From Bdellovibrionales bacterium (GTDB lineage: Bacteria > Bdellovibrionota > Bdellovibrionia > Bdellovibrionales > UBA1609): 64,000 nucleotides of DNA. Under the pieces are notes generated by a model, which made no database searches, was not told where the DNA came from, and saw only the letters and a list, made by a program, of their open reading frames with translations. Positions 1-64,000 of this stretch are shown piece by piece. The stretch is taken from the NCBI GenBank assembly GCA_019637855.1, contig JAHBUX010000003.1:1-64000 (forward strand), written 5' to 3'. Each line of letters opens with the position of its first letter. Positions within the stretch are counted from its first letter, which is position 1. The translations under genes and the position numbers were made by a program.

Positions 1-318
1 TGAGTTTTATGGAAACGACAAGATGGATGCATACCTTCAATAAGACTCTCGGTGGTGTTCGGCTTTCGGTGGCATTCAGCTTTCGACCCAGCCGGCCGGG
101 CGCCCAGCCACGACTCTGCCCCCTACCGCCTCAGCCACGGCTGCCATCCGTCGACATATTGGAACTCTGGGCATATCAGAAACATTAACCCTCCGGCAGG
201 CACAAGCCTTCACCCCCTCACCTATTGACCTTAATATCTCCGCAGCAAACCAAGGAATGGATGGACCCTACCAACCCCGAAAGGTATGACAAACAAACCA
301 CATACAGAGGCCCGCCAC
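1..318. other. Upstream region without a convincing gene
   Basis: No supported gene lies here. A 59-codon frame (10..189, plus) encodes a Pro/Arg-rich low-complexity peptide with no recognisable domain and no Shine-Dalgarno sequence, so I do not call it. The stretch holds a short imperfect tandem repeat (50-83) and presumably the leader and promoter of the downstream DUF1653-GNAT gene, but no clear -35/-10 pair stands out. The tail of a gene lying left of the window cannot be excluded. Confidence 0.5.
50..83. repeat. Imperfect 17-bp tandem duplication
   Basis: Two adjacent 17-nt units, 50-66 and 67-83, both begin CGGTGG and end in GCTTT and differ at three positions. Both lie in non-coding DNA. 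The function is unknown and it could be a simple slippage duplication. Confidence 0.45.
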
Positions 319-966
319 ATGAATCTCTACAAGCACTATAAGAACAAATTTTATAAATACACCGGCATCGTGAAACACTCAGAGACCCAAGAAGAATTCG
401 TCCTCTATGAAACTCTCTACGACTCTCCAGGGGGAAAAACTTGGATACGGCCCAAGGATATGTTTTTCGAAAAAATCACGATCGACGGGAAGCTTGCGCC
501 GCGGTTTAAACAGGTGGACCTGGAAATCGCACAATTCACCGATATCCGCGCCGAACAGACCTATGAAATCGCAGCTCTCATGCAGCAAATTTTTACTGAA
601 TCGGACCCTACTCGCTTTCAATCTACGCTAACCGCCCACACACGTTTTCATCTCGCGCTGGCTCGTCTCGATAGCCACAATGTGGGATTTAAACTAGGCT
701 ACGCTATTGATGACTCCACCTTCTACAGCTGGCTCGGCGGCGTCGTGCCCGACTACCGTGGCTTTGGGATCGCCCGCCGCCTCATGGCCGTGCAACACGA
801 ATGGTGCCTACAAAACGGCTTCAACAAAGTGCGCACAACAGCGCAAAATCGCTTCAAAGCCATGCTTCTTCTCAACCTCCAACACGGCTTCGACATCCTC
901 GGCGTCGAAACCCAGCCCAACAGCGAAGCTAAAATCATACTTGAAAAAAATCTGAGCAAAATTTAG
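319..966 (+). CDS. DUF1653-GNAT N-acetyltransferase fusion
   Basis: A two-domain protein of about 215 residues. The N-terminal ~55 residues read as a DUF1653 domain: a YKHYK start, an HSET block and a W-I-R-P-K-D-M-F end, the usual shape of this small stand-alone domain. The rest is a GNAT acetyltransferase, with the acetyl-CoA motif A visible as VPDYRGFGIARRLM followed by an N-R-F-K-A-M helix and a GFDILG strand. The substrate is unknown. The ATG at 319 is preferred because it begins exactly at the DUF1653 consensus and has AGAGG upstream; an in-frame ATG at 286 would add 11 residues. It is probably monocistronic, with ParA starting 96 bp later. The domain assignments are family-level recognition, and the fusion is the odd point. 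Confidence 0.8.
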   Translation: MNLYKHYKNKFYKYTGIVKHSETQEEFVLYETLYDSPGGKTWIRPKDMFFEKITIDGKLAPRFKQVDLEIAQFTDIRAEQTYEIAALMQQIFTESDPTRFQSTLTAHTRFHLALARLDSHNVGFKLGYAIDDSTFYSWLGGVVPDYRGFGIARRLMAVQHEWCLQNGFNKVRTTAQNRFKAMLLLNLQHGFDILGVETQPNSEAKIILEKNLSKI

Positions 967-1062
967 GCAAGCCCAGCCCTTGGTCGGGACCCGCTTGCTC
1001 GCGTCGACTCCCCTTTTTAAGATGGTTAGCGAGACCATTATCCAGACCAACAGGGAGCCCGC

Positions 1063-1809
1063 ATGTCCATCATCTCCGTCATCAATCAGAAGGGTGGCGT
1101 GGCCAAAACCACCACCTCTCTCAACGTCGCTTCCAGCTGGGCCGCTCAGGGCAAAAAGGTCTTACTGATCGACCTTGATCCTCAGTCTTCCGCCACCAAA
1201 GCCGTGTTCGGCGACCGCGAATTCGAAAAAACCATCTACGACGTGATCATGGGTCACGCCCAAGCCGAAGACGCCATCGTCAGCAGTGATGTGTTCGGCA
1301 TCGATGTGATCCCCGCCGAAATCATGCTCTCTGGCGTCGACTTGCAGCTGGCCGCGCACTTTGGCCGCGAACAAATATTGCGACGCAAACTCGAGCCGCT
1401 CAACCGACGCTATGATGCGATCCTGATCGACTGCTCCCCATCACTGGGACTCATGACCATCAACGCACTTCTCGCTTCCAAAGACATCATTATCCCCATC
1501 TGCCCCGAGTACTTCTCACTCAAAGGCATCGACCTCATTCTGGCCACCTTACAAAACATCCGCACCGGCCTAGGCTACAAAGTCGGCATCCGCGGCGTCG
1601 TCATCACCCGCTATCGCGATCGCAAAGTGGCCAAAGACGTCATCCGCCAAGTGCGCGAACACTACCAACTGAACGTGTACTCCAACTACATCCCCGACAG
1701 CATAGCCGTCGAAGAAGCCCACCATAACCACTCACCGGTACACAAATACGCCCCTCGCAGCCCCGCCTCTAAAGCCTATATGGACCTCTCCAAGGAGCTC
1801 TGGTTATGA
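1063..1809 (+). CDS. ParA/Soj-family ATPase
   Basis: A 248-residue deviant Walker ATPase of the ParA/MinD superfamily. The deviant P-loop KGGVAKTT is at residues ~11-18, the Walker A' region IDLDPQ at ~37, and the Walker B region ILIDCSPSLG at ~121, which is the classic chromosomal or plasmid ParA pattern. Such proteins bind DNA nonspecifically as ATP dimers and move or position cargo. The start follows GGGAG with good spacing. Its stop overlaps the next gene by 4 bp (ATGA), so the two are translationally coupled. No parB lies beside it, so it is an orphan ParA: it could place a protein cargo rather than segregate the chromosome, or its partner lies elsewhere. Confidence 0.9.
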   Translation: MSIISVINQKGGVAKTTTSLNVASSWAAQGKKVLLIDLDPQSSATKAVFGDREFEKTIYDVIMGHAQAEDAIVSSDVFGIDVIPAEIMLSGVDLQLAAHFGREQILRRKLEPLNRRYDAILIDCSPSLGLMTINALLASKDIIIPICPEYFSLKGIDLILATLQNIRTGLGYKVGIRGVVITRYRDRKVAKDVIRQVREHYQLNVYSNYIPDSIAVEEAHHNHSPVHKYAPRSPASKAYMDLSKELWL

Positions 1810-2240
1810 CAAAAACCAACCCTCTCTTCATCGATTCCACCAAAACCCACGGCGATTCGATCGGCACCCATGTCGAACTGAAAAAAATCCTCGTCTACGA
1901 CGACGAAGATCTTCTGATCGTGGTGACCAATCACCAAGGCGTGGCCATGCGTATACCCATGAAAGTCGCTGAAGATGAGACCTCCTACGAAGCCCGCGTT
2001 CACCTCAATCATCAAAAGGCTATCAGCTACCAATTCGTGGTCGAAAAGAATGGCCAATTGATTTTGCAGTCCGCCACCCTGCGCAGCCGCGCGCAATACG
2101 CCATTATCGAAGACTGGCAACCCCTTGGCGCCGACACTCCCGCCCCCGTTCCGGCCCAAGACACAAACGACGGCACACAACCCTGGCCGGGCGAGTATGC
2201 CAAGTCAGTAAAAGGTTTGATCGACAAGTGGGGGCTTTAG
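1806..2240 (+). CDS. Hypothetical protein coupled to ParA
   Basis: A 144-residue soluble protein with no family I recognise. The first ~100 residues look beta-rich with alternating hydrophobics, and the C-terminus is a Pro-rich linker followed by a short amphipathic end (KSVKGLIDKWGL). There is no signal peptide or membrane segment. The gene starts inside the parA stop (ATGA overlap), which argues for coordinated expression and stoichiometry with the ATPase. By analogy with ParA-adaptor pairs it could be a cargo adaptor or regulator, but that is inferred only from position. Confidence 0.65.
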   Translation: MTKTNPLFIDSTKTHGDSIGTHVELKKILVYDDEDLLIVVTNHQGVAMRIPMKVAEDETSYEARVHLNHQKAISYQFVVEKNGQLILQSATLRSRAQYAIIEDWQPLGADTPAPVPAQDTNDGTQPWPGEYAKSVKGLIDKWGL

Positions 2241-2301
2241 AATACACAAGAATACGGCATGCCCCACCGTCCGGTCCGACAATGTTTGTAAGATTCCTTA
2301 G

Positions 2302-2330
2302 TTGAGGTAATCTCGTTTAAACGCTAGTAT
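2302..2330 (+). promoter_or_regulatory. Candidate sigma-70 promoter for khpA
   Basis: TTGAGG (2302-2307) is followed after exactly 17 nt by TAGTAT (2325-2330), about 78 nt before the khpA ATG. Each hexamer is close to the sigma-70 consensus and the spacing is ideal. The surrounding 2241-2407 gap contains no gene. Confidence 0.45.
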
Positions 2331-2407
2331 TTGGGTATTCATGGGTAACATCTCCCGTCGGAAATTCGTGCTGCCTGGCCCGTGAACAAGAAAAGGAAAT
2401 CTAAAGA

Positions 2408-2662
2408 ATGCGCACCTTTGACCCTTCATCTTTGAAGGATCTGATCGAATTTATCTCTCACGCTCTTGTCGACGCTCCCGATGCGGTCGAAGTCAATGAA
2501 GTGATTGGCGACCAAACGACAGTGATTGAGCTCAAAGTCGCGAAAACTGACACTGGAAAAGTGATCGGACGCGAAGGCCGAACAGCCGGAGCCTTGCGCA
2601 CGCTTTTGACTGGTGCCAGCGCCAAACTCAAGCGCCGCGCGGTTCTCGAGATCATTGAGTAA
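2408..2662 (+). CDS. khpA: KH-domain RNA-binding protein KhpA
   Basis: An 84-residue single type-II KH domain protein of the KhpA/YlqC family. The diagnostic GXXG loop is seen in GKVIGREGRTA at about residues 51-61, preceded by the VIELKVAKTD strand and followed by an A-L-R-T-L-L helix. The family usually measures 75-90 residues and acts with KhpB/Jag in RNA binding and cell-envelope control. AAGGAAA precedes the ATG. Usually it sits beside rpsP or ffh; here it is isolated between an orphan ParA pair and a convergent uracil-catabolism operon, whose last stop codon abuts its own (TAA 2660-2662, next gene ending at 2663). Confidence 0.88.
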   Translation: MRTFDPSSLKDLIEFISHALVDAPDAVEVNEVIGDQTTVIELKVAKTDTGKVIGREGRTAGALRTLLTGASAKLKRRAVLEIIE

Positions 2663-3301
2663 TTAAATCAAATCCCGCAATGCCTTAGTGTAGCGGGCCA
2701 ACACATCGTCGAACTGCCCCACATCCACAACTGTGGTGTTAGCGAAACGCTTGGATGGCTCGACGAATTTGTCGTGCATAGGTTTGACCTGCGACTCAAA
2801 TTGTTTACGCACGCCCTCTGCCGTGCGACCGCGCTCTTTCACATCGCGCTCCAGACGCCGCTGAAAACGCAACGCTTCGGGCGTGTCGAAAAATATCAAA
2901 TCGTCGAACAACGCACGCACCTCGGGCGGATGAAATATCAAAGTGCCATCGACCAAAATCACCGGCTTGACCGGCAACCTCAACGTCTTCGCCGATCGAC
3001 TATGACTGTGGAAGTCATAAATCGGCAACTCGGCCTCCTCGGCATTCTTAATTTTGCTTAAGCATTTAACCAAAAGTGCGAAGTCTAAACTGTCGGGGTG
3101 GTCGAAGTTCACCGCACCGCCGTCAAAATCAAACTTTGCCGATTGATCGATGTAAAAACTGTCTTGGTAGACGATGGCACAGACACTTTCACCCAAAGCG
3201 CGTTGCACGGCGGAGGCAAAGTACGTCTTGCCCGAACCCGATCCTCCGGCCACGCCAAGGATATAAGGTCTATTTCGTTTGATAGAGCCGGTCACCCGCA
3301 T
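2663..3301 (-). CDS. udk: Uridine kinase of the URC-type operon
   Basis: A 212-residue P-loop nucleoside kinase. Walker A is GGSGSGKT at ~19-26, an acidic YQDSFY block follows, then the NFDHPDSLDF substrate loop and the lid R-F-Q-R-R-L-E-R-D-V-K-E-R-G-R-T. These are the hallmarks of uridine/cytidine kinase, which makes UMP or CMP from nucleosides. It is the last gene of the operon and overlaps the upstream upp by 32 bp. In that setting it would feed uridine into the same UMP pool from which uracil is broken down. A paralogue lies at 40841-41494. The phosphoribulokinase family is similar, but the length and motifs fit Udk. Confidence 0.85.
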   Translation of the reverse strand: MRVTGSIKRNRPYILGVAGGSGSGKTYFASAVQRALGESVCAIVYQDSFYIDQSAKFDFDGGAVNFDHPDSLDFALLVKCLSKIKNAEEAELPIYDFHSHSRSAKTLRLPVKPVILVDGTLIFHPPEVRALFDDLIFFDTPEALRFQRRLERDVKERGRTAEGVRKQFESQVKPMHDKFVEPSKRFANTTVVDVGQFDDVLARYTKALRDLI

Positions 3302-3899
3302 CTCCCAATCCGGGCACCAAGTAGCCTAACTCGTTCAGCTCACGCTCTACATTCAAAGTTAAAATGTGCACATCAGGATGCGCTTCATGCAAGCGCTGCA
3401 CACCTTCTTCACTGATCAAAATCGTGAGAATTTTAATATGGGCCACCTGATAGCTTTTCAAACGCTCAATCGCCGCAATCACTGTGTCGGCAGTCGCAAT
3501 CAGAGGATCACAGAGAATCGCCTGCTTGCCCTGAATGTCCGCCGGCATTTTAAAGTAGTACTCAACAGTACTGTTAATGAACTTGTCACGGTAGATCCCA
3601 ATGAAGCCGGTGGACGCAAAAGGGATCATCGACAAAATCGCGTCCAGCATACCGTTGCCTGCGCGCATGATGGACACCACCACCGGTGCATTCACGATGC
3701 GTTCGACCTTGGTGCTGGCGATCGGCGTCTCGATCTCGATCGTACGTAGGTCTTTCCAGTCGCGCATCACCTCATGGGCCAAGATGCGACTGATCTCTTT
3801 AACCAAGTCGCGAAACTCTGCCGATGACGTGTTCTTGTCGCGCAAATAGCCGAGCTTGTGTTTGAGCAGAGGGTGATCGAGCACAGTTAGATTTTTCAT
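3270..3899 (-). CDS. upp: Uracil phosphoribosyltransferase (URC6-type role)
   Basis: A 209-residue type-I phosphoribosyltransferase, the standard length for UPRT (uracil + PRPP to UMP + PPi). It starts MKNLTVLDHPLLKHKL, and the family blocks are visible: VVSIMRAGNGMLD, the PRPP loop reading CDPLIATADT, and a C-terminal LGDAGDR-type uracil pocket. The reading frame opens further upstream to 4025, but that part would overlap the URC4 gene. The ATG at 3899 sits at the family start and has AGGATG just upstream. The gene is 13 bp from URC4 and overlaps udk. In yeast the URC pathway also starts with a UPRT (URC6), which supports a catabolic rather than purely salvage role here. Confidence 0.9.
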   Translation of the reverse strand: MKNLTVLDHPLLKHKLGYLRDKNTSSAEFRDLVKEISRILAHEVMRDWKDLRTIEIETPIASTKVERIVNAPVVVSIMRAGNGMLDAILSMIPFASTGFIGIYRDKFINSTVEYYFKMPADIQGKQAILCDPLIATADTVIAAIERLKSYQVAHIKILTILISEEGVQRLHEAHPDVHILTLNVERELNELGYLVPGLGDAGDRLYQTK

Positions 3900-3912
3900 C
3901 CAGCATCCTATC

Positions 3913-5130
3913 TCAAAAAACAGTTCCATCACTTTCAATACGCAAAGGCGGATCGCCGCTCGCCCGCTTCTCTTTGGCCAAGAATCGGCCGGCCCACCAA
4001 GTTCCGCCTTCCAGCACCTTGGCAAGAGGGAATTCTTGCGGCGTCTTACGCAGAGCCTTCTGCACTTCCACGCCGATCAAATCCAAAAGATGCACGGTCA
4101 GCGCGCGCCACTCGATGATTAAATCCGAACCCGGCGCCCAAGCCTTGCCCGCATCCTCCGGGTTTTTCAGAAGCAGGACTTCACTGTCGAGCAAAAGGCC
4201 ACCATTGCGGTACTCAGCGAGCCCGGTCAACTCTTCAATGCCCGTCACTTCAAGGCCCGCATCCTGTATCGGCTCAATCAAAGAGTACGTCATCCACTGC
4301 GAAAGCTTGTGTAGGGGTACGAGCCCCTGAAAACCTTCGCCTAAGCGCGAATGGCGCCACACATCACCCAGATTCACTCCATTTGAGCTCAAACGTCCCG
4401 GCCAAATCGGACCAAAACCGTCGAGCACCGCGCGCAACAAAGCCGACGCCGGGATCGAACGGCCATGACGCTCCATCAAATAGTCGATGATGTTGCCGGG
4501 GCGACCGTCTTTAAAAATCATTTTATTGGACAGGGCTCGCGACAAACCATTGAGCAAAGCCACTCGCCCGTCCACGCCGAGCAATGGATTTTCCGCCGTC
4601 ACTTGAAAATGACGGCGCAGATCCTCAGCAGTCACGCGTTGAAGTCCGCGACTCTCCGCCTTGAGCGCCGTGCCATCACCACTCATCACACCACTTAAAA
4701 ACATATGAAAGCTGGCGACGCCCAAACCCTCGGAGCGCTTGAACACCTTATCGCTGCTCTTCTCAATGTACTGCCATGAGGCCCCTGCCCCGGCATCGAG
4801 CAAAACGGATGTAATCACCAGATCCAACTCGACACGGGCACGCTCCAAAGGCTCCACATTGCTAAGACGCTGCTTCAGCGCGGCCGCACGATCTATCCCG
4901 CCGGCGCGAAAATGCCCCCAGCGCGAATGAAACGGAATTTTCCCCGACGGATAGTTCTTATGAATCACGTCCATGACATAAGCCACAGTCGACTTGAAGT
5001 TCTCAGGACGAAAAATAAAAGAGCCGTGCCCACCCTGGGTGAACGTGAACACCGTCTTCGCGCGTTCCCGTACCGCTTGCGGCGACAGCAGATAGTTCAG
5101 CTCAGTGAGGCTTAAGCGCAAATCACTCAT
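3913..5130 (-). CDS. URC4/Urg3 family protein (DUF1688)
   Basis: 405 residues that I recognise as the DUF1688 family, founded by fungal URC4/Urg3, a component of the UMP-dependent uracil degradation pathway. Recognisable blocks are the HFxVxxxxLPxVA-like region reading FRPENFKSTVAYVMDVI, the PFHSRWGHFRAGGIDR segment at ~63-80, LLDAGAGASWQY at ~110-121 (very typical) and RPGNIIDYL at ~210. The biochemical step is not firmly established. There is no signal peptide or membrane segment, so it is cytoplasmic. It overlaps the URC1-like gene upstream by 8 bp and is followed after 13 bp by upp, which makes the pathway assignment strong. Confidence 0.88.
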   Translation of the reverse strand: MSDLRLSLTELNYLLSPQAVRERAKTVFTFTQGGHGSFIFRPENFKSTVAYVMDVIHKNYPSGKIPFHSRWGHFRAGGIDRAAALKQRLSNVEPLERARVELDLVITSVLLDAGAGASWQYIEKSSDKVFKRSEGLGVASFHMFLSGVMSGDGTALKAESRGLQRVTAEDLRRHFQVTAENPLLGVDGRVALLNGLSRALSNKMIFKDGRPGNIIDYLMERHGRSIPASALLRAVLDGFGPIWPGRLSSNGVNLGDVWRHSRLGEGFQGLVPLHKLSQWMTYSLIEPIQDAGLEVTGIEELTGLAEYRNGGLLLDSEVLLLKNPEDAGKAWAPGSDLIIEWRALTVHLLDLIGVEVQKALRKTPQEFPLAKVLEGGTWWAGRFLAKEKRASGDPPLRIESDGTVF

Positions 5131-6382
5131 CGATTTGCCGTCCGCGAACTTTCTTTAAGCCAGCCGCCGTCTTCGCGCCATCTTTGCTAAAGTAGCCAGC
5201 CGCTTTTTTGGCCTCCATCTCCACCATCGCATCTTTCGGAATTAGATTGTCAGGAATCGAAATTCGGTTTTCCACTTCAATACCGCTCTTAACGATGGCG
5301 TCGTACTTCATATTGCTCATCGAATGCAGATTGTGGATTTTACGAATGCCGAAGAAGTGCAAAATATCGGGCATAAATTCCTGGAAGCGCGCATCCTCAG
5401 TCCCCGCTACACACTCCGTGCGATGGAAGTAGGTGGCTGCCGTGTCACCGCCCACTTGCCGTTTGCGCGCGTTGTAGACCAAGAACTTGGTGACCTCACC
5501 CAAAGCGCGACCTTCTTTACGGTAATAGGCGATCAAACCCACTCCACCGTTTTGCGCCGTGCGAGCGGCATCCTCAATGCCATACATCAGGTACGGGCGA
5601 CAGGTGCAAATGTCCGAGCCAAACACGTCTGAACCGTTGCACTCATCGTGCACCCGACAGGTCAGCGTGACTTTGCTGTCAGACAGATCCAAGGGGTTGC
5701 CGAAAATATAAACCGTCGTGCTTCCGATCGGCGGCAGCCACACTTTCAAGTCGCGACGGGTGACAAATTCAGGATACATGCCTCCGGTCTCTTGAAACAA
5801 AATGCGCCGCAAATCACCTTCGTCCACGCCCAAACGCGCCGCCATCCCGGGCAAGTACCACACCGGTTCGATCGCCACCTTCGTGACTTTCACATCGCCA
5901 TTGGCCAATACCACTTTGCCATCGCTCTTCAAACGTCCTTGCGAAATGGCCTGCGAGATCTCTGGAATCTGCAGATGTGCTTGCGTAACCGCGATGGTGG
6001 GCCGGATATCATAGCCCTTATCAAACAGGGGTTTAAAATGAATACCCGGATCAAGACCCCACGGATCTAAAGACACAATCTTGGTGGGATCATTCCACTG
6101 CGCATAGGGACCGAGAGGCACGGGGCTTTGCGTGTTGTTCAAATCCGGCCTGTGCAAGGGCGGAAACTTTCCACTGGCAATCGACATCGCCCGATAGACC
6201 GTATAGCTACCCGAATGCGCACCAATGGCGTTGCGGGCCTTGTTGTCGGTCATCGAGGCCACCACCGGCCCGCGCTGCAAAGGATCTTTGGCACCCCATT
6301 CGATCGGCAGCGTCTCTTTGAACTTCAAATTCGTATGTGATGCCAATATCAAATGATGCGTACGCTTTTTTCGGTTTTCCAT
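5123..6382 (-). CDS. URC1/Urg1-type GTP cyclohydrolase II homologue
   Basis: A 419-residue protein with a RibA-like GTP cyclohydrolase II core in its C-terminal half and a ~200-residue N-terminal extension, as in URC1/Urg1. The zinc motif is kept as C-x10-C-x-C (ECNGSDVFGSDICTC). RKEGRALGE corresponds to the R-Q-E-G-R-G-I-G loop of RibA, with changes expected for a different substrate. In the yeast URC pathway this protein acts on a uracil nucleotide, opening the pyrimidine ring. There is no RibB fusion and no riboflavin gene nearby, which argues against a role in riboflavin synthesis. It sits 4 bp behind mmsA and overlaps URC4 by 8 bp. Confidence 0.88.
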   Translation of the reverse strand: MENRKKRTHHLILASHTNLKFKETLPIEWGAKDPLQRGPVVASMTDNKARNAIGAHSGSYTVYRAMSIASGKFPPLHRPDLNNTQSPVPLGPYAQWNDPTKIVSLDPWGLDPGIHFKPLFDKGYDIRPTIAVTQAHLQIPEISQAISQGRLKSDGKVVLANGDVKVTKVAIEPVWYLPGMAARLGVDEGDLRRILFQETGGMYPEFVTRRDLKVWLPPIGSTTVYIFGNPLDLSDSKVTLTCRVHDECNGSDVFGSDICTCRPYLMYGIEDAARTAQNGGVGLIAYYRKEGRALGEVTKFLVYNARKRQVGGDTAATYFHRTECVAGTEDARFQEFMPDILHFFGIRKIHNLHSMSNMKYDAIVKSGIEVENRISIPDNLIPKDAMVEMEAKKAAGYFSKDGAKTAAGLKKVRGRQIDE

Positions 6383-6386
6383 CGCT

Positions 6387-7835
6387 CTAACCCATCCATG
6401 TCGAGTCGTTTTGCTTTTCCCACTTCACGGTGACTTTTTTAACGTCGCTCCAGAAATCCAAGGAGTGATGGCCGGTGATATCACCGTGGCCAAATTTGGA
6501 GGCGTTGATACCGCCAAATGAGAACGGCTCACGTGGCACCGGTACGCCCACGTTGACGCCGACCATACCGGCGGTCGCCTCACGCGCCACGCGCTCGGCC
6601 AACGGACCACTCGCGGTGAAGACGCTACAAGCATTGCCATACTCAACGCTGTTTTCGATACGCATGGCTTCGCTCAAGTCTTTGCAGCGAACCACACTTA
6701 ATACGGGACCAAACAACTCCACCGTCGCCGCCTCGGAACCAGGCTGCACACCGTCTAGGATGGTCGGCCCCAACCAATTGCCACCCTCCATCCCCGCCGG
6801 CGCCTTGGCCTTGCGCCCATCCAATAGCAAACGCGCGCCCGCTTTCTCGGCGCGCCCAATGGCCTCGCGCAGATATTCGACCTGCGCTTTGGTGATAATG
6901 GCACCCATGTCTTTACCCAGCTCGAGCGCAGCGGCACGCTTCACGATGCGATCGATATGCGCCTGCACGTCACCCACAGCCAGAAGAACCGAAGCCGCCA
7001 TACAACGCTGACCTGCGCAGCCGGTGAACGAATCGGAGATGCCATTTCCACTCAACTCCAAATTGGCGTCGGGAAGTAAAACGATATGATTCTTAGCGCC
7101 ACCCAACGCCAAAGCACGTTTGCCCAACTGAGTGGCGCGCTGATACACCAGCCTCGCGATCTTGGTGGAACCCACAAAGCCCACCGCCTTCACCAACGGA
7201 TGATCGATGATAGCCTCTACAGTCTCTTGTCCACCGTGCAACACCGTAAAAAGTCCCGCCGGCAGCCCGGCCTCGCGCAAAGCTTCGGCGATTTTAAATG
7301 CGGTTAGTGGTGTCTTGTCCGAAGGCTTCCATATGTAGGCGTTGCCCAAGGCCAGAGCGATCGGAATCGTCCACATAGGAACCATGGCGGGGAAATTAAA
7401 AGGCGTGATATTGGCAATCACACCCAAAGGTTCGCGGCGAAACTCGCAAGTTACCCCGCGCGAGATCTCTAGCTTTCCGCCCAAATCCAGATTCTGCAGC
7501 GAGAGCGCAAACTCAAGAACCTCAATGCCCTTAAGCAGCCCCGCCTTGCCCTCTTCAAAGGTCTTTCCACTTTCCGAGGCCTTTAATCGGGCGATCGCAT
7601 CGAGCTCGCGTAAAAGCACATTGCGAAAGTTAAATAAAATTTTGCTGCGCTCTTTGATGGGCAAGCGCGCCCATTCTTTTTGTGCGATCGCGGCGGCCTT
7701 GATCGCGCCGTCGATCTGCGCGCGCGAGGGAACGCTATACTCCCCAAGCTTTGCCCCCGTATGCGGCGACAAAAGCGTATGCTTACCGCCTTCACCTGTG
7801 CGCCAGGCGCCTTCAATAAAACAATCGCATTGCAT
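6387..7835 (-). CDS. mmsA: CoA-acylating (methyl)malonate-semialdehyde dehydrogenase
   Basis: A 482-residue aldehyde dehydrogenase of the MmsA branch, which turns malonate or methylmalonate semialdehyde into acetyl- or propionyl-CoA with NAD+ and CoA. The signature blocks are IANITPFNFPAMVPMW, the NAD-site WKPSDKTPLTAFK, GFVGSTKIA, and the nucleophile loop FTGCAGQRCMA. MmsA lacks the general-base glutamate of ordinary aldehyde dehydrogenases, and here GGAKNHIVLLPDA replaces the usual E-L-G-G-K block, as in MmsA. It is the first gene of the uracil operon. The URC route ends at a three-carbon semialdehyde or 3-hydroxypropionate, so MmsA could carry that carbon to acetyl-CoA. Valine or inositol breakdown is the alternative role. 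Confidence 0.9.
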   Translation of the reverse strand: MQCDCFIEGAWRTGEGGKHTLLSPHTGAKLGEYSVPSRAQIDGAIKAAAIAQKEWARLPIKERSKILFNFRNVLLRELDAIARLKASESGKTFEEGKAGLLKGIEVLEFALSLQNLDLGGKLEISRGVTCEFRREPLGVIANITPFNFPAMVPMWTIPIALALGNAYIWKPSDKTPLTAFKIAEALREAGLPAGLFTVLHGGQETVEAIIDHPLVKAVGFVGSTKIARLVYQRATQLGKRALALGGAKNHIVLLPDANLELSGNGISDSFTGCAGQRCMAASVLLAVGDVQAHIDRIVKRAAALELGKDMGAIITKAQVEYLREAIGRAEKAGARLLLDGRKAKAPAGMEGGNWLGPTILDGVQPGSEAATVELFGPVLSVVRCKDLSEAMRIENSVEYGNACSVFTASGPLAERVAREATAGMVGVNVGVPVPREPFSFGGINASKFGHGDITGHHSLDFWSDVKKVTVKWEKQNDSTWMG

Positions 7836-7925
7836 GGCTGGTCCCCAGTCCGTTGAGTGAGCCCAGCTTAAAACGATAAAACAGTCAGTTTAGGTTGGGA
7901 AGAGAGACTCTTGACGCAGTCCGCG

Positions 7926-8123
7926 TTAGGGCTTGCGGTCATCCGGCAGACTAGAGAACGGATCCGAATCGTCCACCGTGCTGCCTTCCGTATGTTCCGA
8001 CAACGTTTTGTGTGCCGATTTGCCCGTAATACCCACCCACTCCGGGTAATACAGCATTAAGAACAGATAGGAGCCAAAACCGAGAGCCACCAGGGCCAAA
8101 ACGATAAGTACAGCTAATTCCAT
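7926..8123 (-). CDS. Small single-pass membrane protein
   Basis: About 65 residues: a hydrophobic N-terminal helix (ELAVLIVLALVALGFGSYLFLML) followed by a polar acidic tail rich in D, S and P. It would be anchored in the inner membrane with one segment. I do not recognise a family; it looks like a small accessory subunit, but nothing shows of what. A GTG at 8141 would add six residues. It follows the repeat lipoprotein gene by 19-37 bp on the same strand, so the two are probably co-transcribed. Confidence 0.6.
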   Translation of the reverse strand: MELAVLIVLALVALGFGSYLFLMLYYPEWVGITGKSAHKTLSEHTEGSTVDDSDPFSSLPDDRKP

Positions 8124-8160
8124 AATGCTTAGCTTTAACACTTTCCCCGAAGGGACTCAA

Positions 8161-9333
8161 TCAAGGACAGGCTTTATACTCAATCACGCCGCTGGTCACA
8201 ACCGAGTAGAGTTTGCCGCCCGGACACCCCATCTTAGCGTGGGCACTGCAATCCACGCGCGGGACTGCACAATGCACATCGAGTGAACCTTTAAAGATCG
8301 CCGGTAAGAGGGTGGCCGCAGTGGCACTCACATTTTTGCCAGTGCCGTAGCGTACGCAACTCACACCGCTACCTGCCGAGGCCTGACAATCACTCAACGC
8401 CTGTTGCGCCACATCGGTGGAGGGATTGTTGGAATAAGCCGCGCCCATAGCGCCATTGTTGGCAATGTACACCGCACCGGCCACATTGGCGGCGGCGTCT
8501 ACTCCGAGCAGATATCCCGCGGTGAAGTAGGTGGCAAAGTGGGCCGCACGCAATCCAGGGATCGAGTCTGCAATCACCGTTCGAGTGTAGTCGGTCGCTG
8601 GGATGGCGTTTAACTCTTTGCCTTTGAATGCGACCGTGTCATTCACGAATACCAACGTGCAGGGCACGATCATCGCCGTTAGTTCACAACGCTCAAGCGC
8701 CAACCGCTTGGCTTCCGCATCCGACTCAAGCGCTGTGCCGGAATCACTATCCGCAATCGTGAACACGCCATCCACGGAAACCGCCATGGCCTTAGGTGAA
8801 GTGCGGGCTTGATAGATCGTGAGCAGAGAGGCACGAGCTGGCGGATTCACAAACGGAATCGCGGCGGCCGACATAGTGGTCGTGTCACTGAACTGATAGG
8901 TGAACGAGCTATCCAAATCCGCAGAATTCAGCGCGAAACTCACACCACGCGCCACCAGCGCGCAGGGCAAACGCGACAAAGCGTAACAACCCTCCAGCGC
9001 CATTTTGTCTACATCCATCTGCTGAGCCCCAGCAAGAATGCTGACGTATCCCAGGCCATTTTGCGCAATCGCGACAGCGCGCGTGGACGTGGAGTTTTCA
9101 TAGTTCCATTTACTCAGGAGTTTTTCCATCATGGACGACGGGTACGGAAGGTTGTAATAGCGGAACGTATCGCCGGCGCGGAAATCAACGATCGGCCTCG
9201 GTGCGTTGGGGTCACCTGACGACTGCTCCACGTTGGCTTTCATAGCTGAACCCACCGGCTTGCAAGCTTGAAAAGCGAAAACCCCTGCACCCAACGTCAC
9301 ACAAAGCAGAGTCAAACGTGCGAAAAGCCTCAT
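8161..9333 (-). CDS. Exported lipoprotein with three DUF4189-like repeats
   Basis: About 390 residues with a lipoprotein-type signal (hydrophobic core then FQAC|K). The mature part carries three diverged copies of a ~45-residue module: an A-I-A/Y-I-A strand, a run of small residues, then A-x-x-A-L-x-x-C and a C-A-L-V/C-T-L-V/C-V-R-Y end (near residues 90, 190 and 290). The A..AL..C...C pattern recalls DUF4189 proteins, each copy having a likely disulphide pair. A further Cys pair is at the C-terminus. ATG 9333 is chosen because GGGGGAG lies 5 nt upstream. The function is unknown and the location is periplasmic or outer membrane. Confidence 0.7.
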   Translation of the reverse strand: MRLFARLTLLCVTLGAGVFAFQACKPVGSAMKANVEQSSGDPNAPRPIVDFRAGDTFRYYNLPYPSSMMEKLLSKWNYENSTSTRAVAIAQNGLGYVSILAGAQQMDVDKMALEGCYALSRLPCALVARGVSFALNSADLDSSFTYQFSDTTTMSAAAIPFVNPPARASLLTIYQARTSPKAMAVSVDGVFTIADSDSGTALESDAEAKRLALERCELTAMIVPCTLVFVNDTVAFKGKELNAIPATDYTRTVIADSIPGLRAAHFATYFTAGYLLGVDAAANVAGAVYIANNGAMGAAYSNNPSTDVAQQALSDCQASAGSGVSCVRYGTGKNVSATAATLLPAIFKGSLDVHCAVPRVDCSAHAKMGCPGGKLYSVVTSGVIEYKACP

Positions 9334-9464
9334 TATCACTCCCCCTCAAAGACCCTTTCGATTATATCGATCTCAGTTTTGGATGGCCACGTTTGGAGCA
9401 CAGGATGTTTCAAAATAGGAATCCCGCCCTAGACCTTCGCCCCTGATGGATCTAAGCTTTCTTT

Positions 9465-10373
9465 ATGAGTCGTTTGAAACTGGTTATCACATCTCGAGAC
9501 CGCGACCTGGGCGGGTTCAATGTTCGACGCGTTCTTCCCTATCCCACGCATCGAATGGTGGGTCCGTTTCTCTTTCTCGATCATATGGGGCCAACGCAGT
9601 TCGCGCCCGGGAAGGGTATGGACGTGCGTCCACATCCGCACATCAACCTGGCGACCGTTACCTATCTTTTTGAAGGAGCGATCCATCATCGCGACAGCCT
9701 CGGTTCGGATCAACGGATTGAACCAGGTGCCATCAACTGGATGACCGCCGGTCGCGGTATCGTGCACTCCGAGCGCATGCCCGAAGTCACCCGCGTTCAC
9801 GGCGGCCGCCTAAATGGACTGCAATGCTGGGTAGCCCTGCCTGAAAATCAGGAAGAGTGCGAACCGAGTTTTGAACATCACCCCGCGGTGACCTTGCCGC
9901 AGTTTTTGAACGGCTCAATCAAGCTGAAGCTGCTTTTGGGAAAAAGTGCGGGCCACGAGAGCCCAGTAAAGGTGCATTCCGATTTGTTTTACATGGAAGC
10001 CCTGATGCCGAAGGGAGCGGTGCTGGAGTTTGATTCGGAGAATCGCGAGACGGCAGCCTATCTGGTGCACGGAGAAGTGCGCGTTGAAGAACAACGTATT
10101 CTGGCGGGCTCTATGGCCGTAGGCGATCGCACTCAAGGCCTGAAAATCGAGGCTCTACAGGATTCGCGGGTGATGCTGCTCGGTGGAAAATCCGTCGGGC
10201 CACGCTTTATGTTTTGGAATTTCGTCTCAAGCTCAAAAGATCGGCTGGAGGAAGTCAAACGCGAGTGGGCCAAGGGCCCGGGCCACAGCCCGCGCTTCCC
10301 TAAAATCCCCGGTGACGACCAAGAATTTATCCCTCTTCCCGATGAGGCGGCGCCGAAAGGAACGCCCCTTTAG
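9465..10373 (+). CDS. Pirin family protein (cupin metalloprotein)
   Basis: 302 residues of the pirin family, the usual length for bacterial members. The N-terminal cupin contains the metal ligands in RPHPHINLATVTYLFEG (two His) and the later G-R-G-I-V-H-S-E-R motif (His and Glu). The second cupin domain is at ~170-285. Bacterial pirins bind iron or similar metals and some have quercetin 2,3-dioxygenase activity or modulate metabolic enzymes; the precise role cannot be read here. There is no strong Shine-Dalgarno sequence. It is transcribed alone, divergent from the repeat lipoprotein. Confidence 0.9.
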   Translation: MSRLKLVITSRDRDLGGFNVRRVLPYPTHRMVGPFLFLDHMGPTQFAPGKGMDVRPHPHINLATVTYLFEGAIHHRDSLGSDQRIEPGAINWMTAGRGIVHSERMPEVTRVHGGRLNGLQCWVALPENQEECEPSFEHHPAVTLPQFLNGSIKLKLLLGKSAGHESPVKVHSDLFYMEALMPKGAVLEFDSENRETAAYLVHGEVRVEEQRILAGSMAVGDRTQGLKIEALQDSRVMLLGGKSVGPRFMFWNFVSSSKDRLEEVKREWAKGPGHSPRFPKIPGDDQEFIPLPDEAAPKGTPL

Positions 10374-10476
10374 GCGACGCTCCCAAAAATTCCCCGTCCT
10401 TTGCGCTCAAGTCCTCTTTTTTCACTTCTGCTTCTGGCACGGCGGCTGCTGTGTGTAAGCGCATCTGGAGGTCTTT

Positions 10477-10962
10477 ATGCGCGAAATGCCTGCAACATCT
10501 TATGCCTCAGCATTGCGCGACGTGGTGGGTAGTGCCAAGGACCTGCTCCATAGCGAAGTCGGCTTAGTCAAAGCCGAACTATCTGACCATGCCCACCGAA
10601 TCGCCCGGCACTCCGCTCGCGGCGCCATCTTCGGGGCGCTGGTGGCCTTAAGTGTGATTCCGTTCATGGCATTTCTGGTGATTGGCCTGGGCGAGCTGTT
10701 GGACGGCCGCTACTGGCTGAGCTCCTTGATTATCGCGGTAATATTTGGCGCCGGTGGCGCAACCCTCGCCTATCAAGCCTACCAGTTGCTGAAAGAAGAG
10801 GACTTTAGTTTACCGCGCGCTCGGCGCGGACTTGAGCGCCAAATGGAATCTGTGCAGGAAAAAGTGCAAGAAATTAAAACCACCGTAAAGGGAGAAGCTA
10901 ATGAACTCAACAGAACTGCAAACGACTTCGGTTTCGGTCAACCGGGCCGAGCAGGCGGTTAA
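10477..10962 (+). CDS. YqjE-like membrane protein (holin superfamily 6)
   Basis: 161 residues with an N-terminal amphipathic region, two transmembrane helices (about 50-72 and 83-105) and a C-terminal charged coiled-coil tail. This is the arrangement of YqjE / Phage_holin_3_6 proteins, found next to YqjD-type ribosome-binding membrane proteins in many proteobacteria. GGAGG precedes the ATG. The last ~60 bp overlap the next gene in another frame, so the pair is tightly coupled. A stress or envelope role is typical of the family, but the function is unproven. Confidence 0.75.
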   Translation: MREMPATSYASALRDVVGSAKDLLHSEVGLVKAELSDHAHRIARHSARGAIFGALVALSVIPFMAFLVIGLGELLDGRYWLSSLIIAVIFGAGGATLAYQAYQLLKEEDFSLPRARRGLERQMESVQEKVQEIKTTVKGEANELNRTANDFGFGQPGRAGG

Positions 10963-11245
10963 CAACAGCATCGCCAAATTTGAATCCGCCATGGAGAACC
11001 TGGCCGACAAAGTCGAAGACACCTCCCAGCGCATTCAACACATTGTGGAACTGTCGCAGCGACCGGTGCAAGAACTCGTGCAATTGAAAGATCATGTGCA
11101 ACGCGCAGCCACCCCCTTCATCAACGATATTCGCGCCAACCCACGTCCTTGGCTGATGACCGCAGGCCTGCTGGCAGCAGGATTTTTCTTCTTTCACTAT
11201 GTCAAACCGGGACAACGCGCCTTGGAAACCTCGCGTGCGGTTTAA
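10901..11245 (+). CDS. YqjD/DUF883-like tail-anchored protein
   Basis: 114 residues: a long helical N-terminal part with heptad-like hydrophobics and one C-terminal membrane segment (WLMTAGLLAAGFFFFHYV) preceded by the N-P-R-P-W motif. The layout resembles YqjD/ElaB (DUF883) proteins, which anchor at the membrane through the C-terminus. It overlaps the YqjE-like gene by 62 bp, unusually long for two translated same-strand frames, and GGAG lies just before its ATG. Family membership rests on layout and neighbour rather than clear sequence identity. Confidence 0.65.
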   Translation: MNSTELQTTSVSVNRAEQAVNNSIAKFESAMENLADKVEDTSQRIQHIVELSQRPVQELVQLKDHVQRAATPFINDIRANPRPWLMTAGLLAAGFFFFHYVKPGQRALETSRAV

Positions 11246-11276
11246 AATGGAGCTTCAGCGCGTTTCCTTTTGAGAC

Positions 11277-11306
11277 TTGACACTCAAGCGCTCCAAACCC
11301 TGATAA
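11277..11306 (+). promoter_or_regulatory. Candidate promoter for the small exported gene
   Basis: A perfect -35 TTGACA (11277-11282) and TGATAA (11301-11306) are separated by 18 nt, about 43 nt ahead of the ATG at 11350. It lies in the gap after the YqjD-like gene, so the small gene likely has its own transcript. Confidence 0.45.
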
Positions 11307-11349
11307 ACTGTTTAGGTGATCGACACTTTTTCCCTAAATGGAGGAGCCA

Positions 11350-11547
11350 ATGCAAAAGCTGTATGTAATTGGATTGCTAGCGCTCGCGATGAACAGTTCA
11401 GGGGCAATTGCGGAAAGCATAGCCCCGAAAATCGCGCAGCCAGAGAATGCACCCAAAGTGGAAATCCAACTGAGCGACGCGACCGGTAAGTATTTGTTAG
11501 AGATGCCCAAGCTCTATCGTCGGTATATAAAACCGATGCTAGCTTAG
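11350..11547 (+). CDS. Small exported protein, unknown
   Basis: 65 residues with a signal peptide ending near A-I-A-E, leaving a short mature peptide of ~43 residues with a basic, Tyr-rich end. No family is recognised. The start at 11350 has a near-perfect GGAGGAG 5 nt upstream. It has a candidate promoter of its own and is convergent with the ParB-like gene, whose stop lies 2 bp beyond. Confidence 0.6.
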   Translation: MQKLYVIGLLALAMNSSGAIAESIAPKIAQPENAPKVEIQLSDATGKYLLEMPKLYRRYIKPMLA

Positions 11548-11548
11548 A

Positions 11549-12277
11549 TTAATTTTTACTCAATGCGAGTTCACAAAGCGCCGGATCCCAGCCGGGAAGT
11601 TCTTCGGCCGCTTTGGAGCGCGCCAGACTTACGCCCGCGATCACCGCCGTGGCCATGTTCGAACCGTTCGGGTCTAACGGAATACGCGAACGGAAGAAAT
11701 CCGCCCACACAAATTCGGAAAAACGCTCCTTAGCTTTTTTAAAGCCTCGCGCCTTGCGCACTTCCGCAGCAAGCGTGCGATAAGGATCATCGACCAGCTC
11801 GTTTAGCGTGCGCGGTAGGGCTGTGGGGAGCTGGCAAGCGTCGCCCAAACAAGATAGGTACATCCAACGACGCTCGAGCATCTTTTCAATAAAGCGCTCA
11901 GGGCGCACATCGTGCCAGTTGCGTACGACTTCAATCACGACGTTATTAATACCGACCGCCGCGGCAGCCAGCGAAAAATGGTGACCGTCTACGATGTACA
12001 CATCGCCGTCAGGTCCGATCACCGCCGGCACCGGATGCGTAAAGATATAATGATCCAGTTCGCCCTGCGCCTGTTTGCGGGCCATGGACAGGCTCTTGCG
12101 CTGAACCTGCAGAAATCCAGCCGCAAACTGCGTGGGCCGAAGATCGGCAATCGCAGCCCAGCAAAGATCGTCACGTTTAGACTCAGCCCCACAAGGCGGC
12201 AAATCGACAAGGGCAGAGGCCATCGAAGCATATGAAAACAAGCTTAGATTTAACATGCGCAGCCAAGCCTGTTTCAT
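11549..12277 (-). CDS. Exported ParB-like (ParBc_2) protein
   Basis: About 242 residues with a signal peptide ending near A-S-A-L and a ParBc_2-type domain. The family core is evident as DLRPTQFAAG, then HPVPAVIGPDGDVYIVDGHHFSLAA, which has the D-G-H-H signature. These proteins are annotated as putative ParB-like nucleases, but no activity is established. The ATG at 12277 follows GGAGA and overlaps the upstream HAD gene by 4 bp (ATGA). Export of a ParB-fold protein is the unusual point: it cannot serve chromosome partitioning if it leaves the cytoplasm. An active-site His pair and Asp are present. Confidence 0.78.
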   Translation of the reverse strand: MKQAWLRMLNLSLFSYASMASALVDLPPCGAESKRDDLCWAAIADLRPTQFAAGFLQVQRKSLSMARKQAQGELDHYIFTHPVPAVIGPDGDVYIVDGHHFSLAAAAVGINNVVIEVVRNWHDVRPERFIEKMLERRWMYLSCLGDACQLPTALPRTLNELVDDPYRTLAAEVRKARGFKKAKERFSEFVWADFFRSRIPLDPNGSNMATAVIAGVSLARSKAAEELPGWDPALCELALSKN

Positions 12278-13146
12278 TGTGGCGTCTCCAGCTCGACTGC
12301 ACAATTTGCTGAAGCCGTCAGTCTGGCGCGAGCCTCCGCATCGGACAAAAGCCTGCCTTCATCTTCAAAGACCGCCCGCTGCAGATCCGCTACTGCCGCC
12401 TCAAAGGGCTCTTCTAAAGCTTTCAAGTAATGAATCACGCGGCCGTGTATACGCAGCTCCAACAATGCCTCAACAAAGGTATGGACGTGATGAATGCGAT
12501 CATCCACCGCCATCGCCCGCCGCGGACGAAAGCCCGTTTTGTTCAGCAAAGACTTCAAGACCAAACCTTTAGGGCTGCCATCCGTGAAGGCCACACCGCC
12601 ATCCCACAAGAAGTCATTGTTGAGTTCGGGCAAACGAAAATCGACCAGGCTTTGCGAGGGAAATGAGGAGCGCGAAAAATCCACGCCCAACGCGCGCAAC
12701 TGCCTTAAGGTGAGTTGGGCCATCAGAGGATGACGAGCGGTCAAACCAATCACCGCAACTCCGCGCTTTTGCAACCGAGCAATCAACTCCGGAAGCTCGG
12801 ACTCCATCAATCGCATTTCGGTCCTATCTTTGATCGCAAAGTTTAACGGGCCTAGTTTTGTGGCCGCTTCCCGCCAAGAAAGACCTTGCGCCGTCAGCTG
12901 AAGGCTGGCGTGAGTGTACCATTCGTCCGTACCCAGAGTTTGCGCTTCACGAAAAACGGTGTTGTCCAGATCGAGCACCAAGAGATCGCCGCTCGCCAAT
13001 TTATCAAAATCCTGCACCACACGCGGGAAGAGCTGGGTGAGCGCCATGACAGCCACCTCAGGCGTCTCTTCCAGTTCACTCTCGCGACTCCAAGCCGGAA
13101 AGGCCACCGACCAAGTCAGTAAGGACAGCAGTACGATTTTGAACAT
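12274..13146 (-). CDS. Exported HAD-like DUF2608 protein
   Basis: 290 residues with a cleavable signal peptide (hydrophobic core then F-P-A-W-S). The HAD motif I appears as LVLDLDNTVF (~57-66) with both aspartates, motif II as GLTAR (~140), and motif IV-like residues in A-V-D-D-R-I-H-H (~216). This matches DUF2608, a HAD-superfamily group seen in Legionella, chlamydiae and other intracellular bacteria. A Mg2+-dependent phosphatase is the likely activity and the substrate is unknown. It is coupled to the exported ParB-like gene by a 4-bp overlap. Confidence 0.8.
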   Translation of the reverse strand: MFKIVLLSLLTWSVAFPAWSRESELEETPEVAVMALTQLFPRVVQDFDKLASGDLLVLDLDNTVFREAQTLGTDEWYTHASLQLTAQGLSWREAATKLGPLNFAIKDRTEMRLMESELPELIARLQKRGVAVIGLTARHPLMAQLTLRQLRALGVDFSRSSFPSQSLVDFRLPELNNDFLWDGGVAFTDGSPKGLVLKSLLNKTGFRPRRAMAVDDRIHHVHTFVEALLELRIHGRVIHYLKALEEPFEAAVADLQRAVFEDEGRLLSDAEARARLTASANCAVELETPQ

Positions 13147-13188
13147 GCGAAGACCTAATCTAATGGGGACTCTATGGTCAATCCCGAG

Positions 13189-14319
13189 TTAAAATGAAAC
13201 CTGAAGATCGGCAAACGTCGAGGTAAAATCGCGCTGAACTGAGCTTAAACCACGCTTGGCCTGATGATGAATTAATGCCAGGGTCGTGTTCTTAGCCAGC
13301 TGAAACTGCGCGGTGACGCGCGTCCCGCGAACATCCGTACCGCCGCCATTGGTATCGCTGTCAGTAAAGGCTCCGACCAAAGCGTCACGCCCCTTCATAA
13401 TGGAGGCAAATGAGAGTGTGATGAACTTCCATTTCACGCCCACACCGGCCTCATAGGCCGAGCTGTCTTTTGAAACCGCCGTGTTGTGAATATAATCCGC
13501 AAACACCGTGTACTCAATGGCGTCGATCTTGTGTTTGAACTCAGTTCCAGCCTGTGCCAGCACGTACTGATATTTATAATAGTAAGCGGTCGGAGTGGTC
13601 ACGTCGTCGGCGTAAACGGTGTTGCCTAAATAGCGCGCCTCACTGCTGCTCGAGTAGGAATCGATGCCGCTGGCACCGGCGACCACACTGCCGATCTTTT
13701 TGTCTTTGATATTCAGGTAGTAGTAGTTCCCCAAGTGAGAAGTCCATGTCCAATCATCGGACTTCACCACTACCCCCACATCACCTCCGACGAGGCCTGT
13801 GTCGACCACATCGGTTTTTGGCCGTTTGTCGTTGAAGTTCTCGGCAATGATGTAGGTGGCAAGATTAATAAAACCTGTCGTGCTCTCACTAAAGCGGGGC
13901 TCCCACTTGGCGGCTAGGCCTTCAAAGGCCAAATCCGCATCAAACAGACTTTGCACTTTGTTCGGTGACCAAAAGGGGTTGGCCGTCCGCCCCGCCCATA
14001 GGTGTCCTTCAGGCACAAACTTCCAGTCTATATACCCCCAGTCCAACCCGAACTCGCGCCGGGGCATACCGGGATTTTTCGCATCACCTAATGTCTGATT
14101 GCCGCTGATCGCGGAGGACGCGGTCATCAAACGCAACACCGCTTGAACGTCCTCATTCACATCGGCGCGAAATGCCAGACGGGCGCGCAGTTGTTGATAA
14201 AGTCGCGCTTCATCTGTCGACTCTTTGAGCTGAACGCCACGATAACGTAGATCACCCGACCAAGTTTGAGCAAAAGCAGGTCCACTCACCAACAACAACA
14301 GGGCAATTAAACTTTTCAT
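13189..14319 (-). CDS. Outer-membrane porin-like beta-barrel protein
   Basis: About 376 residues with a clear signal peptide (cut after A-F-A) and a mature sequence of alternating hydrophobic/polar strands ending in a terminal Phe (LQVSF), the outer-membrane beta-barrel insertion signal. The opening QTWSGDLRYRG and the W-G-Y-I-D-W-K-F segment resemble putative porins of the DUF3373/Porin_10 kind. Aromatic girdle residues are abundant. The ATG at 14319 is preferred over 14337 because it begins the signal peptide directly. It would be a channel for small solutes; specificity cannot be read. Confidence 0.75.
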   Translation of the reverse strand: MKSLIALLLLVSGPAFAQTWSGDLRYRGVQLKESTDEARLYQQLRARLAFRADVNEDVQAVLRLMTASSAISGNQTLGDAKNPGMPRREFGLDWGYIDWKFVPEGHLWAGRTANPFWSPNKVQSLFDADLAFEGLAAKWEPRFSESTTGFINLATYIIAENFNDKRPKTDVVDTGLVGGDVGVVVKSDDWTWTSHLGNYYYLNIKDKKIGSVVAGASGIDSYSSSSEARYLGNTVYADDVTTPTAYYYKYQYVLAQAGTEFKHKIDAIEYTVFADYIHNTAVSKDSSAYEAGVGVKWKFITLSFASIMKGRDALVGAFTDSDTNGGGTDVRGTRVTAQFQLAKNTTLALIHHQAKRGLSSVQRDFTSTFADLQVSF

Positions 14320-14375
14320 AGCAGCGAAATATAGCAAATGGAAAACGCGCGTATTATCAGAATCGTGTTGGCTTT

Positions 14376-15101
14376 TTAATATGCTGCACGCGGGCGATAG
14401 CCCAAAGCCGGAGAGGTCTCCGCATAGAAATAGAACTCGAGCTTCTGCTCACGAACGGCATCCAGTATCGCTTCCGGCTTTTTTTCGCAGTTGAGCACAG
14501 TTTTCCAGGCTTGAATCTGACGCGGGTGATGCAGATCCGAGGTGGCGATCATAGGAAGACCGCTATTCATTACAGGCCCAAATAGCTCCGGTCCGCTGGC
14601 CACCTCCCATGCATCAAACTCCTTCTTAAGTTCTTCACGGTGATCCCAAAGATGCAGGGTTTGCAGCTCCGCTCTTCCTGTCGGTACCGGATGAGCGGCC
14701 ACCGCCAGTGCACCTTGGGCCCGAATCGCGCGCGCCAAGGTCACCACATCGGCTTCAGCACCGACAAATTCGGAAATTCCTATTCCCAATATGTGAGCGT
14801 TGCGATGATGCGCAAACGAATTCTTGGACAACTCAAAACCCGGGATCACGACCATGCGGTAACGCTCCCAAGCGCGCTCGGCCTCGCGGTGAATTTCGGC
14901 CAGATAGGCGGGGAAACTCTCAGGTGTGAGAGTGTACTTTAAATATTTCGCCGCCAAACCTAAGAAGGTGTTGCGCTCACAGATATGATCTGTGATGGCG
15001 ATGCAACCAAAACCACGCTGACCGTAGAAGTCGACAAGTTCCGCAATCGTGAGATGCCCGTCACTGTATCTGGAGTGAACGTGCAAATCGGCAAGGATCA
15101 T
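14376..15101 (-). CDS. PHP-domain phosphoesterase
   Basis: 241 residues of the PHP superfamily. Motif I is DLHVHSRYSDGHLT at ~5-18, motif II AITDH at ~35, motif III reads A-A-H-P at ~135 and the final ligand D-L-H-H is near 190. These are the metal-binding His/Asp residues. Relatives hydrolyse phosphate monoesters or nucleotides such as 3',5'-nucleoside bisphosphate; the length and motif set are compatible, but the substrate is not assignable. It abuts the OlsB-like gene with no gap (that gene's stop is 15104-15102), suggesting co-translation. Confidence 0.82.
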   Translation of the reverse strand: MILADLHVHSRYSDGHLTIAELVDFYGQRGFGCIAITDHICERNTFLGLAAKYLKYTLTPESFPAYLAEIHREAERAWERYRMVVIPGFELSKNSFAHHRNAHILGIGISEFVGAEADVVTLARAIRAQGALAVAAHPVPTGRAELQTLHLWDHREELKKEFDAWEVASGPELFGPVMNSGLPMIATSDLHHPRQIQAWKTVLNCEKKPEAILDAVREQKLEFYFYAETSPALGYRPRAAY

Positions 15102-15944
15102 TCACACCTCAGAAAAGCGCGACTTAAAGCGCGGGTTTAAGCGATTCCAATCCAAAATCGTCAACATATCCGTACATTCGAAATCGCGATCAAGCGCCGG
15201 GAAGCCGTACACCTGAGCGCCGGCATGGAGGTATGAGCGCAACAAAGGAGGTAGCAAAGCTTTGCGTTGCGCGGTCGTCATGGGCTCGCCGGCCGCCCGC
15301 GGAAAGCCCGGGAAATGATAGTCCTCCGTGGGGCGAATTTCGAACTCATCGCTCCACTGCCCGTCTGCATGCATAAGGTGAATAATCTGTCCCACCACAT
15401 CGGCACTGGTCGATTTCACACTGGAGCAACCAAAAAGATATTCAGTTTTGGTCTTAGCGATATAGCGGCTTAAACCTTTCCATAGCAGCTCGATGGCTTG
15501 ACCATTGCGGTAGGTCGGATGCACGCAAGCGCGTCCCAGCTCGAGCTTAACTGCTGGAATGCGCAAAAATTCAGTGAGGTCAAATTCAGAGGCGGAATAG
15601 AAGCGATTGGTGAAGTGCGAAGACAACAAACGGTAGGTCCCTACAACCTCAGCCAGACTCTTATCAATAATCAGAAGATGGTCGGCCATAAAATCATATT
15701 GGTCCACGTCCAGACCATGATATGCGCGGCGGCCTTGCCATTCTTCGACAAAGATTTCATGGCGCAGCTCGAGGACCTTCAGTAGTTGATGACTGGTGCG
15801 GGCCGTTTCGACAATGAACTGGTCTGTTTCATAGTGGATGTGCACAAAGCCGCGATACTCGCGCACCTGTTGCAGAAGGGATTTTTTCTGACGGGCCTCT
15901 TGGAAAGAGCGGAATAGACTCTTGGCTAAGACGGTCGCACTCAT
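15102..15944 (-). CDS. OlsB-like ornithine/acyl-ACP N-acyltransferase family
   Basis: 280 residues of the Acetyltransf_5 (hemolysin/OlsB) branch of the GNAT fold. The family core is visible as LRHEIFVEEWQ (~62-72), D-Y-D-x-x-A-D-H-L-L (~84-95) and LELGRACVHPTYRNG (~137-151). OlsB makes lyso-ornithine lipid from ornithine and 3-hydroxyacyl-ACP; other members make related aminolipids. The ATG at 15944 has GGAGG 5 nt upstream; a GTG at 15950 lies inside that ribosome site. An olsA partner is not nearby, so the exact product is unproven. Confidence 0.75.
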   Translation of the reverse strand: MSATVLAKSLFRSFQEARQKKSLLQQVREYRGFVHIHYETDQFIVETARTSHQLLKVLELRHEIFVEEWQGRRAYHGLDVDQYDFMADHLLIIDKSLAEVVGTYRLLSSHFTNRFYSASEFDLTEFLRIPAVKLELGRACVHPTYRNGQAIELLWKGLSRYIAKTKTEYLFGCSSVKSTSADVVGQIIHLMHADGQWSDEFEIRPTEDYHFPGFPRAAGEPMTTAQRKALLPPLLRSYLHAGAQVYGFPALDRDFECTDMLTILDWNRLNPRFKSRFSEV

Positions 15945-16032
15945 ATTCACCTCCCTGTCTATACCTCATGAGTGTAGCCAAGGCCCCCGCATTCTTGCGT
16001 CAAGATCGGGTCGGGATTGTGACGGGATTTGT

Positions 16033-17127
16033 TTAGGGGTCTAGCTTGAGCTCATGTTCAAGCAGGCGATCGGCAATCCGTGCATGGCCACGGGCCGAAG
16101 GATGAAAGCAATCGTTGGCCAAATCGCCTTCTTGAAAGGCGATTTCACGGACCGAACTGGCCAAAAGCAAACGCAGGCCCGGCGCTTTGAGTTCGGCGAT
16201 CTCCTCTTGCAGAACTTGAATTTGGGCCGCCTGCAACTCTTGCACCCGCGCCAGATGCCGAGCCTTATCCCGGGCCGGCTCAAGAACCGAAGGGCACTCA
16301 TGGATCAACACCTTTTGCATCCATAAAGATAGCCGCGTCGATGCCTTACGGCTGTCGCGCAGTTCTCCACAAGTCGTAACCTCCCCATCCAAACGCACCT
16401 TCTGCGCTTGCAAGCCGGGATTGGTCAGCAGATTGGCCAGATCCAGGGGCGGCAGGAACAAAACCCGCGTGCCTTCAGGCGGTTTAGGCAAAGTGGCCAA
16501 TGTCTGCAACTGCTCTCTGAGCGTGGCGCGATAACTGGCCCGAAAGGAAGTGATGGACTGTTGAAACACCAACGGGTCGCAAAGGTCATTGGCCACAAAC
16601 GAGATCAGAAGCAAAGGCGGTAAACTTGGGCTGACCTCAAGCAACCGATGCAACTGCAGAGAAAGCGTTTCAAGGAGAGCACCATCTTGTCCGGCCACGG
16701 TGATCCGCGCCGGCGGAATTCCCATTTGCCGGCCCACCAAATAGGCGAAGGTCAACTCTTCACTGTCGAGCTTAAGTGCAGCCTTCGCTTCCATATTGCG
16801 CAGCCACAAAGACCTGAGGGGAATTTCCTGTTGAGCATAAAACACGCGGGTCACCGGCTCGAAACCCAAAACCAGTTCTTGCTGAGCGCTCGGCCGCCAT
16901 AACAAATCCCACGCCTGTCCACCTAAGGCGCTCCACGAAGCCTGAATCTCTGGATGAGCCGCCGCACCCGTCACGCTGCTATCGCCCACAACCCCCAGCC
17001 ACGGGCCCTGGCTGAGCTTCTGGGGCGCCGGCAAGGGCTCGCGCAGCTCGGCCCAAGGGAGTAAGCCGAGCAGCAACCCTACGACTAAAACCAGTACCAG
17101 AATGGGAATCACCAACGTACGACGCAT
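16033..17127 (-). CDS. Membrane-anchored SGNH/GDSL-type hydrolase
   Basis: 364 residues: one N-terminal membrane segment (about 5-25) and a large periplasmic part with the SGNH blocks. Block I is VVGDSSVTG (Ser nucleophile, ~47), block III-like is SFVANDLC (Asn), and block V is DCFHPSARGH (Asp-x-x-His) near the C-terminus. A helical, Gln-rich segment before block V looks coiled. SGNH enzymes remove acetyl or acyl groups from glycans and lipids; the substrate is not identifiable. It is encoded alone, upstream of olsB on the same strand. Confidence 0.75.
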   Translation of the reverse strand: MRRTLVIPILVLVLVVGLLLGLLPWAELREPLPAPQKLSQGPWLGVVGDSSVTGAAAHPEIQASWSALGGQAWDLLWRPSAQQELVLGFEPVTRVFYAQQEIPLRSLWLRNMEAKAALKLDSEELTFAYLVGRQMGIPPARITVAGQDGALLETLSLQLHRLLEVSPSLPPLLLISFVANDLCDPLVFQQSITSFRASYRATLREQLQTLATLPKPPEGTRVLFLPPLDLANLLTNPGLQAQKVRLDGEVTTCGELRDSRKASTRLSLWMQKVLIHECPSVLEPARDKARHLARVQELQAAQIQVLQEEIAELKAPGLRLLLASSVREIAFQEGDLANDCFHPSARGHARIADRLLEHELKLDP

Positions 17128-17362
17128 CGTCTTTATTTTACCCTGGTATCAACTCCATTACCGCCCTTATTAAAGACTTGGAAAACAGCCGCAAATCCGC
17201 TGCAGCAAAGGCTCTCCAGCCACAAACATTTATGCATTAAATTAGCTGTATTTAGAGTTGTCAAAGCCAGCGCCAATATAAGCGTTTCATTTGTGGAACG
17301 CCGTCTCATCAGCGTCGCATTTGTCTACGAAATGCCGTGAGATGCGCGAAAATAGAGGGACT

Positions 17363-18265
17363 ATGTTTGTGGACTCATATGCCCTAATCTCACAGCGAGA
17401 CGGCGATGTGGGGGACTCCCTGCAGCGCGAGGGCATGTATGCGTTCGGCAAATGGATGCGCTATAACCGAGAGACCAACAGCATTGTTGTCGTCGAAATT
17501 CCCGAGCGTCGCGACTCTAAGAAAATCATAGCTAAGTTTGAAGTCGAACCTGGTGTCTATGTACGCCACCCGGACCCAACCCGCTGGTCATCGGAGCCAG
17601 CCACAACCTCGCGCGATCAACTGCTTCCCGTCATTGCCTACTGTGGGGCTTACCAAGACTATGAACGTCTCGGCCGACTGTTTGTGGCCGTAGCCAAACG
17701 CGGCTTCTTTGCGCAGAACCTGTTCAAAATCGCCGATCCGGAGCTAAAGCCCAAGATTCCCGACACCATGATAGGTACACTTGGTTTGTTTATTCGCGCT
17801 GGTGGTTGGTACACAGCCCCTCTTTACCCGCTTTTGCTCGTAACTGACACAGGCGACTTGATCTCCACTCTTCTTAATCTCATCCCAGTACACTGGGAAG
17901 AGAGCAATTTGCGTCTGCGTTGGAAAGAACCACGCGACGTCGACGACAACAACACTGTGATTTCACAGCTCATGGCCGTGGCCTTTAAACCCACGCCGAT
18001 CTCTTGGTTAAATCGGCAGATCTACGCTTGGACGCGCTCACCTAACAACGGCAATTTGATTTTAGGCGAACGCAACCCGGTCATGGGCGCTTTGGTTTGG
18101 TATCACCGCACAGAGGCCGGCGGCAATCCAGAGATGGCCGAGTTGTATCGGCCGCTGGTCGAAGAGTACTTTTCGCCGCGCGAACGCTACGACGAGGCAG
18201 TTTTTCATATCGCGCATAGAATTGTGCGAATGACGCGAGTGCCTTATCTCACCACGTCTTTGTAA
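17363..18265 (+). CDS. Conserved-looking cytoplasmic protein, unknown
   Basis: 301 residues, no signal peptide, mixed alpha/beta composition with many aromatics and Arg. I recognise no family. The ATG at 17363 is chosen over a longer frame (17291) because AGAGGG precedes it and the extension is Ser/Arg/Met-rich filler. Its last 17 bp overlap the convergent GH144-like gene. The 235-bp gap upstream (17128-17362) is AT-rich in part and probably holds its promoter, though no clean hexamer pair was found. Confidence 0.6.
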   Translation: MFVDSYALISQRDGDVGDSLQREGMYAFGKWMRYNRETNSIVVVEIPERRDSKKIIAKFEVEPGVYVRHPDPTRWSSEPATTSRDQLLPVIAYCGAYQDYERLGRLFVAVAKRGFFAQNLFKIADPELKPKIPDTMIGTLGLFIRAGGWYTAPLYPLLLVTDTGDLISTLLNLIPVHWEESNLRLRWKEPRDVDDNNTVISQLMAVAFKPTPISWLNRQIYAWTRSPNNGNLILGERNPVMGALVWYHRTEAGGNPEMAELYRPLVEEYFSPRERYDEAVFHIAHRIVRMTRVPYLTTSL

Positions 18266-19577
18266 AATTCGAAGCTGGTTTACGTCCCTTAGGTGGAACC
18301 GTGGCCAATGGACGCACCACTTTCGAGGCTTTCTCTAAAGCGGTCTTGATCTCTGGCACCTGCATAAAATCCCGCCAAATCGAAGTCTGTGGGTTGGTGT
18401 TGGCCAGAGCCATATACTCCGGCCCCAAAGTGATTCCCAAAACCGTTGGCGAAAACCAGTTGTTACCGATATCCACACTGTCGGTAAAACCGTAACGTCC
18501 CCATACCTTGTCGGCGTAAGGGCCAGATCGCCAAGCAATCATATCGAGCATCACCTCAGGCATAAACATCACGGAAGCGGCGGTGCAACCGATGCACACG
18601 ATCCCTTCATAGCGAGAGGCATCGAACACTTTGTAGGTGCCATTAGGCGCTTCACCAGCGCTAAATCCCCAAAAGCCCGCCGCCAGACTGGCATGAGTTG
18701 GCTCACGGCGCATCAGTTCACGATGCCACTGCGACATCAAGATGGAGTTGGAGTGATAGTTTTCATAACCATCGCGAAAGCCGCGGAAGTCGACGAACAA
18801 TTGCGAGTACTGATGCAAGAACAAAGCGCCATTGAAGCCCATCACCTGCTCCCCGTTGGGCAAGCTGCGCAATGAGCGATCAAAGGCCAGCCAGGTGTCA
18901 ACCGGAAGCGGACGACTGGGATGCCCAAGCCCTAAAAGCAAGAGCAACATCTGCTCGGCGTACATATCCCACTGATCGGTGCGATAGCCGGTGCCGTCGT
19001 TCCAATAGGCCATACTCAAAGTTTTCTTCTTCGGCTTCTTGCCGCCGTCAGTGAGCATGTCGTGAAAGTCCAAGTCATTATACAACTGATAGGCCAGGCT
19101 CTTGACCTCTTTGTCGCCCAGCACCTGAGCGGCGTAAAGAGCTCCTCCCATAAACAGAGCCGTATCAATGGTCGAGTATTCAGAGCGATAGCGCTGTTCA
19201 CCGGTCTCCCAATCGACAAAGTGAAACATCCAACCTTTGTAGCGACCGACATGATCGCGAGTGAAACGCAAAGTCTTAATGGCGTATTCGCGCGCATATT
19301 CCTTCGTCACCAGGCCGCGGATAGAGGCATTGGCGATCACAGCCAAACCAAATCCGGTGGCGGCGATGGACGACACGCGATTGGAATCTGGCGTGCTTTT
19401 AAAATTCTCGGCCTTATCACGCACCATACCGGTCTTGGGATGGGCATGGTCCAAGAAGTACTGCAGAGTGCGCTCTTCTAAATCGGCTTTCAACTCTTGC
19501 GGGGCAGGCACATCCTCACCTCCGCCCAGAGTTTTACAGCCCGTCAAAAAAAATAAAACGACGACCCAATAACGCAC
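18249..19577 (-). CDS. Lipoprotein glucoamylase-like (GH144-type) hydrolase
   Basis: About 442 residues: a lipoprotein signal with a good lipobox (FLTGC) followed by a glycoamylase-like domain. Typical elements are RTLQYFLDHAHPKTGMVRD, SSIAATGFGLAVI, then W-M-F-H-F-V, the S-T-I-D-T-A acidic loop and G-I-T-L-G-P-E-Y near the end. This family includes GH144 endo-beta-1,2-glucanases that degrade periplasmic osmoregulated glucans. The GTG at 19577 is chosen: AGGAG lies 7 nt upstream and it leads straight into the signal peptide, whereas frame positions up to 19631 overlap the previous gene. It is co-transcribed with the L,D-transpeptidase (10-bp gap). Confidence 0.82.
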   Translation of the reverse strand: MRYWVVVLFFLTGCKTLGGGEDVPAPQELKADLEERTLQYFLDHAHPKTGMVRDKAENFKSTPDSNRVSSIAATGFGLAVIANASIRGLVTKEYAREYAIKTLRFTRDHVGRYKGWMFHFVDWETGEQRYRSEYSTIDTALFMGGALYAAQVLGDKEVKSLAYQLYNDLDFHDMLTDGGKKPKKKTLSMAYWNDGTGYRTDQWDMYAEQMLLLLLGLGHPSRPLPVDTWLAFDRSLRSLPNGEQVMGFNGALFLHQYSQLFVDFRGFRDGYENYHSNSILMSQWHRELMRREPTHASLAAGFWGFSAGEAPNGTYKVFDASRYEGIVCIGCTAASVMFMPEVMLDMIAWRSGPYADKVWGRYGFTDSVDIGNNWFSPTVLGITLGPEYMALANTNPQTSIWRDFMQVPEIKTALEKASKVVRPLATVPPKGRKPASNFTKTW

Positions 19578-19587
19578 GCTTCGACTC

Positions 19588-20334
19588 CTAGATGGATGAC
19601 CGGCCGGCATAAATGATGCTGCCCTTGGCAAGACGGTTCACGACAGCCTCACGGTTTTCGGGCGAGACCACGATGCAGCCTTCACTGCGCCCTTGTTTGA
19701 TGGCTTTCTCTTGCACATAAGCAGCGCTGTGAATCACGATGGCGCGCGAGCGCGCATTGCTATTGGTTGAAGACAGACCGTCCAGACGCAACGACAACCC
19801 GTGTTTGCCACTGTAGGTTTCCGCCGTTCGGTAGAAACCTACGGAGGACTTTTTCGAACCAGGAACATTGCCGAACGAAGTGGCAATGCCGTCATGATCC
19901 GGGTCCGATCCGTTGCCGTGGGAAGTATGCAACTTGGTCACGACCCCGGTTTTCATATTGATCAAGAACAGGCGGAAGTTTGCCGAGTGTGGCGCAAAGT
20001 CCACCACGGTCAACACGGCCTGATTTTTAATGCGCAATTTGTTGGTGTCGAAATAGGTGACCGCTTTTGTCAGCAGAGCATCGGGAACTTCATTTTTGGG
20101 ATCGAGATGATTGTAGTTCGCTAGGACTTGCGCCTCTTCGCTGGCGCTGAGTTCAGGCTCTACAAAAGACTCCAGCTCGGCTTTCTCTTGCGGAGTAAGT
20201 TCAGGAATAGGAACGGTTTCGCCCTCTTCCCCCAGTTCCTCTTGCAAACTACTGGCACCACACCCGGCGATCGTAAAGACAAAGGCTGCGGCCAGGCACA
20301 AACGGGCGGCGCTCGTCCATGAGACGCTCTCCAT
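19588..20334 (-). CDS. L,D-transpeptidase catalytic-domain lipoprotein (YkuD_2)
   Basis: 248 residues with a lipoprotein signal (TIAGC). The C-terminal ~150 residues are a murein L,D-transpeptidase catalytic domain of the YkuD_2 type: a Gly-rich HTSHGNGSDPDHDG loop, IVIHSAAYV with the catalytic His, and GRSEGCIVV with the nucleophile Cys. Such enzymes make 3-3 cross-links or attach/exchange groups on peptidoglycan; some act as carboxypeptidases. An acidic linker (~30-65) separates the anchor from the domain. It precedes the GH144-like glucanase gene by 10 bp. Confidence 0.88.
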   Translation of the reverse strand: MESVSWTSAARLCLAAAFVFTIAGCGASSLQEELGEEGETVPIPELTPQEKAELESFVEPELSASEEAQVLANYNHLDPKNEVPDALLTKAVTYFDTNKLRIKNQAVLTVVDFAPHSANFRLFLINMKTGVVTKLHTSHGNGSDPDHDGIATSFGNVPGSKKSSVGFYRTAETYSGKHGLSLRLDGLSSTNSNARSRAIVIHSAAYVQEKAIKQGRSEGCIVVSPENREAVVNRLAKGSIIYAGRSSI

Positions 20335-20436
20335 GCTGCTCCTCCTGAGTAGAATGTCTTAGATATTCAGGATGCCGTGGAGAGATCTGAAATGCCGAGC
20401 CCAGGAAAGGCCCGGCCAGTCGAGTCCGGTATTGGT

Positions 20437-20973
20437 TTACATGCCGTAGTAAGCTTCGGCGTTGACACCTTTGTGGCACCAGCCGTTGTTATAACCGTAG
20501 CAGGCGCCGCAAGTGTACTGAGGCATACAGCCGCTGTAGGTTTCAACCGCGCCCGCACCGCAACGTCCAGAACAAATGTCGCCTTGACCTCCGGTCGGGG
20601 GATAGCTCGGCTGTTGGCCAGGGAACGGCCACTGTGTTTGTCCGCCAGTGACCTGCACGCACTGATTGTTGTACCAAACAGCATTAGTACCACACTGAAG
20701 TAAACAACCGTACTGTGACATCAGTTTACCAGTTCCGCACTGAGTGGCGGTGCCTTGTCCAAGTTGAGCGGCCGATATACATTGATTGTTGTAAAACACC
20801 ATTCCGGTTCCGCAGCTGGGTAAGCAGCCGACGCCTGTCCACAACTGACCGGCCGCACAGCTGCCCGCAGGTGTAGAGCTATTTTGGTTGCTATCACCGC
20901 TCTTCGAGCAGTTGATCAAAGCCATGGCCACAAAGACCAATCCCAAAACTTTCAGCAAAAATTTGCCGTTCAT
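20437..20973 (-). CDS. Cys-rich repeat lipoprotein
   Basis: 178 residues with a lipobox (ALINC) and a mature part carrying at least 14 cysteines. Two to three repeats share G-C-L-x-x-C-G-T-x-x-V/M-x-Y-N-N-Q-C (near 49-66 and 89-106), and a diverged Gly/Tyr/Cys-rich end follows a Pro-rich stretch. An extracytoplasmic disulphide-stabilised surface protein is likely. No named family is recognised. It is encoded alone between the L,D-transpeptidase and the Gly/Met-rich protein genes. Confidence 0.65.
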   Translation of the reverse strand: MNGKFLLKVLGLVFVAMALINCSKSGDSNQNSSTPAGSCAAGQLWTGVGCLPSCGTGMVFYNNQCISAAQLGQGTATQCGTGKLMSQYGCLLQCGTNAVWYNNQCVQVTGGQTQWPFPGQQPSYPPTGGQGDICSGRCGAGAVETYSGCMPQYTCGACYGYNNGWCHKGVNAEAYYGM

Positions 20974-21051
20974 ATGAATTCTCCCGTTAGCTAACAGGAG
21001 TACAATCGCTATGCCCGCAAAAACTGGTGGCGAGGCCTTAAAAATGAAATA

Positions 21052-21071
21052 GGCCTCGTTTTAACGAGGCC
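21052..21071 (-). terminator. Hairpin downstream of the Gly/Met-rich gene
   Basis: A perfect 7-bp GC stem (GGCCTCG/CGAGGCC) with a 6-nt AT loop, followed on the minus strand by TATTTCATTTTT. It lies 40 nt after the stop of the minus-strand gene ending at 21112 and fits an intrinsic terminator. Confidence 0.65.
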
Positions 21072-21111
21072 CATTCGAAAAGCCGTTTTTTGTAAACGCC
21101 TGTCAGAGAAC

Positions 21112-22431
21112 TTAGCGACCCAAGATTATATTGGGCACGCCCATATTGCTGCCGCCGTAAAGCGCGGGATTCACGCCCATCGCAGTTCCGTTATAGATAT
21201 TCCCCTGCTGCATGGGATAGCCGCCGTAGCTGGGGCCCGGGAAGGGAAGAACAGCAGGGGCCGCGCCGTAGCCATAGCCTCCGCCATAACCATAACCACC
21301 ACCGTATCCATAAGTTCCACCATAGCCACCGTTATTACCCACCGTCCAACCGGGCATATAGCCGCCGGTCATCCAGGGCGCTTGCTGAACTGGTGCCATC
21401 CACGGAGGTTGGTTGCCACCAGGGAACGGCATGGGCATGCCAGGCATCATTCCGCCAGGCATCCCGGGCATCATCCCCGGCATACCAGGCATCATTCCGC
21501 CGGGCATTCCGGGCATCATCCCCATACCGCCCGGCGCAGGATAAGCGCCAGGCAACTGCATGGGGCGAGGAGGCATCGGTCTCCACCAGGGATAACCTTG
21601 GCCGCCCGGTCCCCAACCTTGGCCCCAAGGACCTTGGTTGTTGTTATTGTTGTTCATGTATTTGCCGAGGAACAAACCGCCAATCAAGCCGATCCCGCCG
21701 CCAATCAAGGCGCTACCCCAGTTGAATTCGCTGGAAGCGGGACGCGCAAACGTCTCCACCACAGCCTGCTGGTGAGGAGCGAGCGGAGCCGCCGGCTGCG
21801 TGCCCATACAAGAACCGTCTAAGCAAGCAGCACCCGCCGCGGTTTCGTTGGGCTTGAAATCCTTATCTCCGGCGCCTTCATCATATTTGTCACTCGTGCG
21901 AACCGCCTTACGCGCGCGCGGCGGTGCCGCCGCTACAGGGCCACCCACTTCAACAGCCGATGCCGGAACTACGGGAGGCGGCAATGCGCCCACCGACTGT
22001 GCAGCCACAGTTTTCTTCGGCTTCTTACCGGTGTTAATCGCATCGTTGTCGATCATCGCCTGCACTTGCTTTAAAAACTCAGGATCGTCGGCTTTCTTTC
22101 CCGCGTTGAGATGATCGGCGATAAAGTTGCGGATGTTGGTGTTTGTGCTCCAACCCTTGGTAGCGACCTTGTTGCCCTTGAGAGCGGCCGGCAGCGCCGG
22201 CACAGTGGTGACACTCGCGGGTTTAGTTGCCGTGGACTTCGGGACGGACGGCGCCGTGGGAAGAGGTGTGGGCTTCGCGGCGGCCGCAGGGGCGGGAGCC
22301 GGAGGGGCCTTCGCTGCTGGTTTACAATCAGCGCCATCCAAACAGGTCTTCGCATCGACGACAGGCGGATCAATCGCGTAAGCAGGCGTCGCAAGACAGA
22401 TAGATATAATAGAAACCACGAACTTTCTCAT
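21112..22431 (-). CDS. Exported Pro/Ala- and Gly/Met-rich protein with glycine-zipper segment
   Basis: 439 residues: signal peptide (to ~20), a Pro/Ala-rich region (~38-85), a small ordered block (~90-130), a glycine-zipper-like hydrophobic segment ALIGGGIGLIGGLFLG (~241-256), an Asn run, a block of P-G-M-P-G-G-M-M repeats (~300-340) and Y-G-G-G repeats before a short end. Two Cys pairs share the C-L-D-G-x-x-C/C-L-D-G-S-C pattern (~30 and ~203). It looks like a membrane- or surface-associated structural protein. The low-complexity parts make homology unreliable and no function is assigned. Confidence 0.65.
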   Translation of the reverse strand: MRKFVVSIISICLATPAYAIDPPVVDAKTCLDGADCKPAAKAPPAPAPAAAAKPTPLPTAPSVPKSTATKPASVTTVPALPAALKGNKVATKGWSTNTNIRNFIADHLNAGKKADDPEFLKQVQAMIDNDAINTGKKPKKTVAAQSVGALPPPVVPASAVEVGGPVAAAPPRARKAVRTSDKYDEGAGDKDFKPNETAAGAACLDGSCMGTQPAAPLAPHQQAVVETFARPASSEFNWGSALIGGGIGLIGGLFLGKYMNNNNNNQGPWGQGWGPGGQGYPWWRPMPPRPMQLPGAYPAPGGMGMMPGMPGGMMPGMPGMMPGMPGGMMPGMPMPFPGGNQPPWMAPVQQAPWMTGGYMPGWTVGNNGGYGGTYGYGGGYGYGGGYGYGAAPAVLPFPGPSYGGYPMQQGNIYNGTAMGVNPALYGGSNMGVPNIILGR

Positions 22432-22493
22432 GGTAGAGCTCCTGATGCGTATGATCTCTATTATCGGTCGATCCTATATATTCCCAAACGGCA

Positions 22494-22516
22494 ACGAGCG
22501 TCATTACGACGCTCGT
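22494..22516. terminator. Hairpin between STAS and Gly/Met-rich genes
   Basis: A 9-bp perfect stem (ACGAGCGTC/GACGCTCGT) with a 5-nt loop, 41 nt downstream of the minus-strand STAS gene stop. The minus side lacks a U-rich tail, so termination may be weak; it could instead be an mRNA-end or processing structure. Confidence 0.4.
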
Positions 22517-22556
22517 CTCATTTTGAAACACTATTCTGGTCGAAGGTAGAGGTCGA

Positions 22557-22958
22557 CTAGGCCGCTTTTTTCTCTTCCGTCATAGCTTGCGCCGCCAAAC
22601 GAGCGACATGCAGCAAAGCTTCCCTCAAATCATTGGCCAATTCCTGCTTACGGATCACTCCTTTTTTATAGAGCTTCTCCAGCAGTTCGCCCGACAGACC
22701 GCTTAAGCGTAGCTGTAGGTTACGCGTACGAGCCGCGGCCTGGATTTGCGCCAATATCGGAACGGCATCCATTCCAATCTCGCTGACCTCGCCAAAATGA
22801 AGTACCAGAGCCCTGAGATCAGGATGCTCCAAGATTTCATTTTTGCATTTCTCCAGCTGGTCTGCGACGGAGTCGGCCAGGTTGCCGACAAAAGACACGA
22901 CAAGAAAGAAATCCTTGCGCGCTACAAAGTACTTAAAGTTTTTCTCTGACTGAGACAT
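22557..22958 (-). CDS. STAS-domain protein (anti-sigma antagonist-like)
   Basis: About 133 residues dominated by a STAS fold: a central LRALVLHFGEVSEIGMDAVPILAQI block resembles the V-L-D-L-S-x-V-x-x-I-D-S-S-G loop of anti-sigma factor antagonists, but the phosphorylatable Ser is replaced (I-G-M-D). It may therefore be a constitutive or non-phosphorylated variant. A helical C-terminal extension with charged residues follows. The ATG at 22958 has AAAGGA 8 nt upstream. No kinase or sigma-factor partner gene lies nearby, so the regulatory circuit is unknown. Confidence 0.75.
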   Translation of the reverse strand: MSQSEKNFKYFVARKDFFLVVSFVGNLADSVADQLEKCKNEILEHPDLRALVLHFGEVSEIGMDAVPILAQIQAAARTRNLQLRLSGLSGELLEKLYKKGVIRKQELANDLREALLHVARLAAQAMTEEKKAA

Positions 22959-23171
22959 TCTCAATCCTTTCCACAAACGTTCAACATTCACAGTTTACAG
23001 CTGTCGGCGCGAAGATCCGAACTTTTCCTGTTCGGGTTTCACAATCGTACACGGCGCTGAGGCACCCGATTGATTTGAGCTGAAGCTCCTTCTCCAAGTG
23101 ACACGCTTCAAAAAGAAGCAGCGCGCTTAATTCTTGCCGGCCCCAAACAAAGCCGCTAAAACTCACCCATC

Positions 23172-24278
23172 ATGACCCACATTCTTATCTCGTTTTTAAG
23201 CGCTGTCTTAGCCGTAGCCCAGCCCTCTGAACCCTGTCCCACCCGCGTGCGCGCCGTGTTTGACGTGGGCTCAGGCAGCACCAAGATGAACGTATCACAG
23301 GTTGAGCTCTGCCCCGACAAAACCCGGGTCGTGCGTGTATTGGATGATCGCAGCAGCATGGACGTGGCTCTCGAAGCGGGCAAAGACAGCAGCGGGCGCA
23401 TCCCTGAAAAAACCATTCAAGCGTTGATCGGCGCTCTGAAGCAGCTGAAGGACAAAGCCATCACTTTGGCTAAAGAACTGCCGAAGGAGACCGGGATCGA
23501 ATTTTCCGCGGCCGCCACCCACGCCCTGCGAACGGCGGCCAACAAAAAACAGGTCACGGACCGTATTGAAACCTTAGGCATTCCCGTTTTGGTTCTGACG
23601 CAAGAACAAGAGGCCATCGCCGGCGTGAGTGGCGTGCAAGGCCTGGGCTGTGCGGGTAAACCTATTCTTGTTTGGGATGTGGGCGGGGGCAGTCAACAAT
23701 GGACCCTCCTCGGTTTGAAACCTGAATTCAGCGGACTCCCGTTAGGTGCTGAGGGCTTTAAAAAGAAACTGATTTCCGAGCTCGGCCTGAAACGTGAACT
23801 CAAATGCGAAGCACGCGGCCTCACCCCCAACCCCATCGGCAAAGCCAGCATCAAGAAGGCGGAAGAGATAGCTAGCAAAGAAGCCAGCGCCCTACCCGCT
23901 CCGCTTAAAGCCGGCGATCATTGCGTGATCGGGATCGGCGGCGTTCACAACAAAGCGATCGCCGCACAGATCGAAAAGCAGTGGAGTCAAATCTCCAAAT
24001 GCGCCTGCACTAAGCCCGGTTGTAAACCACAAGCCGACAGCTACAACCGGAGGCAACTGGAATGCTTGGCCGATCTGCTTGCCGACAAAGATGATTGCGA
24101 TAGCACCATCAAAGGTCCCTATTCCACCACCGCCGTTAGCAACCTGTATCTGGTCGCGGGCTTGATGAAGGCGATGAAGATCGACACCGTTCACACCGAA
24201 AACGTGAATATGGGTCATGGCTTGGTGCTCGACCAAAAGCTGCTTACCTTTCGCAATCATTCGTTAGGCCGCGACTAG
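23172..24278 (+). CDS. Exported Ppx/GppA phosphatase homologue
   Basis: 368 residues with the ASKHA fold of exopolyphosphatase / pppGpp phosphatase: phosphate-1 loop VFDVGSGSTKMNV (~28-40) and phosphate-2 loop WDVGGGSQQW (~166-175), plus an IGIGGVHNK adenosine-region motif (~256). A short N-terminal signal peptide (ILISFLSAVLAVAQ) precedes the domain, and about ten Cys, several in a C-A-C-T-K-P-G-C cluster, suggest disulphides. Canonical Ppx/GppA enzymes are cytosolic, so export is unexpected. It is followed after 3 bp by a membrane-protein gene. Confidence 0.78.
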   Translation: MTHILISFLSAVLAVAQPSEPCPTRVRAVFDVGSGSTKMNVSQVELCPDKTRVVRVLDDRSSMDVALEAGKDSSGRIPEKTIQALIGALKQLKDKAITLAKELPKETGIEFSAAATHALRTAANKKQVTDRIETLGIPVLVLTQEQEAIAGVSGVQGLGCAGKPILVWDVGGGSQQWTLLGLKPEFSGLPLGAEGFKKKLISELGLKRELKCEARGLTPNPIGKASIKKAEEIASKEASALPAPLKAGDHCVIGIGGVHNKAIAAQIEKQWSQISKCACTKPGCKPQADSYNRRQLECLADLLADKDDCDSTIKGPYSTTAVSNLYLVAGLMKAMKIDTVHTENVNMGHGLVLDQKLLTFRNHSLGRD

Positions 24279-24281
24279 AAG

Positions 24282-25727
24282 ATGAGTGTGGTAGCAAAAC
24301 TTCGCACTCTGAGCCAAAACCTCACTCTCAGCACCTTCGCGCTTTGGTTCTTTGCATTTTCTTTCACCATCTTTGCGATTCAAGCGAGCGATGTTTTCAT
24401 GTATCTGGCCTTGGCGCGTGACTTCTTGCTCAAGTGGGACTGGAATTCCACAGACCCTTATCTTTACACCGTTACCGACACACCGCTTGTGTGGGCGCAT
24501 GAGTATTTAAGCTACGCTTTGTTTTACGCCGCCCACGCCCTCGCGGGTCTACCTGGTTTGATCTTTCTAAAGTGCTTGATTCTAGCGTTGATGTTTCGTG
24601 TGGTTCTGCTCTTTGGCCCACGCTCACAAAACCGCTCACTTTTGTGGATGGGCCTGTGGGTGCTCGCTGTCATCGCCGCATCCTTCCGCTTTGTCGAACG
24701 CTCGTCAGCGATATCGGATCTGTTCTGCATTCTCTTGACGAGCTGGCTGCTAGCAAGCTCGCAGGTCTCGCGCGCTTTGCTCTTGCGTTTGACTCTGCTG
24801 TTCTTTTTTTGGATTCAATTTCACCCCGGCTTTCCCTTGGGACTCGCGCTTTTAACCCTGTGGGGTGTTTGGCACTGCTTCTTCACACCCGGATTTCAAC
24901 GCCGCGACTTAGCCTGGTTGTTAATTCCGGTAGGAGCGCTGTTTATCAATCCGCTCGGGGTAAACGGAGTGATCTACCCGTTTCAGTTCGCCTTGAACGA
25001 GGCGCAAGTTTTAAAACTGCATAACTTCGAATGGCTCCCTTCCTACAGCCGCGCCTTTCGGTTTGCGCCGGAGATCTTGGCTTTTTGGGTTTTAGGCCTG
25101 GCGTGCCTCTCGCTCTTTTTGCGTGAACGCGTCTGGCGTCGTCTTCCGGCCTGGTTTGCGCTCTTCGCTTTTGTCGCAGCTGTCACCGGTGTGCGTTTTG
25201 TAGGATGGGCCGCATTCGCCCTTGTGCTCACCGTTAAACCGTGGGCCACACTTAAACATGTGCGCATCGCCTGGCCACTGCAAGCCATTGCGCTTCTTCT
25301 GCTACTGACGATCGCGGGTAAGAATTTACTCTACGGTTACAATAGTTCGTCGGGTCCACGCCATCCGGGCGTGCAACTCGATCCCGTCTTCTTCCCCATC
25401 GGCACCCTGGAGTTTCTGCGCCAGAAGCCCATTGCCGGTCGCCTGTACAACACGCAAGACTTCGGCGCTTACATGATCTGGAAAAACTATCGCCCCGTTT
25501 TTCACCATGGCTTTGTCACCGATATGGAGTTTTACAAAAATGATGTAGTGGGCGTGTTTGAGTCCCAGCAGCGTTTTCTAGAGCTCGCACAAAAGCACGG
25601 TTGGACGATGCTTTTGCTGGAGAAGAAAAACTCCTACGCCTACTTCTGGCAGATCCTCTCGCCATTGCCCGATTGGAAGATCGTGGCCGAAGACGACGGT
25701 TCCTACCTTATCTATCGCATCCCTTAG
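24282..25727 (+). CDS. Polytopic membrane protein, GT-C-like
   Basis: 481 residues with roughly ten transmembrane helices and a C-terminal soluble domain of ~110 residues. The first periplasmic loop holds an Asp (ASDVFMYLALARDFLL) and an A-H-E-Y-L-S-Y block, as in C-type (PMT/ArnT-like) glycosyltransferases that use polyprenyl-phosphate sugars. It is 3 bp behind the exported Ppx/GppA gene, so the two are co-transcribed. The specific donor and acceptor are unknown and a non-enzymatic role is possible. Confidence 0.65.
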   Translation: MSVVAKLRTLSQNLTLSTFALWFFAFSFTIFAIQASDVFMYLALARDFLLKWDWNSTDPYLYTVTDTPLVWAHEYLSYALFYAAHALAGLPGLIFLKCLILALMFRVVLLFGPRSQNRSLLWMGLWVLAVIAASFRFVERSSAISDLFCILLTSWLLASSQVSRALLLRLTLLFFFWIQFHPGFPLGLALLTLWGVWHCFFTPGFQRRDLAWLLIPVGALFINPLGVNGVIYPFQFALNEAQVLKLHNFEWLPSYSRAFRFAPEILAFWVLGLACLSLFLRERVWRRLPAWFALFAFVAAVTGVRFVGWAAFALVLTVKPWATLKHVRIAWPLQAIALLLLLTIAGKNLLYGYNSSSGPRHPGVQLDPVFFPIGTLEFLRQKPIAGRLYNTQDFGAYMIWKNYRPVFHHGFVTDMEFYKNDVVGVFESQQRFLELAQKHGWTMLLLEKKNSYAYFWQILSPLPDWKIVAEDDGSYLIYRIP

Positions 25728-25804
25728 CCATGCTTATGAAAAATATACATAGCTGAAAGCCGAAAAGCGTCGTCTTTTCCATTGCATGCCGACCCTATTC
25801 CGAG

Positions 25805-25823
25805 TATAACGCAGTACGTTATA
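25805..25823. promoter_or_regulatory. Inverted repeat upstream of exported gene (operator candidate)
   Basis: TATAACG (25805-25811) and CGTTATA (25817-25823) form a perfect 7-bp inverted repeat around a 5-nt spacer, only 19 nt before the ATG at 25843. The site overlaps the likely -10/+1 area and could be a regulator binding site; it is not followed by a T-run. Confidence 0.45.
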
Positions 25824-25842
25824 TATCACTTCGGAGTCATGG

Positions 25843-26361
25843 ATGTTCGTTCGAAGCACACTGTTTGCCCTTGCACTTATCGCCACTCTTCCCGCTTTGG
25901 CGGAACCGCTCAGCGAAATCAAAAGCTGTCATTTACAAGGCCGCATGCGCTTAAGTGAAGCCACCCAGATTTTCTGTGACGGCGATATGCTTATCGACGA
26001 TGGCGCGGAGATCATCACCGAAGGTCACGAACTGCAAATTTGGATCAGCGGCAAAGCTTACTTCGGTGGTTCTTCCAAAGGTTTTCAAATTCGTTCATTT
26101 GATGAAGCCAGTCTGGGCCACGAAGATGGCGCGACTGCCGGCAGCCCGGTCGTTATCTATGCCGCCACCGCATCGGGTTTTTTACGTGTGGATAGCCAAG
26201 GGCTGACTGAAAACGCGCTCGGCGGAGACGTGGCCGTAGAGTACGGTTCGACCTACGACTACGACCACGAACTCTACACCGGTCGTGCCGCCAGTATTGA
26301 GATGGTCCGCGCCGGCGAGATGGTGGCTCTCACCGGTCCCAATCACAAGCCGTTCAATTGA
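25843..26361 (+). CDS. Exported protein, unknown
   Basis: 172 residues with a signal peptide (cut after A-L-A) and an acidic, beta-rich mature part with repeated I/L-x-I-x strands and G-D/D-G turns (for example FCDGDMLIDDGAEIITEG). It may form a small right-handed solenoid or sandwich, but no family is recognised. One Cys pair (~29 and ~45) may form a disulphide. CGGAG lies upstream and a perfect inverted repeat sits just before the start. Confidence 0.65.
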   Translation: MFVRSTLFALALIATLPALAEPLSEIKSCHLQGRMRLSEATQIFCDGDMLIDDGAEIITEGHELQIWISGKAYFGGSSKGFQIRSFDEASLGHEDGATAGSPVVIYAATASGFLRVDSQGLTENALGGDVAVEYGSTYDYDHELYTGRAASIEMVRAGEMVALTGPNHKPFN

Positions 26362-26410
26362 TCCCATAAACTCATTGTGGTAGCCCTTCTTCAGAGCAAG
26401 GAGGGTTTCT

Positions 26411-26908
26411 ATGCAAGCCTATTTGGCCGGCGGATGTTTTTGGGGAGTCGAAGAGCTCTTGCGCAAAGTGCCCGGCATTACCGACACCGAAGTGGGCTAC
26501 ATCGGTGGCCATACGGAAAACCCCACCTACGAAACCGTAAAAACCGGAACAACAGGGCACGCCGAGGGCTTACGCATCAGCTATGATCCCGCGAAGATTT
26601 CCTATGAGCGCATTTTAGAACTGTTTTTTCAGCTGCACGATCCGACGACGCTCAATCGCCAAGGCGGCGACATCGGAACACAGTACCGTTCGGCCATTTT
26701 TCCGCAAACCGCAGAGGAAAAAGTCATCGCCTTAAAAGTGATTGAGCAAGAAAACAAATCGGGCCGCTGGACGCGGCCCGTGGTGACGACAGTCGAAGAG
26801 TCTAAACGCTTCTACTCTGCGGAGGGTTACCATCAGGATTACCTGCAAAAGAATCCGGGTGGCTATACTTGCCATTTTTGGCGAGGGCCGTCTCCGGGTC
26901 CTTCGTAA
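26411..26908 (+). CDS. msrA: Peptide methionine sulfoxide reductase A
   Basis: 165 residues; reduces Met-S-sulfoxide in proteins and free Met. The active site GGCFWG is at ~7-12, GYIGGHTENPTY at ~30-41 and the C-terminal HQDYLQKNPGGYTCH is the conserved MsrA end with a resolving Cys candidate. AAGGAGGG precedes the ATG. Its last 107 bp are antisense to the C-terminal codons of the RND pump gene, which is unusual because the conserved MsrA end lies inside the overlap. Confidence 0.93.
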   Translation: MQAYLAGGCFWGVEELLRKVPGITDTEVGYIGGHTENPTYETVKTGTTGHAEGLRISYDPAKISYERILELFFQLHDPTTLNRQGGDIGTQYRSAIFPQTAEEKVIALKVIEQENKSGRWTRPVVTTVEESKRFYSAEGYHQDYLQKNPGGYTCHFWRGPSPGPS

Positions 26909-29900
26909 CCAGCTTGGAACCAAAGCGCAGCAACCACGAACGCAAGATCTCCATATAGCTAAACACGGCGGGGATAACGATCAACGTGAGGAGTGTGGAG
27001 CTCAACACGCCACCGATCACCGCCACACCGAGCGAAGTGCGCTGATTGGACACTTCGTTCAGACCGACCGCGACCGGCACCATACCTGCGATCAACGCAA
27101 AGCTGGTCATCAAGATCGGACGCAGACGCACTTTACCGGCCTCAACGATGGCGTCGAGACGCGGCTTCCCCTGCTCGATCAACTGATTGATATAGTCGAT
27201 CAGAATAATGGAGTTCTTGGTCGCAAGACCCATGAGCATAATACAGCCGATCATCGAGTACAGATCGAGTGACTTGCCTCCCAACCAGAGTGCGAAGAAA
27301 GCGCCGATTGCGGCTAGCGGAATCACCATCATAATGGTCAGCGGTGTGAAGAACGACTCATAGAGTGATGACAGCACTAGGTAGATAAAGATCAAACCTA
27401 AGAGTGCAGCCAAAGCCATGCTGGTCACAAGCTCCTGGAAATTCTCGGCTTGACCAACAAAACGGTACGAGATGCCGGGAGGCAATTCCAACTCACCACC
27501 AGGTGCGAACATCGTGTTCAAGTCGGCGATCACACCGCCCATACCCGGGCCTTTCGGCGCCAGATCGGCAGAAATCTGCACGTAACGGCCACGGTTCTCA
27601 CGATCGATCGAAGCCGGACCAGTGATAGCGAGCGGCTTAGCCACCTGATTCAGATCCACTAGACGACGGTTCATGTTGGGTACCAGGATCTGATTGAAGG
27701 CCGGCTGCAGATCGCGCTGCTCAGGTTTCAAACGCACGCGGATGTCGTACTCCAAACCGTTTTCGCGAAACACGGCAGGGGTTTCACCCTCGACCTGGGC
27801 CCGCAACTCGCGCCCCACCGCCGAGCTGCTCACGCCTAAACGTTGAGCGGCGTTGAGGTCCACCTTCACTTGATATTCCGGCTTACCTGGACGGTAGCTA
27901 GTGTCCACATCCAGCAAGGCCGGGTGATGCGCCAGTTTCGCCATCACCTTCTGGGAAAACTCGTTCACCTTATCCAAGTCTTGGCCTACCAAGTTGAGCG
28001 TGAACGGACGCATACCACCACCGACGTAATCGATGTCTTTCACCTTGGGGTTGGCCGCGGTGAAAGGCTTGAGCAGTTCACGCATCTTGTCTTTGTAATC
28101 CGAGGTGCTCATGGAGCGCTCGCCGAACGGCTTTAAAAAGACATAGAACTCGGCTTTGTTCTTCTCAAGGGTTTTGGTACCCACGGTCAGAACCGAGTTC
28201 ACCACTTCGCCACTTTCACGAATGACTTTGTCGATCTCCAAAGCCTGATCGCGCATCTTCTCAAGACTTGTACCCGGCGCCATATCCAGACCCACCGAAA
28301 ACTCACCGCTATCTTGCGTCGGCAAGAATGTCTTCGGGACGCGTGAGAGCGGGACAACGCTCGACACCACTACAAGTCCTGTAACCGCAAGTGCTATCCA
28401 AGGGCGACGCAAAACCGTACGCAAGAAAGCAGCGTAGGCGTGCTCTAGCGCATCTTGCATGCGGTTGAACATCCGCACCGGCGTACGTACATAGTACATA
28501 AAGCCACCGGTGGGCTCTTTGGGATGACCGCCACCGAAGTAAGCGCTCATCATCGGCGCATTAGTCAAAGCGTCGAACAAGCTGAACAGCATGATAAAGC
28601 AAACGGTAAGACCGAATTGCTTGAAGAATTGCCCGATCACGCCGCTGAGGAAACCAATCGGCGCGAACACCGCGATGATCGTCAAACTCACCGCGATAAC
28701 GGCCATGGTCACTTCCATCGTGCCTTCTAAAGCGGCACGACGCGGGCCTTTACCCATCTCAATATGACGGAAGATATTTTCACGCACCACGATGGCGTCA
28801 TCGATCAAAAGACCGACAGCCAGAGAGAAGGCAAGCAAGCTCATGATATTAATGCTGAAGCCAGCCAACATCATCAAAGCAGCGGCGCCGATCAGCGACA
28901 CCGGGATCGCCACACCGGTGATCAAGGTTGAACGCATGCTGCCTAAGAAGAAGTACACCACCAAGATGGTCAGCAAGATCCCAATGCCTATCGACTCTTG
29001 CACGTCGGCCACATTCAGCGAGATGTAACGAGCTTGGTTACTTACCATTCTCAGCTCAGGCTTGGCGTCTTTATATTGAGCCGCTAAGTCGGCATTGATT
29101 TTTACCAGGGCTTTCTTAACTGCATCACTCACCGCCACCGTATTGGCGCCGCTTTGCTTATACACATACAGCAATAAAGTGGGTTGGCCGTTGATGAAAG
29201 AGTACATCGTGGCGTCTTCCAGAGTGTCGCGCACCGTGCCCATTTGCGAAAGCGTAAGAGCGCGGTCGTTACCTAAGAAGCTGACCGAAGCGTCTTTGAC
29301 CGCACGAACGGTTTCAAACTCACCCACCGTACGGAACACCATATCTTGGCCGCTGGTTTCGCGCGCCACAGACCCGGCAGGAATGTTTTGCCCGGTCATG
29401 GCCAAAGCGTCAGAGATCTGGCTCAGCGAAACGTTGAAGCGATTCAAGTTGTTGCGATCGACCTCAACGTGGATTTCACGTTTGCGGCCGCCCATCACGT
29501 CCACCAGGCCCACCTGTTTGATTTGCTCAAGGCGCGGCTTTACCAGCTCCTTGGCCATATCGTAGTGCTGGGCCATGGGCAGATCGGCGTAAAGGCTTAA
29601 GATCATAATCGGTTGATCGGCCGGATCGATACGACGGATAGTCGGCTCTTTGATATCGTCGGGCAGCTTCGAGCGCGTGCTCGAGGTGCGGTCGCGCACC
29701 TGCTGCTCGGCGTATTTCACATCCGTTTCAAGAGTGAACTCAGCCACCACCACCGACATGCCTTCACGGTTGATCGAGCGGATCGTCTTAAGGCCAGAGA
29801 TCGTGCCGATCTCTTCCTCAAGAGGCTTGGACACCAGAAGCTCAACTTCTTTGGGCCCCGCACCCGGATAGGCCGTCGAAACGGTCACCACGGGAAACGT

Positions 29901-30020
29901 GACTTCCGGAAACAAATCCACCGGCAGTTTCGCGAAGGAGAACAACCCCAACACGATGATCATCAAGAGAACGCAGGTGATAAAGACGGGACGCTTGATA
30001 GAAAGCGCTGAGAGATTCAT
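26802..30020 (-). CDS. RND-family efflux pump inner-membrane transporter
   Basis: 1072 residues, the HAE1/AcrB-like size, with 12 membrane helices and two large periplasmic loops. The N-terminus is SIKRPVFITCVLLMIIVLG. The proton-relay aspartates are in AVGLLIDDAIVV (~395-410) and the partner Lys in GLATKNSIILIDY (~935), so it should be active. It is driven by the proton gradient and exports drugs or metabolites through a TolC partner, whose gene lies just upstream (ATGA overlap). No membrane-fusion adaptor gene is adjacent. The C-terminal ~45 residues are polar and lie opposite msrA. Confidence 0.93.
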   Translation of the reverse strand: MNLSALSIKRPVFITCVLLMIIVLGLFSFAKLPVDLFPEVTFPVVTVSTAYPGAGPKEVELLVSKPLEEEIGTISGLKTIRSINREGMSVVVAEFTLETDVKYAEQQVRDRTSSTRSKLPDDIKEPTIRRIDPADQPIMILSLYADLPMAQHYDMAKELVKPRLEQIKQVGLVDVMGGRKREIHVEVDRNNLNRFNVSLSQISDALAMTGQNIPAGSVARETSGQDMVFRTVGEFETVRAVKDASVSFLGNDRALTLSQMGTVRDTLEDATMYSFINGQPTLLLYVYKQSGANTVAVSDAVKKALVKINADLAAQYKDAKPELRMVSNQARYISLNVADVQESIGIGILLTILVVYFFLGSMRSTLITGVAIPVSLIGAAALMMLAGFSINIMSLLAFSLAVGLLIDDAIVVRENIFRHIEMGKGPRRAALEGTMEVTMAVIAVSLTIIAVFAPIGFLSGVIGQFFKQFGLTVCFIMLFSLFDALTNAPMMSAYFGGGHPKEPTGGFMYYVRTPVRMFNRMQDALEHAYAAFLRTVLRRPWIALAVTGLVVVSSVVPLSRVPKTFLPTQDSGEFSVGLDMAPGTSLEKMRDQALEIDKVIRESGEVVNSVLTVGTKTLEKNKAEFYVFLKPFGERSMSTSDYKDKMRELLKPFTAANPKVKDIDYVGGGMRPFTLNLVGQDLDKVNEFSQKVMAKLAHHPALLDVDTSYRPGKPEYQVKVDLNAAQRLGVSSSAVGRELRAQVEGETPAVFRENGLEYDIRVRLKPEQRDLQPAFNQILVPNMNRRLVDLNQVAKPLAITGPASIDRENRGRYVQISADLAPKGPGMGGVIADLNTMFAPGGELELPPGISYRFVGQAENFQELVTSMALAALLGLIFIYLVLSSLYESFFTPLTIMMVIPLAAIGAFFALWLGGKSLDLYSMIGCIMLMGLATKNSIILIDYINQLIEQGKPRLDAIVEAGKVRLRPILMTSFALIAGMVPVAVGLNEVSNQRTSLGVAVIGGVLSSTLLTLIVIPAVFSYMEILRSWLLRFGSKLVTKDPETALAKNGKYSHPDSFAGNPDGNPPQSRSV

Positions 30021-31447
30021 GGTACTTCCTCGAATTGTTTGATCACGTTATGCAGTTGTAAAAGACCGAGCTGCGCTTTCACGCGCTGAATCTGGGCTTC
30101 GGCAAGGCCTTGTTCGATGGTCAGGGACTGGTTGGTGGTCGAGCGGCCGTTCATCAGGCGACGACGCTCTTTTTGCACCAAGTCCGTCTGCAGATTTTCC
30201 AGATTCACGGCGCGGGTAAAGCGCCCTTGCGCTTCGCGATTCTGCTTGAGCAGATCATCCCAAGCGCGCTCTTCACTGAAGCGAGCTTGCTCTTTCATGT
30301 CGACAGCTGCCGACTTCTGCACTTTGTACGAACGCTTCATATTACCGATCAAGCTGTAGTCGAGCGGCACGCTAAACACCACGCCCACGGACCACGACGG
30401 ATACTTACCGCGGGTGGCTTCACTTTGCGCATCACCGACCGAGCTCGCGTCCAAACCATTGGAAGCCAAGCTTCCGACCAAATCCAACTGTGGGCGCAAA
30501 GCCGAGATCGAAGCCGTGGCCCGGTTCAGGTTAGCTTCGGCCTCTTCATAGATTAAGCGGAAATCTTCGCGCGACATGCGCTTGGATTTATCGCTAGCGG
30601 CCTTTGTCAAAGCCTCTTGACTGGGTAACTCAGACAAAGTCGGCGCTTCATCGGAATTCTGACCACGCAAGGTATTGAAGGCGCGGATCATGGCGGCGCG
30701 CTCATCCATCGACGTTTCCAGTTCCAGCTCACGCTTCTCGAATGCGGCTTGAGCCTGCAAAGCATCGACATCGTCAAACAAACGCATATCCGCCCGCTGT
30801 TTCATCCAATCGCGCAGACGTTTGGCGCGATCCACGTTTTCCTCTTGCAGTTTAATGATCTGATTGTAGGACACCACGGACCAATAGGTGTTCTCCGCCT
30901 TCAACAGCAAATTCTTTAAAGCGAACTTGCTTCTCAACAGATTCACCCGGCTAGCGGCCAGAGCCGCATCTCGGTTGGAGCGCTCGACCTCACCGAAACC
31001 GTTGCGCCACAACGACTGCTGTAGGTTGATGCCCATGGTGGAGGTTTCATAGTCACTGGGGTTCAACATCGCCGGTGCACCAATGAGCGTCGTGTGTTGT
31101 GAGAGCATGTAGACATCGGCGCTAAGACCAAACGTGGTCTTGTCACGCACACCGACCTTCCATTGGCGCCCGCGCGTCTCTTTTGGACTAAAGCCATTGG
31201 TCGGCTCTTTGCCATCGTTGAACAGACGGTACTCAGAGTACAAATCCGGGCTATAGGGGGCGTCGGCTTCATCGAGACGTAAGCTGCTCATCTCGACGTT
31301 CTGCACGAGCGCGCGGCCCTCGGGGTTCCCCGACTTCACTTGCTCCATATATTGTTGCAGAGTCAACGCGGGCGCGGCCGCGGCCTTTTCTTGCGCTTGA
31401 GCTGCGAGCGACAACACGAGCACTGCGGTTAACATTAGATTTCTCAT
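30017..31447 (-). CDS. TolC-family outer-membrane efflux protein
   Basis: About 476 residues with a signal peptide (ends A-Q-A-Q) and long alternating helices with N-R-D-A-A-L-A-A-S-R-V-N and L-L-Q-L-H-N-V type segments, the heptad pattern of the TolC alpha-barrel. It is the outer-membrane exit duct of the adjacent RND pump. The ATG at 31447 overlaps the tetR stop by 4 bp, and the RND start overlaps its own end by 4 bp, so all three are translationally coupled. Confidence 0.88.
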   Translation of the reverse strand: MRNLMLTAVLVLSLAAQAQEKAAAAPALTLQQYMEQVKSGNPEGRALVQNVEMSSLRLDEADAPYSPDLYSEYRLFNDGKEPTNGFSPKETRGRQWKVGVRDKTTFGLSADVYMLSQHTTLIGAPAMLNPSDYETSTMGINLQQSLWRNGFGEVERSNRDAALAASRVNLLRSKFALKNLLLKAENTYWSVVSYNQIIKLQEENVDRAKRLRDWMKQRADMRLFDDVDALQAQAAFEKRELELETSMDERAAMIRAFNTLRGQNSDEAPTLSELPSQEALTKAASDKSKRMSREDFRLIYEEAEANLNRATASISALRPQLDLVGSLASNGLDASSVGDAQSEATRGKYPSWSVGVVFSVPLDYSLIGNMKRSYKVQKSAAVDMKEQARFSEERAWDDLLKQNREAQGRFTRAVNLENLQTDLVQKERRRLMNGRSTTNQSLTIEQGLAEAQIQRVKAQLGLLQLHNVIKQFEEVP

Positions 31448-32094
31448 TTCATAACCCCATACATGAAGAGATCGACGATGTTCTGTGCGAATTCTTTGCG
31501 CCATTCCTCTTGCGTGAACGACACGTTAAAAAACCTCTTAGCCAAAATTTCCTTGCGAGCGGAATCGCAAGTGGTGGTGAACAGCATGGACGCCAAGATC
31601 AGCGGATTGGCGCCCTCGCGGATAAACCCACTTTTCTGAGCCTCTTTAAAAAATTCGATGGCCGAAGTGAACGCTTGCAGCATGGTCTCTTGAAAGAGCT
31701 GCAGCACTTCCGGGTTTCCCAGGCGCATTTCGCGATCGATGATATCGAAGCCATGCGGATCGGCCACGATGGAAGCCAGCATCTCTTCGACAAAAAGCTC
31801 AATGCGCAGACGAACCTCATCGCGATTGCGCGGCTCACTCAAAATACGTTTGATGGCGGCCATACGGTCACGAGCAAACGTCTCCATACAAGCGCGGAAC
31901 AACCCGCCCTTGTCCTTGAAGTGATAGTTGATCAAGGAGTTGGCGATCTGGGCCTCACTGGCGATCTCCTTCAAGCTAGCGCCATTAAACCCTTGCAGAG
32001 CAAAGTGCTTGCGCGCCACCAGGATGATGTGCGCCTTTAACTCTTCCGAGGTCATCTCGGGCTTTTTGGGTTTGGACGGCTTAAATGGACACAT
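31444..32094 (-). CDS. TetR-family transcriptional regulator of the efflux operon
   Basis: 216 residues: a Lys/Pro-rich lead, then the TetR helix-turn-helix (I-L-V-A-R-K-H-F-A-L-Q-G-F-N-G-A-S-L-K-E-I-A, ~20-60) with the N-Y-H-F-K-D-K recognition end, then a helical ligand domain. A longer frame from 32151 is rejected because it would run through a perfect inverted repeat that looks like the operator. The gene is the first of the tetR-tolC-RND operon and likely represses it together with itself. Confidence 0.85.
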   Translation of the reverse strand: MCPFKPSKPKKPEMTSEELKAHIILVARKHFALQGFNGASLKEIASEAQIANSLINYHFKDKGGLFRACMETFARDRMAAIKRILSEPRNRDEVRLRIELFVEEMLASIVADPHGFDIIDREMRLGNPEVLQLFQETMLQAFTSAIEFFKEAQKSGFIREGANPLILASMLFTTTCDSARKEILAKRFFNVSFTQEEWRKEFAQNIVDLFMYGVMK

Positions 32095-32128
32095 TCTGAG
32101 GAGGCCCCCTTGAACCAGATTCAGACTA

Positions 32129-32146
32129 TTTGAATTCGGATTCAAA
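32129..32146. promoter_or_regulatory. Candidate TetR operator 1
   Basis: TTTGAAT-TCGG-ATTCAAA is a perfect 7-bp inverted repeat with a 4-nt spacer, lying 35 nt before the tetR ATG at 32094. TetR-family operators are commonly 15-20 bp palindromes in this position. A near-copy lies at 32173-32187. Confidence 0.6.
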
Positions 32147-32172
32147 TTCATTAAACTTTAGCTAAAAATACC

Positions 32173-32187
32173 TGAATTCGTATTTAG
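32173..32187. promoter_or_regulatory. Candidate TetR operator 2
   Basis: TGAATTCGTATTTAG matches 12 of 15 positions of the first operator (TGAATTCGGATTCAA). The two start exactly 42 bp apart, four helical turns, so the same protein could bind both on one face of the helix. Confidence 0.5.
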
Positions 32188-32271
32188 TTATAGGTTCCGC
32201 CACTTTAGCTTGTCCCAATTAAAAACAGAGGCTTTTCTTGGCACTCGATGTCGAGTAGAGTCTGCCACCAA

Positions 32272-33204
32272 ATGGAACTCTGTATCACAAGCTGTTATCG
32301 GTTTACGCCGCTCAAACTAGAGAATCTGCCCATCCTTTCGCAGCGACTAGAGGACTTTGCCGCACATTCTGGACTGCGTGGCCTTTGCCTGCTCGGGACA
32401 GAGGGCATCAATCTCACCGTCTCGGGCGCGACCTCGGTCATTGCCGAGTTCAAGGGCCTGTTGGGTGAAGTGTTGGAATTGAATGATCTGCAGTTCAAAG
32501 ACTCGACGGCCAGCAAACAGCCGTTTTTAATTTTTAAAGTGAAGGTGAAGGATGAGATCGTCACTTTGGGCCGACCGGATCTTGCTCCCACTTCGCCGGT
32601 AAACTCCCACCTCTCGCCAGCAGAATGGCATCAGGCAGTGCAAGATCCCGAAGCGGTTGTGATCGACACGCGCAATGACTACGAAGTCGATATCGGTAAA
32701 TTCAAAACCGCCATCGACTTTCGTACCAAAGAGTTCCGCGAGTTCCCTGAAGCCGTTCGTAATTCCGGCATCGCTAAGGACAAGAAAGTTCTGATGTATT
32801 GCACGGGCGGCATTCGTTGCGAGAAAGCGATTTTAGCCATGCAAGAGCAAGGCTATAAAAACGTGTTTCAACTCGACGGCGGAATTCTGAACTACCTCAA
32901 AGATTTTCCGCGCGCTGAATTCGAAGGCGAATGTTTTGTCTTTGATTACCGTGTTTCCGTCGATCAAGACTTAGCACCCACCCAAAAGTATTTACTGTGC
33001 CCACATTGCGGCCAGCCCGCCAATATCAAAATCGAGTGCGGCCAGTGCACGACCGCGGCCACAATCTGCCCGAGCTGTTACAAAGACGGCACCCTCACCT
33101 GCTCAAAGAATTGCGCCCATCATATGTCCATTGGTTCGGCGTCCGCCAAGCCGCATTCACAAGAGCTAGCCAAGCGGCGCAAGAAAAGCTCCAGTCCTGC
33201 CTGA
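32272..33204 (+). CDS. trhO: tRNA uridine hydroxylase TrhO-like rhodanese protein
   Basis: 310 residues of the YceA/TrhO family, which hydroxylates uridine at tRNA position 34. The N-terminal acylphosphatase-like fold carries LCLLGTEGINLTVSG (~40-54), followed by a rhodanese domain with the catalytic loop CTGGIRCEKA (~182-191) and a C-terminal Cys-rich zinc-like tail with repeated C-x-x-C pairs. The ATG at 32272 gives the usual family start and has GAGT upstream; an ATG at 32248 would add eight residues. It is divergent from tetR, so the operator region lies between them. Confidence 0.88.
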   Translation: MELCITSCYRFTPLKLENLPILSQRLEDFAAHSGLRGLCLLGTEGINLTVSGATSVIAEFKGLLGEVLELNDLQFKDSTASKQPFLIFKVKVKDEIVTLGRPDLAPTSPVNSHLSPAEWHQAVQDPEAVVIDTRNDYEVDIGKFKTAIDFRTKEFREFPEAVRNSGIAKDKKVLMYCTGGIRCEKAILAMQEQGYKNVFQLDGGILNYLKDFPRAEFEGECFVFDYRVSVDQDLAPTQKYLLCPHCGQPANIKIECGQCTTAATICPSCYKDGTLTCSKNCAHHMSIGSASAKPHSQELAKRRKKSSSPA

Positions 33205-33221
33205 CCACAGCCCGAAAATAA

Positions 33222-33247
33222 AAAACCCACCGTAAAGGGTGGGTTTT
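33222..33247. terminator. Bidirectional terminator between trhO and hppA
   Basis: A 10-bp stem (AAAACCCACC/GGTGGGTTTT) with a 6-nt loop. On the minus strand it ends in TTTTTTATTTT and ends the hppA transcript; on the plus strand it lies 18 nt after the trhO stop. Both genes converge on it. Confidence 0.85.
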
Positions 33248-33256
33248 CAAGGATCA

Positions 33257-33278
33257 GTGGCGCCTTTAAAGGCGCCAC
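33257..33278. repeat. Perfect 22-bp palindrome
   Basis: GTGGCGCCTTT followed by its exact reverse complement, with no spacer, between hppA's stop and the terminator. It is too tight for a hairpin loop without opening the centre; it could be a protein site or an accessory terminator stem. Confidence 0.6.
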
Positions 33279-33293
33279 GAACTTAGCCAATAA

Positions 33294-35705
33294 CTAGACG
33301 CGAATACGCATCGAGTAGAAAGAACGGTACACGAAGTACAGACCGATCACAAAGAGCACGCTACCGATAGTCATAGCCACGTTACGCTGAGCTTCCACAG
33401 CAATCTCAACCGCCAGCAAACCAAACAGAGTCGTGAATTTGATGATCGGGTTTAAAGCCACCGACGAAGTGTCTTTGAACGGGTCACCTACGGTATCGCC
33501 CACCACAGTGGCCGAGTGCAAGGCCGTGCCTTTTTCGCGCAAGTCGACTTCCACGTACTTCTTCGCGTTATCCCAAGCACCGCCGGCATTCGCCATAAAC
33601 ATAGCCTGGAACAAACCAAACACCGCAATCGACACCAAGTAGCTGGCAAAGAAAGTCGGATCAAAGCAAGCAAAAGCCAGTGTGAAGCAGAACAACACAC
33701 CGAAGATATTGATCATGCCGTTTTGAGCATAGACCGTACAGATCTTCACAACCTCTTTCGACTTCTCAGTCGAAGCGGCCTCTTGGCTGTCCAAACGGAT
33801 GTTCTTCTTGATGTACTCAACCGCGCGGTAAGCGCCAGTCGTCACGGCCTGCATCGAAGCGCCAGTGAACCAGAAGATCACCGCACCACCGGTCAACAGA
33901 CCCAGCATCACGCGCGGATCCAAAAGATCCAACTTCAAGTTCAGCAACAAGATAATCGAGAAGATCATCGTGGTCGCACCAATCACAGCGGTACCCACAA
34001 GCACCGGCTTAGCGGTGGCTTTAAAGGTGTTACCGGCCGAATCGTTCTCTTCCAGCAAGAGTTTGCCTTTTTCATAATCCGGCTTGAAGCCGTACTCGCG
34101 CTGGAAATCCGCGGGAGTGACTTGTTCAATCTGGGAAAGTTCGAACACCGACTGAGCGTTGTCCGTCACCGGACCATAGGAGTCCACAGCGATGGTCACA
34201 GGGCCCATACCCAAGAAACCGAAAGCGAGCAGACCGAAAGCGAACACAGCCGGGTAGACCATGATCTCAGTCAGACCCAAAGTTGAAGTGTAGTACGCCA
34301 CGAACATCAGAGCCGCGATCGTCATACCCTTCCAGAAGGCCGACAAGTTACCAGCCACAAGGCCGGAGAGGATGGTCAGCGAAGCGCCGCCCTCACGCGA
34401 AGCATTCACGATCTCGCCCACGTGACGTGAGTGCGAGGAAGTAAATACTTTGGTGAATTCGGGAATCAAAGCGCCAGCCAAAGTGCCGCAAGAGATGATG
34501 ACAGAGAGCTTCCACCACATGCCGTGGGGCAAGTAGTTCAACAACTCGTAAGACACCAAGAAGGTCACAGCGATCGAGATCACCGAGCTCAACCAAACCA
34601 GGCTAGTCAAAGGAGCTTCGAAGTTAAACTTGGGCGTGCCTTTGAACATGCCGGTCGTGATTACGCGATTGATCCAGTAGGACACAATCGACGTTACAAC
34701 CATCAAGATACGCATGGCGAAGATCCACACAATCATCTTGGCTTGCAAAACGCCGCCATCTTGACCCAAAGCCAAAGTGCCTTCGGGAGTCATCGACATA
34801 CCGACGGCCAAAACGATAAACGAGATCAGAGCCACACCCGTCACGCCGTAGGTCTCAAAACCATCGGCCGTCGGGCCTACCGAGTCGCCGGCGTTGTCCC
34901 CGGTACAGTCGGCGATCACACCCGGGTTACGAGCGTCATCTTCTTTAATGTTAAATACGATCTTCATTAAGTCCGAACCAATGTCGGCAATCTTAGTGAA
35001 GATACCGCCGGCCACGCGCAGAGCCGAAGCGCCGAGCGATTCACCGATGGCGAAACCGATAAAGCAAGCACCGGCCAAATCGGACGGAACCACCAACAGA
35101 ATCACCAACATCATGATCAGCTCTGTGCAAATCAGCAAAACGCCGATCGACATACCCGAGCGCAGCGGAATATCCATGATATCCCAGCCGTTGCCACCTT
35201 TGAGCGAAGCAAAGGCCGTACGCGAGTTGGCGTAAGTGTTGATGCGGATACCGAAGAAGGCCACCGCGAAAGAGCCCAAAATACCAAGCACCGACCACAA
35301 GAGAACCAGCAACACGCGGTCCACTTCCATATGGCGCAAGAAGTAGAAGTAGTAGATCATCGCAGCGCCAATCAGCACCTCGAGAATGATCAGGAACTTA
35401 CCCTGTTGCCACATATAGGTTTTGCAAGTTTCATAAATCAGATCGGAGATGCTCAACATCTTGCGATGCACAGGCAAACGCTTGATGCCGATGAACTCCC
35501 ACAGGCCGAACAGCATACCGAGGGCACAAACCACAATGCCCATATAAAGGATGCTAGTGCCGGAGACGACGCTTCCAAAGAAGTTCATCTCAACCGAGAG
35601 GTCTGGGATCTTGAGGTCCGCTTCACTGGCGAACGCAGGGAAGGCAGAGAGCAAGAGTGTCTGCAACAGCAGACCAATGCTCAAACGACGCGGAATGGTG
35701 CTCAT
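33294..35705 (-). CDS. hppA: Membrane-bound H+-translocating pyrophosphatase
   Basis: 803 residues with about 16 helices and a cleavable-looking N-terminal signal. It couples pyrophosphate hydrolysis to proton (or sodium) export. The acidic PPi loops are DCTGDNAGDSVGPTADG (~266-282) and GDTVGDPFKDTSSVALN near the C-terminus. The potassium-site position reads GNTFKAT, with Lys where K+-dependent enzymes have Ala, so it is probably K+-independent; the +3 position is Ala. AGGAGA precedes the ATG. It ends in a strong bidirectional terminator. Using PPi from nucleotide catabolism would suit a nucleic-acid scavenger. Confidence 0.93.
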   Translation of the reverse strand: MSTIPRRLSIGLLLQTLLLSAFPAFASEADLKIPDLSVEMNFFGSVVSGTSILYMGIVVCALGMLFGLWEFIGIKRLPVHRKMLSISDLIYETCKTYMWQQGKFLIILEVLIGAAMIYYFYFLRHMEVDRVLLVLLWSVLGILGSFAVAFFGIRINTYANSRTAFASLKGGNGWDIMDIPLRSGMSIGVLLICTELIMMLVILLVVPSDLAGACFIGFAIGESLGASALRVAGGIFTKIADIGSDLMKIVFNIKEDDARNPGVIADCTGDNAGDSVGPTADGFETYGVTGVALISFIVLAVGMSMTPEGTLALGQDGGVLQAKMIVWIFAMRILMVVTSIVSYWINRVITTGMFKGTPKFNFEAPLTSLVWLSSVISIAVTFLVSYELLNYLPHGMWWKLSVIISCGTLAGALIPEFTKVFTSSHSRHVGEIVNASREGGASLTILSGLVAGNLSAFWKGMTIAALMFVAYYTSTLGLTEIMVYPAVFAFGLLAFGFLGMGPVTIAVDSYGPVTDNAQSVFELSQIEQVTPADFQREYGFKPDYEKGKLLLEENDSAGNTFKATAKPVLVGTAVIGATTMIFSIILLLNLKLDLLDPRVMLGLLTGGAVIFWFTGASMQAVTTGAYRAVEYIKKNIRLDSQEAASTEKSKEVVKICTVYAQNGMINIFGVLFCFTLAFACFDPTFFASYLVSIAVFGLFQAMFMANAGGAWDNAKKYVEVDLREKGTALHSATVVGDTVGDPFKDTSSVALNPIIKFTTLFGLLAVEIAVEAQRNVAMTIGSVLFVIGLYFVYRSFYSMRIRV

Positions 35706-35746
35706 TAGGTGTTCTCCTAGGGCTTGTGACAGATTTGTGCTGAGGT

Positions 35747-35775
35747 AAATTGTTCGAGAACTGACAGCGTGTCAA
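35747..35775 (-). promoter_or_regulatory. Candidate hppA promoter
   Basis: On the minus strand a perfect TTGACA (35775-35770) is followed after 17 nt by CAATTT (35752-35747), 42 nt before the hppA ATG. The -35 is ideal and the -10 is poor, so an activator or a weak promoter is possible. Confidence 0.4.
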
Positions 35776-35822
35776 TTCTCTCTCTTCATTTATGCGACAG
35801 GTTAAAAATCTGTAATTACCGA

Positions 35823-36041
35823 CTAATCGACCGATTCATCGGGCATATCTTCGCCCTGAGTTCCATCGGGAAGAGCCGGAGTTGCAGGCTCACCCTCAGC
35901 CGGAAGCTCCCCCTCAGGCGTCGGACCAGGCGAGAGCTCTGCCGGAGCTTCGGGCGGAGGTGGTTGAACATCACGCGTGCACTTCGAGCAACCGTTCAAT
36001 AATGCAGCGAAAAACAGACCCACGAGCAAAATACGTTTCAT
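35823..36041 (-). CDS. Small Pro-rich acidic lipoprotein
   Basis: About 72 residues with a lipobox (ALLNGC) and a mature tail almost wholly of Pro, Glu, Ala and Gly, ending acidic. Unstructured periplasmic lipoprotein; no family. The ATG at 36041 has GAAGGAGA 7 nt upstream, and the gene lies 13 bp behind the aminotransferase, so it is the tail of that operon. Confidence 0.65.
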   Translation of the reverse strand: MKRILLVGLFFAALLNGCSKCTRDVQPPPPEAPAELSPGPTPEGELPAEGEPATPALPDGTQGEDMPDESVD

Positions 36042-36054
36042 CTGACTGTCTCCT

Positions 36055-37011
36055 TCAAAACGGCGTTCTGAGCGCCGCATCTTCGGCCATACGCTGCATC
36101 AGCAGACGATTCAAGGCCTGTGTAATTTCTCCTGCTCGGCCCACGCCGATTGGATCCCCGTCTAAAGTGCTCACCGGCAATACGCCGAGAGTTGTACCCA
36201 CAAAAGCGGCCTCGCGCGCACGGCGCACGTCGTCTTTGTGTAGGTCGGCCAAACGCACCCCTTTCACACCGGGAAGTGTTTCGGCCAGCTTCATCACCAC
36301 GGACACCGTGGTGCCGCGCAATGTGTAGTCGAACTTCGGCACCAAGACCTCACCATCTTGTGTGACGATCAAAAGATTCTCAGTTGCGCCCTCACACACC
36401 CAACCCTCCGCATTCACGCTGATGGCGAAGTCGAAACCTTTGTCGACGGTCTCTTTCTTCATCAACACGTTCTGCAAATAGTTGCAGGATTTGATCTGAC
36501 TCCAAGGCGTCTCTTTGGCCGGAATGCTGGAGAACATCGCTCGCACACCCTGGGCATAGAGTTCTGCAGAAGGCGGCTTCATGGTCGTGATGGCCGCGTA
36601 GACCTGATGACCCACGACTTCCGCAGGGCTCGGAGAGAATCCTCCGGGCCCACGCGTGACGTAAAGGCGCAAAATCCCCGTCGGCGAATCACAAAGTTTA
36701 GCGAGATTCACACAGATGGCTTCGATCTCTTTTAAAGGTTTCGGCAGTTGCATTTCAATGGCGCGGGCCGAACGCTCGAGCCGCGCCAAGTGCGCCTGCA
36801 AGTCGATATAGGCGCGGGCATGTATTCTCGTCGCTTCAAACACTGCATCACCGCGGTGAAAACCATGATCATCCATCGGCACATTCATAGCCCAGGGCTC
36901 TTTGAAGTATCCACCCAACCAGCTCGAGTAAAACCCGAGATAATTATTCCAGTGCGGGTGACCAGAGCGGGTTAAACGGCCCAGCGCCTCTTCCAGCGAG
37001 TTCCAGCTCAT
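36055..37011 (-). CDS. Class-IV PLP aminotransferase
   Basis: 318 residues of the branched-chain / D-amino-acid aminotransferase and aminodeoxychorismate lyase fold. Visible are [16 protein letters not shown] (~47-62), the catalytic lysine in [15 protein letters not shown] (~173-187) and [12 protein letters not shown] (~206-217). The signature does not settle between Dat, IlvE and PabC. It overlaps the RimK-like gene by 4 bp and leads the small lipoprotein by 13 bp. Its place behind RimB/RimK genes suggests an amino-acid supply or modification task linked to them. Confidence 0.82.
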
Positions 37012-37913
37012 CCCTTGCCTTTCGTCTTCGAAGCTCCGGGTTTGGCGTTCTTTTCGATGTAATCGATGACCATCGAGGCTACATCTTTGCCGGTGGATTT
37101 CTCAATGCCCTCTAAACCCGGCGACGAATTCACCTCGATCACCAGCGGCCCGTGCTTGGAACGAATGATATCCACGCCGGAAACATTCAAACCCATAGCT
37201 GTGGCCGCCCGTTGAGCGGTCTTGCGTTCTTCCGGTGTCAGCTTCACTTCCATGGCCGAACCGCCGCGATGCAAGTTGGAGCGAAAATCCCCGCTCTTCG
37301 CTTTACGCATCATCGCCGCCACCACTTTTCCACCCACGACAAAACAGCGGATGTCGGCGCCTTCAGCCTCTTTGATAAACTCTTGCACCAGAAAGTACTC
37401 ATCCAGATCGCGAAAGGCATCGATCACGGACTCGGCCGCAGCTTCGGTCTCGGCCAACACCACACCTTTGCCCTGCGTGCCCTCAAGCAGCTTGATAACC
37501 AAAGGGGCGCCACCCACCAGCTTGATCAGCTCGCTCGACATTTTGGTGGAGTGAGCGAAGCCGGTGACCGGCATGCCGATCCCTTTGCGCGCCAGCAGTT
37601 GCAACGCGCGCAGTTTGTCGCGCGAGCGCGAGATGGCCACCGACTCATTTAAGCAATAGACATTCATCATTTCAAACTGACGCAAAACCGCGGTCGCATA
37701 AAATGTAACGGATGCGCCGACGCGAGGAATGATCGCATCGAAGTCGTCCAGTTTGCGACTGCGATAGTAAACCATCGGTCGATGCGAGGTCACATCCATG
37801 TAGCACAAGAGCGGGTCAATGACCTGTACGCTATGCCCGCGCTTTTCAGCCGCGGCGACGAGACGGGACGTGGAGTACAAGGCCGCGTTTTGCGATAGGA
37901 TCCCAATCTTCAT
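37008..37913 (-). CDS. RimK-type ATP-grasp amino-acid ligase
   Basis: 301 residues of the RimK family, which adds glutamate to the C-terminus of ribosomal protein S6 or makes related peptide bonds. Key blocks are [18 protein letters not shown] (~65-82), the Gly-rich ATP loop [12 protein letters not shown] (~144-155), [15 protein letters not shown] and the Mg site [14 protein letters not shown] (~270-283). It overlaps the RimB-like gene before it and the aminotransferase after it by 4 bp each. S6 glutamylation is the default call; ligation of another amino acid to another target is possible. Confidence 0.88.
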
Positions 37914-38356
37914 GGTTCAACTCTTTCTTCGCTTTGCAGAAAACTGCGAGCCGGATGAACAAGAAACCGGCCCTTTAAGGCTTGCCGGCCGAGCAGCATC
38001 CGAAAGCCCATGGGATCGCGATTTACCAGAGTGACCTCCACCGGCCAAGTCTCTTCCCCAAGCTTTAACGAAGTCATGATGACCGGGCGCAAGGTAGAAT
38101 GGCCTAAAGAGCTCTTTACCCGGCGCTTCTCGATCAGGCGGGCACGGGTGCGCACCCCGTGATGAGGGTTTAATTGTGTGGTGACGACAAAACTCACCCA
38201 CCTTTCCTCACCGATACGAAGATATTTGATTTTAGTGGCATGTAGAGCGCAAGTGCGAGCGCCGGTATCGACTTTGACTTTAATGGCCTCAATGCCCAGA
38301 TCCGGAAGCCCCACCCATTCACGCCAGCCGATTTTTTTGTAATTACCCAGAGTCAT
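37910..38356 (-). CDS. RimB-like retropepsin-fold protease
   Basis: About 148 residues of the family labelled ATP-dependent zinc protease / RimB (PF05618-type). The aspartic-protease-like core is [13 protein letters not shown] (~30-42) with the D-T-G catalytic triplet, and the second half ends [11 protein letters not shown]. In rimABK-type operons RimB processes the tails made by RimK. The ATG at 38356 is chosen because the longer frame to 38407 crosses a strong terminator. It is the first gene of a four-gene operon. Confidence 0.82.
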
Positions 38357-38377
38357 GCTCACCAGATTAAAAGAAAA

Positions 38378-38399
38378 AAGGGGTTTCGAAAAACCCCTT
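38378..38399 (-). terminator. Intrinsic terminator after the Lys/Ala-rich gene
   Basis: A 9-bp stem (AAGGGGTTT/AAACCCCTT on the plus strand) with a 4-nt loop, followed on the minus strand by TTTTCTTTT. It ends the transcript of the small gene at 38433 before rimB begins. Confidence 0.8.
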
Positions 38400-38432
38400 C
38401 TTTGCAAAAGACAGAATTTAGCCGGTCACTAA

Positions 38433-38645
38433 TTAGTGGCCAGTGTGTTCTTTCTTTTCTTCTTTCTTAGCTGCGCCTTTTTTGGCGGCTTTTTTAGCAT
38501 CTTTAGTAGCAGTTGCAGCAGCGTCAGCGGCCGGAGCAGCAGTTTCTGCAGTCGGAGCCGGAGTCGCGGGAGCAGCCGGAGCTTTGTCAGTAGCGTAAGC
38601 AACCGAACCCATAACCATCATTGCGGATACTACGAATTTGAACAT
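38433..38645 (-). CDS. Small exported Lys/Ala-rich protein
   Basis: 70 residues with a signal peptide (ends Y-A-T-D) and a mature part of Ala/Pro/Thr then a K-K-A-A-K-K-G-A-A-K-K-E run, a histone-H1-like composition but carried on an export signal. A near-perfect AAGGAGGG precedes the ATG. Strong ribosome site, own terminator and small size point to high expression. It may be a surface or periplasmic polycation; homology is not reliable because of composition. Confidence 0.65.
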   Translation of the reverse strand: MFKFVVSAMMVMGSVAYATDKAPAAPATPAPTAETAAPAADAAATATKDAKKAAKKGAAKKEEKKEHTGH

Positions 38646-38736
38646 GAAATCCCTCCTTATTTCTAGGTGCATGTTCGAGTATTGATGTCTGAATGCTAGA
38701 CCTAGGGCTGGGCCATTGCAAACAGCATCTTTCTAT

Positions 38737-39921
38737 CTAATGCGTCGCGGTTCCTCGCTGCATTTGGTCTTTCAGATTCTTCAACCGCGCGCGCTCTTCC
38801 AAGGGAAGGTTCGTTCCCGCACTGCCCGAATAGCCCATATAGAGACTTGCCTCCAAGCGACCGAAGCAGCGCTCGGCCAACGACGATTTGGGATCCTTGA
38901 GCGCACAAGCTTCGTAATAGCTTTCATGCAGATTCCATGAGCCCAATTCGTCGAGCACTTCGTAGGCGCGGCCCAGCATGTACAGCGCCCGCGCTTGATC
39001 TGCCGGCGCTTTGAGCAGTTTCATCCCCTCGTGCAGAGCGGCCGTAGCGCGCAAGTACTCCACATCGCCGGCGTGGTCCTTCTCAAAATGCTGAATGGCC
39101 GCAGCCTTCTTGAAACGACTGTCGACTTGCGCGAATAGATCCTTGGCATTGCGAATCGGTTGTTTTTTCTCCTTGGCCCATGCCGTGAGGGATTGGCGCC
39201 AACCATTGGCTTGCTCAGCGATGTAGTGAGGTGTAGCACCGCGCTCAAGGATCTTATCCAACTCTTTCAGTGCGCGCTGAGGAGCGTTCTCAACCCGAAT
39301 GATCAAAGCCAGATAGCGGCGTAGCAAAGATTCGAAATCAAAAGCATGATTCTGCAAAAACTCAGGCGAGTTGAGCAGACCTTCCATATAGGCGAGAGCT
39401 TTGTCGTATTTACGAGTGGCCACCAAGAGGTCGGCTTTCTCGAGTGGCTGCAAGCCGAGGTTATGAACCTGCTCTAAATCCCAGCCTGCTTTGCCCCCGG
39501 CTTGCGTCACCGAGTGACACTGAAAACAGTGCGACAGTGAAGCCTTGGCGGCTAGACGCGAGTATTCGTATTGACCCGCATCGAAGCTCTTCGAGGCGCG
39601 TGTCAGATCGTCTTTCAAATTGCTGAGTGAATACTCCAGCAGCAGATCATCGCCGATAAAAGGTTTGCCCTTTTCCGGATTGATATGGTGAGCGACTTGC
39701 GAAAACTCGCGCAAATAGCTGCGGATCTCATCGCGATTCTTCGGATCACGGTAGGCTTCACGGTCATAGAGGAAGGGCAAAAGCTTCTTCACGTCTTGAG
39801 CCATGTTCTGCATCTGCTTCGGCCAGGCCGCATCTTTCGCAGTCGTTGTAGAATCATTCGTGGTCGATTTGCAGGCGCTCAGAACGGCCAGTGCCAACAG
39901 AGAAATTACCGCCAATCTCAT
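38737..39921 (-). CDS. Lipoprotein with CXXCH haem motif and TPR-like repeats
   Basis: 394 residues: lipobox LSAC at ~14-17, then a helical domain with one haem-c motif C-F-Q-C-H (~132-136), and a C-terminal helical repeat region (~170-390) with L-Y-M-L-G-R-A-Y-E-V-L type TPR-like elements. The first domain recalls cytochrome c'-like lipoproteins. It would be a periplasmic-membrane haem protein; the redox role is not assigned. The gene is divergent from the lipoprotein at 39973 with a 51-bp gap that holds both ribosome sites. Confidence 0.75.
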   Translation of the reverse strand: MRLAVISLLALAVLSACKSTTNDSTTTAKDAAWPKQMQNMAQDVKKLLPFLYDREAYRDPKNRDEIRSYLREFSQVAHHINPEKGKPFIGDDLLLEYSLSNLKDDLTRASKSFDAGQYEYSRLAAKASLSHCFQCHSVTQAGGKAGWDLEQVHNLGLQPLEKADLLVATRKYDKALAYMEGLLNSPEFLQNHAFDFESLLRRYLALIIRVENAPQRALKELDKILERGATPHYIAEQANGWRQSLTAWAKEKKQPIRNAKDLFAQVDSRFKKAAAIQHFEKDHAGDVEYLRATAALHEGMKLLKAPADQARALYMLGRAYEVLDELGSWNLHESYYEACALKDPKSSLAERCFGRLEASLYMGYSGSAGTNLPLEERARLKNLKDQMQRGTATH

Positions 39922-39972
39922 TGTGCTCCCTCCGGGTTAGAAGTTACTATTTTAGAAACGCCGGAGGTCAAA

Positions 39973-40857
39973 ATGCAATGGCGCTGTTTTTTAGCGGCAA
40001 TCCTCATCACTGTCGGCGGCTGTGCCAGTGTGCGCACCTACGACATGAAAAAGCTCGAACGCGACTTTGGTCAAACCGTCCAGACCAGCGAAGCGATCGT
40101 GCAGAAATCGCAGAGTGACTACCGCGAAAAATCAACGCTGGTCGAGAGTTTAAAGAAAGGCGGCGATCCTGGCTTCAAAGAGGTCGAAGATAAGCTGCGC
40201 CGGCACCTGGGGATGATGGCGCTTAGCCTGGATAAAATGAACGCTCGTCATAAAACCATGCGCGAAGCCAATGGCCGCTTAGCCTCTTTGGGCTACGCCC
40301 GCCCCGAAGTTCAAAGTGGTGATCCGCAGTATGACAAGGTCACCGAAGCGGTGACCGACTTCCAGCATGCGGCCAAAGATGTGAACGCCGCGGTTTTAGA
40401 CTATTCGCGTGAGAGCAACTCACTGGCCGATGAGGTGTCCAAGCGCCGGCTGTTTTTCAACTTTGATATCGCCGACTTTCAAAAGCGTGTGCAAAACGCC
40501 ATCCGGGCCTCGCAGACCAATTTGACGGCGATGAACAAAGACGTGCAACGTTCGCAAGGCGTTGTGCTCAATTGGAACCGCAAAGAGTCGCGCAAGTCCC
40601 ACGAGGATCTTTTGCAAGCGATGGTCAGCGGCTCCCAGGAGTACGCGCAGAAGGCCAAGGGGCTCTCCGCCGCCTCACGCGAGATGAGTGATGCCACCGA
40701 CGGCGTGGCCAAGATTTCGACCATGGACCCACGCTGGAAGGATGCGCAAAAAGCCTCCGAAGCTTTCGAACAGACGGTTTTGGAATTGAAACGAATTGCA
40801 ACCAAGTTTCAAAACGATCTGGAGTTGTTTCGCCGGCCGGCTAGACCAGCGCCATAG
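39973..40857 (+). CDS. Coiled-coil lipoprotein
   Basis: 294 residues with a lipobox (TVGGC) and a long, mostly alpha-helical, highly charged body. It looks like a periplasmic coiled-coil protein; no family is recognised. GGAGG lies immediately before the ATG at 39973. A longer frame (from 39685) would be antisense to the haem-lipoprotein gene and is rejected. It overlaps the convergent uridine kinase by 17 bp. Confidence 0.7.
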   Translation: MQWRCFLAAILITVGGCASVRTYDMKKLERDFGQTVQTSEAIVQKSQSDYREKSTLVESLKKGGDPGFKEVEDKLRRHLGMMALSLDKMNARHKTMREANGRLASLGYARPEVQSGDPQYDKVTEAVTDFQHAAKDVNAAVLDYSRESNSLADEVSKRRLFFNFDIADFQKRVQNAIRASQTNLTAMNKDVQRSQGVVLNWNRKESRKSHEDLLQAMVSGSQEYAQKAKGLSAASREMSDATDGVAKISTMDPRWKDAQKASEAFEQTVLELKRIATKFQNDLELFRRPARPAP

Positions 40858-41494
40858 TGCCGGCTTTGGGATTTTTGAGCCCGTAGACGATCTCATCGAT
40901 CACCGGGCCAAAGCTCTTCTCGCCTGAGATCACGCGATCAGCAAAGCGCCGTGACGGCTCCACAAAGAGATCATGCATGGGTTTGACGTGATTGAGGAAT
41001 TGATCGCGTACGCCCTCAGGCGTGCGCCCACGTTCGCGGGTGTCACGCCCCAGACGCCGCTGAAAGCGCAAGTCTTCTTGTGTGTCGATAAAAAAAGCAA
41101 AATCGAGAAGGGGTCGCAGTTCGCTCTGGGTCAGCAGCAAAATCCCGTCGACAATTACAATCGGGCGACAGGGAAAAAAGGTCGACTCGAAAAGGCGCCG
41201 ATGACGGGCGAAATCGTAGTTGGGAACTAGGATATCGTGACCACTTTTAAGCGCCTTCAAATGCTCGACCATCAACTCGAACTCGATGGAGTCCGGGTGA
41301 TCGTAGTTCACTGTTCCACCGTCGCGATCGAAGTATTCATGCATGTCGCGATAGTAGGAGTCCTGCGCAAGAATGCCGCAGAAGTGATCCCCCAGATTGG
41401 CCTGAAGCATGCGGCCGAACGTGGTTTTGCCTGACCCGCTACCGCCGGAAACCCCGATCAGCAGCACAGCCGAAGTTGGAACAGATGTCGTCAT
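40841..41494 (-). CDS. udk: Second uridine kinase
   Basis: 217 residues, a paralogue of the kinase at 2663-3301: Walker A GGSGSGKT (~17-24), AQDSYYRDMHEYFDRDGGTVNYDHPDSIEF and R-F-Q-R-R-L-G-R-D-T-R-E-R-G-R-T. The ATG at 41494 is chosen because the longer frame (to 41575) would be made from one arm of a long hairpin element. The copy outside the uracil operon is the likely general salvage enzyme. Confidence 0.85.
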   Translation of the reverse strand: MTTSVPTSAVLLIGVSGGSGSGKTTFGRMLQANLGDHFCGILAQDSYYRDMHEYFDRDGGTVNYDHPDSIEFELMVEHLKALKSGHDILVPNYDFARHRRLFESTFFPCRPIVIVDGILLLTQSELRPLLDFAFFIDTQEDLRFQRRLGRDTRERGRTPEGVRDQFLNHVKPMHDLFVEPSRRFADRVISGEKSFGPVIDEIVYGLKNPKAGTMALV

Positions 41495-41517
41495 TCGTAT
41501 TTGCATTGATAGCGGGA

Positions 41518-41611
41518 AGTTCTGAAAAGTACCAGGTTCCTTTTTGGAATGCTGTGCGCCACTTCGTGGCTGCACTGCATTCCAAAAAGGAACCTGGTAC
41601 TTTTCAGAACT
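41518..41611. repeat. REPIN-like 94-bp hairpin element
   Basis: Perfect 35-bp inverted arms (41518-41552 and 41577-41611) flank a 24-bp centre that also folds (GTGC-GCCAC...GTGGC-GCAC with one bulge). Each arm is itself an imperfect palindrome around AAAAGTACC-A-GGTTCCTTTT. Two palindromic units in opposite orientation is the structure of REPINs. It sits between prfC's stop (41616) and the second udk gene. It may also end or stabilise the prfC transcript. Confidence 0.75.
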
Positions 41612-41615
41612 CCCC

Positions 41616-43190
41616 CTAAGTCGCCGAGATGCGAAACTCCAGCTCCGGGTTTTCCTTCTTCAACCAGTTGAGATCCCACTCTTTTTCTAGCAGGACCACC
41701 GGACGCTCATTTTCGTCGTGATAGAGCTTGGCGCCGCCACCGATGGCGCCCTTGGGCGGATTTCCCGCCTTGTCAACCGGCCAACGGGCCGCAGTGAACG
41801 GCAGGCGGTCAAGACGCACATCGAGTTGATACTCATCATTCAGCCGGAACAGCAGAACATCGAACTGCAGTTCTCCCACCACACCGACAACCGGATCTTG
41901 TTTGCCGATCAAAGGATCGTAGAGCAGCTGAATAGTTCCCTCTTCAGCCAACTGCTGCACACCTTTTTGCAGAGTCTTGCGCTTCAGCGGATCTTTGATC
42001 GACAAGCGACCAAAGATCTCCGGCGAAAAACGCGGGATCGGATCAAACTTCAAATCCTTACCCGCCGTAATGGTGTCACCGATTTGGAAATAACCGGTGT
42101 CGATAATGCCGACAATATCGCCCGGAAATGCATTCTCAACGGTCTCGCGTTCACGCGCCATAAACTGGTTGGCGTAAGACAAACGCAGTTCACGATCTAA
42201 GCGCGTGTGATGCACCTTCATGCCACGCTCAAACTGCCCCGAGCAGATGCGCAAGAAAGCCACGCGATCGCGATGTTTGCGATCCATGTTGGCTTGAATC
42301 TTAAAAATGAAACCGGAGAAACTCTTCGATGTCGGCGCGATCTCGCCCGCCGTGCTATGGCGCGCTCCAGGCGGCGGCGAATACTGCGCGAACAGCTCTA
42401 AGAAAATATCCACGCCCCAGTTGTGTTTGGCGCTACCAAAGGTCATGGGTGACACTTGCCCGTTCATAAACTCTTCCGGGCTGAACTCACCAATGGCGAC
42501 TTCGAGCAACTCCATCTCTTCTTGCAGCTTATCAAAGAGGTACTGACCGACACGCTCTAAGATGACCGGGTCGTTCCAACCACTGACTTTAACCACCTCA
42601 GGCTCAACACGGCCGCGCTCAAACAGCAGCATCTCTTGACGCTGACGATGATAAAGCCCGCGAAAGCGATCGCCGATCCCAATTGGCCAAGTCACCGGAT
42701 AGCACTTAATGCCGAGAGTGTTCTCGACGTCATCGATCAGTTCAAGCGGATCTTTACCTTCGCGATCCATCTTGTTGGCAAAGGTGAAGATCGGAATTCG
42801 GCGCAGGCGGCAGACCTCATACAGCTTGCGGGTCTGAGCCTCCACCCCTTTGGCGGCATCAATCAACATGGCCGCGCAATCTGCGGCGATCAACGTACGG
42901 TAGGTGTCTTCACCGAAGTCTTTGTGGCCGGGAGTATCGAGCAGGTTCACGCGCAGGTTATGAAAATCAAACTGCATCACGCTGGAGGTGATCGAGACCC
43001 CGCGTTGCTGCTCTAAGGTCATCCAATCCGAGGTGGCCTTTTTAGTGCCCGACTTGCCATGCACTTCACCGGCTTCACGGATCACCCCTCCGAGCCATAG
43101 GATCTTTTCTGTGATGGTGGTTTTACCGGCGTCAGGGTGAGAGATGATCGCAAATGTGCGCCGACGGGACACTTCTTCTTCAAACGTCAT
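41616..43190 (-). CDS. prfC: Peptide chain release factor 3
   Basis: 524 residues, the usual RF3 length. The GTPase that recycles RF1/RF2 from ribosomes. G1 is SHPDAGKTTITEKIL (~17-31), followed by DTPGHKDFGEDTYRTL (G3), ANKMDRE (G4), and then the beta-barrel domains with GDTITAGKDLKFDPIPRFSPEIFGRL. The C-terminal part reads ELQFDVLLFRL, as in RF3. Its stop lies 4 bp from a REPIN-like hairpin. Confidence 0.96.
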   Translation of the reverse strand: MTFEEEVSRRRTFAIISHPDAGKTTITEKILWLGGVIREAGEVHGKSGTKKATSDWMTLEQQRGVSITSSVMQFDFHNLRVNLLDTPGHKDFGEDTYRTLIAADCAAMLIDAAKGVEAQTRKLYEVCRLRRIPIFTFANKMDREGKDPLELIDDVENTLGIKCYPVTWPIGIGDRFRGLYHRQRQEMLLFERGRVEPEVVKVSGWNDPVILERVGQYLFDKLQEEMELLEVAIGEFSPEEFMNGQVSPMTFGSAKHNWGVDIFLELFAQYSPPPGARHSTAGEIAPTSKSFSGFIFKIQANMDRKHRDRVAFLRICSGQFERGMKVHHTRLDRELRLSYANQFMARERETVENAFPGDIVGIIDTGYFQIGDTITAGKDLKFDPIPRFSPEIFGRLSIKDPLKRKTLQKGVQQLAEEGTIQLLYDPLIGKQDPVVGVVGELQFDVLLFRLNDEYQLDVRLDRLPFTAARWPVDKAGNPPKGAIGGGAKLYHDENERPVVLLEKEWDLNWLKKENPELEFRISAT

Positions 43191-43262
43191 GTAGAGGGGT
43201 TAGCCTCTTTGCCGGCAAAAGACAAGATGACATAGTGAGGCAAAAGCCGTAAATTCCGAGCC

Positions 43263-43502
43263 ATGGCCGACAAAACCAAGAAGTTCGAGGACAATATCGC
43301 CGGTCGATTTTACGTCGACAAAGAATGCATTGCCTGCGATGCCTGCATTTTGGCTGCCCCGGACCATTTTAAAATGCATGACGAAGACGGCCATGCGTTT
43401 GTGATCAAACAGCCCGAGGGGGAAGCCGAAGAAGCGCAGTGCAAAGAGGCGATGGAAGGCTGCCCGGTCGAAGCCATCGGCAACGACGGCGAAAAGCCTT
43501 AA
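43263..43502 (+). CDS. Small iron-sulfur ferredoxin
   Basis: 79 residues. The cluster motif is C-I-A-C-D-A-C near residues 24-30, with a fourth Cys in G-C-P-V-E-A-I near 67-68 and an extra Cys (~60). This fits a single-cluster ferredoxin of the Fer4_13/Fer4_19 kind ([4Fe-4S] or [3Fe-4S]), with an acidic middle. It is convergent with psd and overlaps it by 4 bp. The electron partner is unknown; the COG2509 flavoprotein gene is near but not in the operon. Confidence 0.85.
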   Translation: MADKTKKFEDNIAGRFYVDKECIACDACILAAPDHFKMHDEDGHAFVIKQPEGEAEEAQCKEAMEGCPVEAIGNDGEKP

Positions 43503-44329
43503 ACCCCCACCCCCATCAAGACCGAGCCGGGCATCAGCTGCCCGCGATTGAAGCCCTTTTCAAAAAGACAGATCACCGTTGAGCCTAGGTGAAAAATACC
43601 GAGCTCATCACCAGGCTTCACTGGCAACGGTGGACTATAATGACGTTCGGTCGGCGCATGCCACATCCAACGGTTAGAAATAATGCTGGGATCCAAAGTG
43701 ATGGTCATATGCCCCACATTGGTTGCGCCCACAAACACCAAGGACCAGCGCCCCAGCGGGTGTTCGAAGTTCAGCACCACACGCTCGTTTAAGCAGAACA
43801 GGCGACGAATATTGTGCACGCTCCACTCATTCACCGGCCACAATAGACCGGGAATATGGCGCGCGCTGACCAGATCTCCCGAGGTGGGCGAATGCACGCG
43901 ATGGTAGTCGGCCGGGCATAAATAATAAGTGTAGAACTGCCCATCTTCATAAATACGGGCCAGGTTTTCATCGCCTAAAAACTCCGCCACCGAGTAGGTC
44001 CAACCCTTGGCTTGAATCAGCTGACCTTGCTCGATTTTCCCCTGTTCGGTCAGTTTACCATCCACCGGATGTACGAACTGCCCTCCGACCGGGCGAATGC
44101 CAGCCTTCAATTTGCGTGTAAAAAACCCATCCAGGCTGTGATATTCGCCGGGCTGTAGTTCGGCCTCGGCCGCGTTGATTTTGAAAAATCTCGCAAACAA
44201 AGGCACCAAAAGCGCGGCCAGAGGGCCTGGCAGTGGCAAACGCATCAATAAACCGGTAGCTCGCGACAGCAACCGCTTGGGTACCCAGGGAAAAATCCAC
44301 GCGAAAAAACCATGCTTTAAAGCTTTCAT
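43499..44329 (-). CDS. psd: Phosphatidylserine decarboxylase
   Basis: 276 residues; makes phosphatidylethanolamine from phosphatidylserine. The self-cleavage site LGST is in IFHLGSTVICLFE near residue 252, where the pyruvoyl group forms from Ser. Upstream are HPVDGKLTEQG (~87-97) and ADYHRVHSP (~140-148), the catalytic Asp/His region. An N-terminal hydrophobic stretch anchors it to the inner membrane. It is encoded alone, converging with the ferredoxin gene. Confidence 0.94.
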   Translation of the reverse strand: MKALKHGFFAWIFPWVPKRLLSRATGLLMRLPLPGPLAALLVPLFARFFKINAAEAELQPGEYHSLDGFFTRKLKAGIRPVGGQFVHPVDGKLTEQGKIEQGQLIQAKGWTYSVAEFLGDENLARIYEDGQFYTYYLCPADYHRVHSPTSGDLVSARHIPGLLWPVNEWSVHNIRRLFCLNERVVLNFEHPLGRWSLVFVGATNVGHMTITLDPSIISNRWMWHAPTERHYSPPLPVKPGDELGIFHLGSTVICLFEKGFNRGQLMPGSVLMGVGV

Positions 44330-44365
44330 TGCCCGCTACTTTAGAAGGTGGATACAAGAGAGTCC

Positions 44366-45949
44366 ATGAGTCGCACTCTGCGCAATATTAAACTTGGACT
44401 GGACGAATCCCTAGAGGAGCATCTGGCATGGCTTGCGCCAGACCATGGGGATTTTCGTATTTTGCGCCAGAGTGTGGACGCCCGCACCCGCCATTCGCCT
44501 CACTTCGTCTATAGCGTCGAAGTGTTTGATAAGGGCGAGACGGCTGAACGCCCGCGCATCGACGTCGAGCCTGTGGCCTTCAGTGGACTCCCCGTGGTCA
44601 TTTTAGGTGCGGGGCCGGCGGGCATGTTCGCGGCTTTGCGCTTGGGCGAGCGCGGAATTCCCACCATTTTGCTCGAGCAGGGATCTGAAACCAGCAAGCG
44701 TGTGCGCGCCATCACTAAGTTTTGGCGCACGGGCGAACTCGACCCGGTCAACAACGTCGGGTTCGGCGAGGGCGGGGCCGGTCTATTCTCCGACGGTAAG
44801 CTCATCACGCGAATCAAGAGTGAGCATATCCCCTATGTAATGCAACGTTTGGTGCAATTCGGAGCGCCGGCTGAGATTGAGTATCTGTCGAATCCCCATG
44901 TGGGCTCAGACCGCATTCGCCGTGTGATTCCGAAGCTGCGCGAACGCTTGCGCGAGTTGGGTTGTCAGATTCGTTTCGATAGCAAAGTGGAAGAAGTTTT
45001 AACTCGGGATAAGAGGATCACCGGCGTGCGCCTAGCTTCTAGCGGCGGCGCAACAGGTGAGGATGGCGAAATCATTCCCTGCGAGCGCTTGGTCCTAGCC
45101 TGCGGCCATTCCTCCGAAGACATGTTCAAACACCTGCACGAGCTCGGTGTATTTATGGAGGGAAAATCCTTCGCTTTAGGTCTTCGCATCGAACACCCGC
45201 AATCCTATATCAACCAGGTGCAATTCCGCGAACATGCCGAACATCCCTTACTGGGCGCCGCCAATTACAAACTCGCCTATCATGACAAAGAAGATGACAA
45301 GGGCGTCTACAGCTTCTGCATGTGCCCGGGCGGTTATGTGTTGTCCAGTGCCACCGGCCCCGGCGGAGTGGTGGCCAATGGCATGAGCAACTTCAACCGC
45401 AACTCGCGCTTTGCCAACGCCGCCATTGTTGTGAGCGTGAATCATCAAGAGAGTTTCGGTGATGATCTTTTCGGCGGATTAAAATTCAGACAGCACATAG
45501 AGGCCGAAGGTTTGCGTTTGGTGCAAGAGGCGGGCGGCACGCGCGAACTCCCCGCTCAACGCTTGGTCGATTTCTTGGACGAGCGCAGTGGACCTGTGGT
45601 CGACACCTCGTGCCCATCTGGCGTGGTGCCCGCTCGCCTGGACAGTTTGTTCTCAGCCGACTTTCGCAAGCACTTCCATGACGGCTTAAAAAAATTCGAC
45701 CGTGAGATGAACGGCTTTATTTCCGACAGCGCTTTGTTGCACGGGGTGGAATCGCGCACGTCATGCCCGGTGCGCATCACTCGCGACGCCAATACGTTTC
45801 AATCGTTGTCTCATCAGGGGCTTTATCCGGCCGGCGAAGGTGCCGGTTATGCGGGCGGCATCACAAGCGCTGCATGTGACGGTATTCGTATTGCGGAAGC
45901 AATCGTATCTGAAGTCAGCGCAAATGCATTCATGGTTGCAAAAATATAG
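44366..45949 (+). CDS. COG2509-type FAD-dependent oxidoreductase
   Basis: About 527 residues. The FAD-binding Rossmann motif is VVILGAGPAGMFAALRLGERG (~76-96), followed by GFGEGGAGLFSDGKL, and the C-terminal substrate domain holds FCMCPGGYV and LYPAGEGAGYAGGI near the end (~490-505). This is the widespread uncharacterised FAD dehydrogenase family COG2509. The ATG at 44366 is preferred; a GTG at 44348 would add six residues. The family is often tied to thiol or quinone chemistry, but the substrate is unknown. Confidence 0.88.
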   Translation: MSRTLRNIKLGLDESLEEHLAWLAPDHGDFRILRQSVDARTRHSPHFVYSVEVFDKGETAERPRIDVEPVAFSGLPVVILGAGPAGMFAALRLGERGIPTILLEQGSETSKRVRAITKFWRTGELDPVNNVGFGEGGAGLFSDGKLITRIKSEHIPYVMQRLVQFGAPAEIEYLSNPHVGSDRIRRVIPKLRERLRELGCQIRFDSKVEEVLTRDKRITGVRLASSGGATGEDGEIIPCERLVLACGHSSEDMFKHLHELGVFMEGKSFALGLRIEHPQSYINQVQFREHAEHPLLGAANYKLAYHDKEDDKGVYSFCMCPGGYVLSSATGPGGVVANGMSNFNRNSRFANAAIVVSVNHQESFGDDLFGGLKFRQHIEAEGLRLVQEAGGTRELPAQRLVDFLDERSGPVVDTSCPSGVVPARLDSLFSADFRKHFHDGLKKFDREMNGFISDSALLHGVESRTSCPVRITRDANTFQSLSHQGLYPAGEGAGYAGGITSAACDGIRIAEAIVSEVSANAFMVAKI

Positions 45950-45958
45950 GAGATGTTT

Positions 45959-46264
45959 ATGAAACTCATTCTAACCCTACTCACCCTGCTCGCCAGCCCG
46001 CTTGCTTTCGCCGGATCACAGGCGCCTTGCGCGAATGCAGCCGCAGTCGCCGCCGTAGACTTTGTACGCGAGGATTTTCGCGGCGGCCCACTTGGCTCTT
46101 TGAACGTTTTGCAGCAGTGGTATTCGGATCGCGTGGACAATGTGATCTATTACGGCGTCACGGTTGAAGTTGAAGACTATGAGTTGAATATCAACATTGG
46201 CTTAGAGGTTCCGACCTGTAAACGTGTAGAGGCGAGTTATATTTTCCAGGAAGACGAGGTTTAA
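45959..46264 (+). CDS. Small exported protein, unknown
   Basis: 101 residues with a signal peptide ending A-F-A-G, two cysteines (~24 and ~88) that could pair, and an acidic beta-rich mature part. AGGAG lies 7 nt before the ATG at 45959; the in-frame ATG at 45953 is too close. It follows the FAD oxidoreductase by 9 bp. No family is recognised. Confidence 0.65.
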   Translation: MKLILTLLTLLASPLAFAGSQAPCANAAAVAAVDFVREDFRGGPLGSLNVLQQWYSDRVDNVIYYGVTVEVEDYELNINIGLEVPTCKRVEASYIFQEDEV

Positions 46265-46265
46265 G

Positions 46266-46289
46266 AACGCAGCGAAGCACCGCTGCGTT
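46266..46289. terminator. Bidirectional hairpin between small exported gene and scpB
   Basis: A 9-bp stem (AACGCAGCG/CGCTGCGTT) with a 6-nt loop in the 33-bp gap between two convergent genes. The T-runs are short, so termination strength is uncertain. Confidence 0.5.
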
Positions 46290-46297
46290 TCAAAGGC

Positions 46298-47623
46298 TTA
46301 GACTTCTAACGGACGATCGTCCTCTTCTTCGACAACCGCCTCGGCGGTTTCAATCACGGCAACAGCTTCACTCTCAGCGGCTTCGACACCTTCGGTGACA
46401 AAGGCGACCTCTTCACTGGCCGCCTCTTGCTCCACTAAAGAGCGTTCATAACGCTCCAGCCATTTGCGATCTTTGTCTTCAACGGCTTCGCCAACCAGAA
46501 GGGCTTCGCGCAAGCTCTGAGCCCGCTCCTGATCACGCTTCTCGCGCATGCGCTGCTTTTCTTGCTCGAAGAAATCCGAGCTGGTGGAAATGGTGGTGAG
46601 TTCGTCGGTGATTTTCAGCAGCTCATCTTCCGCTTCCGAATAGCTCTTACCGACTTCGTTCGACAGCTGACCGGTCAGATCACTCAAAGTCTCTTTGTCT
46701 TCGACTTCGCCAATACCTTCGGGAATCAGCTGATCGATCTCAGCTAAAGAGGGTAATTCTTGTAGATTGCGCAAGCCAAAGATCTCTAAAAATTTTCGGG
46801 TGGTTTCATAGAACATGGGCTTGCCGGGCAAATCGCTTCGCTCACCAAAAGTGACCAGATGCTTTTCCATCAAAGCGCGCAGCAAGTGGCCAGACTCCAC
46901 ACCACGGATCTCATCCATCTGCGCTTTGGTCACCGGCTGCTTGTAAGCGACGATCGACATCACCTCAAGGGCTGGGCCCGAGAGTTTAAACGGACGCGCC
47001 TTCACCGACTGACGCAGGTATTTCATATTGTCGGCCTTGGTGCGCAGCTGAAATCCGCCGCCCACTTCTTCCAGCGAAAAACCACGGGCTGAGCCAGCGT
47101 ACTCTTCATTGAGGAAAGTCAGCGCCTCACGAATATCTTTCGACTTCGCGTTGGTTCCTTTGAAGGCCTGTTTGATCACAGCAATGCTAAGCGCTTTGTC
47201 GGTCGAGAACAAAATGCTTTCGACTACAGAGCGAATCTGCTCGGCTGTCAGATGCTCCACATCTTCGATTTCAGCGGATTCAAAGCCAGCCAGTTCCGTA
47301 TCGGCGAGATTTCCTTCAGCAGGCGCTTCCTCTTCGTCCTCTGCCATTTCAAGGTTGTCTTCGCTCTCATCGGCCGGCGAGACTTCACCTTCCACATGCT
47401 CTTCTTCCGACATCGCAAGATCATCGGGGCCTTCATTGTCGGAGTCGACTTCGTCTTCGGCGAACTCAAGGTTCAAGCCTTCGACTTCAGCCATCTCCAT
47501 CAAGTCACCTTCTGCGGAGGCGCCGGCCGGTGCGGCTTCTGCTGTCCCGGTGGTCTCGACCACGGCCTCATCGACGATGATCTCTTCGGTCTGCTTTTTC
47601 GACTTTTTGCTCTTACGGCTCAT
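46298..47623 (-). CDS. scpB: Condensin subunit ScpB with long acidic extensions
   Basis: 441 residues, about twice the family norm. The ScpB core (two winged helices) runs ~125-300: AEQIRSVVESILFSTDKALS, LSGPALEVMSIVAYKQPVTKAQMDEIRGV and FYETTRKFLEIFGLRNL. Before it lie 120 residues that are almost all Glu/Asp/Ala, and after it another acidic and helical tail. ScpB and ScpA together bridge SMC arms in chromosome organisation. The ATGA overlap with scpA gives coupled translation. The tails are unusual and may control complex assembly. Confidence 0.9.
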   Translation of the reverse strand: MSRKSKKSKKQTEEIIVDEAVVETTGTAEAAPAGASAEGDLMEMAEVEGLNLEFAEDEVDSDNEGPDDLAMSEEEHVEGEVSPADESEDNLEMAEDEEEAPAEGNLADTELAGFESAEIEDVEHLTAEQIRSVVESILFSTDKALSIAVIKQAFKGTNAKSKDIREALTFLNEEYAGSARGFSLEEVGGGFQLRTKADNMKYLRQSVKARPFKLSGPALEVMSIVAYKQPVTKAQMDEIRGVESGHLLRALMEKHLVTFGERSDLPGKPMFYETTRKFLEIFGLRNLQELPSLAEIDQLIPEGIGEVEDKETLSDLTGQLSNEVGKSYSEAEDELLKITDELTTISTSSDFFEQEKQRMREKRDQERAQSLREALLVGEAVEDKDRKWLERYERSLVEQEAASEEVAFVTEGVEAAESEAVAVIETAEAVVEEEDDRPLEV

Positions 47624-49110
47624 GACTTCACCTCAGGATCATCTTTAAACGCATCAAAGGCCGACAGCGCGGCACTCATGGCACTATTCAGTTTCTCTTT
47701 CACAACGTCGGTCTCATCCGGCGCGGTCAAAAACGCAATGTCAGCCGGACTGGGACGAGACTTCGCAGGCTCTTTGGGCTCGTCAGTCACCGCAGCTTCA
47801 ACAGGCTCTTCCGTTGCCGGAAGCGGGATAGTATCTAAAGAGGCAGTAGCCTCAAGGTCAGATTGCTCCGTCACCACTTTGAGCGCTGCTTCAACCGCTG
47901 CGGGCGCAGCTTCCGCAGGTTCGGGACCCAGAGCAAAACTCTGCGTCAATGCCGCCAATTCCTCAGGTACAGAATCCACCTGTTGCGCAACAGACTCATC
48001 TGCCGCGACCACTTCAAGAGAGGCCGTTTCAACAACGGCTTCCGGCGCACTCAATGTTTCCGACTCAATCACCTGTTGCGCAACACCGATATCCACGGCG
48101 GCAATTTCAGTGACACTCTCATCCGCCGCCGTGTGCACCACGTCCACCACCGCATTGATCGCCGCGCCATCAACCGGTGTGCTGTTTTCTGCGAACAAAC
48201 GAATCTCTTCAGCGGCGATATCATCGTCGGAAGCCGCGTCGGCATAGCCCTCGCCAACAACTGGACCTTCTTCACCCTCAAGCTCTGCGACCGGCTCATC
48301 CAGCGTCAGCTGAGCTTCGTGCATGATTTCGTCGGCTTTGGCCGCCGCATTCACCGATTCATAGTTTTCAGCTCGCGACACAGCCGCATTGTCGATGGCT
48401 TGCTTCGACTCAATGTGAATGTCGGCAAACGGCTCAGTCTGAAAAACCGAGACAAAGCCCATCTTCGCGAGTTCCAACAAAGACAAGAAGGTCACCAAAA
48501 CCTGGCTACCCACATTCTCTTTCGCCGTGATCAACTCGCGAAAAACCACACGCCGACCGACGACCAAAAAATCCTTCATTTCCAAAATGCGCGCCGCAAT
48601 CGATTGCAGTTCGCCCGCAACACGGTGAACTGTCTTCTTCATATTACGAACAGCGGTGCGATAGGCCGAGATCAAAGAGAAGAGCGGGTTTTCGGCCAAA
48701 ACCAATTCGCCCTCGTCCAAAGCCTCGACATTGGTGCGCTCGCCGCGCGTGAAGACATCGCGACCAAGCAACGGGCGCTTATACAAATCCACAGACAGTT
48801 CGCGGATACGCTTATACTCAACCAGCTTTTGCACCAGCTCTTTGCGCGGATCTTCAGAAACCTCTTCGCCCTCTTCATTGTACTGAGGCAAAAGCATGCG
48901 CGATTTGATGTGCAATAAAGTGGCAGCCATGGCTACGAACTCGCCGGCCACTTCCAAATCCAGACGACGCATCGTCTTGATGTATTCGAGGTATTGACGC
49001 GTGATTTCATGGATATTGATGTTAAAAATATCCATCTCTTGCTCGCGAATTAAGTGCAGCAAGAGGCCCAGCGGACCCTCAAACCGCTCTAACTGAACGT
49101 GAATGCTCAA
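47620..49110 (-). CDS. scpA: Condensin kleisin ScpA with long acidic tail
   Basis: 496 residues; a normal ScpA is about 250. The kleisin core is the first ~240 residues: RFEGPLGLLLHLIREQEMDI, MAATLLHIKSRMLLP, and the C-terminal winged helix VTFLSLLELAKMGFVSVFQ followed by FADIHI. The remaining ~255 residues are an Ala/Glu/Val-rich acidic region ending in a short helical patch. The start is TTG with GGAG upstream. The tail matches in character the one on ScpB, suggesting joint evolution. Confidence 0.9.
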   Translation of the reverse strand: MSIHVQLERFEGPLGLLLHLIREQEMDIFNINIHEITRQYLEYIKTMRRLDLEVAGEFVAMAATLLHIKSRMLLPQYNEEGEEVSEDPRKELVQKLVEYKRIRELSVDLYKRPLLGRDVFTRGERTNVEALDEGELVLAENPLFSLISAYRTAVRNMKKTVHRVAGELQSIAARILEMKDFLVVGRRVVFRELITAKENVGSQVLVTFLSLLELAKMGFVSVFQTEPFADIHIESKQAIDNAAVSRAENYESVNAAAKADEIMHEAQLTLDEPVAELEGEEGPVVGEGYADAASDDDIAAEEIRLFAENSTPVDGAAINAVVDVVHTAADESVTEIAAVDIGVAQQVIESETLSAPEAVVETASLEVVAADESVAQQVDSVPEELAALTQSFALGPEPAEAAPAAVEAALKVVTEQSDLEATASLDTIPLPATEEPVEAAVTDEPKEPAKSRPSPADIAFLTAPDETDVVKEKLNSAMSAALSAFDAFKDDPEVKS

Positions 49111-49192
49111 GTTTTGTCTCCAAGCCTTGGACGTCAGTCCAGGCCATTAAATTCCACCAGCGTGGGACAGGTTTTTCAAGGCTTTTCTGGGA

Positions 49193-49852
49193 TTAGAGCA
49201 GAGAATGCCCAATGAGTGCGGAGACATACAGCAACTTTTCAGAGACGTAATGGACCGGCACCGCGAGGATTGGGCCGCCCATAAAAATCACCAGCAACAA
49301 TCCCATATTCAAAGCCGCCTGATTCTCCTCCAGCCAACGATTCCAGGAGTACGGCAGAAAAGGCTCGATGACCTTTCCACCATCCAAAGGATGAATCGGA
49401 ATCAGATTGAACACGGCCAAGAACAAATTCACCGAGAGGAAAACGCCGAGCAGCTTGATCAAGCCACCGCTTGGATCCGAGCCATAGGCAAGAGCGACAC
49501 CAAGCCCAATGGTCGCAACCAAAGCCAAAAACACATTCGACATCGGGCCAGCAAGTGCCACCCAGAACATATCCCACTTGGGCTTCATCAAGTTGCGCGA
49601 ATTCACCGGCACCGGCTTGGCCCAACCAAAGAAAAACGGGCTACTAAAAGCAATCGCAAGAATCGGCAGCAGCCAAGTGCCGATGGGATCGGCGTGCACC
49701 ATGGGATTCAAAGACAAACGGCCGCTCAATTCGGCCGTGCGATCACCGCGCATTTTGGCCACATAGCCGTGCGCGAACTCGTGAAAGCAGAGAGCGAATA
49801 AAAACGGGATAAAATAAATGGCGAGCTTGGCGCCGATCTCTACGAAGTCCAT
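49193..49852 (-). CDS. Site-2-protease-like membrane metalloprotease (M50)
   Basis: 219 residues with about five or six helices. The zinc motif H-E-F-A-H is in LCFHEFAHGYV (~23-33) and the third ligand in PIHPLDGGKV (~150-160). This is the small M50B family with no PDZ domain, often called site-2 protease family protein. It would cleave membrane proteins within the bilayer, commonly anti-sigma factors, but no target is evident here. It lies 14 bp after the DUF3857 gene on the same strand. Confidence 0.9.
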   Translation of the reverse strand: MDFVEIGAKLAIYFIPFLFALCFHEFAHGYVAKMRGDRTAELSGRLSLNPMVHADPIGTWLLPILAIAFSSPFFFGWAKPVPVNSRNLMKPKWDMFWVALAGPMSNVFLALVATIGLGVALAYGSDPSGGLIKLLGVFLSVNLFLAVFNLIPIHPLDGGKVIEPFLPYSWNRWLEENQAALNMGLLLVIFMGGPILAVPVHYVSEKLLYVSALIGHSLL

Positions 49853-49865
49853 GCCTCAACCTATC

Positions 49866-51752
49866 CTACTGCGCATTTAATGACAAAGAGCCTTTGAGCG
49901 GTTCGACCAGAATGCCCGTACGATAGAAGCAGCGCTTCGTCTCCGCCTGCAAGCGCTTAAAAGCCGGAGTGCGGAACTCCTCTTTCCTTATATAAGGCTT
50001 TTTCAAGTCCACTTGCTGAGAAACCAGGACATCGCGGCCCTCAGACTTCACCACGCGTTCAAGCGTCATCCACTCGGAGTCGACACGGCAGGTGGCGGGA
50101 ACCTCTTGCACCAAGCGCGTGTCCTTCAAACGGCGAACGCCCTTGAAAGAGTATGGCTCTTGCGAAAGTTTCAAATCGCTCTCACGGTCTTCGGTCTCAT
50201 AAAAGGGACCGTTTAAAAAACCATCGGGAATAACAAAAAAGGATCCTTTGCCGGCGCTAAAGGTCACCCGTCCCGAATCGTAGTCGAGCACAATCGGCAT
50301 ATCGGCAATCGCCCGACCTGTCTTGGGCTCCTTGACGTACTTAAACGACTTCACTTCCAATCCTTCACTGAAATAATCGAGTGTGTTGGAAAGCACCGCT
50401 GAACGTGAGCTGAGCATAAGCTCATTGGCGATATTGTGCGAAGCTAGATTTTTGAGCGTTGCATTCACGCGTACCGCGACTTCATCATCTGATTTAAAGC
50501 GATATTCGTAGTCATGCACATGTTGAAAGTCGTCTGGCGTTGAAGGCGGCGTGCGGTCGAAGTAGGCGCCTTTAGGATCTAAGATCCAAGCCGGGCGACC
50601 GGCAATATCCGGAAACGGCTTCAGTGACGACACCGGGTTGGTAGGGTCCAGCCAAAAGGTTTTTCCGTCTGCAAGCTTCACCTGCACAATCGCATGATTG
50701 AAGCGATTGACCGCCGGCAAAGCGTAGTCGGGCTCATGGCCGTAGGGGTTGTCGCCCCGCCGGATCAGCGCCACGTTGGCGGGGATTTTCATCGCCCGCA
50801 GCATAGCCGTCAGCAAAGAAGAGAGATCTTTGCAATCGCCATAGCGGGACTTTTCAATCTCATTTAAGGGGCGCGGAACGATGCCGCCGTTGTGCCTACG
50901 CCAGTCGCCGAAGTAGCGGAAGTCACGCGACATGCGCTCCATCAATGCCAAGATCTGCTCTTCCGGAGTTTTCTTCTTAGCCGCTTCCTTCATCCATCCG
51001 GCCAGTTTCACCGGCACGCCCGAAGCCTGAATTTTGTCGAAGTCGCTATTCACAACTGACATAAATTTAGGCCAGTCTTTTTCGGTCGAAATCCATAGGT
51101 AGGTGTTGCCGCCTGGATGGAAGTACGCATCTTTCTCCGCATGAACCCAACCTGGAATTTCGCGCTTGTTGGAGGCTTCGAGATGCATTTTGTCTTTTTG
51201 CTTCACGCTCACCAATCCCCGCGGATCACTGAGATCGTAAAACAACGGTCGCTCCGAAACGATGTTCAATTTAAACGCCTCAACCCAAACGCCTGGACCC
51301 AAGGTCAACACATCCGACCAGCGATCTTCGATGATCGGTTTGCTGGTGCTCATGCGGTACTTGATAAAAAGACGCGAGCCGATCTGCACCTGTGGAAACA
51401 CCACGGAGCGCACCTTCATCGCGTCGTAGTCGCGCGCCTCACCCTTGTCGCGATCTTCGATCGCAGAAGCTTCTACGTCAGTGCGCGTTTTGCCATTCAA
51501 CGTGTAGGCCTCAAGCACATCCACTTTGTCGGTCATGGAATTGTATTCGATGGTGAACTGGCTGGCCGAAGTCTTGGCATCTTCCGATTGCACACGCACC
51601 GAATAATCTATGACTTGAGACCAGGCGCCGTTCTTTTTCACGTCGTAGGAGACGTTGAATTTCTCAATCACGCTGCCCGCTTCTTTTTTGCTCATCCATC
51701 GGGCTTCCGATACGTGCGCCCATAGGAGCAGGATCACTAAAAATCTGGTCAT
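49866..51752 (-). CDS. Exported DUF3857/transglutaminase-like protein
   Basis: 628 residues with a signal peptide, an N-terminal DUF3857 beta domain (~25-220), and a transglutaminase-like core: the nucleophile Cys in RYGDCKDLSSLL (~310), the His in RFNHAIVQV (~355) and the Asp in WLDPTNP (~370). The C-terminal third is a further beta domain. Proteins of this plan are common in predatory and gliding bacteria; a protease or cross-linking role in the periplasm is plausible but unproven. Confidence 0.85.
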   Translation of the reverse strand: MTRFLVILLLWAHVSEARWMSKKEAGSVIEKFNVSYDVKKNGAWSQVIDYSVRVQSEDAKTSASQFTIEYNSMTDKVDVLEAYTLNGKTRTDVEASAIEDRDKGEARDYDAMKVRSVVFPQVQIGSRLFIKYRMSTSKPIIEDRWSDVLTLGPGVWVEAFKLNIVSERPLFYDLSDPRGLVSVKQKDKMHLEASNKREIPGWVHAEKDAYFHPGGNTYLWISTEKDWPKFMSVVNSDFDKIQASGVPVKLAGWMKEAAKKKTPEEQILALMERMSRDFRYFGDWRRHNGGIVPRPLNEIEKSRYGDCKDLSSLLTAMLRAMKIPANVALIRRGDNPYGHEPDYALPAVNRFNHAIVQVKLADGKTFWLDPTNPVSSLKPFPDIAGRPAWILDPKGAYFDRTPPSTPDDFQHVHDYEYRFKSDDEVAVRVNATLKNLASHNIANELMLSSRSAVLSNTLDYFSEGLEVKSFKYVKEPKTGRAIADMPIVLDYDSGRVTFSAGKGSFFVIPDGFLNGPFYETEDRESDLKLSQEPYSFKGVRRLKDTRLVQEVPATCRVDSEWMTLERVVKSEGRDVLVSQQVDLKKPYIRKEEFRTPAFKRLQAETKRCFYRTGILVEPLKGSLSLNAQ

Positions 51753-51892
51753 GGTGAATTCTCCAAGGAGCCCTCATAGTATGGCGAGCTAGCCTTTTTG
51801 GGTAGGCTGGAACAGCACCATGGTCCAGCCGCAGCACTTGTTCTGGCGAGAAAGGTTCATTCGCAAAAGGCTTTGGCCGATAATGTAAGTAG

Positions 51893-53305
51893 ATGAAAAA
51901 AGTCATCTTTGACAACATCCACGGCTACATCACGCTCAACCGTGTCGAAACGCGGATCCTTGAAACTCTGTATTACCAACGCCTGCGCTGGATTCGTCAG
52001 CTGGGATTTAGCTTCTACATTTTCCCCGGCGCCACTCACACCCGTCACGCTCACGCACTAGGCGTGAGCCACGTAATGGATCGCATTTTGCGTAGCCTGG
52101 GCTTGGCTGCGTCTGACGAAAAGTTTTTCGACCCCAAAGCACGCGACGAACGCACAACGTTTCATCGCATGATGCGTTTGGCGGCTATGCTGCACGACAT
52201 CGGCACCTTTCCGTTTTCGCACTCAGTAGAGATGGCCTACATCAACCACTGGCGGGCGCAAAACCAAATGGGCAAACCGAAGTACGTGGCCAATCATGAA
52301 GTCTTGGGTTCGCATATTATTCTGAACACAGACTTCGATGGCGGCATCACGCGCATTTTGCGTGAAGAGGGTATCGACCCGGTCGAGTTGTCTAAGATTA
52401 TCGCCGGCAAGAGTGAAAACCTGCTCGCCAATCAGCTGATGCACGCCGATGTGGACGCGGATCGCATGGATTATTTGATCCGCGACGCCCATCACACCGG
52501 CGTTAAAATGGGATTGTTTGACCTAGACTTTTTGATCCGCGCGCTTCGCCTGCACACGCAGAACGGCCAACAGATGCTATGTATTCATGAAGACGGCATC
52601 AACGTGGTCGACTCATTTCTTGTCTCGCGCTACTTCTGGTATTCGCAGATCATTCACGAAGGTACCGGATATAAGTTTGATTTGTTGGCGGCCAAGATCG
52701 GCGAGTACTTCTTAGAGAATAAGCTCTCCGCTTCTTTTGATACGTTGATTGAGAAAGTTAGTCTAAATCCCTACGAGTATTTCACCTTCAACGATTCGTA
52801 CTTTATGGCCAAGCTGCACGAATACTTGGCCGGTCGTGCTCGTCATCCAATGATTGGCGAATTGAGTGAAATGCTCGCTCGCCGCATGCCGCCCGCTCAG
52901 ATTCGCGTGGCGCCGGTGAAACCGACGGTGATTGTGGATGAAGAGCATCGCAAACGTCTGGTGCGCGAGTGCCAGAAGGCCGTGGATTGGCTGAAGGAAG
53001 AGCTGCGCGCCATCGACAAGAACGCCTGGATGATCGACGACATCCCCCACCGCGACGTGATGTTCACCAAGTCCATCGAGTCTTTGAAAAAGGACAAGAA
53101 CGGCCCGGTGCTCTCACGCGATTCGGTGAAGGTGCTGACCCGTCACAACGAGCTGAAGCTATTGATCGACGTGTCGCAGTCACTGATGAAGATTCTGAGC
53201 CAGTATCGCAATTTTATCCCGCGCATCTATGTCAGCCCCGAGTCCTATGACAAGCTGGAGAAGCATGGCGTGTTGGAGAAAATGCGCCAGATGAAATGGG
53301 ATTAA
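51893..53305 (+). CDS. HD-domain phosphohydrolase (dNTPase-like)
   Basis: 470 residues of the SAMHD1/dGTPase-like HD family. The metal ligands are in HTRHAHALGVSHVMDRIL (~45-62), LHDIGTFPFSHSVE (~100-113), and a later ADVDADRMDYLIRD (~183-196). Such enzymes hydrolyse dNTPs, sometimes as phage defence. The C-terminal ~150 residues are helical and basic. Its TAA overlaps by one base the likely non-AUG start of the next gene. Confidence 0.88.
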   Translation: MKKVIFDNIHGYITLNRVETRILETLYYQRLRWIRQLGFSFYIFPGATHTRHAHALGVSHVMDRILRSLGLAASDEKFFDPKARDERTTFHRMMRLAAMLHDIGTFPFSHSVEMAYINHWRAQNQMGKPKYVANHEVLGSHIILNTDFDGGITRILREEGIDPVELSKIIAGKSENLLANQLMHADVDADRMDYLIRDAHHTGVKMGLFDLDFLIRALRLHTQNGQQMLCIHEDGINVVDSFLVSRYFWYSQIIHEGTGYKFDLLAAKIGEYFLENKLSASFDTLIEKVSLNPYEYFTFNDSYFMAKLHEYLAGRARHPMIGELSEMLARRMPPAQIRVAPVKPTVIVDEEHRKRLVRECQKAVDWLKEELRAIDKNAWMIDDIPHRDVMFTKSIESLKKDKNGPVLSRDSVKVLTRHNELKLLIDVSQSLMKILSQYRNFIPRIYVSPESYDKLEKHGVLEKMRQMKWD

Positions 53306-53753
53306 ATCCGCCTTCAATTCACTGAAGTATGCTAAACAGTTAGAAGAGGCCGGTTTTACTCGTGTGCAGGCGGAAACGCACATGATGATTATTACCGAAG
53401 TTATGGAAACTCACTTTGCGACTAAACAAGATTTGAAAGATACCGAAAGTCTTCTTCGTCAGGACTTGAAAGACGTAGAATCCGTTCTTCGTCAGGATAT
53501 AACTGCATTGAAGCACGACATGAAGGCGACGGAGGCCTCCCTGCGCCACGAAATTAGCTCTCTACGTCACGAAATCAAAGAAATCGACGTTTCATTACGC
53601 CAAGACATAAAGGGAACTGACATCTCTCTACGCCAAGAGATTAGAGAGTTATCCCACAAAATCGTTCAATCCGAATATCGAATGACTGTGCGCTTGGGAA
53701 CGATTGTCGCCGTATCTGTGAGTGCTCTCGGCGTGATTATTAAGCTTTTCTAG
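53301..53753 (+). CDS. DUF1640-type coiled-coil protein with non-canonical start
   Basis: About 150 residues. The family N-terminus (FNSLKYAKQLEEAGFTRVQAE) is readable in this frame, then repeated L-R-Q-D-I/L-R-H-E-I heptads form a long coiled coil, and the protein ends in one membrane helix (IVAVSVSALGVIIKLF). This is the CCDC90/MCUR1-like DUF1640 architecture. The frame has no ATG, GTG or TTG before the conserved part: possible starts are ATT 53301 or CTG 53322, whereas GTG 53364 would cut the domain. Neighbouring HD gene ends at 53305. Frameshift in the data is the alternative. Confidence 0.65.
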   Translation: MKSAFNSLKYAKQLEEAGFTRVQAETHMMIITEVMETHFATKQDLKDTESLLRQDLKDVESVLRQDITALKHDMKATEASLRHEISSLRHEIKEIDVSLRQDIKGTDISLRQEIRELSHKIVQSEYRMTVRLGTIVAVSVSALGVIIKLF

Positions 53754-53902
53754 CTGTTCACAAGCGTAGGCCAGCTTAAATCAAACCAGCCAAAAATCAA
53801 TCTACTACATATATAAGAAGTTGATTTTACTTATTATTTTACACATATCTAGTGGTCTAAAATACTTTACATTCAAAGAGAAATGTCCGATAATTAAAGA
53901 GT

Positions 53903-54568
53903 ATGAAACCAGCATATCTCCTAACCTTAAAAAAGCAGGCTGAAAAAACGGGCCTAAGAGAATTGGCGAAAAAGACGGTCTCACGCCAATCTCTCTACAA
54001 CCTTTTTCAAAACAAAGATGTCCGCCTGTCCACTTTGAAGTCTGTGGCAAAGCATTTGGGATACGACTTAAACGTTGAGCTCACTCCCAGGAGAACACTG
54101 GATACGAAACATCTCCATTCGGCACTTCGAAAGCTCGGTGCTCCCCTCTATGACAATGAGGTGACCGATTTCTCATTGGAGCAAGTGGTTGCCTGGGGTT
54201 TGAAAGCAGCGCTCAAAGACAAGACCGTTGCCGATGTGCTCCCCTATGTTTTGGCCATGAATGCGGCTGATCTCGACATGCTTACGCTCCTGCAATATCT
54301 GCGAGAAGACCAACAGCGGCAGCTATTGGGATATTTTTCTGACTTAGCAAATCAGTTTGCTCCAAATGCAAAACTGAACCTTCTCGTCGACCTTTTGGAC
54401 AGACAATTTCCCGTAACTGATCTAACGGGAAAAGCGCATGGCAAATTTGCCGAAAGATATTTCCTGAGTTTGAAGAATGCCACAGCACAAAAATGGAACG
54501 TCCGAACATTCAGCACGACAGAAAATTTGCTAGAAAGATATAGAAAATGGCAGCGGCTGAATACCTGA
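53903..54568 (+). CDS. HTH protein, putative antitoxin or regulator
   Basis: 221 residues. The N-terminal ~60 residues look like an XRE-type helix-turn-helix (LRELAKKTVSRQSLYNLFQNKDVRLSTLKSVAKHLG), followed by a helical domain rich in Leu with D-F-S-L-E-Q-V-V-A-W-G-L. The gene starts in AT-rich DNA and overlaps the nucleotidyltransferase by 22 bp, the usual layout of a two-gene toxin-antitoxin unit with the DNA-binding partner first. The C-terminal domain is unfamiliar. Confidence 0.7.
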   Translation: MKPAYLLTLKKQAEKTGLRELAKKTVSRQSLYNLFQNKDVRLSTLKSVAKHLGYDLNVELTPRRTLDTKHLHSALRKLGAPLYDNEVTDFSLEQVVAWGLKAALKDKTVADVLPYVLAMNAADLDMLTLLQYLREDQQRQLLGYFSDLANQFAPNAKLNLLVDLLDRQFPVTDLTGKAHGKFAERYFLSLKNATAQKWNVRTFSTTENLLERYRKWQRLNT

Positions 54569-55119
54569 GGCGGCAACTCGAAAAATTTCTCTTGGCGCTG
54601 GATTCAGTTCTGGACGAAGAAGCTTCTGTGATCGTCATCGGAGGTACTGCCGTCATTCTTGGCTATGGAATTGAACGGGGTACCACGGATATTGACTGGT
54701 GGATGTCCGCCTCAAAAGAGTTGCAGGAAAAGTGGAAGGTCGCCGTCGAGAAGTCCGGAGTTTCTGTAAAATTAGATACGGCAGGAGTTGCACAAGGTCC
54801 CGAAGACTTCGAATCGCGACTCAAACGTCTATCGAGTCCCAAGCTCGAAAAGCTTAAAATTTTTTACCCAGAAGCCCATGACTTAGCAATTATGAAGATC
54901 TGTCGAAACATGGACGTCGACGCCGAGGACATCGATGCACTTCATGCCTCCGTGCAGCTCGACTCTCAAATATTGCTTAAGCGTTTTCTCGAAGAGTTGA
55001 CATACATTGGTTCACAAAACGACATCGACTTAAAATATCTTCTAACTATCGAAAGACTGTTTGGCGAAGCTATCGCGGATTCTCACCAAACAACCCTTAA
55101 AAAACGACGAGCACGCTAG
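54547..55119 (+). CDS. DUF6036-type nucleotidyltransferase, putative toxin
   Basis: 190 residues. The nucleotidyltransferase signature is [21 protein letters not shown]: a Gly pair followed 14 residues later by the D-x-D metal site (~32-53). [22 protein letters not shown] (~115-136) is the second conserved block of DUF6036-like proteins, related to AbiEii/MenT toxins, which modify tRNA or nucleotides. It is coupled to the HTH gene and ends 4 bp inside the convergent B12-protein gene. Toxicity is inferred from layout. Confidence 0.75.
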
Positions 55120-55508
55120 CGGCCCACAACCCGATGAATTTCCGTGACGATGTCCTTCATCGCTGTGCCTGGCCCAAAGACCGCAGCCACCCCTGAAGAC
55201 TTTAGAAGCTTCGCATCATCACCTGGGATAATGCCGCCGACGAAAACCGGCGTCGACACTCCCCGCTGTTTGAACAGCTCGAGCACGGCCGTGACTAGCG
55301 GAATATGAGCGCCGCTTAGGATCGACAGACCTACGATGTCCACGTCCTCTTGAATGGCGGCTTCGACCACCATTTGCGGCGTTTGGTGCAGACCTGTGTA
55401 AATGACCTCAAAGCCTGCGTCACGCAGAGCGCGAGCGACCACTTTGGCGCCGCGGTCATGACCGTCCAGTCCGGGTTTGGCTATAAGCACACGAGAGGGA
55501 GTTTGCAT
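55116..55508 (-). CDS. B12-binding domain protein (mutase small subunit-like)
   Basis: 130 residues equal to the cobalamin-binding domain of methylmalonyl-CoA mutase. The DxHxxG motif is [11 protein letters not shown] (~14-24), giving the axial His; SGAHIPLV and GGIIPGDD follow. It stands alone without the large catalytic subunit, as in the small subunits of isobutyryl- or ethylmalonyl-CoA-type mutases, or as a separately coded McmA C-part. The ATG at 55508 is preferred over a TTG at 55547. It is divergent from acyl-CoA dehydrogenase. Confidence 0.88.
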
Positions 55509-55530
55509 TCCGAGAGACTTTAACCTAACA

Positions 55531-55539
55531 ATTATACCA
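55531..55539 (-). promoter_or_regulatory. Extended -10 element before the B12-domain gene
   Basis: The minus strand reads TGGTATAAT, a perfect extended -10 (TGnTATAAT), 23 nt before the ATG at 55508. No good -35 is present, as is normal for extended -10 promoters. Confidence 0.55.
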
Positions 55540-55562
55540 GTCAACAAAGGAGCTTAAGCACC

Positions 55563-56720
55563 ATGAGCGATCTGCGCCCCGCCCTGACCACAATGGCCGA
55601 TGATGAAAACGCTTTCCGCGCCGCGATCCGCGAATTCGCCGAAGGCGAAATCAAGCCGCTGGTCAATAAAATGGACGAAGAAGCCAAGATGGACCCGGGC
55701 CTGATCAAAAAATTCTTCGAGATGGGCCTTATGGGCATCGAGTCGCCCGAGCAGTTCGGCGGCGCCGGCGGTACCTTCACCATGGCGTGTCTTGCGGTGG
55801 AAGAGCTTGGTCGCGTCGACGGCTCGACCAGCGTTTTGGTCGATGTGCAAAACACTTTGGTCACCAATGCCTTTTTGAAGTGGAGCAACGACGCGCAAAA
55901 GAAGAAGTATCTGCCGCGACTAGCCGCTCAAGAGGTTGGTGCCTATGCTCTTTCTGAAAGCGGTAGCGGCTCCGATGCGTTTGCTCTACGCCTGAAGGCC
56001 GAAGAAAAGGGCGATAAGTGGATTTTGAACGGTCACAAACTTTGGATCACCAACGCCAACGAAGCCGGCATTTTTCTCGTGTTCGCCAACACGGATTTCA
56101 GCAAAGGCTATAAGGGTATCACCGGCTTTATCGTCGACAAGAACTTTCCCGGTTTTAAAGTCGGCAAAAAAGAGGACAAACTCGGCATTCGCGCCTCGTC
56201 GACTTGCGAACTCATGTTCGAAAACTGCGAGGTGCCAAAAGAGAATGTGATCGGCGAAGTGGGCAAAGGCTACAAGATCGCCATTGAGACTTTGAACGAA
56301 GGCCGTATCGGTATCGGTGCACAAATGCTCGGTATCGCTCAAGGAGCTTATGAGGCTGCACTGGGCTACGTGAAGCAGCGTGAGCAATTCGGTAAAGCTA
56401 TTGCTCAGTTTCAAGGCGTTCAATTTCAGTTGGCTGAGATGCGTTGCTTGCTGGAGAGCACTCGTCTGCACGTGTACAACGCCGCGCGCTTGAAGGATTC
56501 TGGCAAAGACTTTGTGCAAGATGCGGCGATTGCAAAGCTGGTCGCTTCCCGCAATGCCGAGCGCATTTGCTCGCTAGCGGTGGATCTGTTTGGTGGTAAC
56601 GGTTTCACCAAAGAATATCCGGTGGAGAAATTCTTCCGCGATTGCAAAATCGGCCAGATCTACGAAGGCACCAGCAATATGCAGCTGCAGACCATCGCGA
56701 AAACCGAGCTCGGCGCGTAA
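55563..56720 (+). CDS. Acyl-CoA dehydrogenase
   Basis: 385 residues, a standard short/medium-chain acyl-CoA dehydrogenase; FAD-dependent alpha,beta-oxidation of acyl-CoA. Signature 1 is AYALSESGSGSDAFAL (~127-142) and the C-terminal signature is DLFGGNGFTKEYPVEKFFRDCKIGQIYEGTSN; the catalytic Glu lies in the YEGTSN loop. AAAGGAG precedes the ATG. It shares a divergent promoter region with the B12-domain gene, which suggests branched-chain or odd-chain acyl-CoA breakdown. Confidence 0.94.
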   Translation: MSDLRPALTTMADDENAFRAAIREFAEGEIKPLVNKMDEEAKMDPGLIKKFFEMGLMGIESPEQFGGAGGTFTMACLAVEELGRVDGSTSVLVDVQNTLVTNAFLKWSNDAQKKKYLPRLAAQEVGAYALSESGSGSDAFALRLKAEEKGDKWILNGHKLWITNANEAGIFLVFANTDFSKGYKGITGFIVDKNFPGFKVGKKEDKLGIRASSTCELMFENCEVPKENVIGEVGKGYKIAIETLNEGRIGIGAQMLGIAQGAYEAALGYVKQREQFGKAIAQFQGVQFQLAEMRCLLESTRLHVYNAARLKDSGKDFVQDAAIAKLVASRNAERICSLAVDLFGGNGFTKEYPVEKFFRDCKIGQIYEGTSNMQLQTIAKTELGA

Positions 56721-56856
56721 ATCTAAAGTTTTCAGAACCGGCGCCGAACTGCTTTGCCGCGCCGGAAAACTTCTTCAAAGCTCACCTTTTTGAGCGCTTT
56801 CATTCCTCTTTTCGCCTATTCCAGAAGCTGGACGATCAACAAAAGGGGAATTTTCA

Positions 56857-57297
56857 ATGAAAGCTCTATTTGCACTTATCGCCTTGTCATCGATTTCGCT
56901 GCCGGCCTTCGCCACAGTGGATGCTATGACCAATGTGTACATCGTGACTCAGAACGTTCAAGATCCCGACGACTTTTCGGTTGAACGCGGTCCTGTGATC
57001 GGATGTTACGGTTTGGCTCGTGGTCCGCAATTGGCTCAGTTCACCGCCGAATACAAAGTCACTTCCAACATTGGCTGCGGTGGCCCGGTGATGCAAGAAA
57101 ACATCAACTATTTAACCTGCGCCAAGGTGACCGACGCGATTGAGTCGGACGATTACATGGGTTTCAAAGAGATCACGCTCGACATCTCGAAGTGTGATGC
57201 CAAAAACAACAAAAAGCTGATCACCATGATCCGCACCGCCGCCAAGCGCAACTTCCCGCTAAACAAAGGCGAAGTGAAGCTGAACCTGATCAAGTAA
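56857..57297 (+). CDS. Small exported protein, unknown
   Basis: 146 residues with a signal peptide (ends A-F-A-T) and four cysteines in the mature part that could form two disulphides (~48, ~70, ~87, ~110). Mostly beta with an acidic C-terminal half and a basic end. No family recognised. A purine-rich AAAGGGGA lies upstream. It ends in a clear terminator. Confidence 0.65.
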   Translation: MKALFALIALSSISLPAFATVDAMTNVYIVTQNVQDPDDFSVERGPVIGCYGLARGPQLAQFTAEYKVTSNIGCGGPVMQENINYLTCAKVTDAIESDDYMGFKEITLDISKCDAKNNKKLITMIRTAAKRNFPLNKGEVKLNLIK

Positions 57298-57308
57298 ACT
57301 GGCGCTCT

Positions 57309-57337
57309 AAGAAAGGCACTTGCAACGTGCCTTTCTT
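57309..57337 (+). terminator. Terminator after the exported gene
   Basis: An 11-bp perfect stem (AAGAAAGGCAC/GTGCCTTTCTT) with a 7-nt loop, starting 12 nt after the stop, followed by a short T-rich tail (GCTTT). Confidence 0.7.
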
Positions 57338-57371
57338 GCTTTCCACGGCAGTTTCACCTAACACTGTGTAG

Positions 57372-58946
57372 GTGAATAAAATTCGCGAGTACTTTTCCTA
57401 TCTAGGTTTGCGCAGTCGGTACATCTTTATCGCCATCACGGCGACCATTTTTACGCTACAGACGACGACACTCGTCTACTATGCGTCGCAATCCGTAGAC
57501 TCTCAGCCCATTGTGGCAGCGTTCGACAACGATGCCTCTAACGCCATCAACGTTGCTGGTCGCTCCTACCCCATCGTAGACAATGGCTTTGCTAGCTACG
57601 GTCCGGTGTATTTCCGCATTGCCAACACCTTGTCGTGGGTGCTCCCCGACCTATCCGCGCCAGGCGCACTTCCACATGCAGAAGCGCGTACCAAGACTTG
57701 GAACTTCGCTCTTGTACTCACTTCGATTATTGCCGTTCAAACGCTGAGCCTGGGCCTTGCGTCCCTTCTCACCTCACAGCTCTTTTTAATCTTTTTATTC
57801 GCAGCCGGATTGTCGCGGGTGATGCTCTCTCTTGAGCCTTGGCAAGACATGCTGTTGCGTGCTCACCCCGATCACACACTGACACTGCTAACAGCACTGG
57901 CCACATTTCTAACGATTCGCTACTGGCAACAACCACAGGAGGAGAAGCCTTATCGTACCTCGGCTTGGGCCTGGGGCGTGGCTTTTGCCACTAAGCTCTC
58001 TCTTGTTCTCTACACCCCGTTTATAGTTCTCGGAGTTCTTTGGTCTTCTCGAAGCGTGAAGCGCGCCGCGATCTATGTCGGCCATATGCTAATCGCCTAC
58101 TTTGTGGTCGGATTTATTCAGAACTTCAATGTTCCGCGCACGCTTCGCTTTCTTTCCTATCAATCACAGTACAGCGAATCGGCTACCCTGGGTTCAGTTT
58201 TAGACTGGCTGCAAATTTATGGGCCGCAGGCCCAATATATGCTCGGGTTTGGGCTTTTACTCGTGATTTGGTCTTGGATGGGCGGCTCCAAACAAGAGAG
58301 GCCCACGCCGCGCGTACTCGCTCTATCCGCGGGACTTTTCTTTGGCCCTTTTCTGCTGATCCTTTTGCAGAAGGTGACGACGGTTCATACCCATTACACC
58401 ATTCCCATTCTAGCCACCCAGTTGACGATTTTATTTACTTTAGGTGCACGTAAGGTGAACCAGCTTCCTGAAATCCGCAAATGGGGCCTGGCTCTAGCGG
58501 GCCTTGCTTTGTTCTGCGTTTTTAAAACAACGCCGGATTCCATGGGCGCGTGGCTTCAGTCGCAAGCGAAATGTCGTCCTGAGGCGCGCGAAGTCTACAC
58601 GCGTATCCAAGATCTGCAAGCCAAGGGTTTGTTGATCTATGTCGACCAATACGTACCTGTTTTGGATAAGACGCCCGGATTCTTCTCTACGTGGAAGCCG
58701 AGCAAAGATTTTATTAAAACGCAGGATTTCAAAGTGATGGTTTTGCATATGGGTCGGGCCCAAGCTTACTTGCAACCCAAGGCAGAGAGCTCCAACTACA
58801 TCAAGAATTTCAATCCGGAGATCCAGAAGAGCACCGACTTCTATTCCCTGTTCAATAAACAGGACCGCGTGTCTGATGCGGACATAGGAAGCTGGGAGCG
58901 CACTTACAAGAACGATTGCTCGTGGGAGATTTGGGAGCGAAGATAG
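57372..58946 (+). CDS. Polytopic membrane protein, GT-C-like
   Basis: 524 residues with about ten membrane helices and a C-terminal soluble domain (~395-524). The first loop contains D-N-D-A-S-N and a G-F-A-S-Y-G-P-V-Y block, suggestive of a GT-C-type glycosyltransferase, but the metal-binding D-D/E-E pair is not clear. GTG start with AGGTG near it. The gene leads a methyltransferase (7-bp gap) and a GT2, so a surface-glycan role is likely. Confidence 0.65.
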   Translation: MNKIREYFSYLGLRSRYIFIAITATIFTLQTTTLVYYASQSVDSQPIVAAFDNDASNAINVAGRSYPIVDNGFASYGPVYFRIANTLSWVLPDLSAPGALPHAEARTKTWNFALVLTSIIAVQTLSLGLASLLTSQLFLIFLFAAGLSRVMLSLEPWQDMLLRAHPDHTLTLLTALATFLTIRYWQQPQEEKPYRTSAWAWGVAFATKLSLVLYTPFIVLGVLWSSRSVKRAAIYVGHMLIAYFVVGFIQNFNVPRTLRFLSYQSQYSESATLGSVLDWLQIYGPQAQYMLGFGLLLVIWSWMGGSKQERPTPRVLALSAGLFFGPFLLILLQKVTTVHTHYTIPILATQLTILFTLGARKVNQLPEIRKWGLALAGLALFCVFKTTPDSMGAWLQSQAKCRPEAREVYTRIQDLQAKGLLIYVDQYVPVLDKTPGFFSTWKPSKDFIKTQDFKVMVLHMGRAQAYLQPKAESSNYIKNFNPEIQKSTDFYSLFNKQDRVSDADIGSWERTYKNDCSWEIWERR

Positions 58947-58952
58947 ATCCTA

Positions 58953-59699
58953 ATGGATCTTCGTGAGTTTCTCAGCCGCACCTCTGAATTACGTCATCCT
59001 TGGGAGATTTCGCGTCGTCGTTTCTTCGAACATCAGTTGCGATTGTTAGATCTCAAAGAACAAGCAGTCACAGCCTTGGATGTCGGTTCTGGCGACACAT
59101 GGCTAGCGCGACGACTATACAAGGTATTGCCCAACGGATCATGGATGACTTGTGTGGATGAGTTCTACACGACCGATGTCATGGCTAAATTCAATCCACG
59201 CGTGCCCGTCGAACTGACCTCGGTTTTACCCGATCGCCAATACGACCTCATTTTGATGTTGGATGTTTTGGAGCATGTGCAGGACGACAAAGAGTTTTTG
59301 AGAAATGTTCTTAAGCACGCAAAAGCCGAGAGCAAAGTGTTAATCAGCGTTCCCGCCTTTCGATTTTTGTTTGGAAAACACGATCGCGGCCTTTTCCACT
59401 TTCGGCGTTACAGCCGCCGGGATCTGCGCGGACTCTTGGATTCTTGTGGGCTTGAGATCGAACGACAGGGTGGTTTGTTTCATAGTCTTCTATATGTCCG
59501 GATGGTTCAGCGTCTTTTGGAATGTTTCACCTCCACTGAGCGCCAACAAGCGGGCGTTAAGGATTGGCAGGGTGGACCGGTTGTGACCCGGCTGCTTTCC
59601 TGGGCATTGGACTTTGACTGGCAACTGGGGCTGATGCTAGGGAGACTCGGTGTCCGTCTTCCTGGTCTAAGCTGGTGGTGTGTGTGTCAAAAGCGTTAG
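58953..59699 (+). CDS. SAM-dependent methyltransferase
   Basis: 248 residues with a class-I methyltransferase fold: motif I reads ALDVGSGDTWLARRL (~40-54), motif post-I V-D-E-F-Y, and motif II L-I-L-M-L-D-V-L-E-H-V (~92-102) with the H of methyltransferase type 11. A C-terminal hydrophobic patch may be membrane-associated. Overlaps the GT2 gene by 25 bp. In a glycan cluster, methylation of sugar or polyprenyl intermediates is a fair guess. Confidence 0.82.
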   Translation: MDLREFLSRTSELRHPWEISRRRFFEHQLRLLDLKEQAVTALDVGSGDTWLARRLYKVLPNGSWMTCVDEFYTTDVMAKFNPRVPVELTSVLPDRQYDLILMLDVLEHVQDDKEFLRNVLKHAKAESKVLISVPAFRFLFGKHDRGLFHFRRYSRRDLRGLLDSCGLEIERQGGLFHSLLYVRMVQRLLECFTSTERQQAGVKDWQGGPVVTRLLSWALDFDWQLGLMLGRLGVRLPGLSWWCVCQKR

Positions 59700-60445
59700 T
59701 AATTCCCTGCTACAATGAAGCCACACGTTTGCCTTTGGCCGAGGTCGATCGCCTATTGGCATCGACTGCCGATTTAGATTTAGTCTTCGTGGACGACGGT
59801 TCTACGGATTCCACTAAAGAGATCTTGCTAAAACTCGCTGCCGGCAATCCGCGTATTCGCGCACTCATACTCCCGCAAAATAGTGGGAAGGCCGAGGCAG
59901 TACGCCAAGGTTTGCTGGAGGCTCTAAAGCATAGATATGAGTGGGTCGGATATGCCGATGCGGACTTCGCTACACCCGCTTCTGAGCTCGCCCGTCTTCT
60001 GCGTGTGGCCGAGGAAAAACAACCCGAGGTCTTACTCGGTTCACGCGTTCTTTTGCTAGGCTCGACGATCGAGCGCAAACATATGCGCCATTACTTAGGC
60101 CGCGTATTTGCCACCTTCGCCTCAATTGCATTGGATTTGCCAGTTTACGACACTCAGTGTGGAGCTAAGGTTTTTCGTGCTGGCCCGCAGCTGCGAGAGG
60201 TTCTAACAACGCCTTTCAGCTCGCGCTGGGCTTTTGACGTCGAGCTCTTGGGTCGACTTTGTCTGCAGTTCCCAAATCGTAGGCTGAATACCTTTATCGA
60301 GGTACCACTTCTTGAGTGGCGAGATGTTCAAGGCTCTAAGCTTAAGTTCACGTCGATGGTTAAGGCCGGCTTGGATCTTCTGACGATTGGCCTCGCACTT
60401 CGCCGCGGCCGGCGGCACTTAAGCACAGTAAAAGTGCCCACGTGA
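59675..60445 (+). CDS. Family-2 glycosyltransferase (polyprenyl-P sugar synthase-like)
   Basis: 256 residues of GT2. The nucleotide-binding start is LVIPCYNEATRLP, then D-L-V-F-V-D-D-G-S-T-D-S-T, and the metal motif in GYADADFATP. The pattern G-S-R-V and Y-D-T-Q-C-G-A-K-V-F is that of Alg5/DPM-like enzymes that make dolichyl- or undecaprenyl-phosphate sugars. The frame begins GTG 59675, but GTG 59684 is equally likely. It overlaps the convergent ligase gene by 86 bp. Confidence 0.88.
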   Translation: MVCVSKALVIPCYNEATRLPLAEVDRLLASTADLDLVFVDDGSTDSTKEILLKLAAGNPRIRALILPQNSGKAEAVRQGLLEALKHRYEWVGYADADFATPASELARLLRVAEEKQPEVLLGSRVLLLGSTIERKHMRHYLGRVFATFASIALDLPVYDTQCGAKVFRAGPQLREVLTTPFSSRWAFDVELLGRLCLQFPNRRLNTFIEVPLLEWRDVQGSKLKFTSMVKAGLDLLTIGLALRRGRRHLSTVKVPT

Positions 60446-61550
60446 ACACGATCATGTGATTCACTTCACCGTCGATAAAGTTCGCTTCGGTGAGACTGCC
60501 TAAGTGCCAATAAATCTGGCTTAAGAGCAATGGCCATCCCCACTTTGAAGTATCACGAATGTCCCATGCCTTTTTTAGAAACACCCACGAAATGTAGACA
60601 TAAATTAAAAGAGCAAAGATTCCCGCTCCGGCCGCCCATTGCAGAGGAATATTATGGGCATGCGACACAAACTCTTGCGTGATACCGAGCTTGTCGTAGT
60701 ATTCGGGCAAAAGTTTGTCGCCTTGAAAGATACCAATCCCCAGCCAGGGGTGGTCTTTAAACATTTCCCAATAGCCGCGCCAAATGTCGACGCGCACACC
60801 TGCGCTGTGGTCCATTCTTAGCAGAGCAATATTGGTCAGTTTAAATCGAAACGCCGGCGACAATGCCGCAAGGGCCGCACCTAGCCCTGCGAGACCGGCG
60901 ACAAAGGCTGGTACCCAGCGCGGACGCATACAAGCGAGATAAAAGAGCCCGGTAACTATGGCCGCAAGCCATGCACCTTTCGACATGGAAGCCAGAAGGC
61001 CAAGCACGCCTACAAGCAGTGTTGCAACTCCGAGATAGCGAGTGGACTCTTTCAACCTGGGAAGGACTATTAGGAAATAAGAGATTCCGATCGAGTAAGC
61101 GTAGGTCAGCGAGATACTGAAGAAGCCAGTGGCTTTGTAGAGATATTCGTCCTGTGGATATATAACCTGATGACGATGAATGGGGTCCAGACCAGTGAAG
61201 CACTGAAGCGTGGCATAGAGAGCAGCGAGAAAGAAAACACCTGTCCAAACATTCTCAAAGCGCTTTTCAAACTTCGGGTCCCAAACTTCTTTAAATACCC
61301 AATAGAATGCCCAGAGCAAAAAGATCCAGCGCATAAATCCGAATTGGTACCAAAAGCTCTTAAGTGGAGGGTTAAAGACCAAACTGATTGCGCAAATAGT
61401 AACCAATGCGACTAGTGGAAGGGCCATCGGAAAATCAAAGCGTGACTTGCGAGTAAGCTTGAAAGCCACGATGGCGAGGAAAGTAAGCCACGCCACAACT
61501 TCCATCCCAGCCATGGAGAGATGAAGCGCTACGACATACAGCAATAGCAA
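60360..61550 (-). CDS. O-antigen ligase-like (Wzy/WaaL) membrane protein
   Basis: About 396 residues, at least ten helices, with a large periplasmic loop holding the H-x-x-x-x-G-I-G-I-F/H-A-H-N family motifs (HPWLGIGIFQGD and VSHAHNIPLQ, ~270-310). This is the O-antigen ligase / polymerase signature. Start is unclear: the longest frame has no ATG, TTG 61550 is taken, and AAAGAGG lies about 25 nt upstream, so a CTG nearby or an ATG at 61517 is possible. It would finish or polymerise surface glycan. Confidence 0.78.
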   Translation of the reverse strand: MLLLYVVALHLSMAGMEVVAWLTFLAIVAFKLTRKSRFDFPMALPLVALVTICAISLVFNPPLKSFWYQFGFMRWIFLLWAFYWVFKEVWDPKFEKRFENVWTGVFFLAALYATLQCFTGLDPIHRHQVIYPQDEYLYKATGFFSISLTYAYSIGISYFLIVLPRLKESTRYLGVATLLVGVLGLLASMSKGAWLAAIVTGLFYLACMRPRWVPAFVAGLAGLGAALAALSPAFRFKLTNIALLRMDHSAGVRVDIWRGYWEMFKDHPWLGIGIFQGDKLLPEYYDKLGITQEFVSHAHNIPLQWAAGAGIFALLIYVYISWVFLKKAWDIRDTSKWGWPLLLSQIYWHLGSLTEANFIDGEVNHMIVFTWALLLCLSAAGRGEVRGQSSEDPSRP

Positions 61551-61684
61551 TACGGAGAGAAGCGTGTGCAGACGGACCTCTTTGAAAGCTCAAAATTAGC
61601 GGAGCCGCATCTCAATGTACAATAGAGGCCCCATCATTGACAAAAGGCGACATGAGGCAGTTAACTGAGGCTTAAGGAAATCTT

Positions 61685-62281
61685 ATGTATTGGAACCATC
61701 CGACAGCTGTTATTGATCCGGGCGCGCAAATCGGCGAAGGCACAAAAATTTGGCACTTTTCGCACGTCTGCGGAACAGAGACCTATGTCGGCGCTAACTG
61801 CTCTCTGGGCCAGAATGTCTACGTCGGCCCGCGGGTGCGTATCGGAAATGGCTGCCGCATTCAGAACAACGTGTCTGTTTATGATCTTGTCGAGCTAGAG
61901 GACTACGTATTCTGCGGTCCTTCGATGGTCTTCACAAATGTGGTCAATCCCCGCGCCCACGTGTCGCGCAAAGAAGAGTTCAAACGCACGCTGGTCAAGC
62001 GCGGCGCCAGCCTTGGCGCCAATTGTACGATCGTTTGTGGAGTTACCGTGGGGGAATTCGCTTTCGTCGGCGCGGGGGCCGTGGTTTCAAAAGATGTTCC
62101 CGCTCACGCTTTGGTCGTAGGCGTTCCAGCCCGCCGGCTCGGATGGATGTGTCAGTGTGGCATTCAGCTGACAGCCGACCGCGGAGATGTCTACTGTAAG
62201 GCCTGTGAGTCCAGCTATCATATTCAGGGCGAAACGTGCCGCGCCAAAAAGCTTACTGGCATTATGGCTGACAAAAGCTGA
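61685..62281 (+). CDS. Left-handed beta-helix acetyltransferase (WbpD/WlbB-like)
   Basis: 198 residues with hexapeptide repeats ([22 protein letters not shown]), and the [13 protein letters not shown] block with N-P-R-A typical of UDP-2-acetamido-3-amino-glucuronate N-acetyltransferases. A C-terminal zinc-ribbon-like Cys tail (C-Q-C...C-K-A-C) is added. It likely makes a rare diacetamido sugar for the surface glycan. AAGGAAA precedes the ATG. Confidence 0.85.
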
Positions 62282-62486
62282 GGCAAATTCCTTTAACCAG
62301 CCATAAACCTTCGACAGCTATCAATTTTATACAAACTGCTCCACCTCACCGACGATTTTTATAAACGCCCACTAAAAATATAGTATTAATTATTTATAAA
62401 TAAATAACATTAGTATTTGCAATAACGAAGAGGACGTCGGAACGTTGTTAGAAACCAACCTTAGTTCAAATTCAAAAGGAGTTGAA
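62282..62486. other. AT-rich intergenic region before the tail-collar gene
   Basis: 205 bp without a gene, markedly AT-rich between 62370 and 62430 with TTATTTATAAATAA, which is nearly self-complementary. It probably holds the promoter of the collar gene and may bind an AT-selective protein. No other feature is supported. Confidence 0.5.
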
Positions 62487-63263
62487 ATGAACAAACGAGT
62501 TCGTTACCTAGCAGTAGCTGGCATCGGCCTGATCGCCACTGTCGCACTTGCACAGCTTAAGCCCAATAGCTTGAATTTTGTTGCACCAACAATAAATGAC
62601 AAAGCAAACGTGTACGAACCGAGAGTCGGCGAAATAGTCTACGATTCATCGGACTCTACTTTCTACGGTCGCTTCGATGTCGGCGGAATTCCCGACTGGC
62701 AGCCTTTTTCAGCAGGCGCATCGACAAGTAATCCATCTGGAACAGTTATAATTTTCGCAGGTACGACCTGTCCCAGCGGTTATCTTCCCGCAGATGGAAA
62801 ATCTTATCTTCAATCAAACCAAACTTCGCTTTTCGCCGCTATTTCTACTGCCCACGGGGATGGTAGCACCGGCTCTACCGGTGACGTTGGATGCCCCTCT
62901 GGCTCTGGCTGCTTCAATGTGCCAGATTATCGCGGACGTTTTTTGCGCGGCGTGGATGCATCAACTGGACGTGACCCAGATGCAGCTACTGGACGCGTCG
63001 CTATGGCCGCAGGAGGAAACATCAATGACAACGTGGGCTCCGTCGAAGAAGATGCGTTTCAAGGTCACTACCACAGTATCCAAGGTGGCGTTTCAAGTGG
63101 TCCCGGTACTGTAACTCTACGCGCCCAAAATAGCGGTTCAGCCGGCGCTGGTACCTTTTTTACCATAGGCGCTCCAATCTCAGATGGCTCGAATGGAACT
63201 CCTCGCACAAGCAGCGAATCTCGTCCCAAAAATGCATTTGTTAACTATTGCATAAAAACGTAA
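62487..63263 (+). CDS. Exported phage tail-collar-domain protein
   Basis: 258 residues: signal peptide (ends T-V-A-L-A-Q), a short stem, then a phage Tail_Collar domain with GTVIIFAGTTCPSGYLPADG (~85-104), F-N-V-P-D-Y-R-G-R-F-L-R-G-V-D and the closing R-P-K-N-A-F-V-N-Y-C-I-K. Internal His (H-Y-H) sits before the last strand, as in fibre-tip domains. The ATG at 62487 has AAAGGAG. An N-terminal signal on a fibre tip domain points to a surface fibre, not a phage virion; Bdellovibrio fibre proteins of phage-like tip type are a precedent. Confidence 0.85.
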   Translation: MNKRVRYLAVAGIGLIATVALAQLKPNSLNFVAPTINDKANVYEPRVGEIVYDSSDSTFYGRFDVGGIPDWQPFSAGASTSNPSGTVIIFAGTTCPSGYLPADGKSYLQSNQTSLFAAISTAHGDGSTGSTGDVGCPSGSGCFNVPDYRGRFLRGVDASTGRDPDAATGRVAMAAGGNINDNVGSVEEDAFQGHYHSIQGGVSSGPGTVTLRAQNSGSAGAGTFFTIGAPISDGSNGTPRTSSESRPKNAFVNYCIKT

Positions 63264-63271
63264 AGGATTTT

Positions 63272-63299
63272 GAGCTGGAAGGGGCATCTCTTCCAGCTC
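63272..63299. terminator. Hairpin between the collar gene and methyltransferase
   Basis: A perfect 10-bp stem (GAGCTGGAAG/CTTCCAGCTC) with an 8-nt loop, 9 nt after the collar gene's stop and 20 nt from the convergent methyltransferase end. The T tail is short on both strands. Confidence 0.65.
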
Positions 63300-63318
63300 T
63301 TATGGATGGAATCCGCCC

Positions 63319-63951
63319 CTAGCTTTTGGCCAGGCGACGGGAAGCGATCGCTAGTGTCGAGTCTTCGATAATATGAAACGGGAGCTGTTTAGAGTTACAA
63401 AACTCCATTACCGCGCGAGTAGACCCTAAATGGTTCCGATCTACATCGTGCCAAACAATAATGCCATCATCATTCAAACGCGAGAAGACCTTGGCACTGT
63501 CCACATGCACCATTTCATAGCTATGATCTGCGTCGATGAAAGCCATATCGATTTTTGGAATTTGCGAAAAGTCATAAGTGCGAGTATCGCCCCAAACTTG
63601 AATAATTTTGGACTCGAAAGCTGTACCTCTAAAATGCTCTCCGACAGGAAATGAACATAGCTCCTGCGGCCAATTAAATGTGCGGATCTCAGAGTTGGGG
63701 AGCACATTGGCAAAGTTAAGCGTGGTACGACCACGGAAAGTTCCGACCTCTAAGAGTCGTTTTGGCTGTAAGTGGCCTGCCAAATGACAAAGAATCGTGA
63801 GCTCCCTGGGGGACACTCCACCGGGCGTGAGGTCACCACGTAAAAGCGGTTTGCACGTAACTTGGTCTGGAAGACCTAAGCGCTCACAAAGATCTTCGAA
63901 AGAAATCATGACCTTCGAATCAGTGAAAAGAGGCTTCGCAGCAGCGTGCAA
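63319..63951 (-). CDS. Class-I SAM methyltransferase (Methyltransf_24-like)
   Basis: About 196-210 residues. The SAM motif is LLEVGTFRGRTTLNFA and the metal/post-II block reads KIDMAFIDADHSYEMVHVDS, followed by GIIVWHDVD, the typical Methyltransf_24 set. The start is uncertain: TTG 63951, ATG 63909, or a start outside the window because this frame is still open at 64000. In another frame a possible upstream gene ends TGA at 63906, overlapping the ATG at 63909 by 4 bp, which favours 63909. It probably belongs to the glycan neighbourhood. Confidence 0.78.
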   Translation of the reverse strand: MHAAAKPLFTDSKVMISFEDLCERLGLPDQVTCKPLLRGDLTPGGVSPRELTILCHLAGHLQPKRLLEVGTFRGRTTLNFANVLPNSEIRTFNWPQELCSFPVGEHFRGTAFESKIIQVWGDTRTYDFSQIPKIDMAFIDADHSYEMVHVDSAKVFSRLNDDGIIVWHDVDRNHLGSTRAVMEFCNSKQLPFHIIEDSTLAIASRRLAKS

Positions 63952-64000
63952 AACATTGTTCCATGGAAGATCGTTGATGCTGGCAAGAGAGGATGGCTGA

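Follow-up and report, generated by a model that had tools for sequence, protein, structure and literature searches.

The window, by which we mean the whole stretch of 64,000 nucleotides that was analysed, contains a complete open reading frame with an ATG start for a protein of 368 amino acids (Table 1). A longer N-terminus is not possible because an in-frame stop is found at the fifth codon upstream of the ATG. The gene directly downstream encodes a membrane protein of 481 amino acids, and from the sequence the two genes are likely co-transcribed. No Pfam family matches this neighbour at E ≤ 1, and it has no homologue among the proteins flanking the relatives in a clustering of 90 loci. Several other genes surround the pair. 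A STAS-domain protein is encoded divergently at 22557-22991 (-), and a predicted lipoprotein of 178 amino acids at 20437-20973 (-) has 14 Cys in its mature part and a Kazal-like match below cut-off. An exported protein of 172 amino acids is encoded at 25843-26361 (+). A homologue of it is found near the exported Ppx-like gene of a congener (L034), and MsrA-like genes, recognised by eye, adjoin both.

Table 1. Gene, neighbour and predicted functional residues at the locus. The 77-row alignment, the 22 branch rows and the 7 canonical rows are described in the text.
Feature	Positions	Strand	Basis or conservation
Predicted exported Ppx/GppA-fold protein, CDS, 368 aa	23172..24278	+	ORF, Pfam match, AlphaFold2 model
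Predicted Sec signal peptide spanning residues 1-16, with an A-V-A cleavage motif	23172..23219	+	Sequence, hydropathy, N-termini of relatives
Cys22, predicted partner of Cys47	23235..23237	+	Pair all-or-none in 77 rows
Phosphate loop 1, residues 31-38, DVGSGSTK	23262..23285	+	Asp31 in 77/77 rows; Gly35 where canonical proteins have Asn
Cys47, predicted partner of Cys22	23310..23312	+	Pair all-or-none in 77 rows
Arg120, equivalent of DrPPX R86	23529..23531	+	R in 22/22 branch and 7/7 canonical rows
Glu147, equivalent of DrPPX E114	23610..23612	+	E in 22/22 branch and 7/7 canonical rows
Phosphate loop 2, residues 169-176, DVGGGSQQ	23676..23699	+	Gln176 at the place of the canonical Glu
Branch-specific [ST]PNP motif, residues 218-221	23823..23834	+	N220 and P221 in 77/77, P219 in 76/77 rows
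Tyr317, where DrPPX has R271, an Arg that binds polyphosphate	24120..24122	+	Y/H/F in 22/22 branch rows; R in 7/7 canonical rows
Gly348, where DrPPX has R302, the basic residue in its REG motif	24213..24215	+	R/K in 0/22 branch and 7/7 canonical rows
Next gene, 481 aa, about 7 TM segments	24282..25727	+	3 nt downstream

Proteins of the Ppx/GppA family are usually treated as cytoplasmic enzymes of polyphosphate and (p)ppGpp. The window protein matches the Pfam family Ppx-GppA (PF02541) with 54.6 bits (E 1.4e-14, cut-off 27); no other Pfam family matches it at E ≤ 0.1, the NTPDase profile PF01150 included. It stays far below the cut-offs of the NCBIfam exopolyphosphatase and GppA models TIGR03706 (74.2 against 307 bits), NF008108 (19.3 against 864 bits) and NF008260 (21.2 against 624 bits). 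Its AlphaFold2 model (mean pLDDT 86.3, pTM 0.85) has the two-lobed ASKHA fold of solved PPX structures, and the top solved-structure match is the D. radiodurans exopolyphosphatase DrPPX (PDB entry 8jgr, Z 30.8, rmsd 3.0 over 304 residues). NTPDases rank after the exopolyphosphatases in this comparison (Z 20.8-23.6). By sequence they are matched weakly by the profile of our 77-row alignment (E 0.0015-0.055, profile positions 133-186), while all 77 members match PF02541 at E ≤ 0.001. We class the protein and its relatives as a branch with the Ppx/GppA fold and not as exopolyphosphatase or GppA, because sequence features defining those two enzymes are not found in it.

Matches to the window protein are present in 44 of 78 related genomes, and the best matches are of two kinds, short canonical Ppx proteins versus 24 longer proteins (L002-L025). 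The set of 22 branch rows omits L010, L013 and L015, which are near-copies of Bdellovibrio rows. A profile built from 21 sequences was run against 143 genomes of the class. It gives hits of 301-429 bits in 40 genomes and two hits at 144-145 bits, with canonical Ppx proteins at or below 102 bits. One divergent hit (L151, G051:C30; 144 bits) shows none of the catalytic residues Arg, Glu, Asp and Gln in the alignment; it is possibly a pseudo-enzyme, or reflects a start or alignment problem. A scan of named genomes gave 110 relatives, and we worked with the best 80. These 80 belong to Bdellovibrionota (Bacteriovorax, Halobacteriovorax, Bdellovibrio), Enterobacterales (Rahnella, Pantoea, Tatumella, Lonsdalea, Brenneria, Ewingella, Rouxiella, Serratia and Klebsiella indica), Chlamydiota and a few others. 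The 77-row alignment consists of the window protein and 76 of the 80 loci, leaving out L105, L107, L118 and L131, which are truncated, odd or fused. L131 is the same gene as L145, in a version of 625 amino acids whose Ppx-like domain is followed by roughly 290 additional residues at the C-terminus.

Residues 1-16 of the window protein, MTHILISFLSAVLAVA, are followed by QP. They form a short hydrophobic stretch with few charges that ends in an A-x-A motif (AVA), and are plausibly a Sec signal peptide. The highest 9-residue hydropathy mean in the N-terminus is 2.6, and the pLDDT across this segment of the model is about 60. The 24 longer proteins likewise have extended N-termini, mostly hydrophobic or with a lipobox, whereas in seven short canonical Ppx proteins, two of them from the window's own genome, the loop-1 Asp is located at residue 7-25. 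A crude script-based hydropathy test finds a hydrophobic N-terminus in 77 of the 80 named loci (best 80 of 110 relatives), with start codons chosen by the script to leave 18-110 residues ahead of loop 1, which favours signal detection. The test is failed by L105, which is cut at a contig end, by L107 and by L113. The last failure is due to start choice, as L113 is the same gene as L022, whose N-terminus is hydrophobic. Because its N-terminus is a predicted signal peptide, the window protein would act outside the cytoplasm, probably in the periplasm.

Ten Cys residues are found in the protein (22, 47, 160, 212, 251, 277, 279, 284, 298 and 309), all in the mature part. A congener (L002) matches all ten, with 147 of 365 aligned positions identical (40%). 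Cys22 and Cys47 flank phosphate loop 1 and are never found singly: both are present in 71 and neither in 6 of the 77 rows, the six being five Chlamydiota and one Pseudodesulfovibrio. The pair is also present in 15 of 17 further class hits, a count that includes L147 and L148, where the Cys nine residues before the loop Asp was misplaced by the alignment (raw Cys22 count 13/17), and it is absent from the two weakest hits, L150 and L151. A disulfide between Cys22 and Cys47 likely pins the loop-1 hairpin. The genome itself carries two DsbA-family genes. Comparison with the relatives gives good support to both export and an oxidising compartment, through N-termini with hydrophobic stretches or lipoboxes, the co-varying Cys pair and these DsbA-family genes. 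We regard these two points and the Ppx/GppA fold as well supported and very probable. The first-pass annotation, which had proposed a Ppx/GppA homologue with an export signal, about ten cysteines and an oxidising environment, is borne out by the Pfam match, by the hydrophobic residues 1-16 with their A-x-A end, by the exact Cys count and, as a prediction, by the features just listed. The mature window protein contains 2.84 Cys per 100 amino acids. As a separate matter, Cys number was rejected as weak evidence of export, since among the 58 mechanical ORFs of the window the 19 signal-peptide-like and the 26 cytosol-like ones have 1.09 and 1.12 Cys per 100 amino acids, respectively. The matched residues in L002 and the all-or-none pair carry more weight.

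The active site was compared with the mutational map of DrPPX, which includes D7, R86, E114, D136, E143, R271 and R302 (PMC11234463). The equivalents of D7, R86, E114 and D136 are D31, R120, E147 and D169, which are conserved in all 22 branch rows and invariant across the 21 sequences of the class profile. At the place of DrPPX E143, the Glu of the GGGSTE motif, all 22 branch rows have Gln and all 7 canonical rows have Glu. The same Gln is found in 16 of 17 further class hits, with the divergent L151 as the exception. We argue this point from the 22 rows, chosen by overall similarity, and from the 17 class hits; in the 77-row alignment Trp168 and Gln176 are invariant because the named-genome pattern required WDIGG[GS]S[MQF]Q. 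Lys38 occupies the place of DrPPX H14 and is Lys or Arg in 74 of 77 rows. Towards the C-terminus the equivalents of R271 and R302 are gone in all 22 branch rows, these places having been equated with R261 and R292 of L031 via chain ranges on the assumption of a gapless match over the last 35 residues. The claim that the phosphate loops are intact thus holds for Asp31, Asp169 and Glu147 and fails for the loop-2 Glu (Gln176) and the loop-1 Asn (Gly35).

A Gln in loop 2 typifies NTPDases, where it positions the attacking water. The title of PDB entry 4brd (Q193E) is a hint only at this role. The window protein has the GGxSxQ pattern of GDA1/CD39 NTPDases, with Gln176 as its Gln, and a CD39-type NTPDase of the same phylum (L156) has GGASSQ as loop 2, its Gln falling at the place of Gln176. 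L156 (G321:C24) has a signal-like N-terminus and is the sole hit above cut-off in 290 genomes. As predicted from the alignments, the branch is one in which the hydrolytic core is kept, one key residue is swapped for the type seen in this NTPDase and the polyphosphate path is lost.

Because of the export signal and the changed active site, the protein of this Bdellovibrio relative probably cuts another phosphate compound outside the cytoplasm. Our main reading, with a probability of about 0.4, is a phosphoanhydride hydrolase that is exported and differs from long-chain exopolyphosphatases in function, with nucleoside tri- or diphosphates as the most likely substrates; we infer these substrates because the arginines of the polyphosphate path are gone. 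The protein would be exported via its signal peptide, probably to the periplasm, and would carry the Cys22-Cys47 disulfide and eight further Cys conserved between window protein and congener. A small substrate would bind between the two loops, with its Mg2+-phosphate held by Asp31. As in CD39-type NTPDases, the attacking water would be held by Glu147, Asp169 and Gln176, the last of these standing where a Glu is usual, and the terminal phosphoanhydride bond would be hydrolysed. Hydrolysis of nucleoside tri- and diphosphates could then serve phosphate or nucleotide salvage. Against the nucleotide reading may be held that neither the protein nor its genome has a PF01150 match and that no common neighbour points to such a substrate. 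The genome also lacks the 5'-nucleotidase domain PF02872. By hand count from lists, in which any unlisted genome was scored as lacking the family, this domain is found in 6 of the 40 branch genomes and 16 of the 103 others and thus shows no association.

An exported polyphosphatase, acting on short-chain polyphosphate, tripolyphosphate or pyrophosphate to salvage phosphate from extracellular or lysed-cell polyphosphate, would agree with the nearest solved folds being exopolyphosphatases, with the retained catalytic D, R, E and D and with the basic residue at the H14 place. We consider it unlikely in view of the replaced E143, the missing R271 and R302 equivalents and the low score against the NCBIfam exopolyphosphatase model. 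Nor is the polyphosphate kinase PPK1 in excess where the branch occurs: by the same kind of hand count, with unlisted genomes again scored as lacking it, PPK1 is present in 33 of 40 branch genomes and 83 of 103 others. The branch does not track polyphosphate synthesis, because PPK1 is absent from 7 of 40 genomes with it and from 20 of 103 others. A search of the window's own genome at E ≤ 0.001 returns only the window protein itself, and a family search adds two canonical Ppx-family genes (C10:24984 and C1:503564), the former adjoining ppk1 (C10:23141). Because of these two genes the exported protein is not the sole candidate for housekeeping polyphosphate turnover. They also fit the earlier proposal that the protein departs from the family's standard cytoplasmic role. 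The two substrates proposed with it, polyphosphate or nucleotides, can be narrowed: long-chain polyphosphate is disfavoured by the lost arginines and the Glu143 to Gln change, and nucleotides may be the substrate.

Gene context was tried as a guide to function and rejected, as clustering of 90 loci of more than 8 kb gives varying neighbours and no partner common to the groups. In an alphaproteobacterial MAG (L084:260-5687) the exported Ppx-like gene is followed by ArnT-, ArnE-, ArnB- and ArnC-like genes, named by eye, and L064 lies in a gene run with an ABC-2 exporter, a radical SAM protein and a PMT_2 match of 25.5 against a cut-off of 26.1. On a plasmid of Rahnella sikkimica (L134, NZ_CP019063.1, 549 kb) the gene is located 34 nt after a glycosyl hydrolase family 28 gene. 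The glycan-gene neighbours at L084 and L064 are suggestive only. Together with the position of the window gene 3 nt ahead of a 7-TM protein gene, they would agree with an envelope pyrophosphate or nucleotide-sugar hydrolase serving cell-surface glycan assembly. This is improbable, as other loci have unrelated neighbours with no recurrent partner across groups, the 481-residue neighbour lacks a Pfam match and the PMT_2 match at L064 falls just short. Furthermore, NDP release is not known for periplasmic GT-C enzymes.

The change of Glu to Gln in loop 2 might also inactivate the enzyme, by analogy with DrPPX, where kcat/Km falls from 2.28 in the wild type to 0.04 in E143A and is 0.13 in R271A (PMC11234463). 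A non-enzymatic sensor or binding protein that holds a phosphorylated ligand in its ASKHA cleft would explain why the Glu needed in DrPPX loop 2 is Gln in 22/22 and 16/17 rows not selected for it, and why L151 lacks catalytic residues, but it has little chance of being correct, since all 22 branch rows retain Glu147, Arg120 and both Asp, which binding alone does not demand, and since the NTPDase L156 has Gln there too.

In a quick tree of 55 rows with SH-aLRT supports only (48 exported and 7 canonical rows, the latter all from this order), exported and canonical groups are split with support 100. In the same quick tree 11 Enterobacterales rows (e.g. L070, L097 and L133) group with the Bacteriovoracaceae row L076 with support 99, and this group lies among Bdellovibrionota rows with support 94. 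Gene transfer between Bdellovibrionota and Enterobacterales would fit this tree, which we take as a hint. Enterobacterales are non-predators and often plant-associated. Predation is an unlikely common factor of the branch, whose members come from Bdellovibrionota, Enterobacterales and Chlamydiota and whose Enterobacterales rows group among the Bdellovibrionota rows in the tree. A prey-specific role is likewise unsupported, since the branch occurs in Enterobacterales. The idea of a host- or prey-derived substrate finds no tie, with branch members in Rahnella, Pantoea, Tatumella, Lonsdalea and others.

The branch is widespread and little described. In an annotated record of Rahnella sikkimica its member is labelled only 'phosphatase', among the matches listed in the open-access PMC literature we recognised none that deals with exported Ppx/GppA proteins as a branch, and the words 'phosphatase', 'ppx' and 'gppA' are absent from the main text of a Bdellovibrio proteome paper (PMC12546842). 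Given a conserved exported branch, genes annotated just as phosphatase or exopolyphosphatase may have another role in the envelope. The reading as an exported nucleotide hydrolase makes sharp predictions: the protein is exported, Cys22 is bonded to Cys47, catalysis depends on the Gln, and the substrate is a nucleotide and not polyphosphate. More tentatively, and with the odds against it, the branch may be an unrecognised clade of exported bacterial nucleotidases, derived from the cytoplasmic Ppx/GppA fold in parallel to the CD39 ecto-apyrases through a signal peptide, a disulfide, the loop-2 Glu to Gln change and loss of the polyphosphate path, and spread between predatory Bdellovibrionota and Gram-negatives such as Enterobacterales.

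Two known families are closest to the branch. With Ppx/GppA proteins (DrPPX, EcPPX, AqPPX and HpGppA) it shares the two-lobed ASKHA fold, the DxGS, RxAxN and DxGGGS motifs and the catalytic Glu. Unlike them, it has a predicted signal peptide, the Cys pair, the loop-2 Gln and the PNP motif and is without the R271 and R302 equivalents. Unlike NTPDases, it has no PF01150 match and keeps an RxAxN of Ppx type where, by eye, L156 has ATAGMR. It resembles L156 in the loop-2 Gln and in a loop-1 Thr followed by a basic residue, and, as predicted here, it would be like the GDA1/CD39 ecto-NTPDases (apyrases) an exported ASKHA phosphohydrolase.
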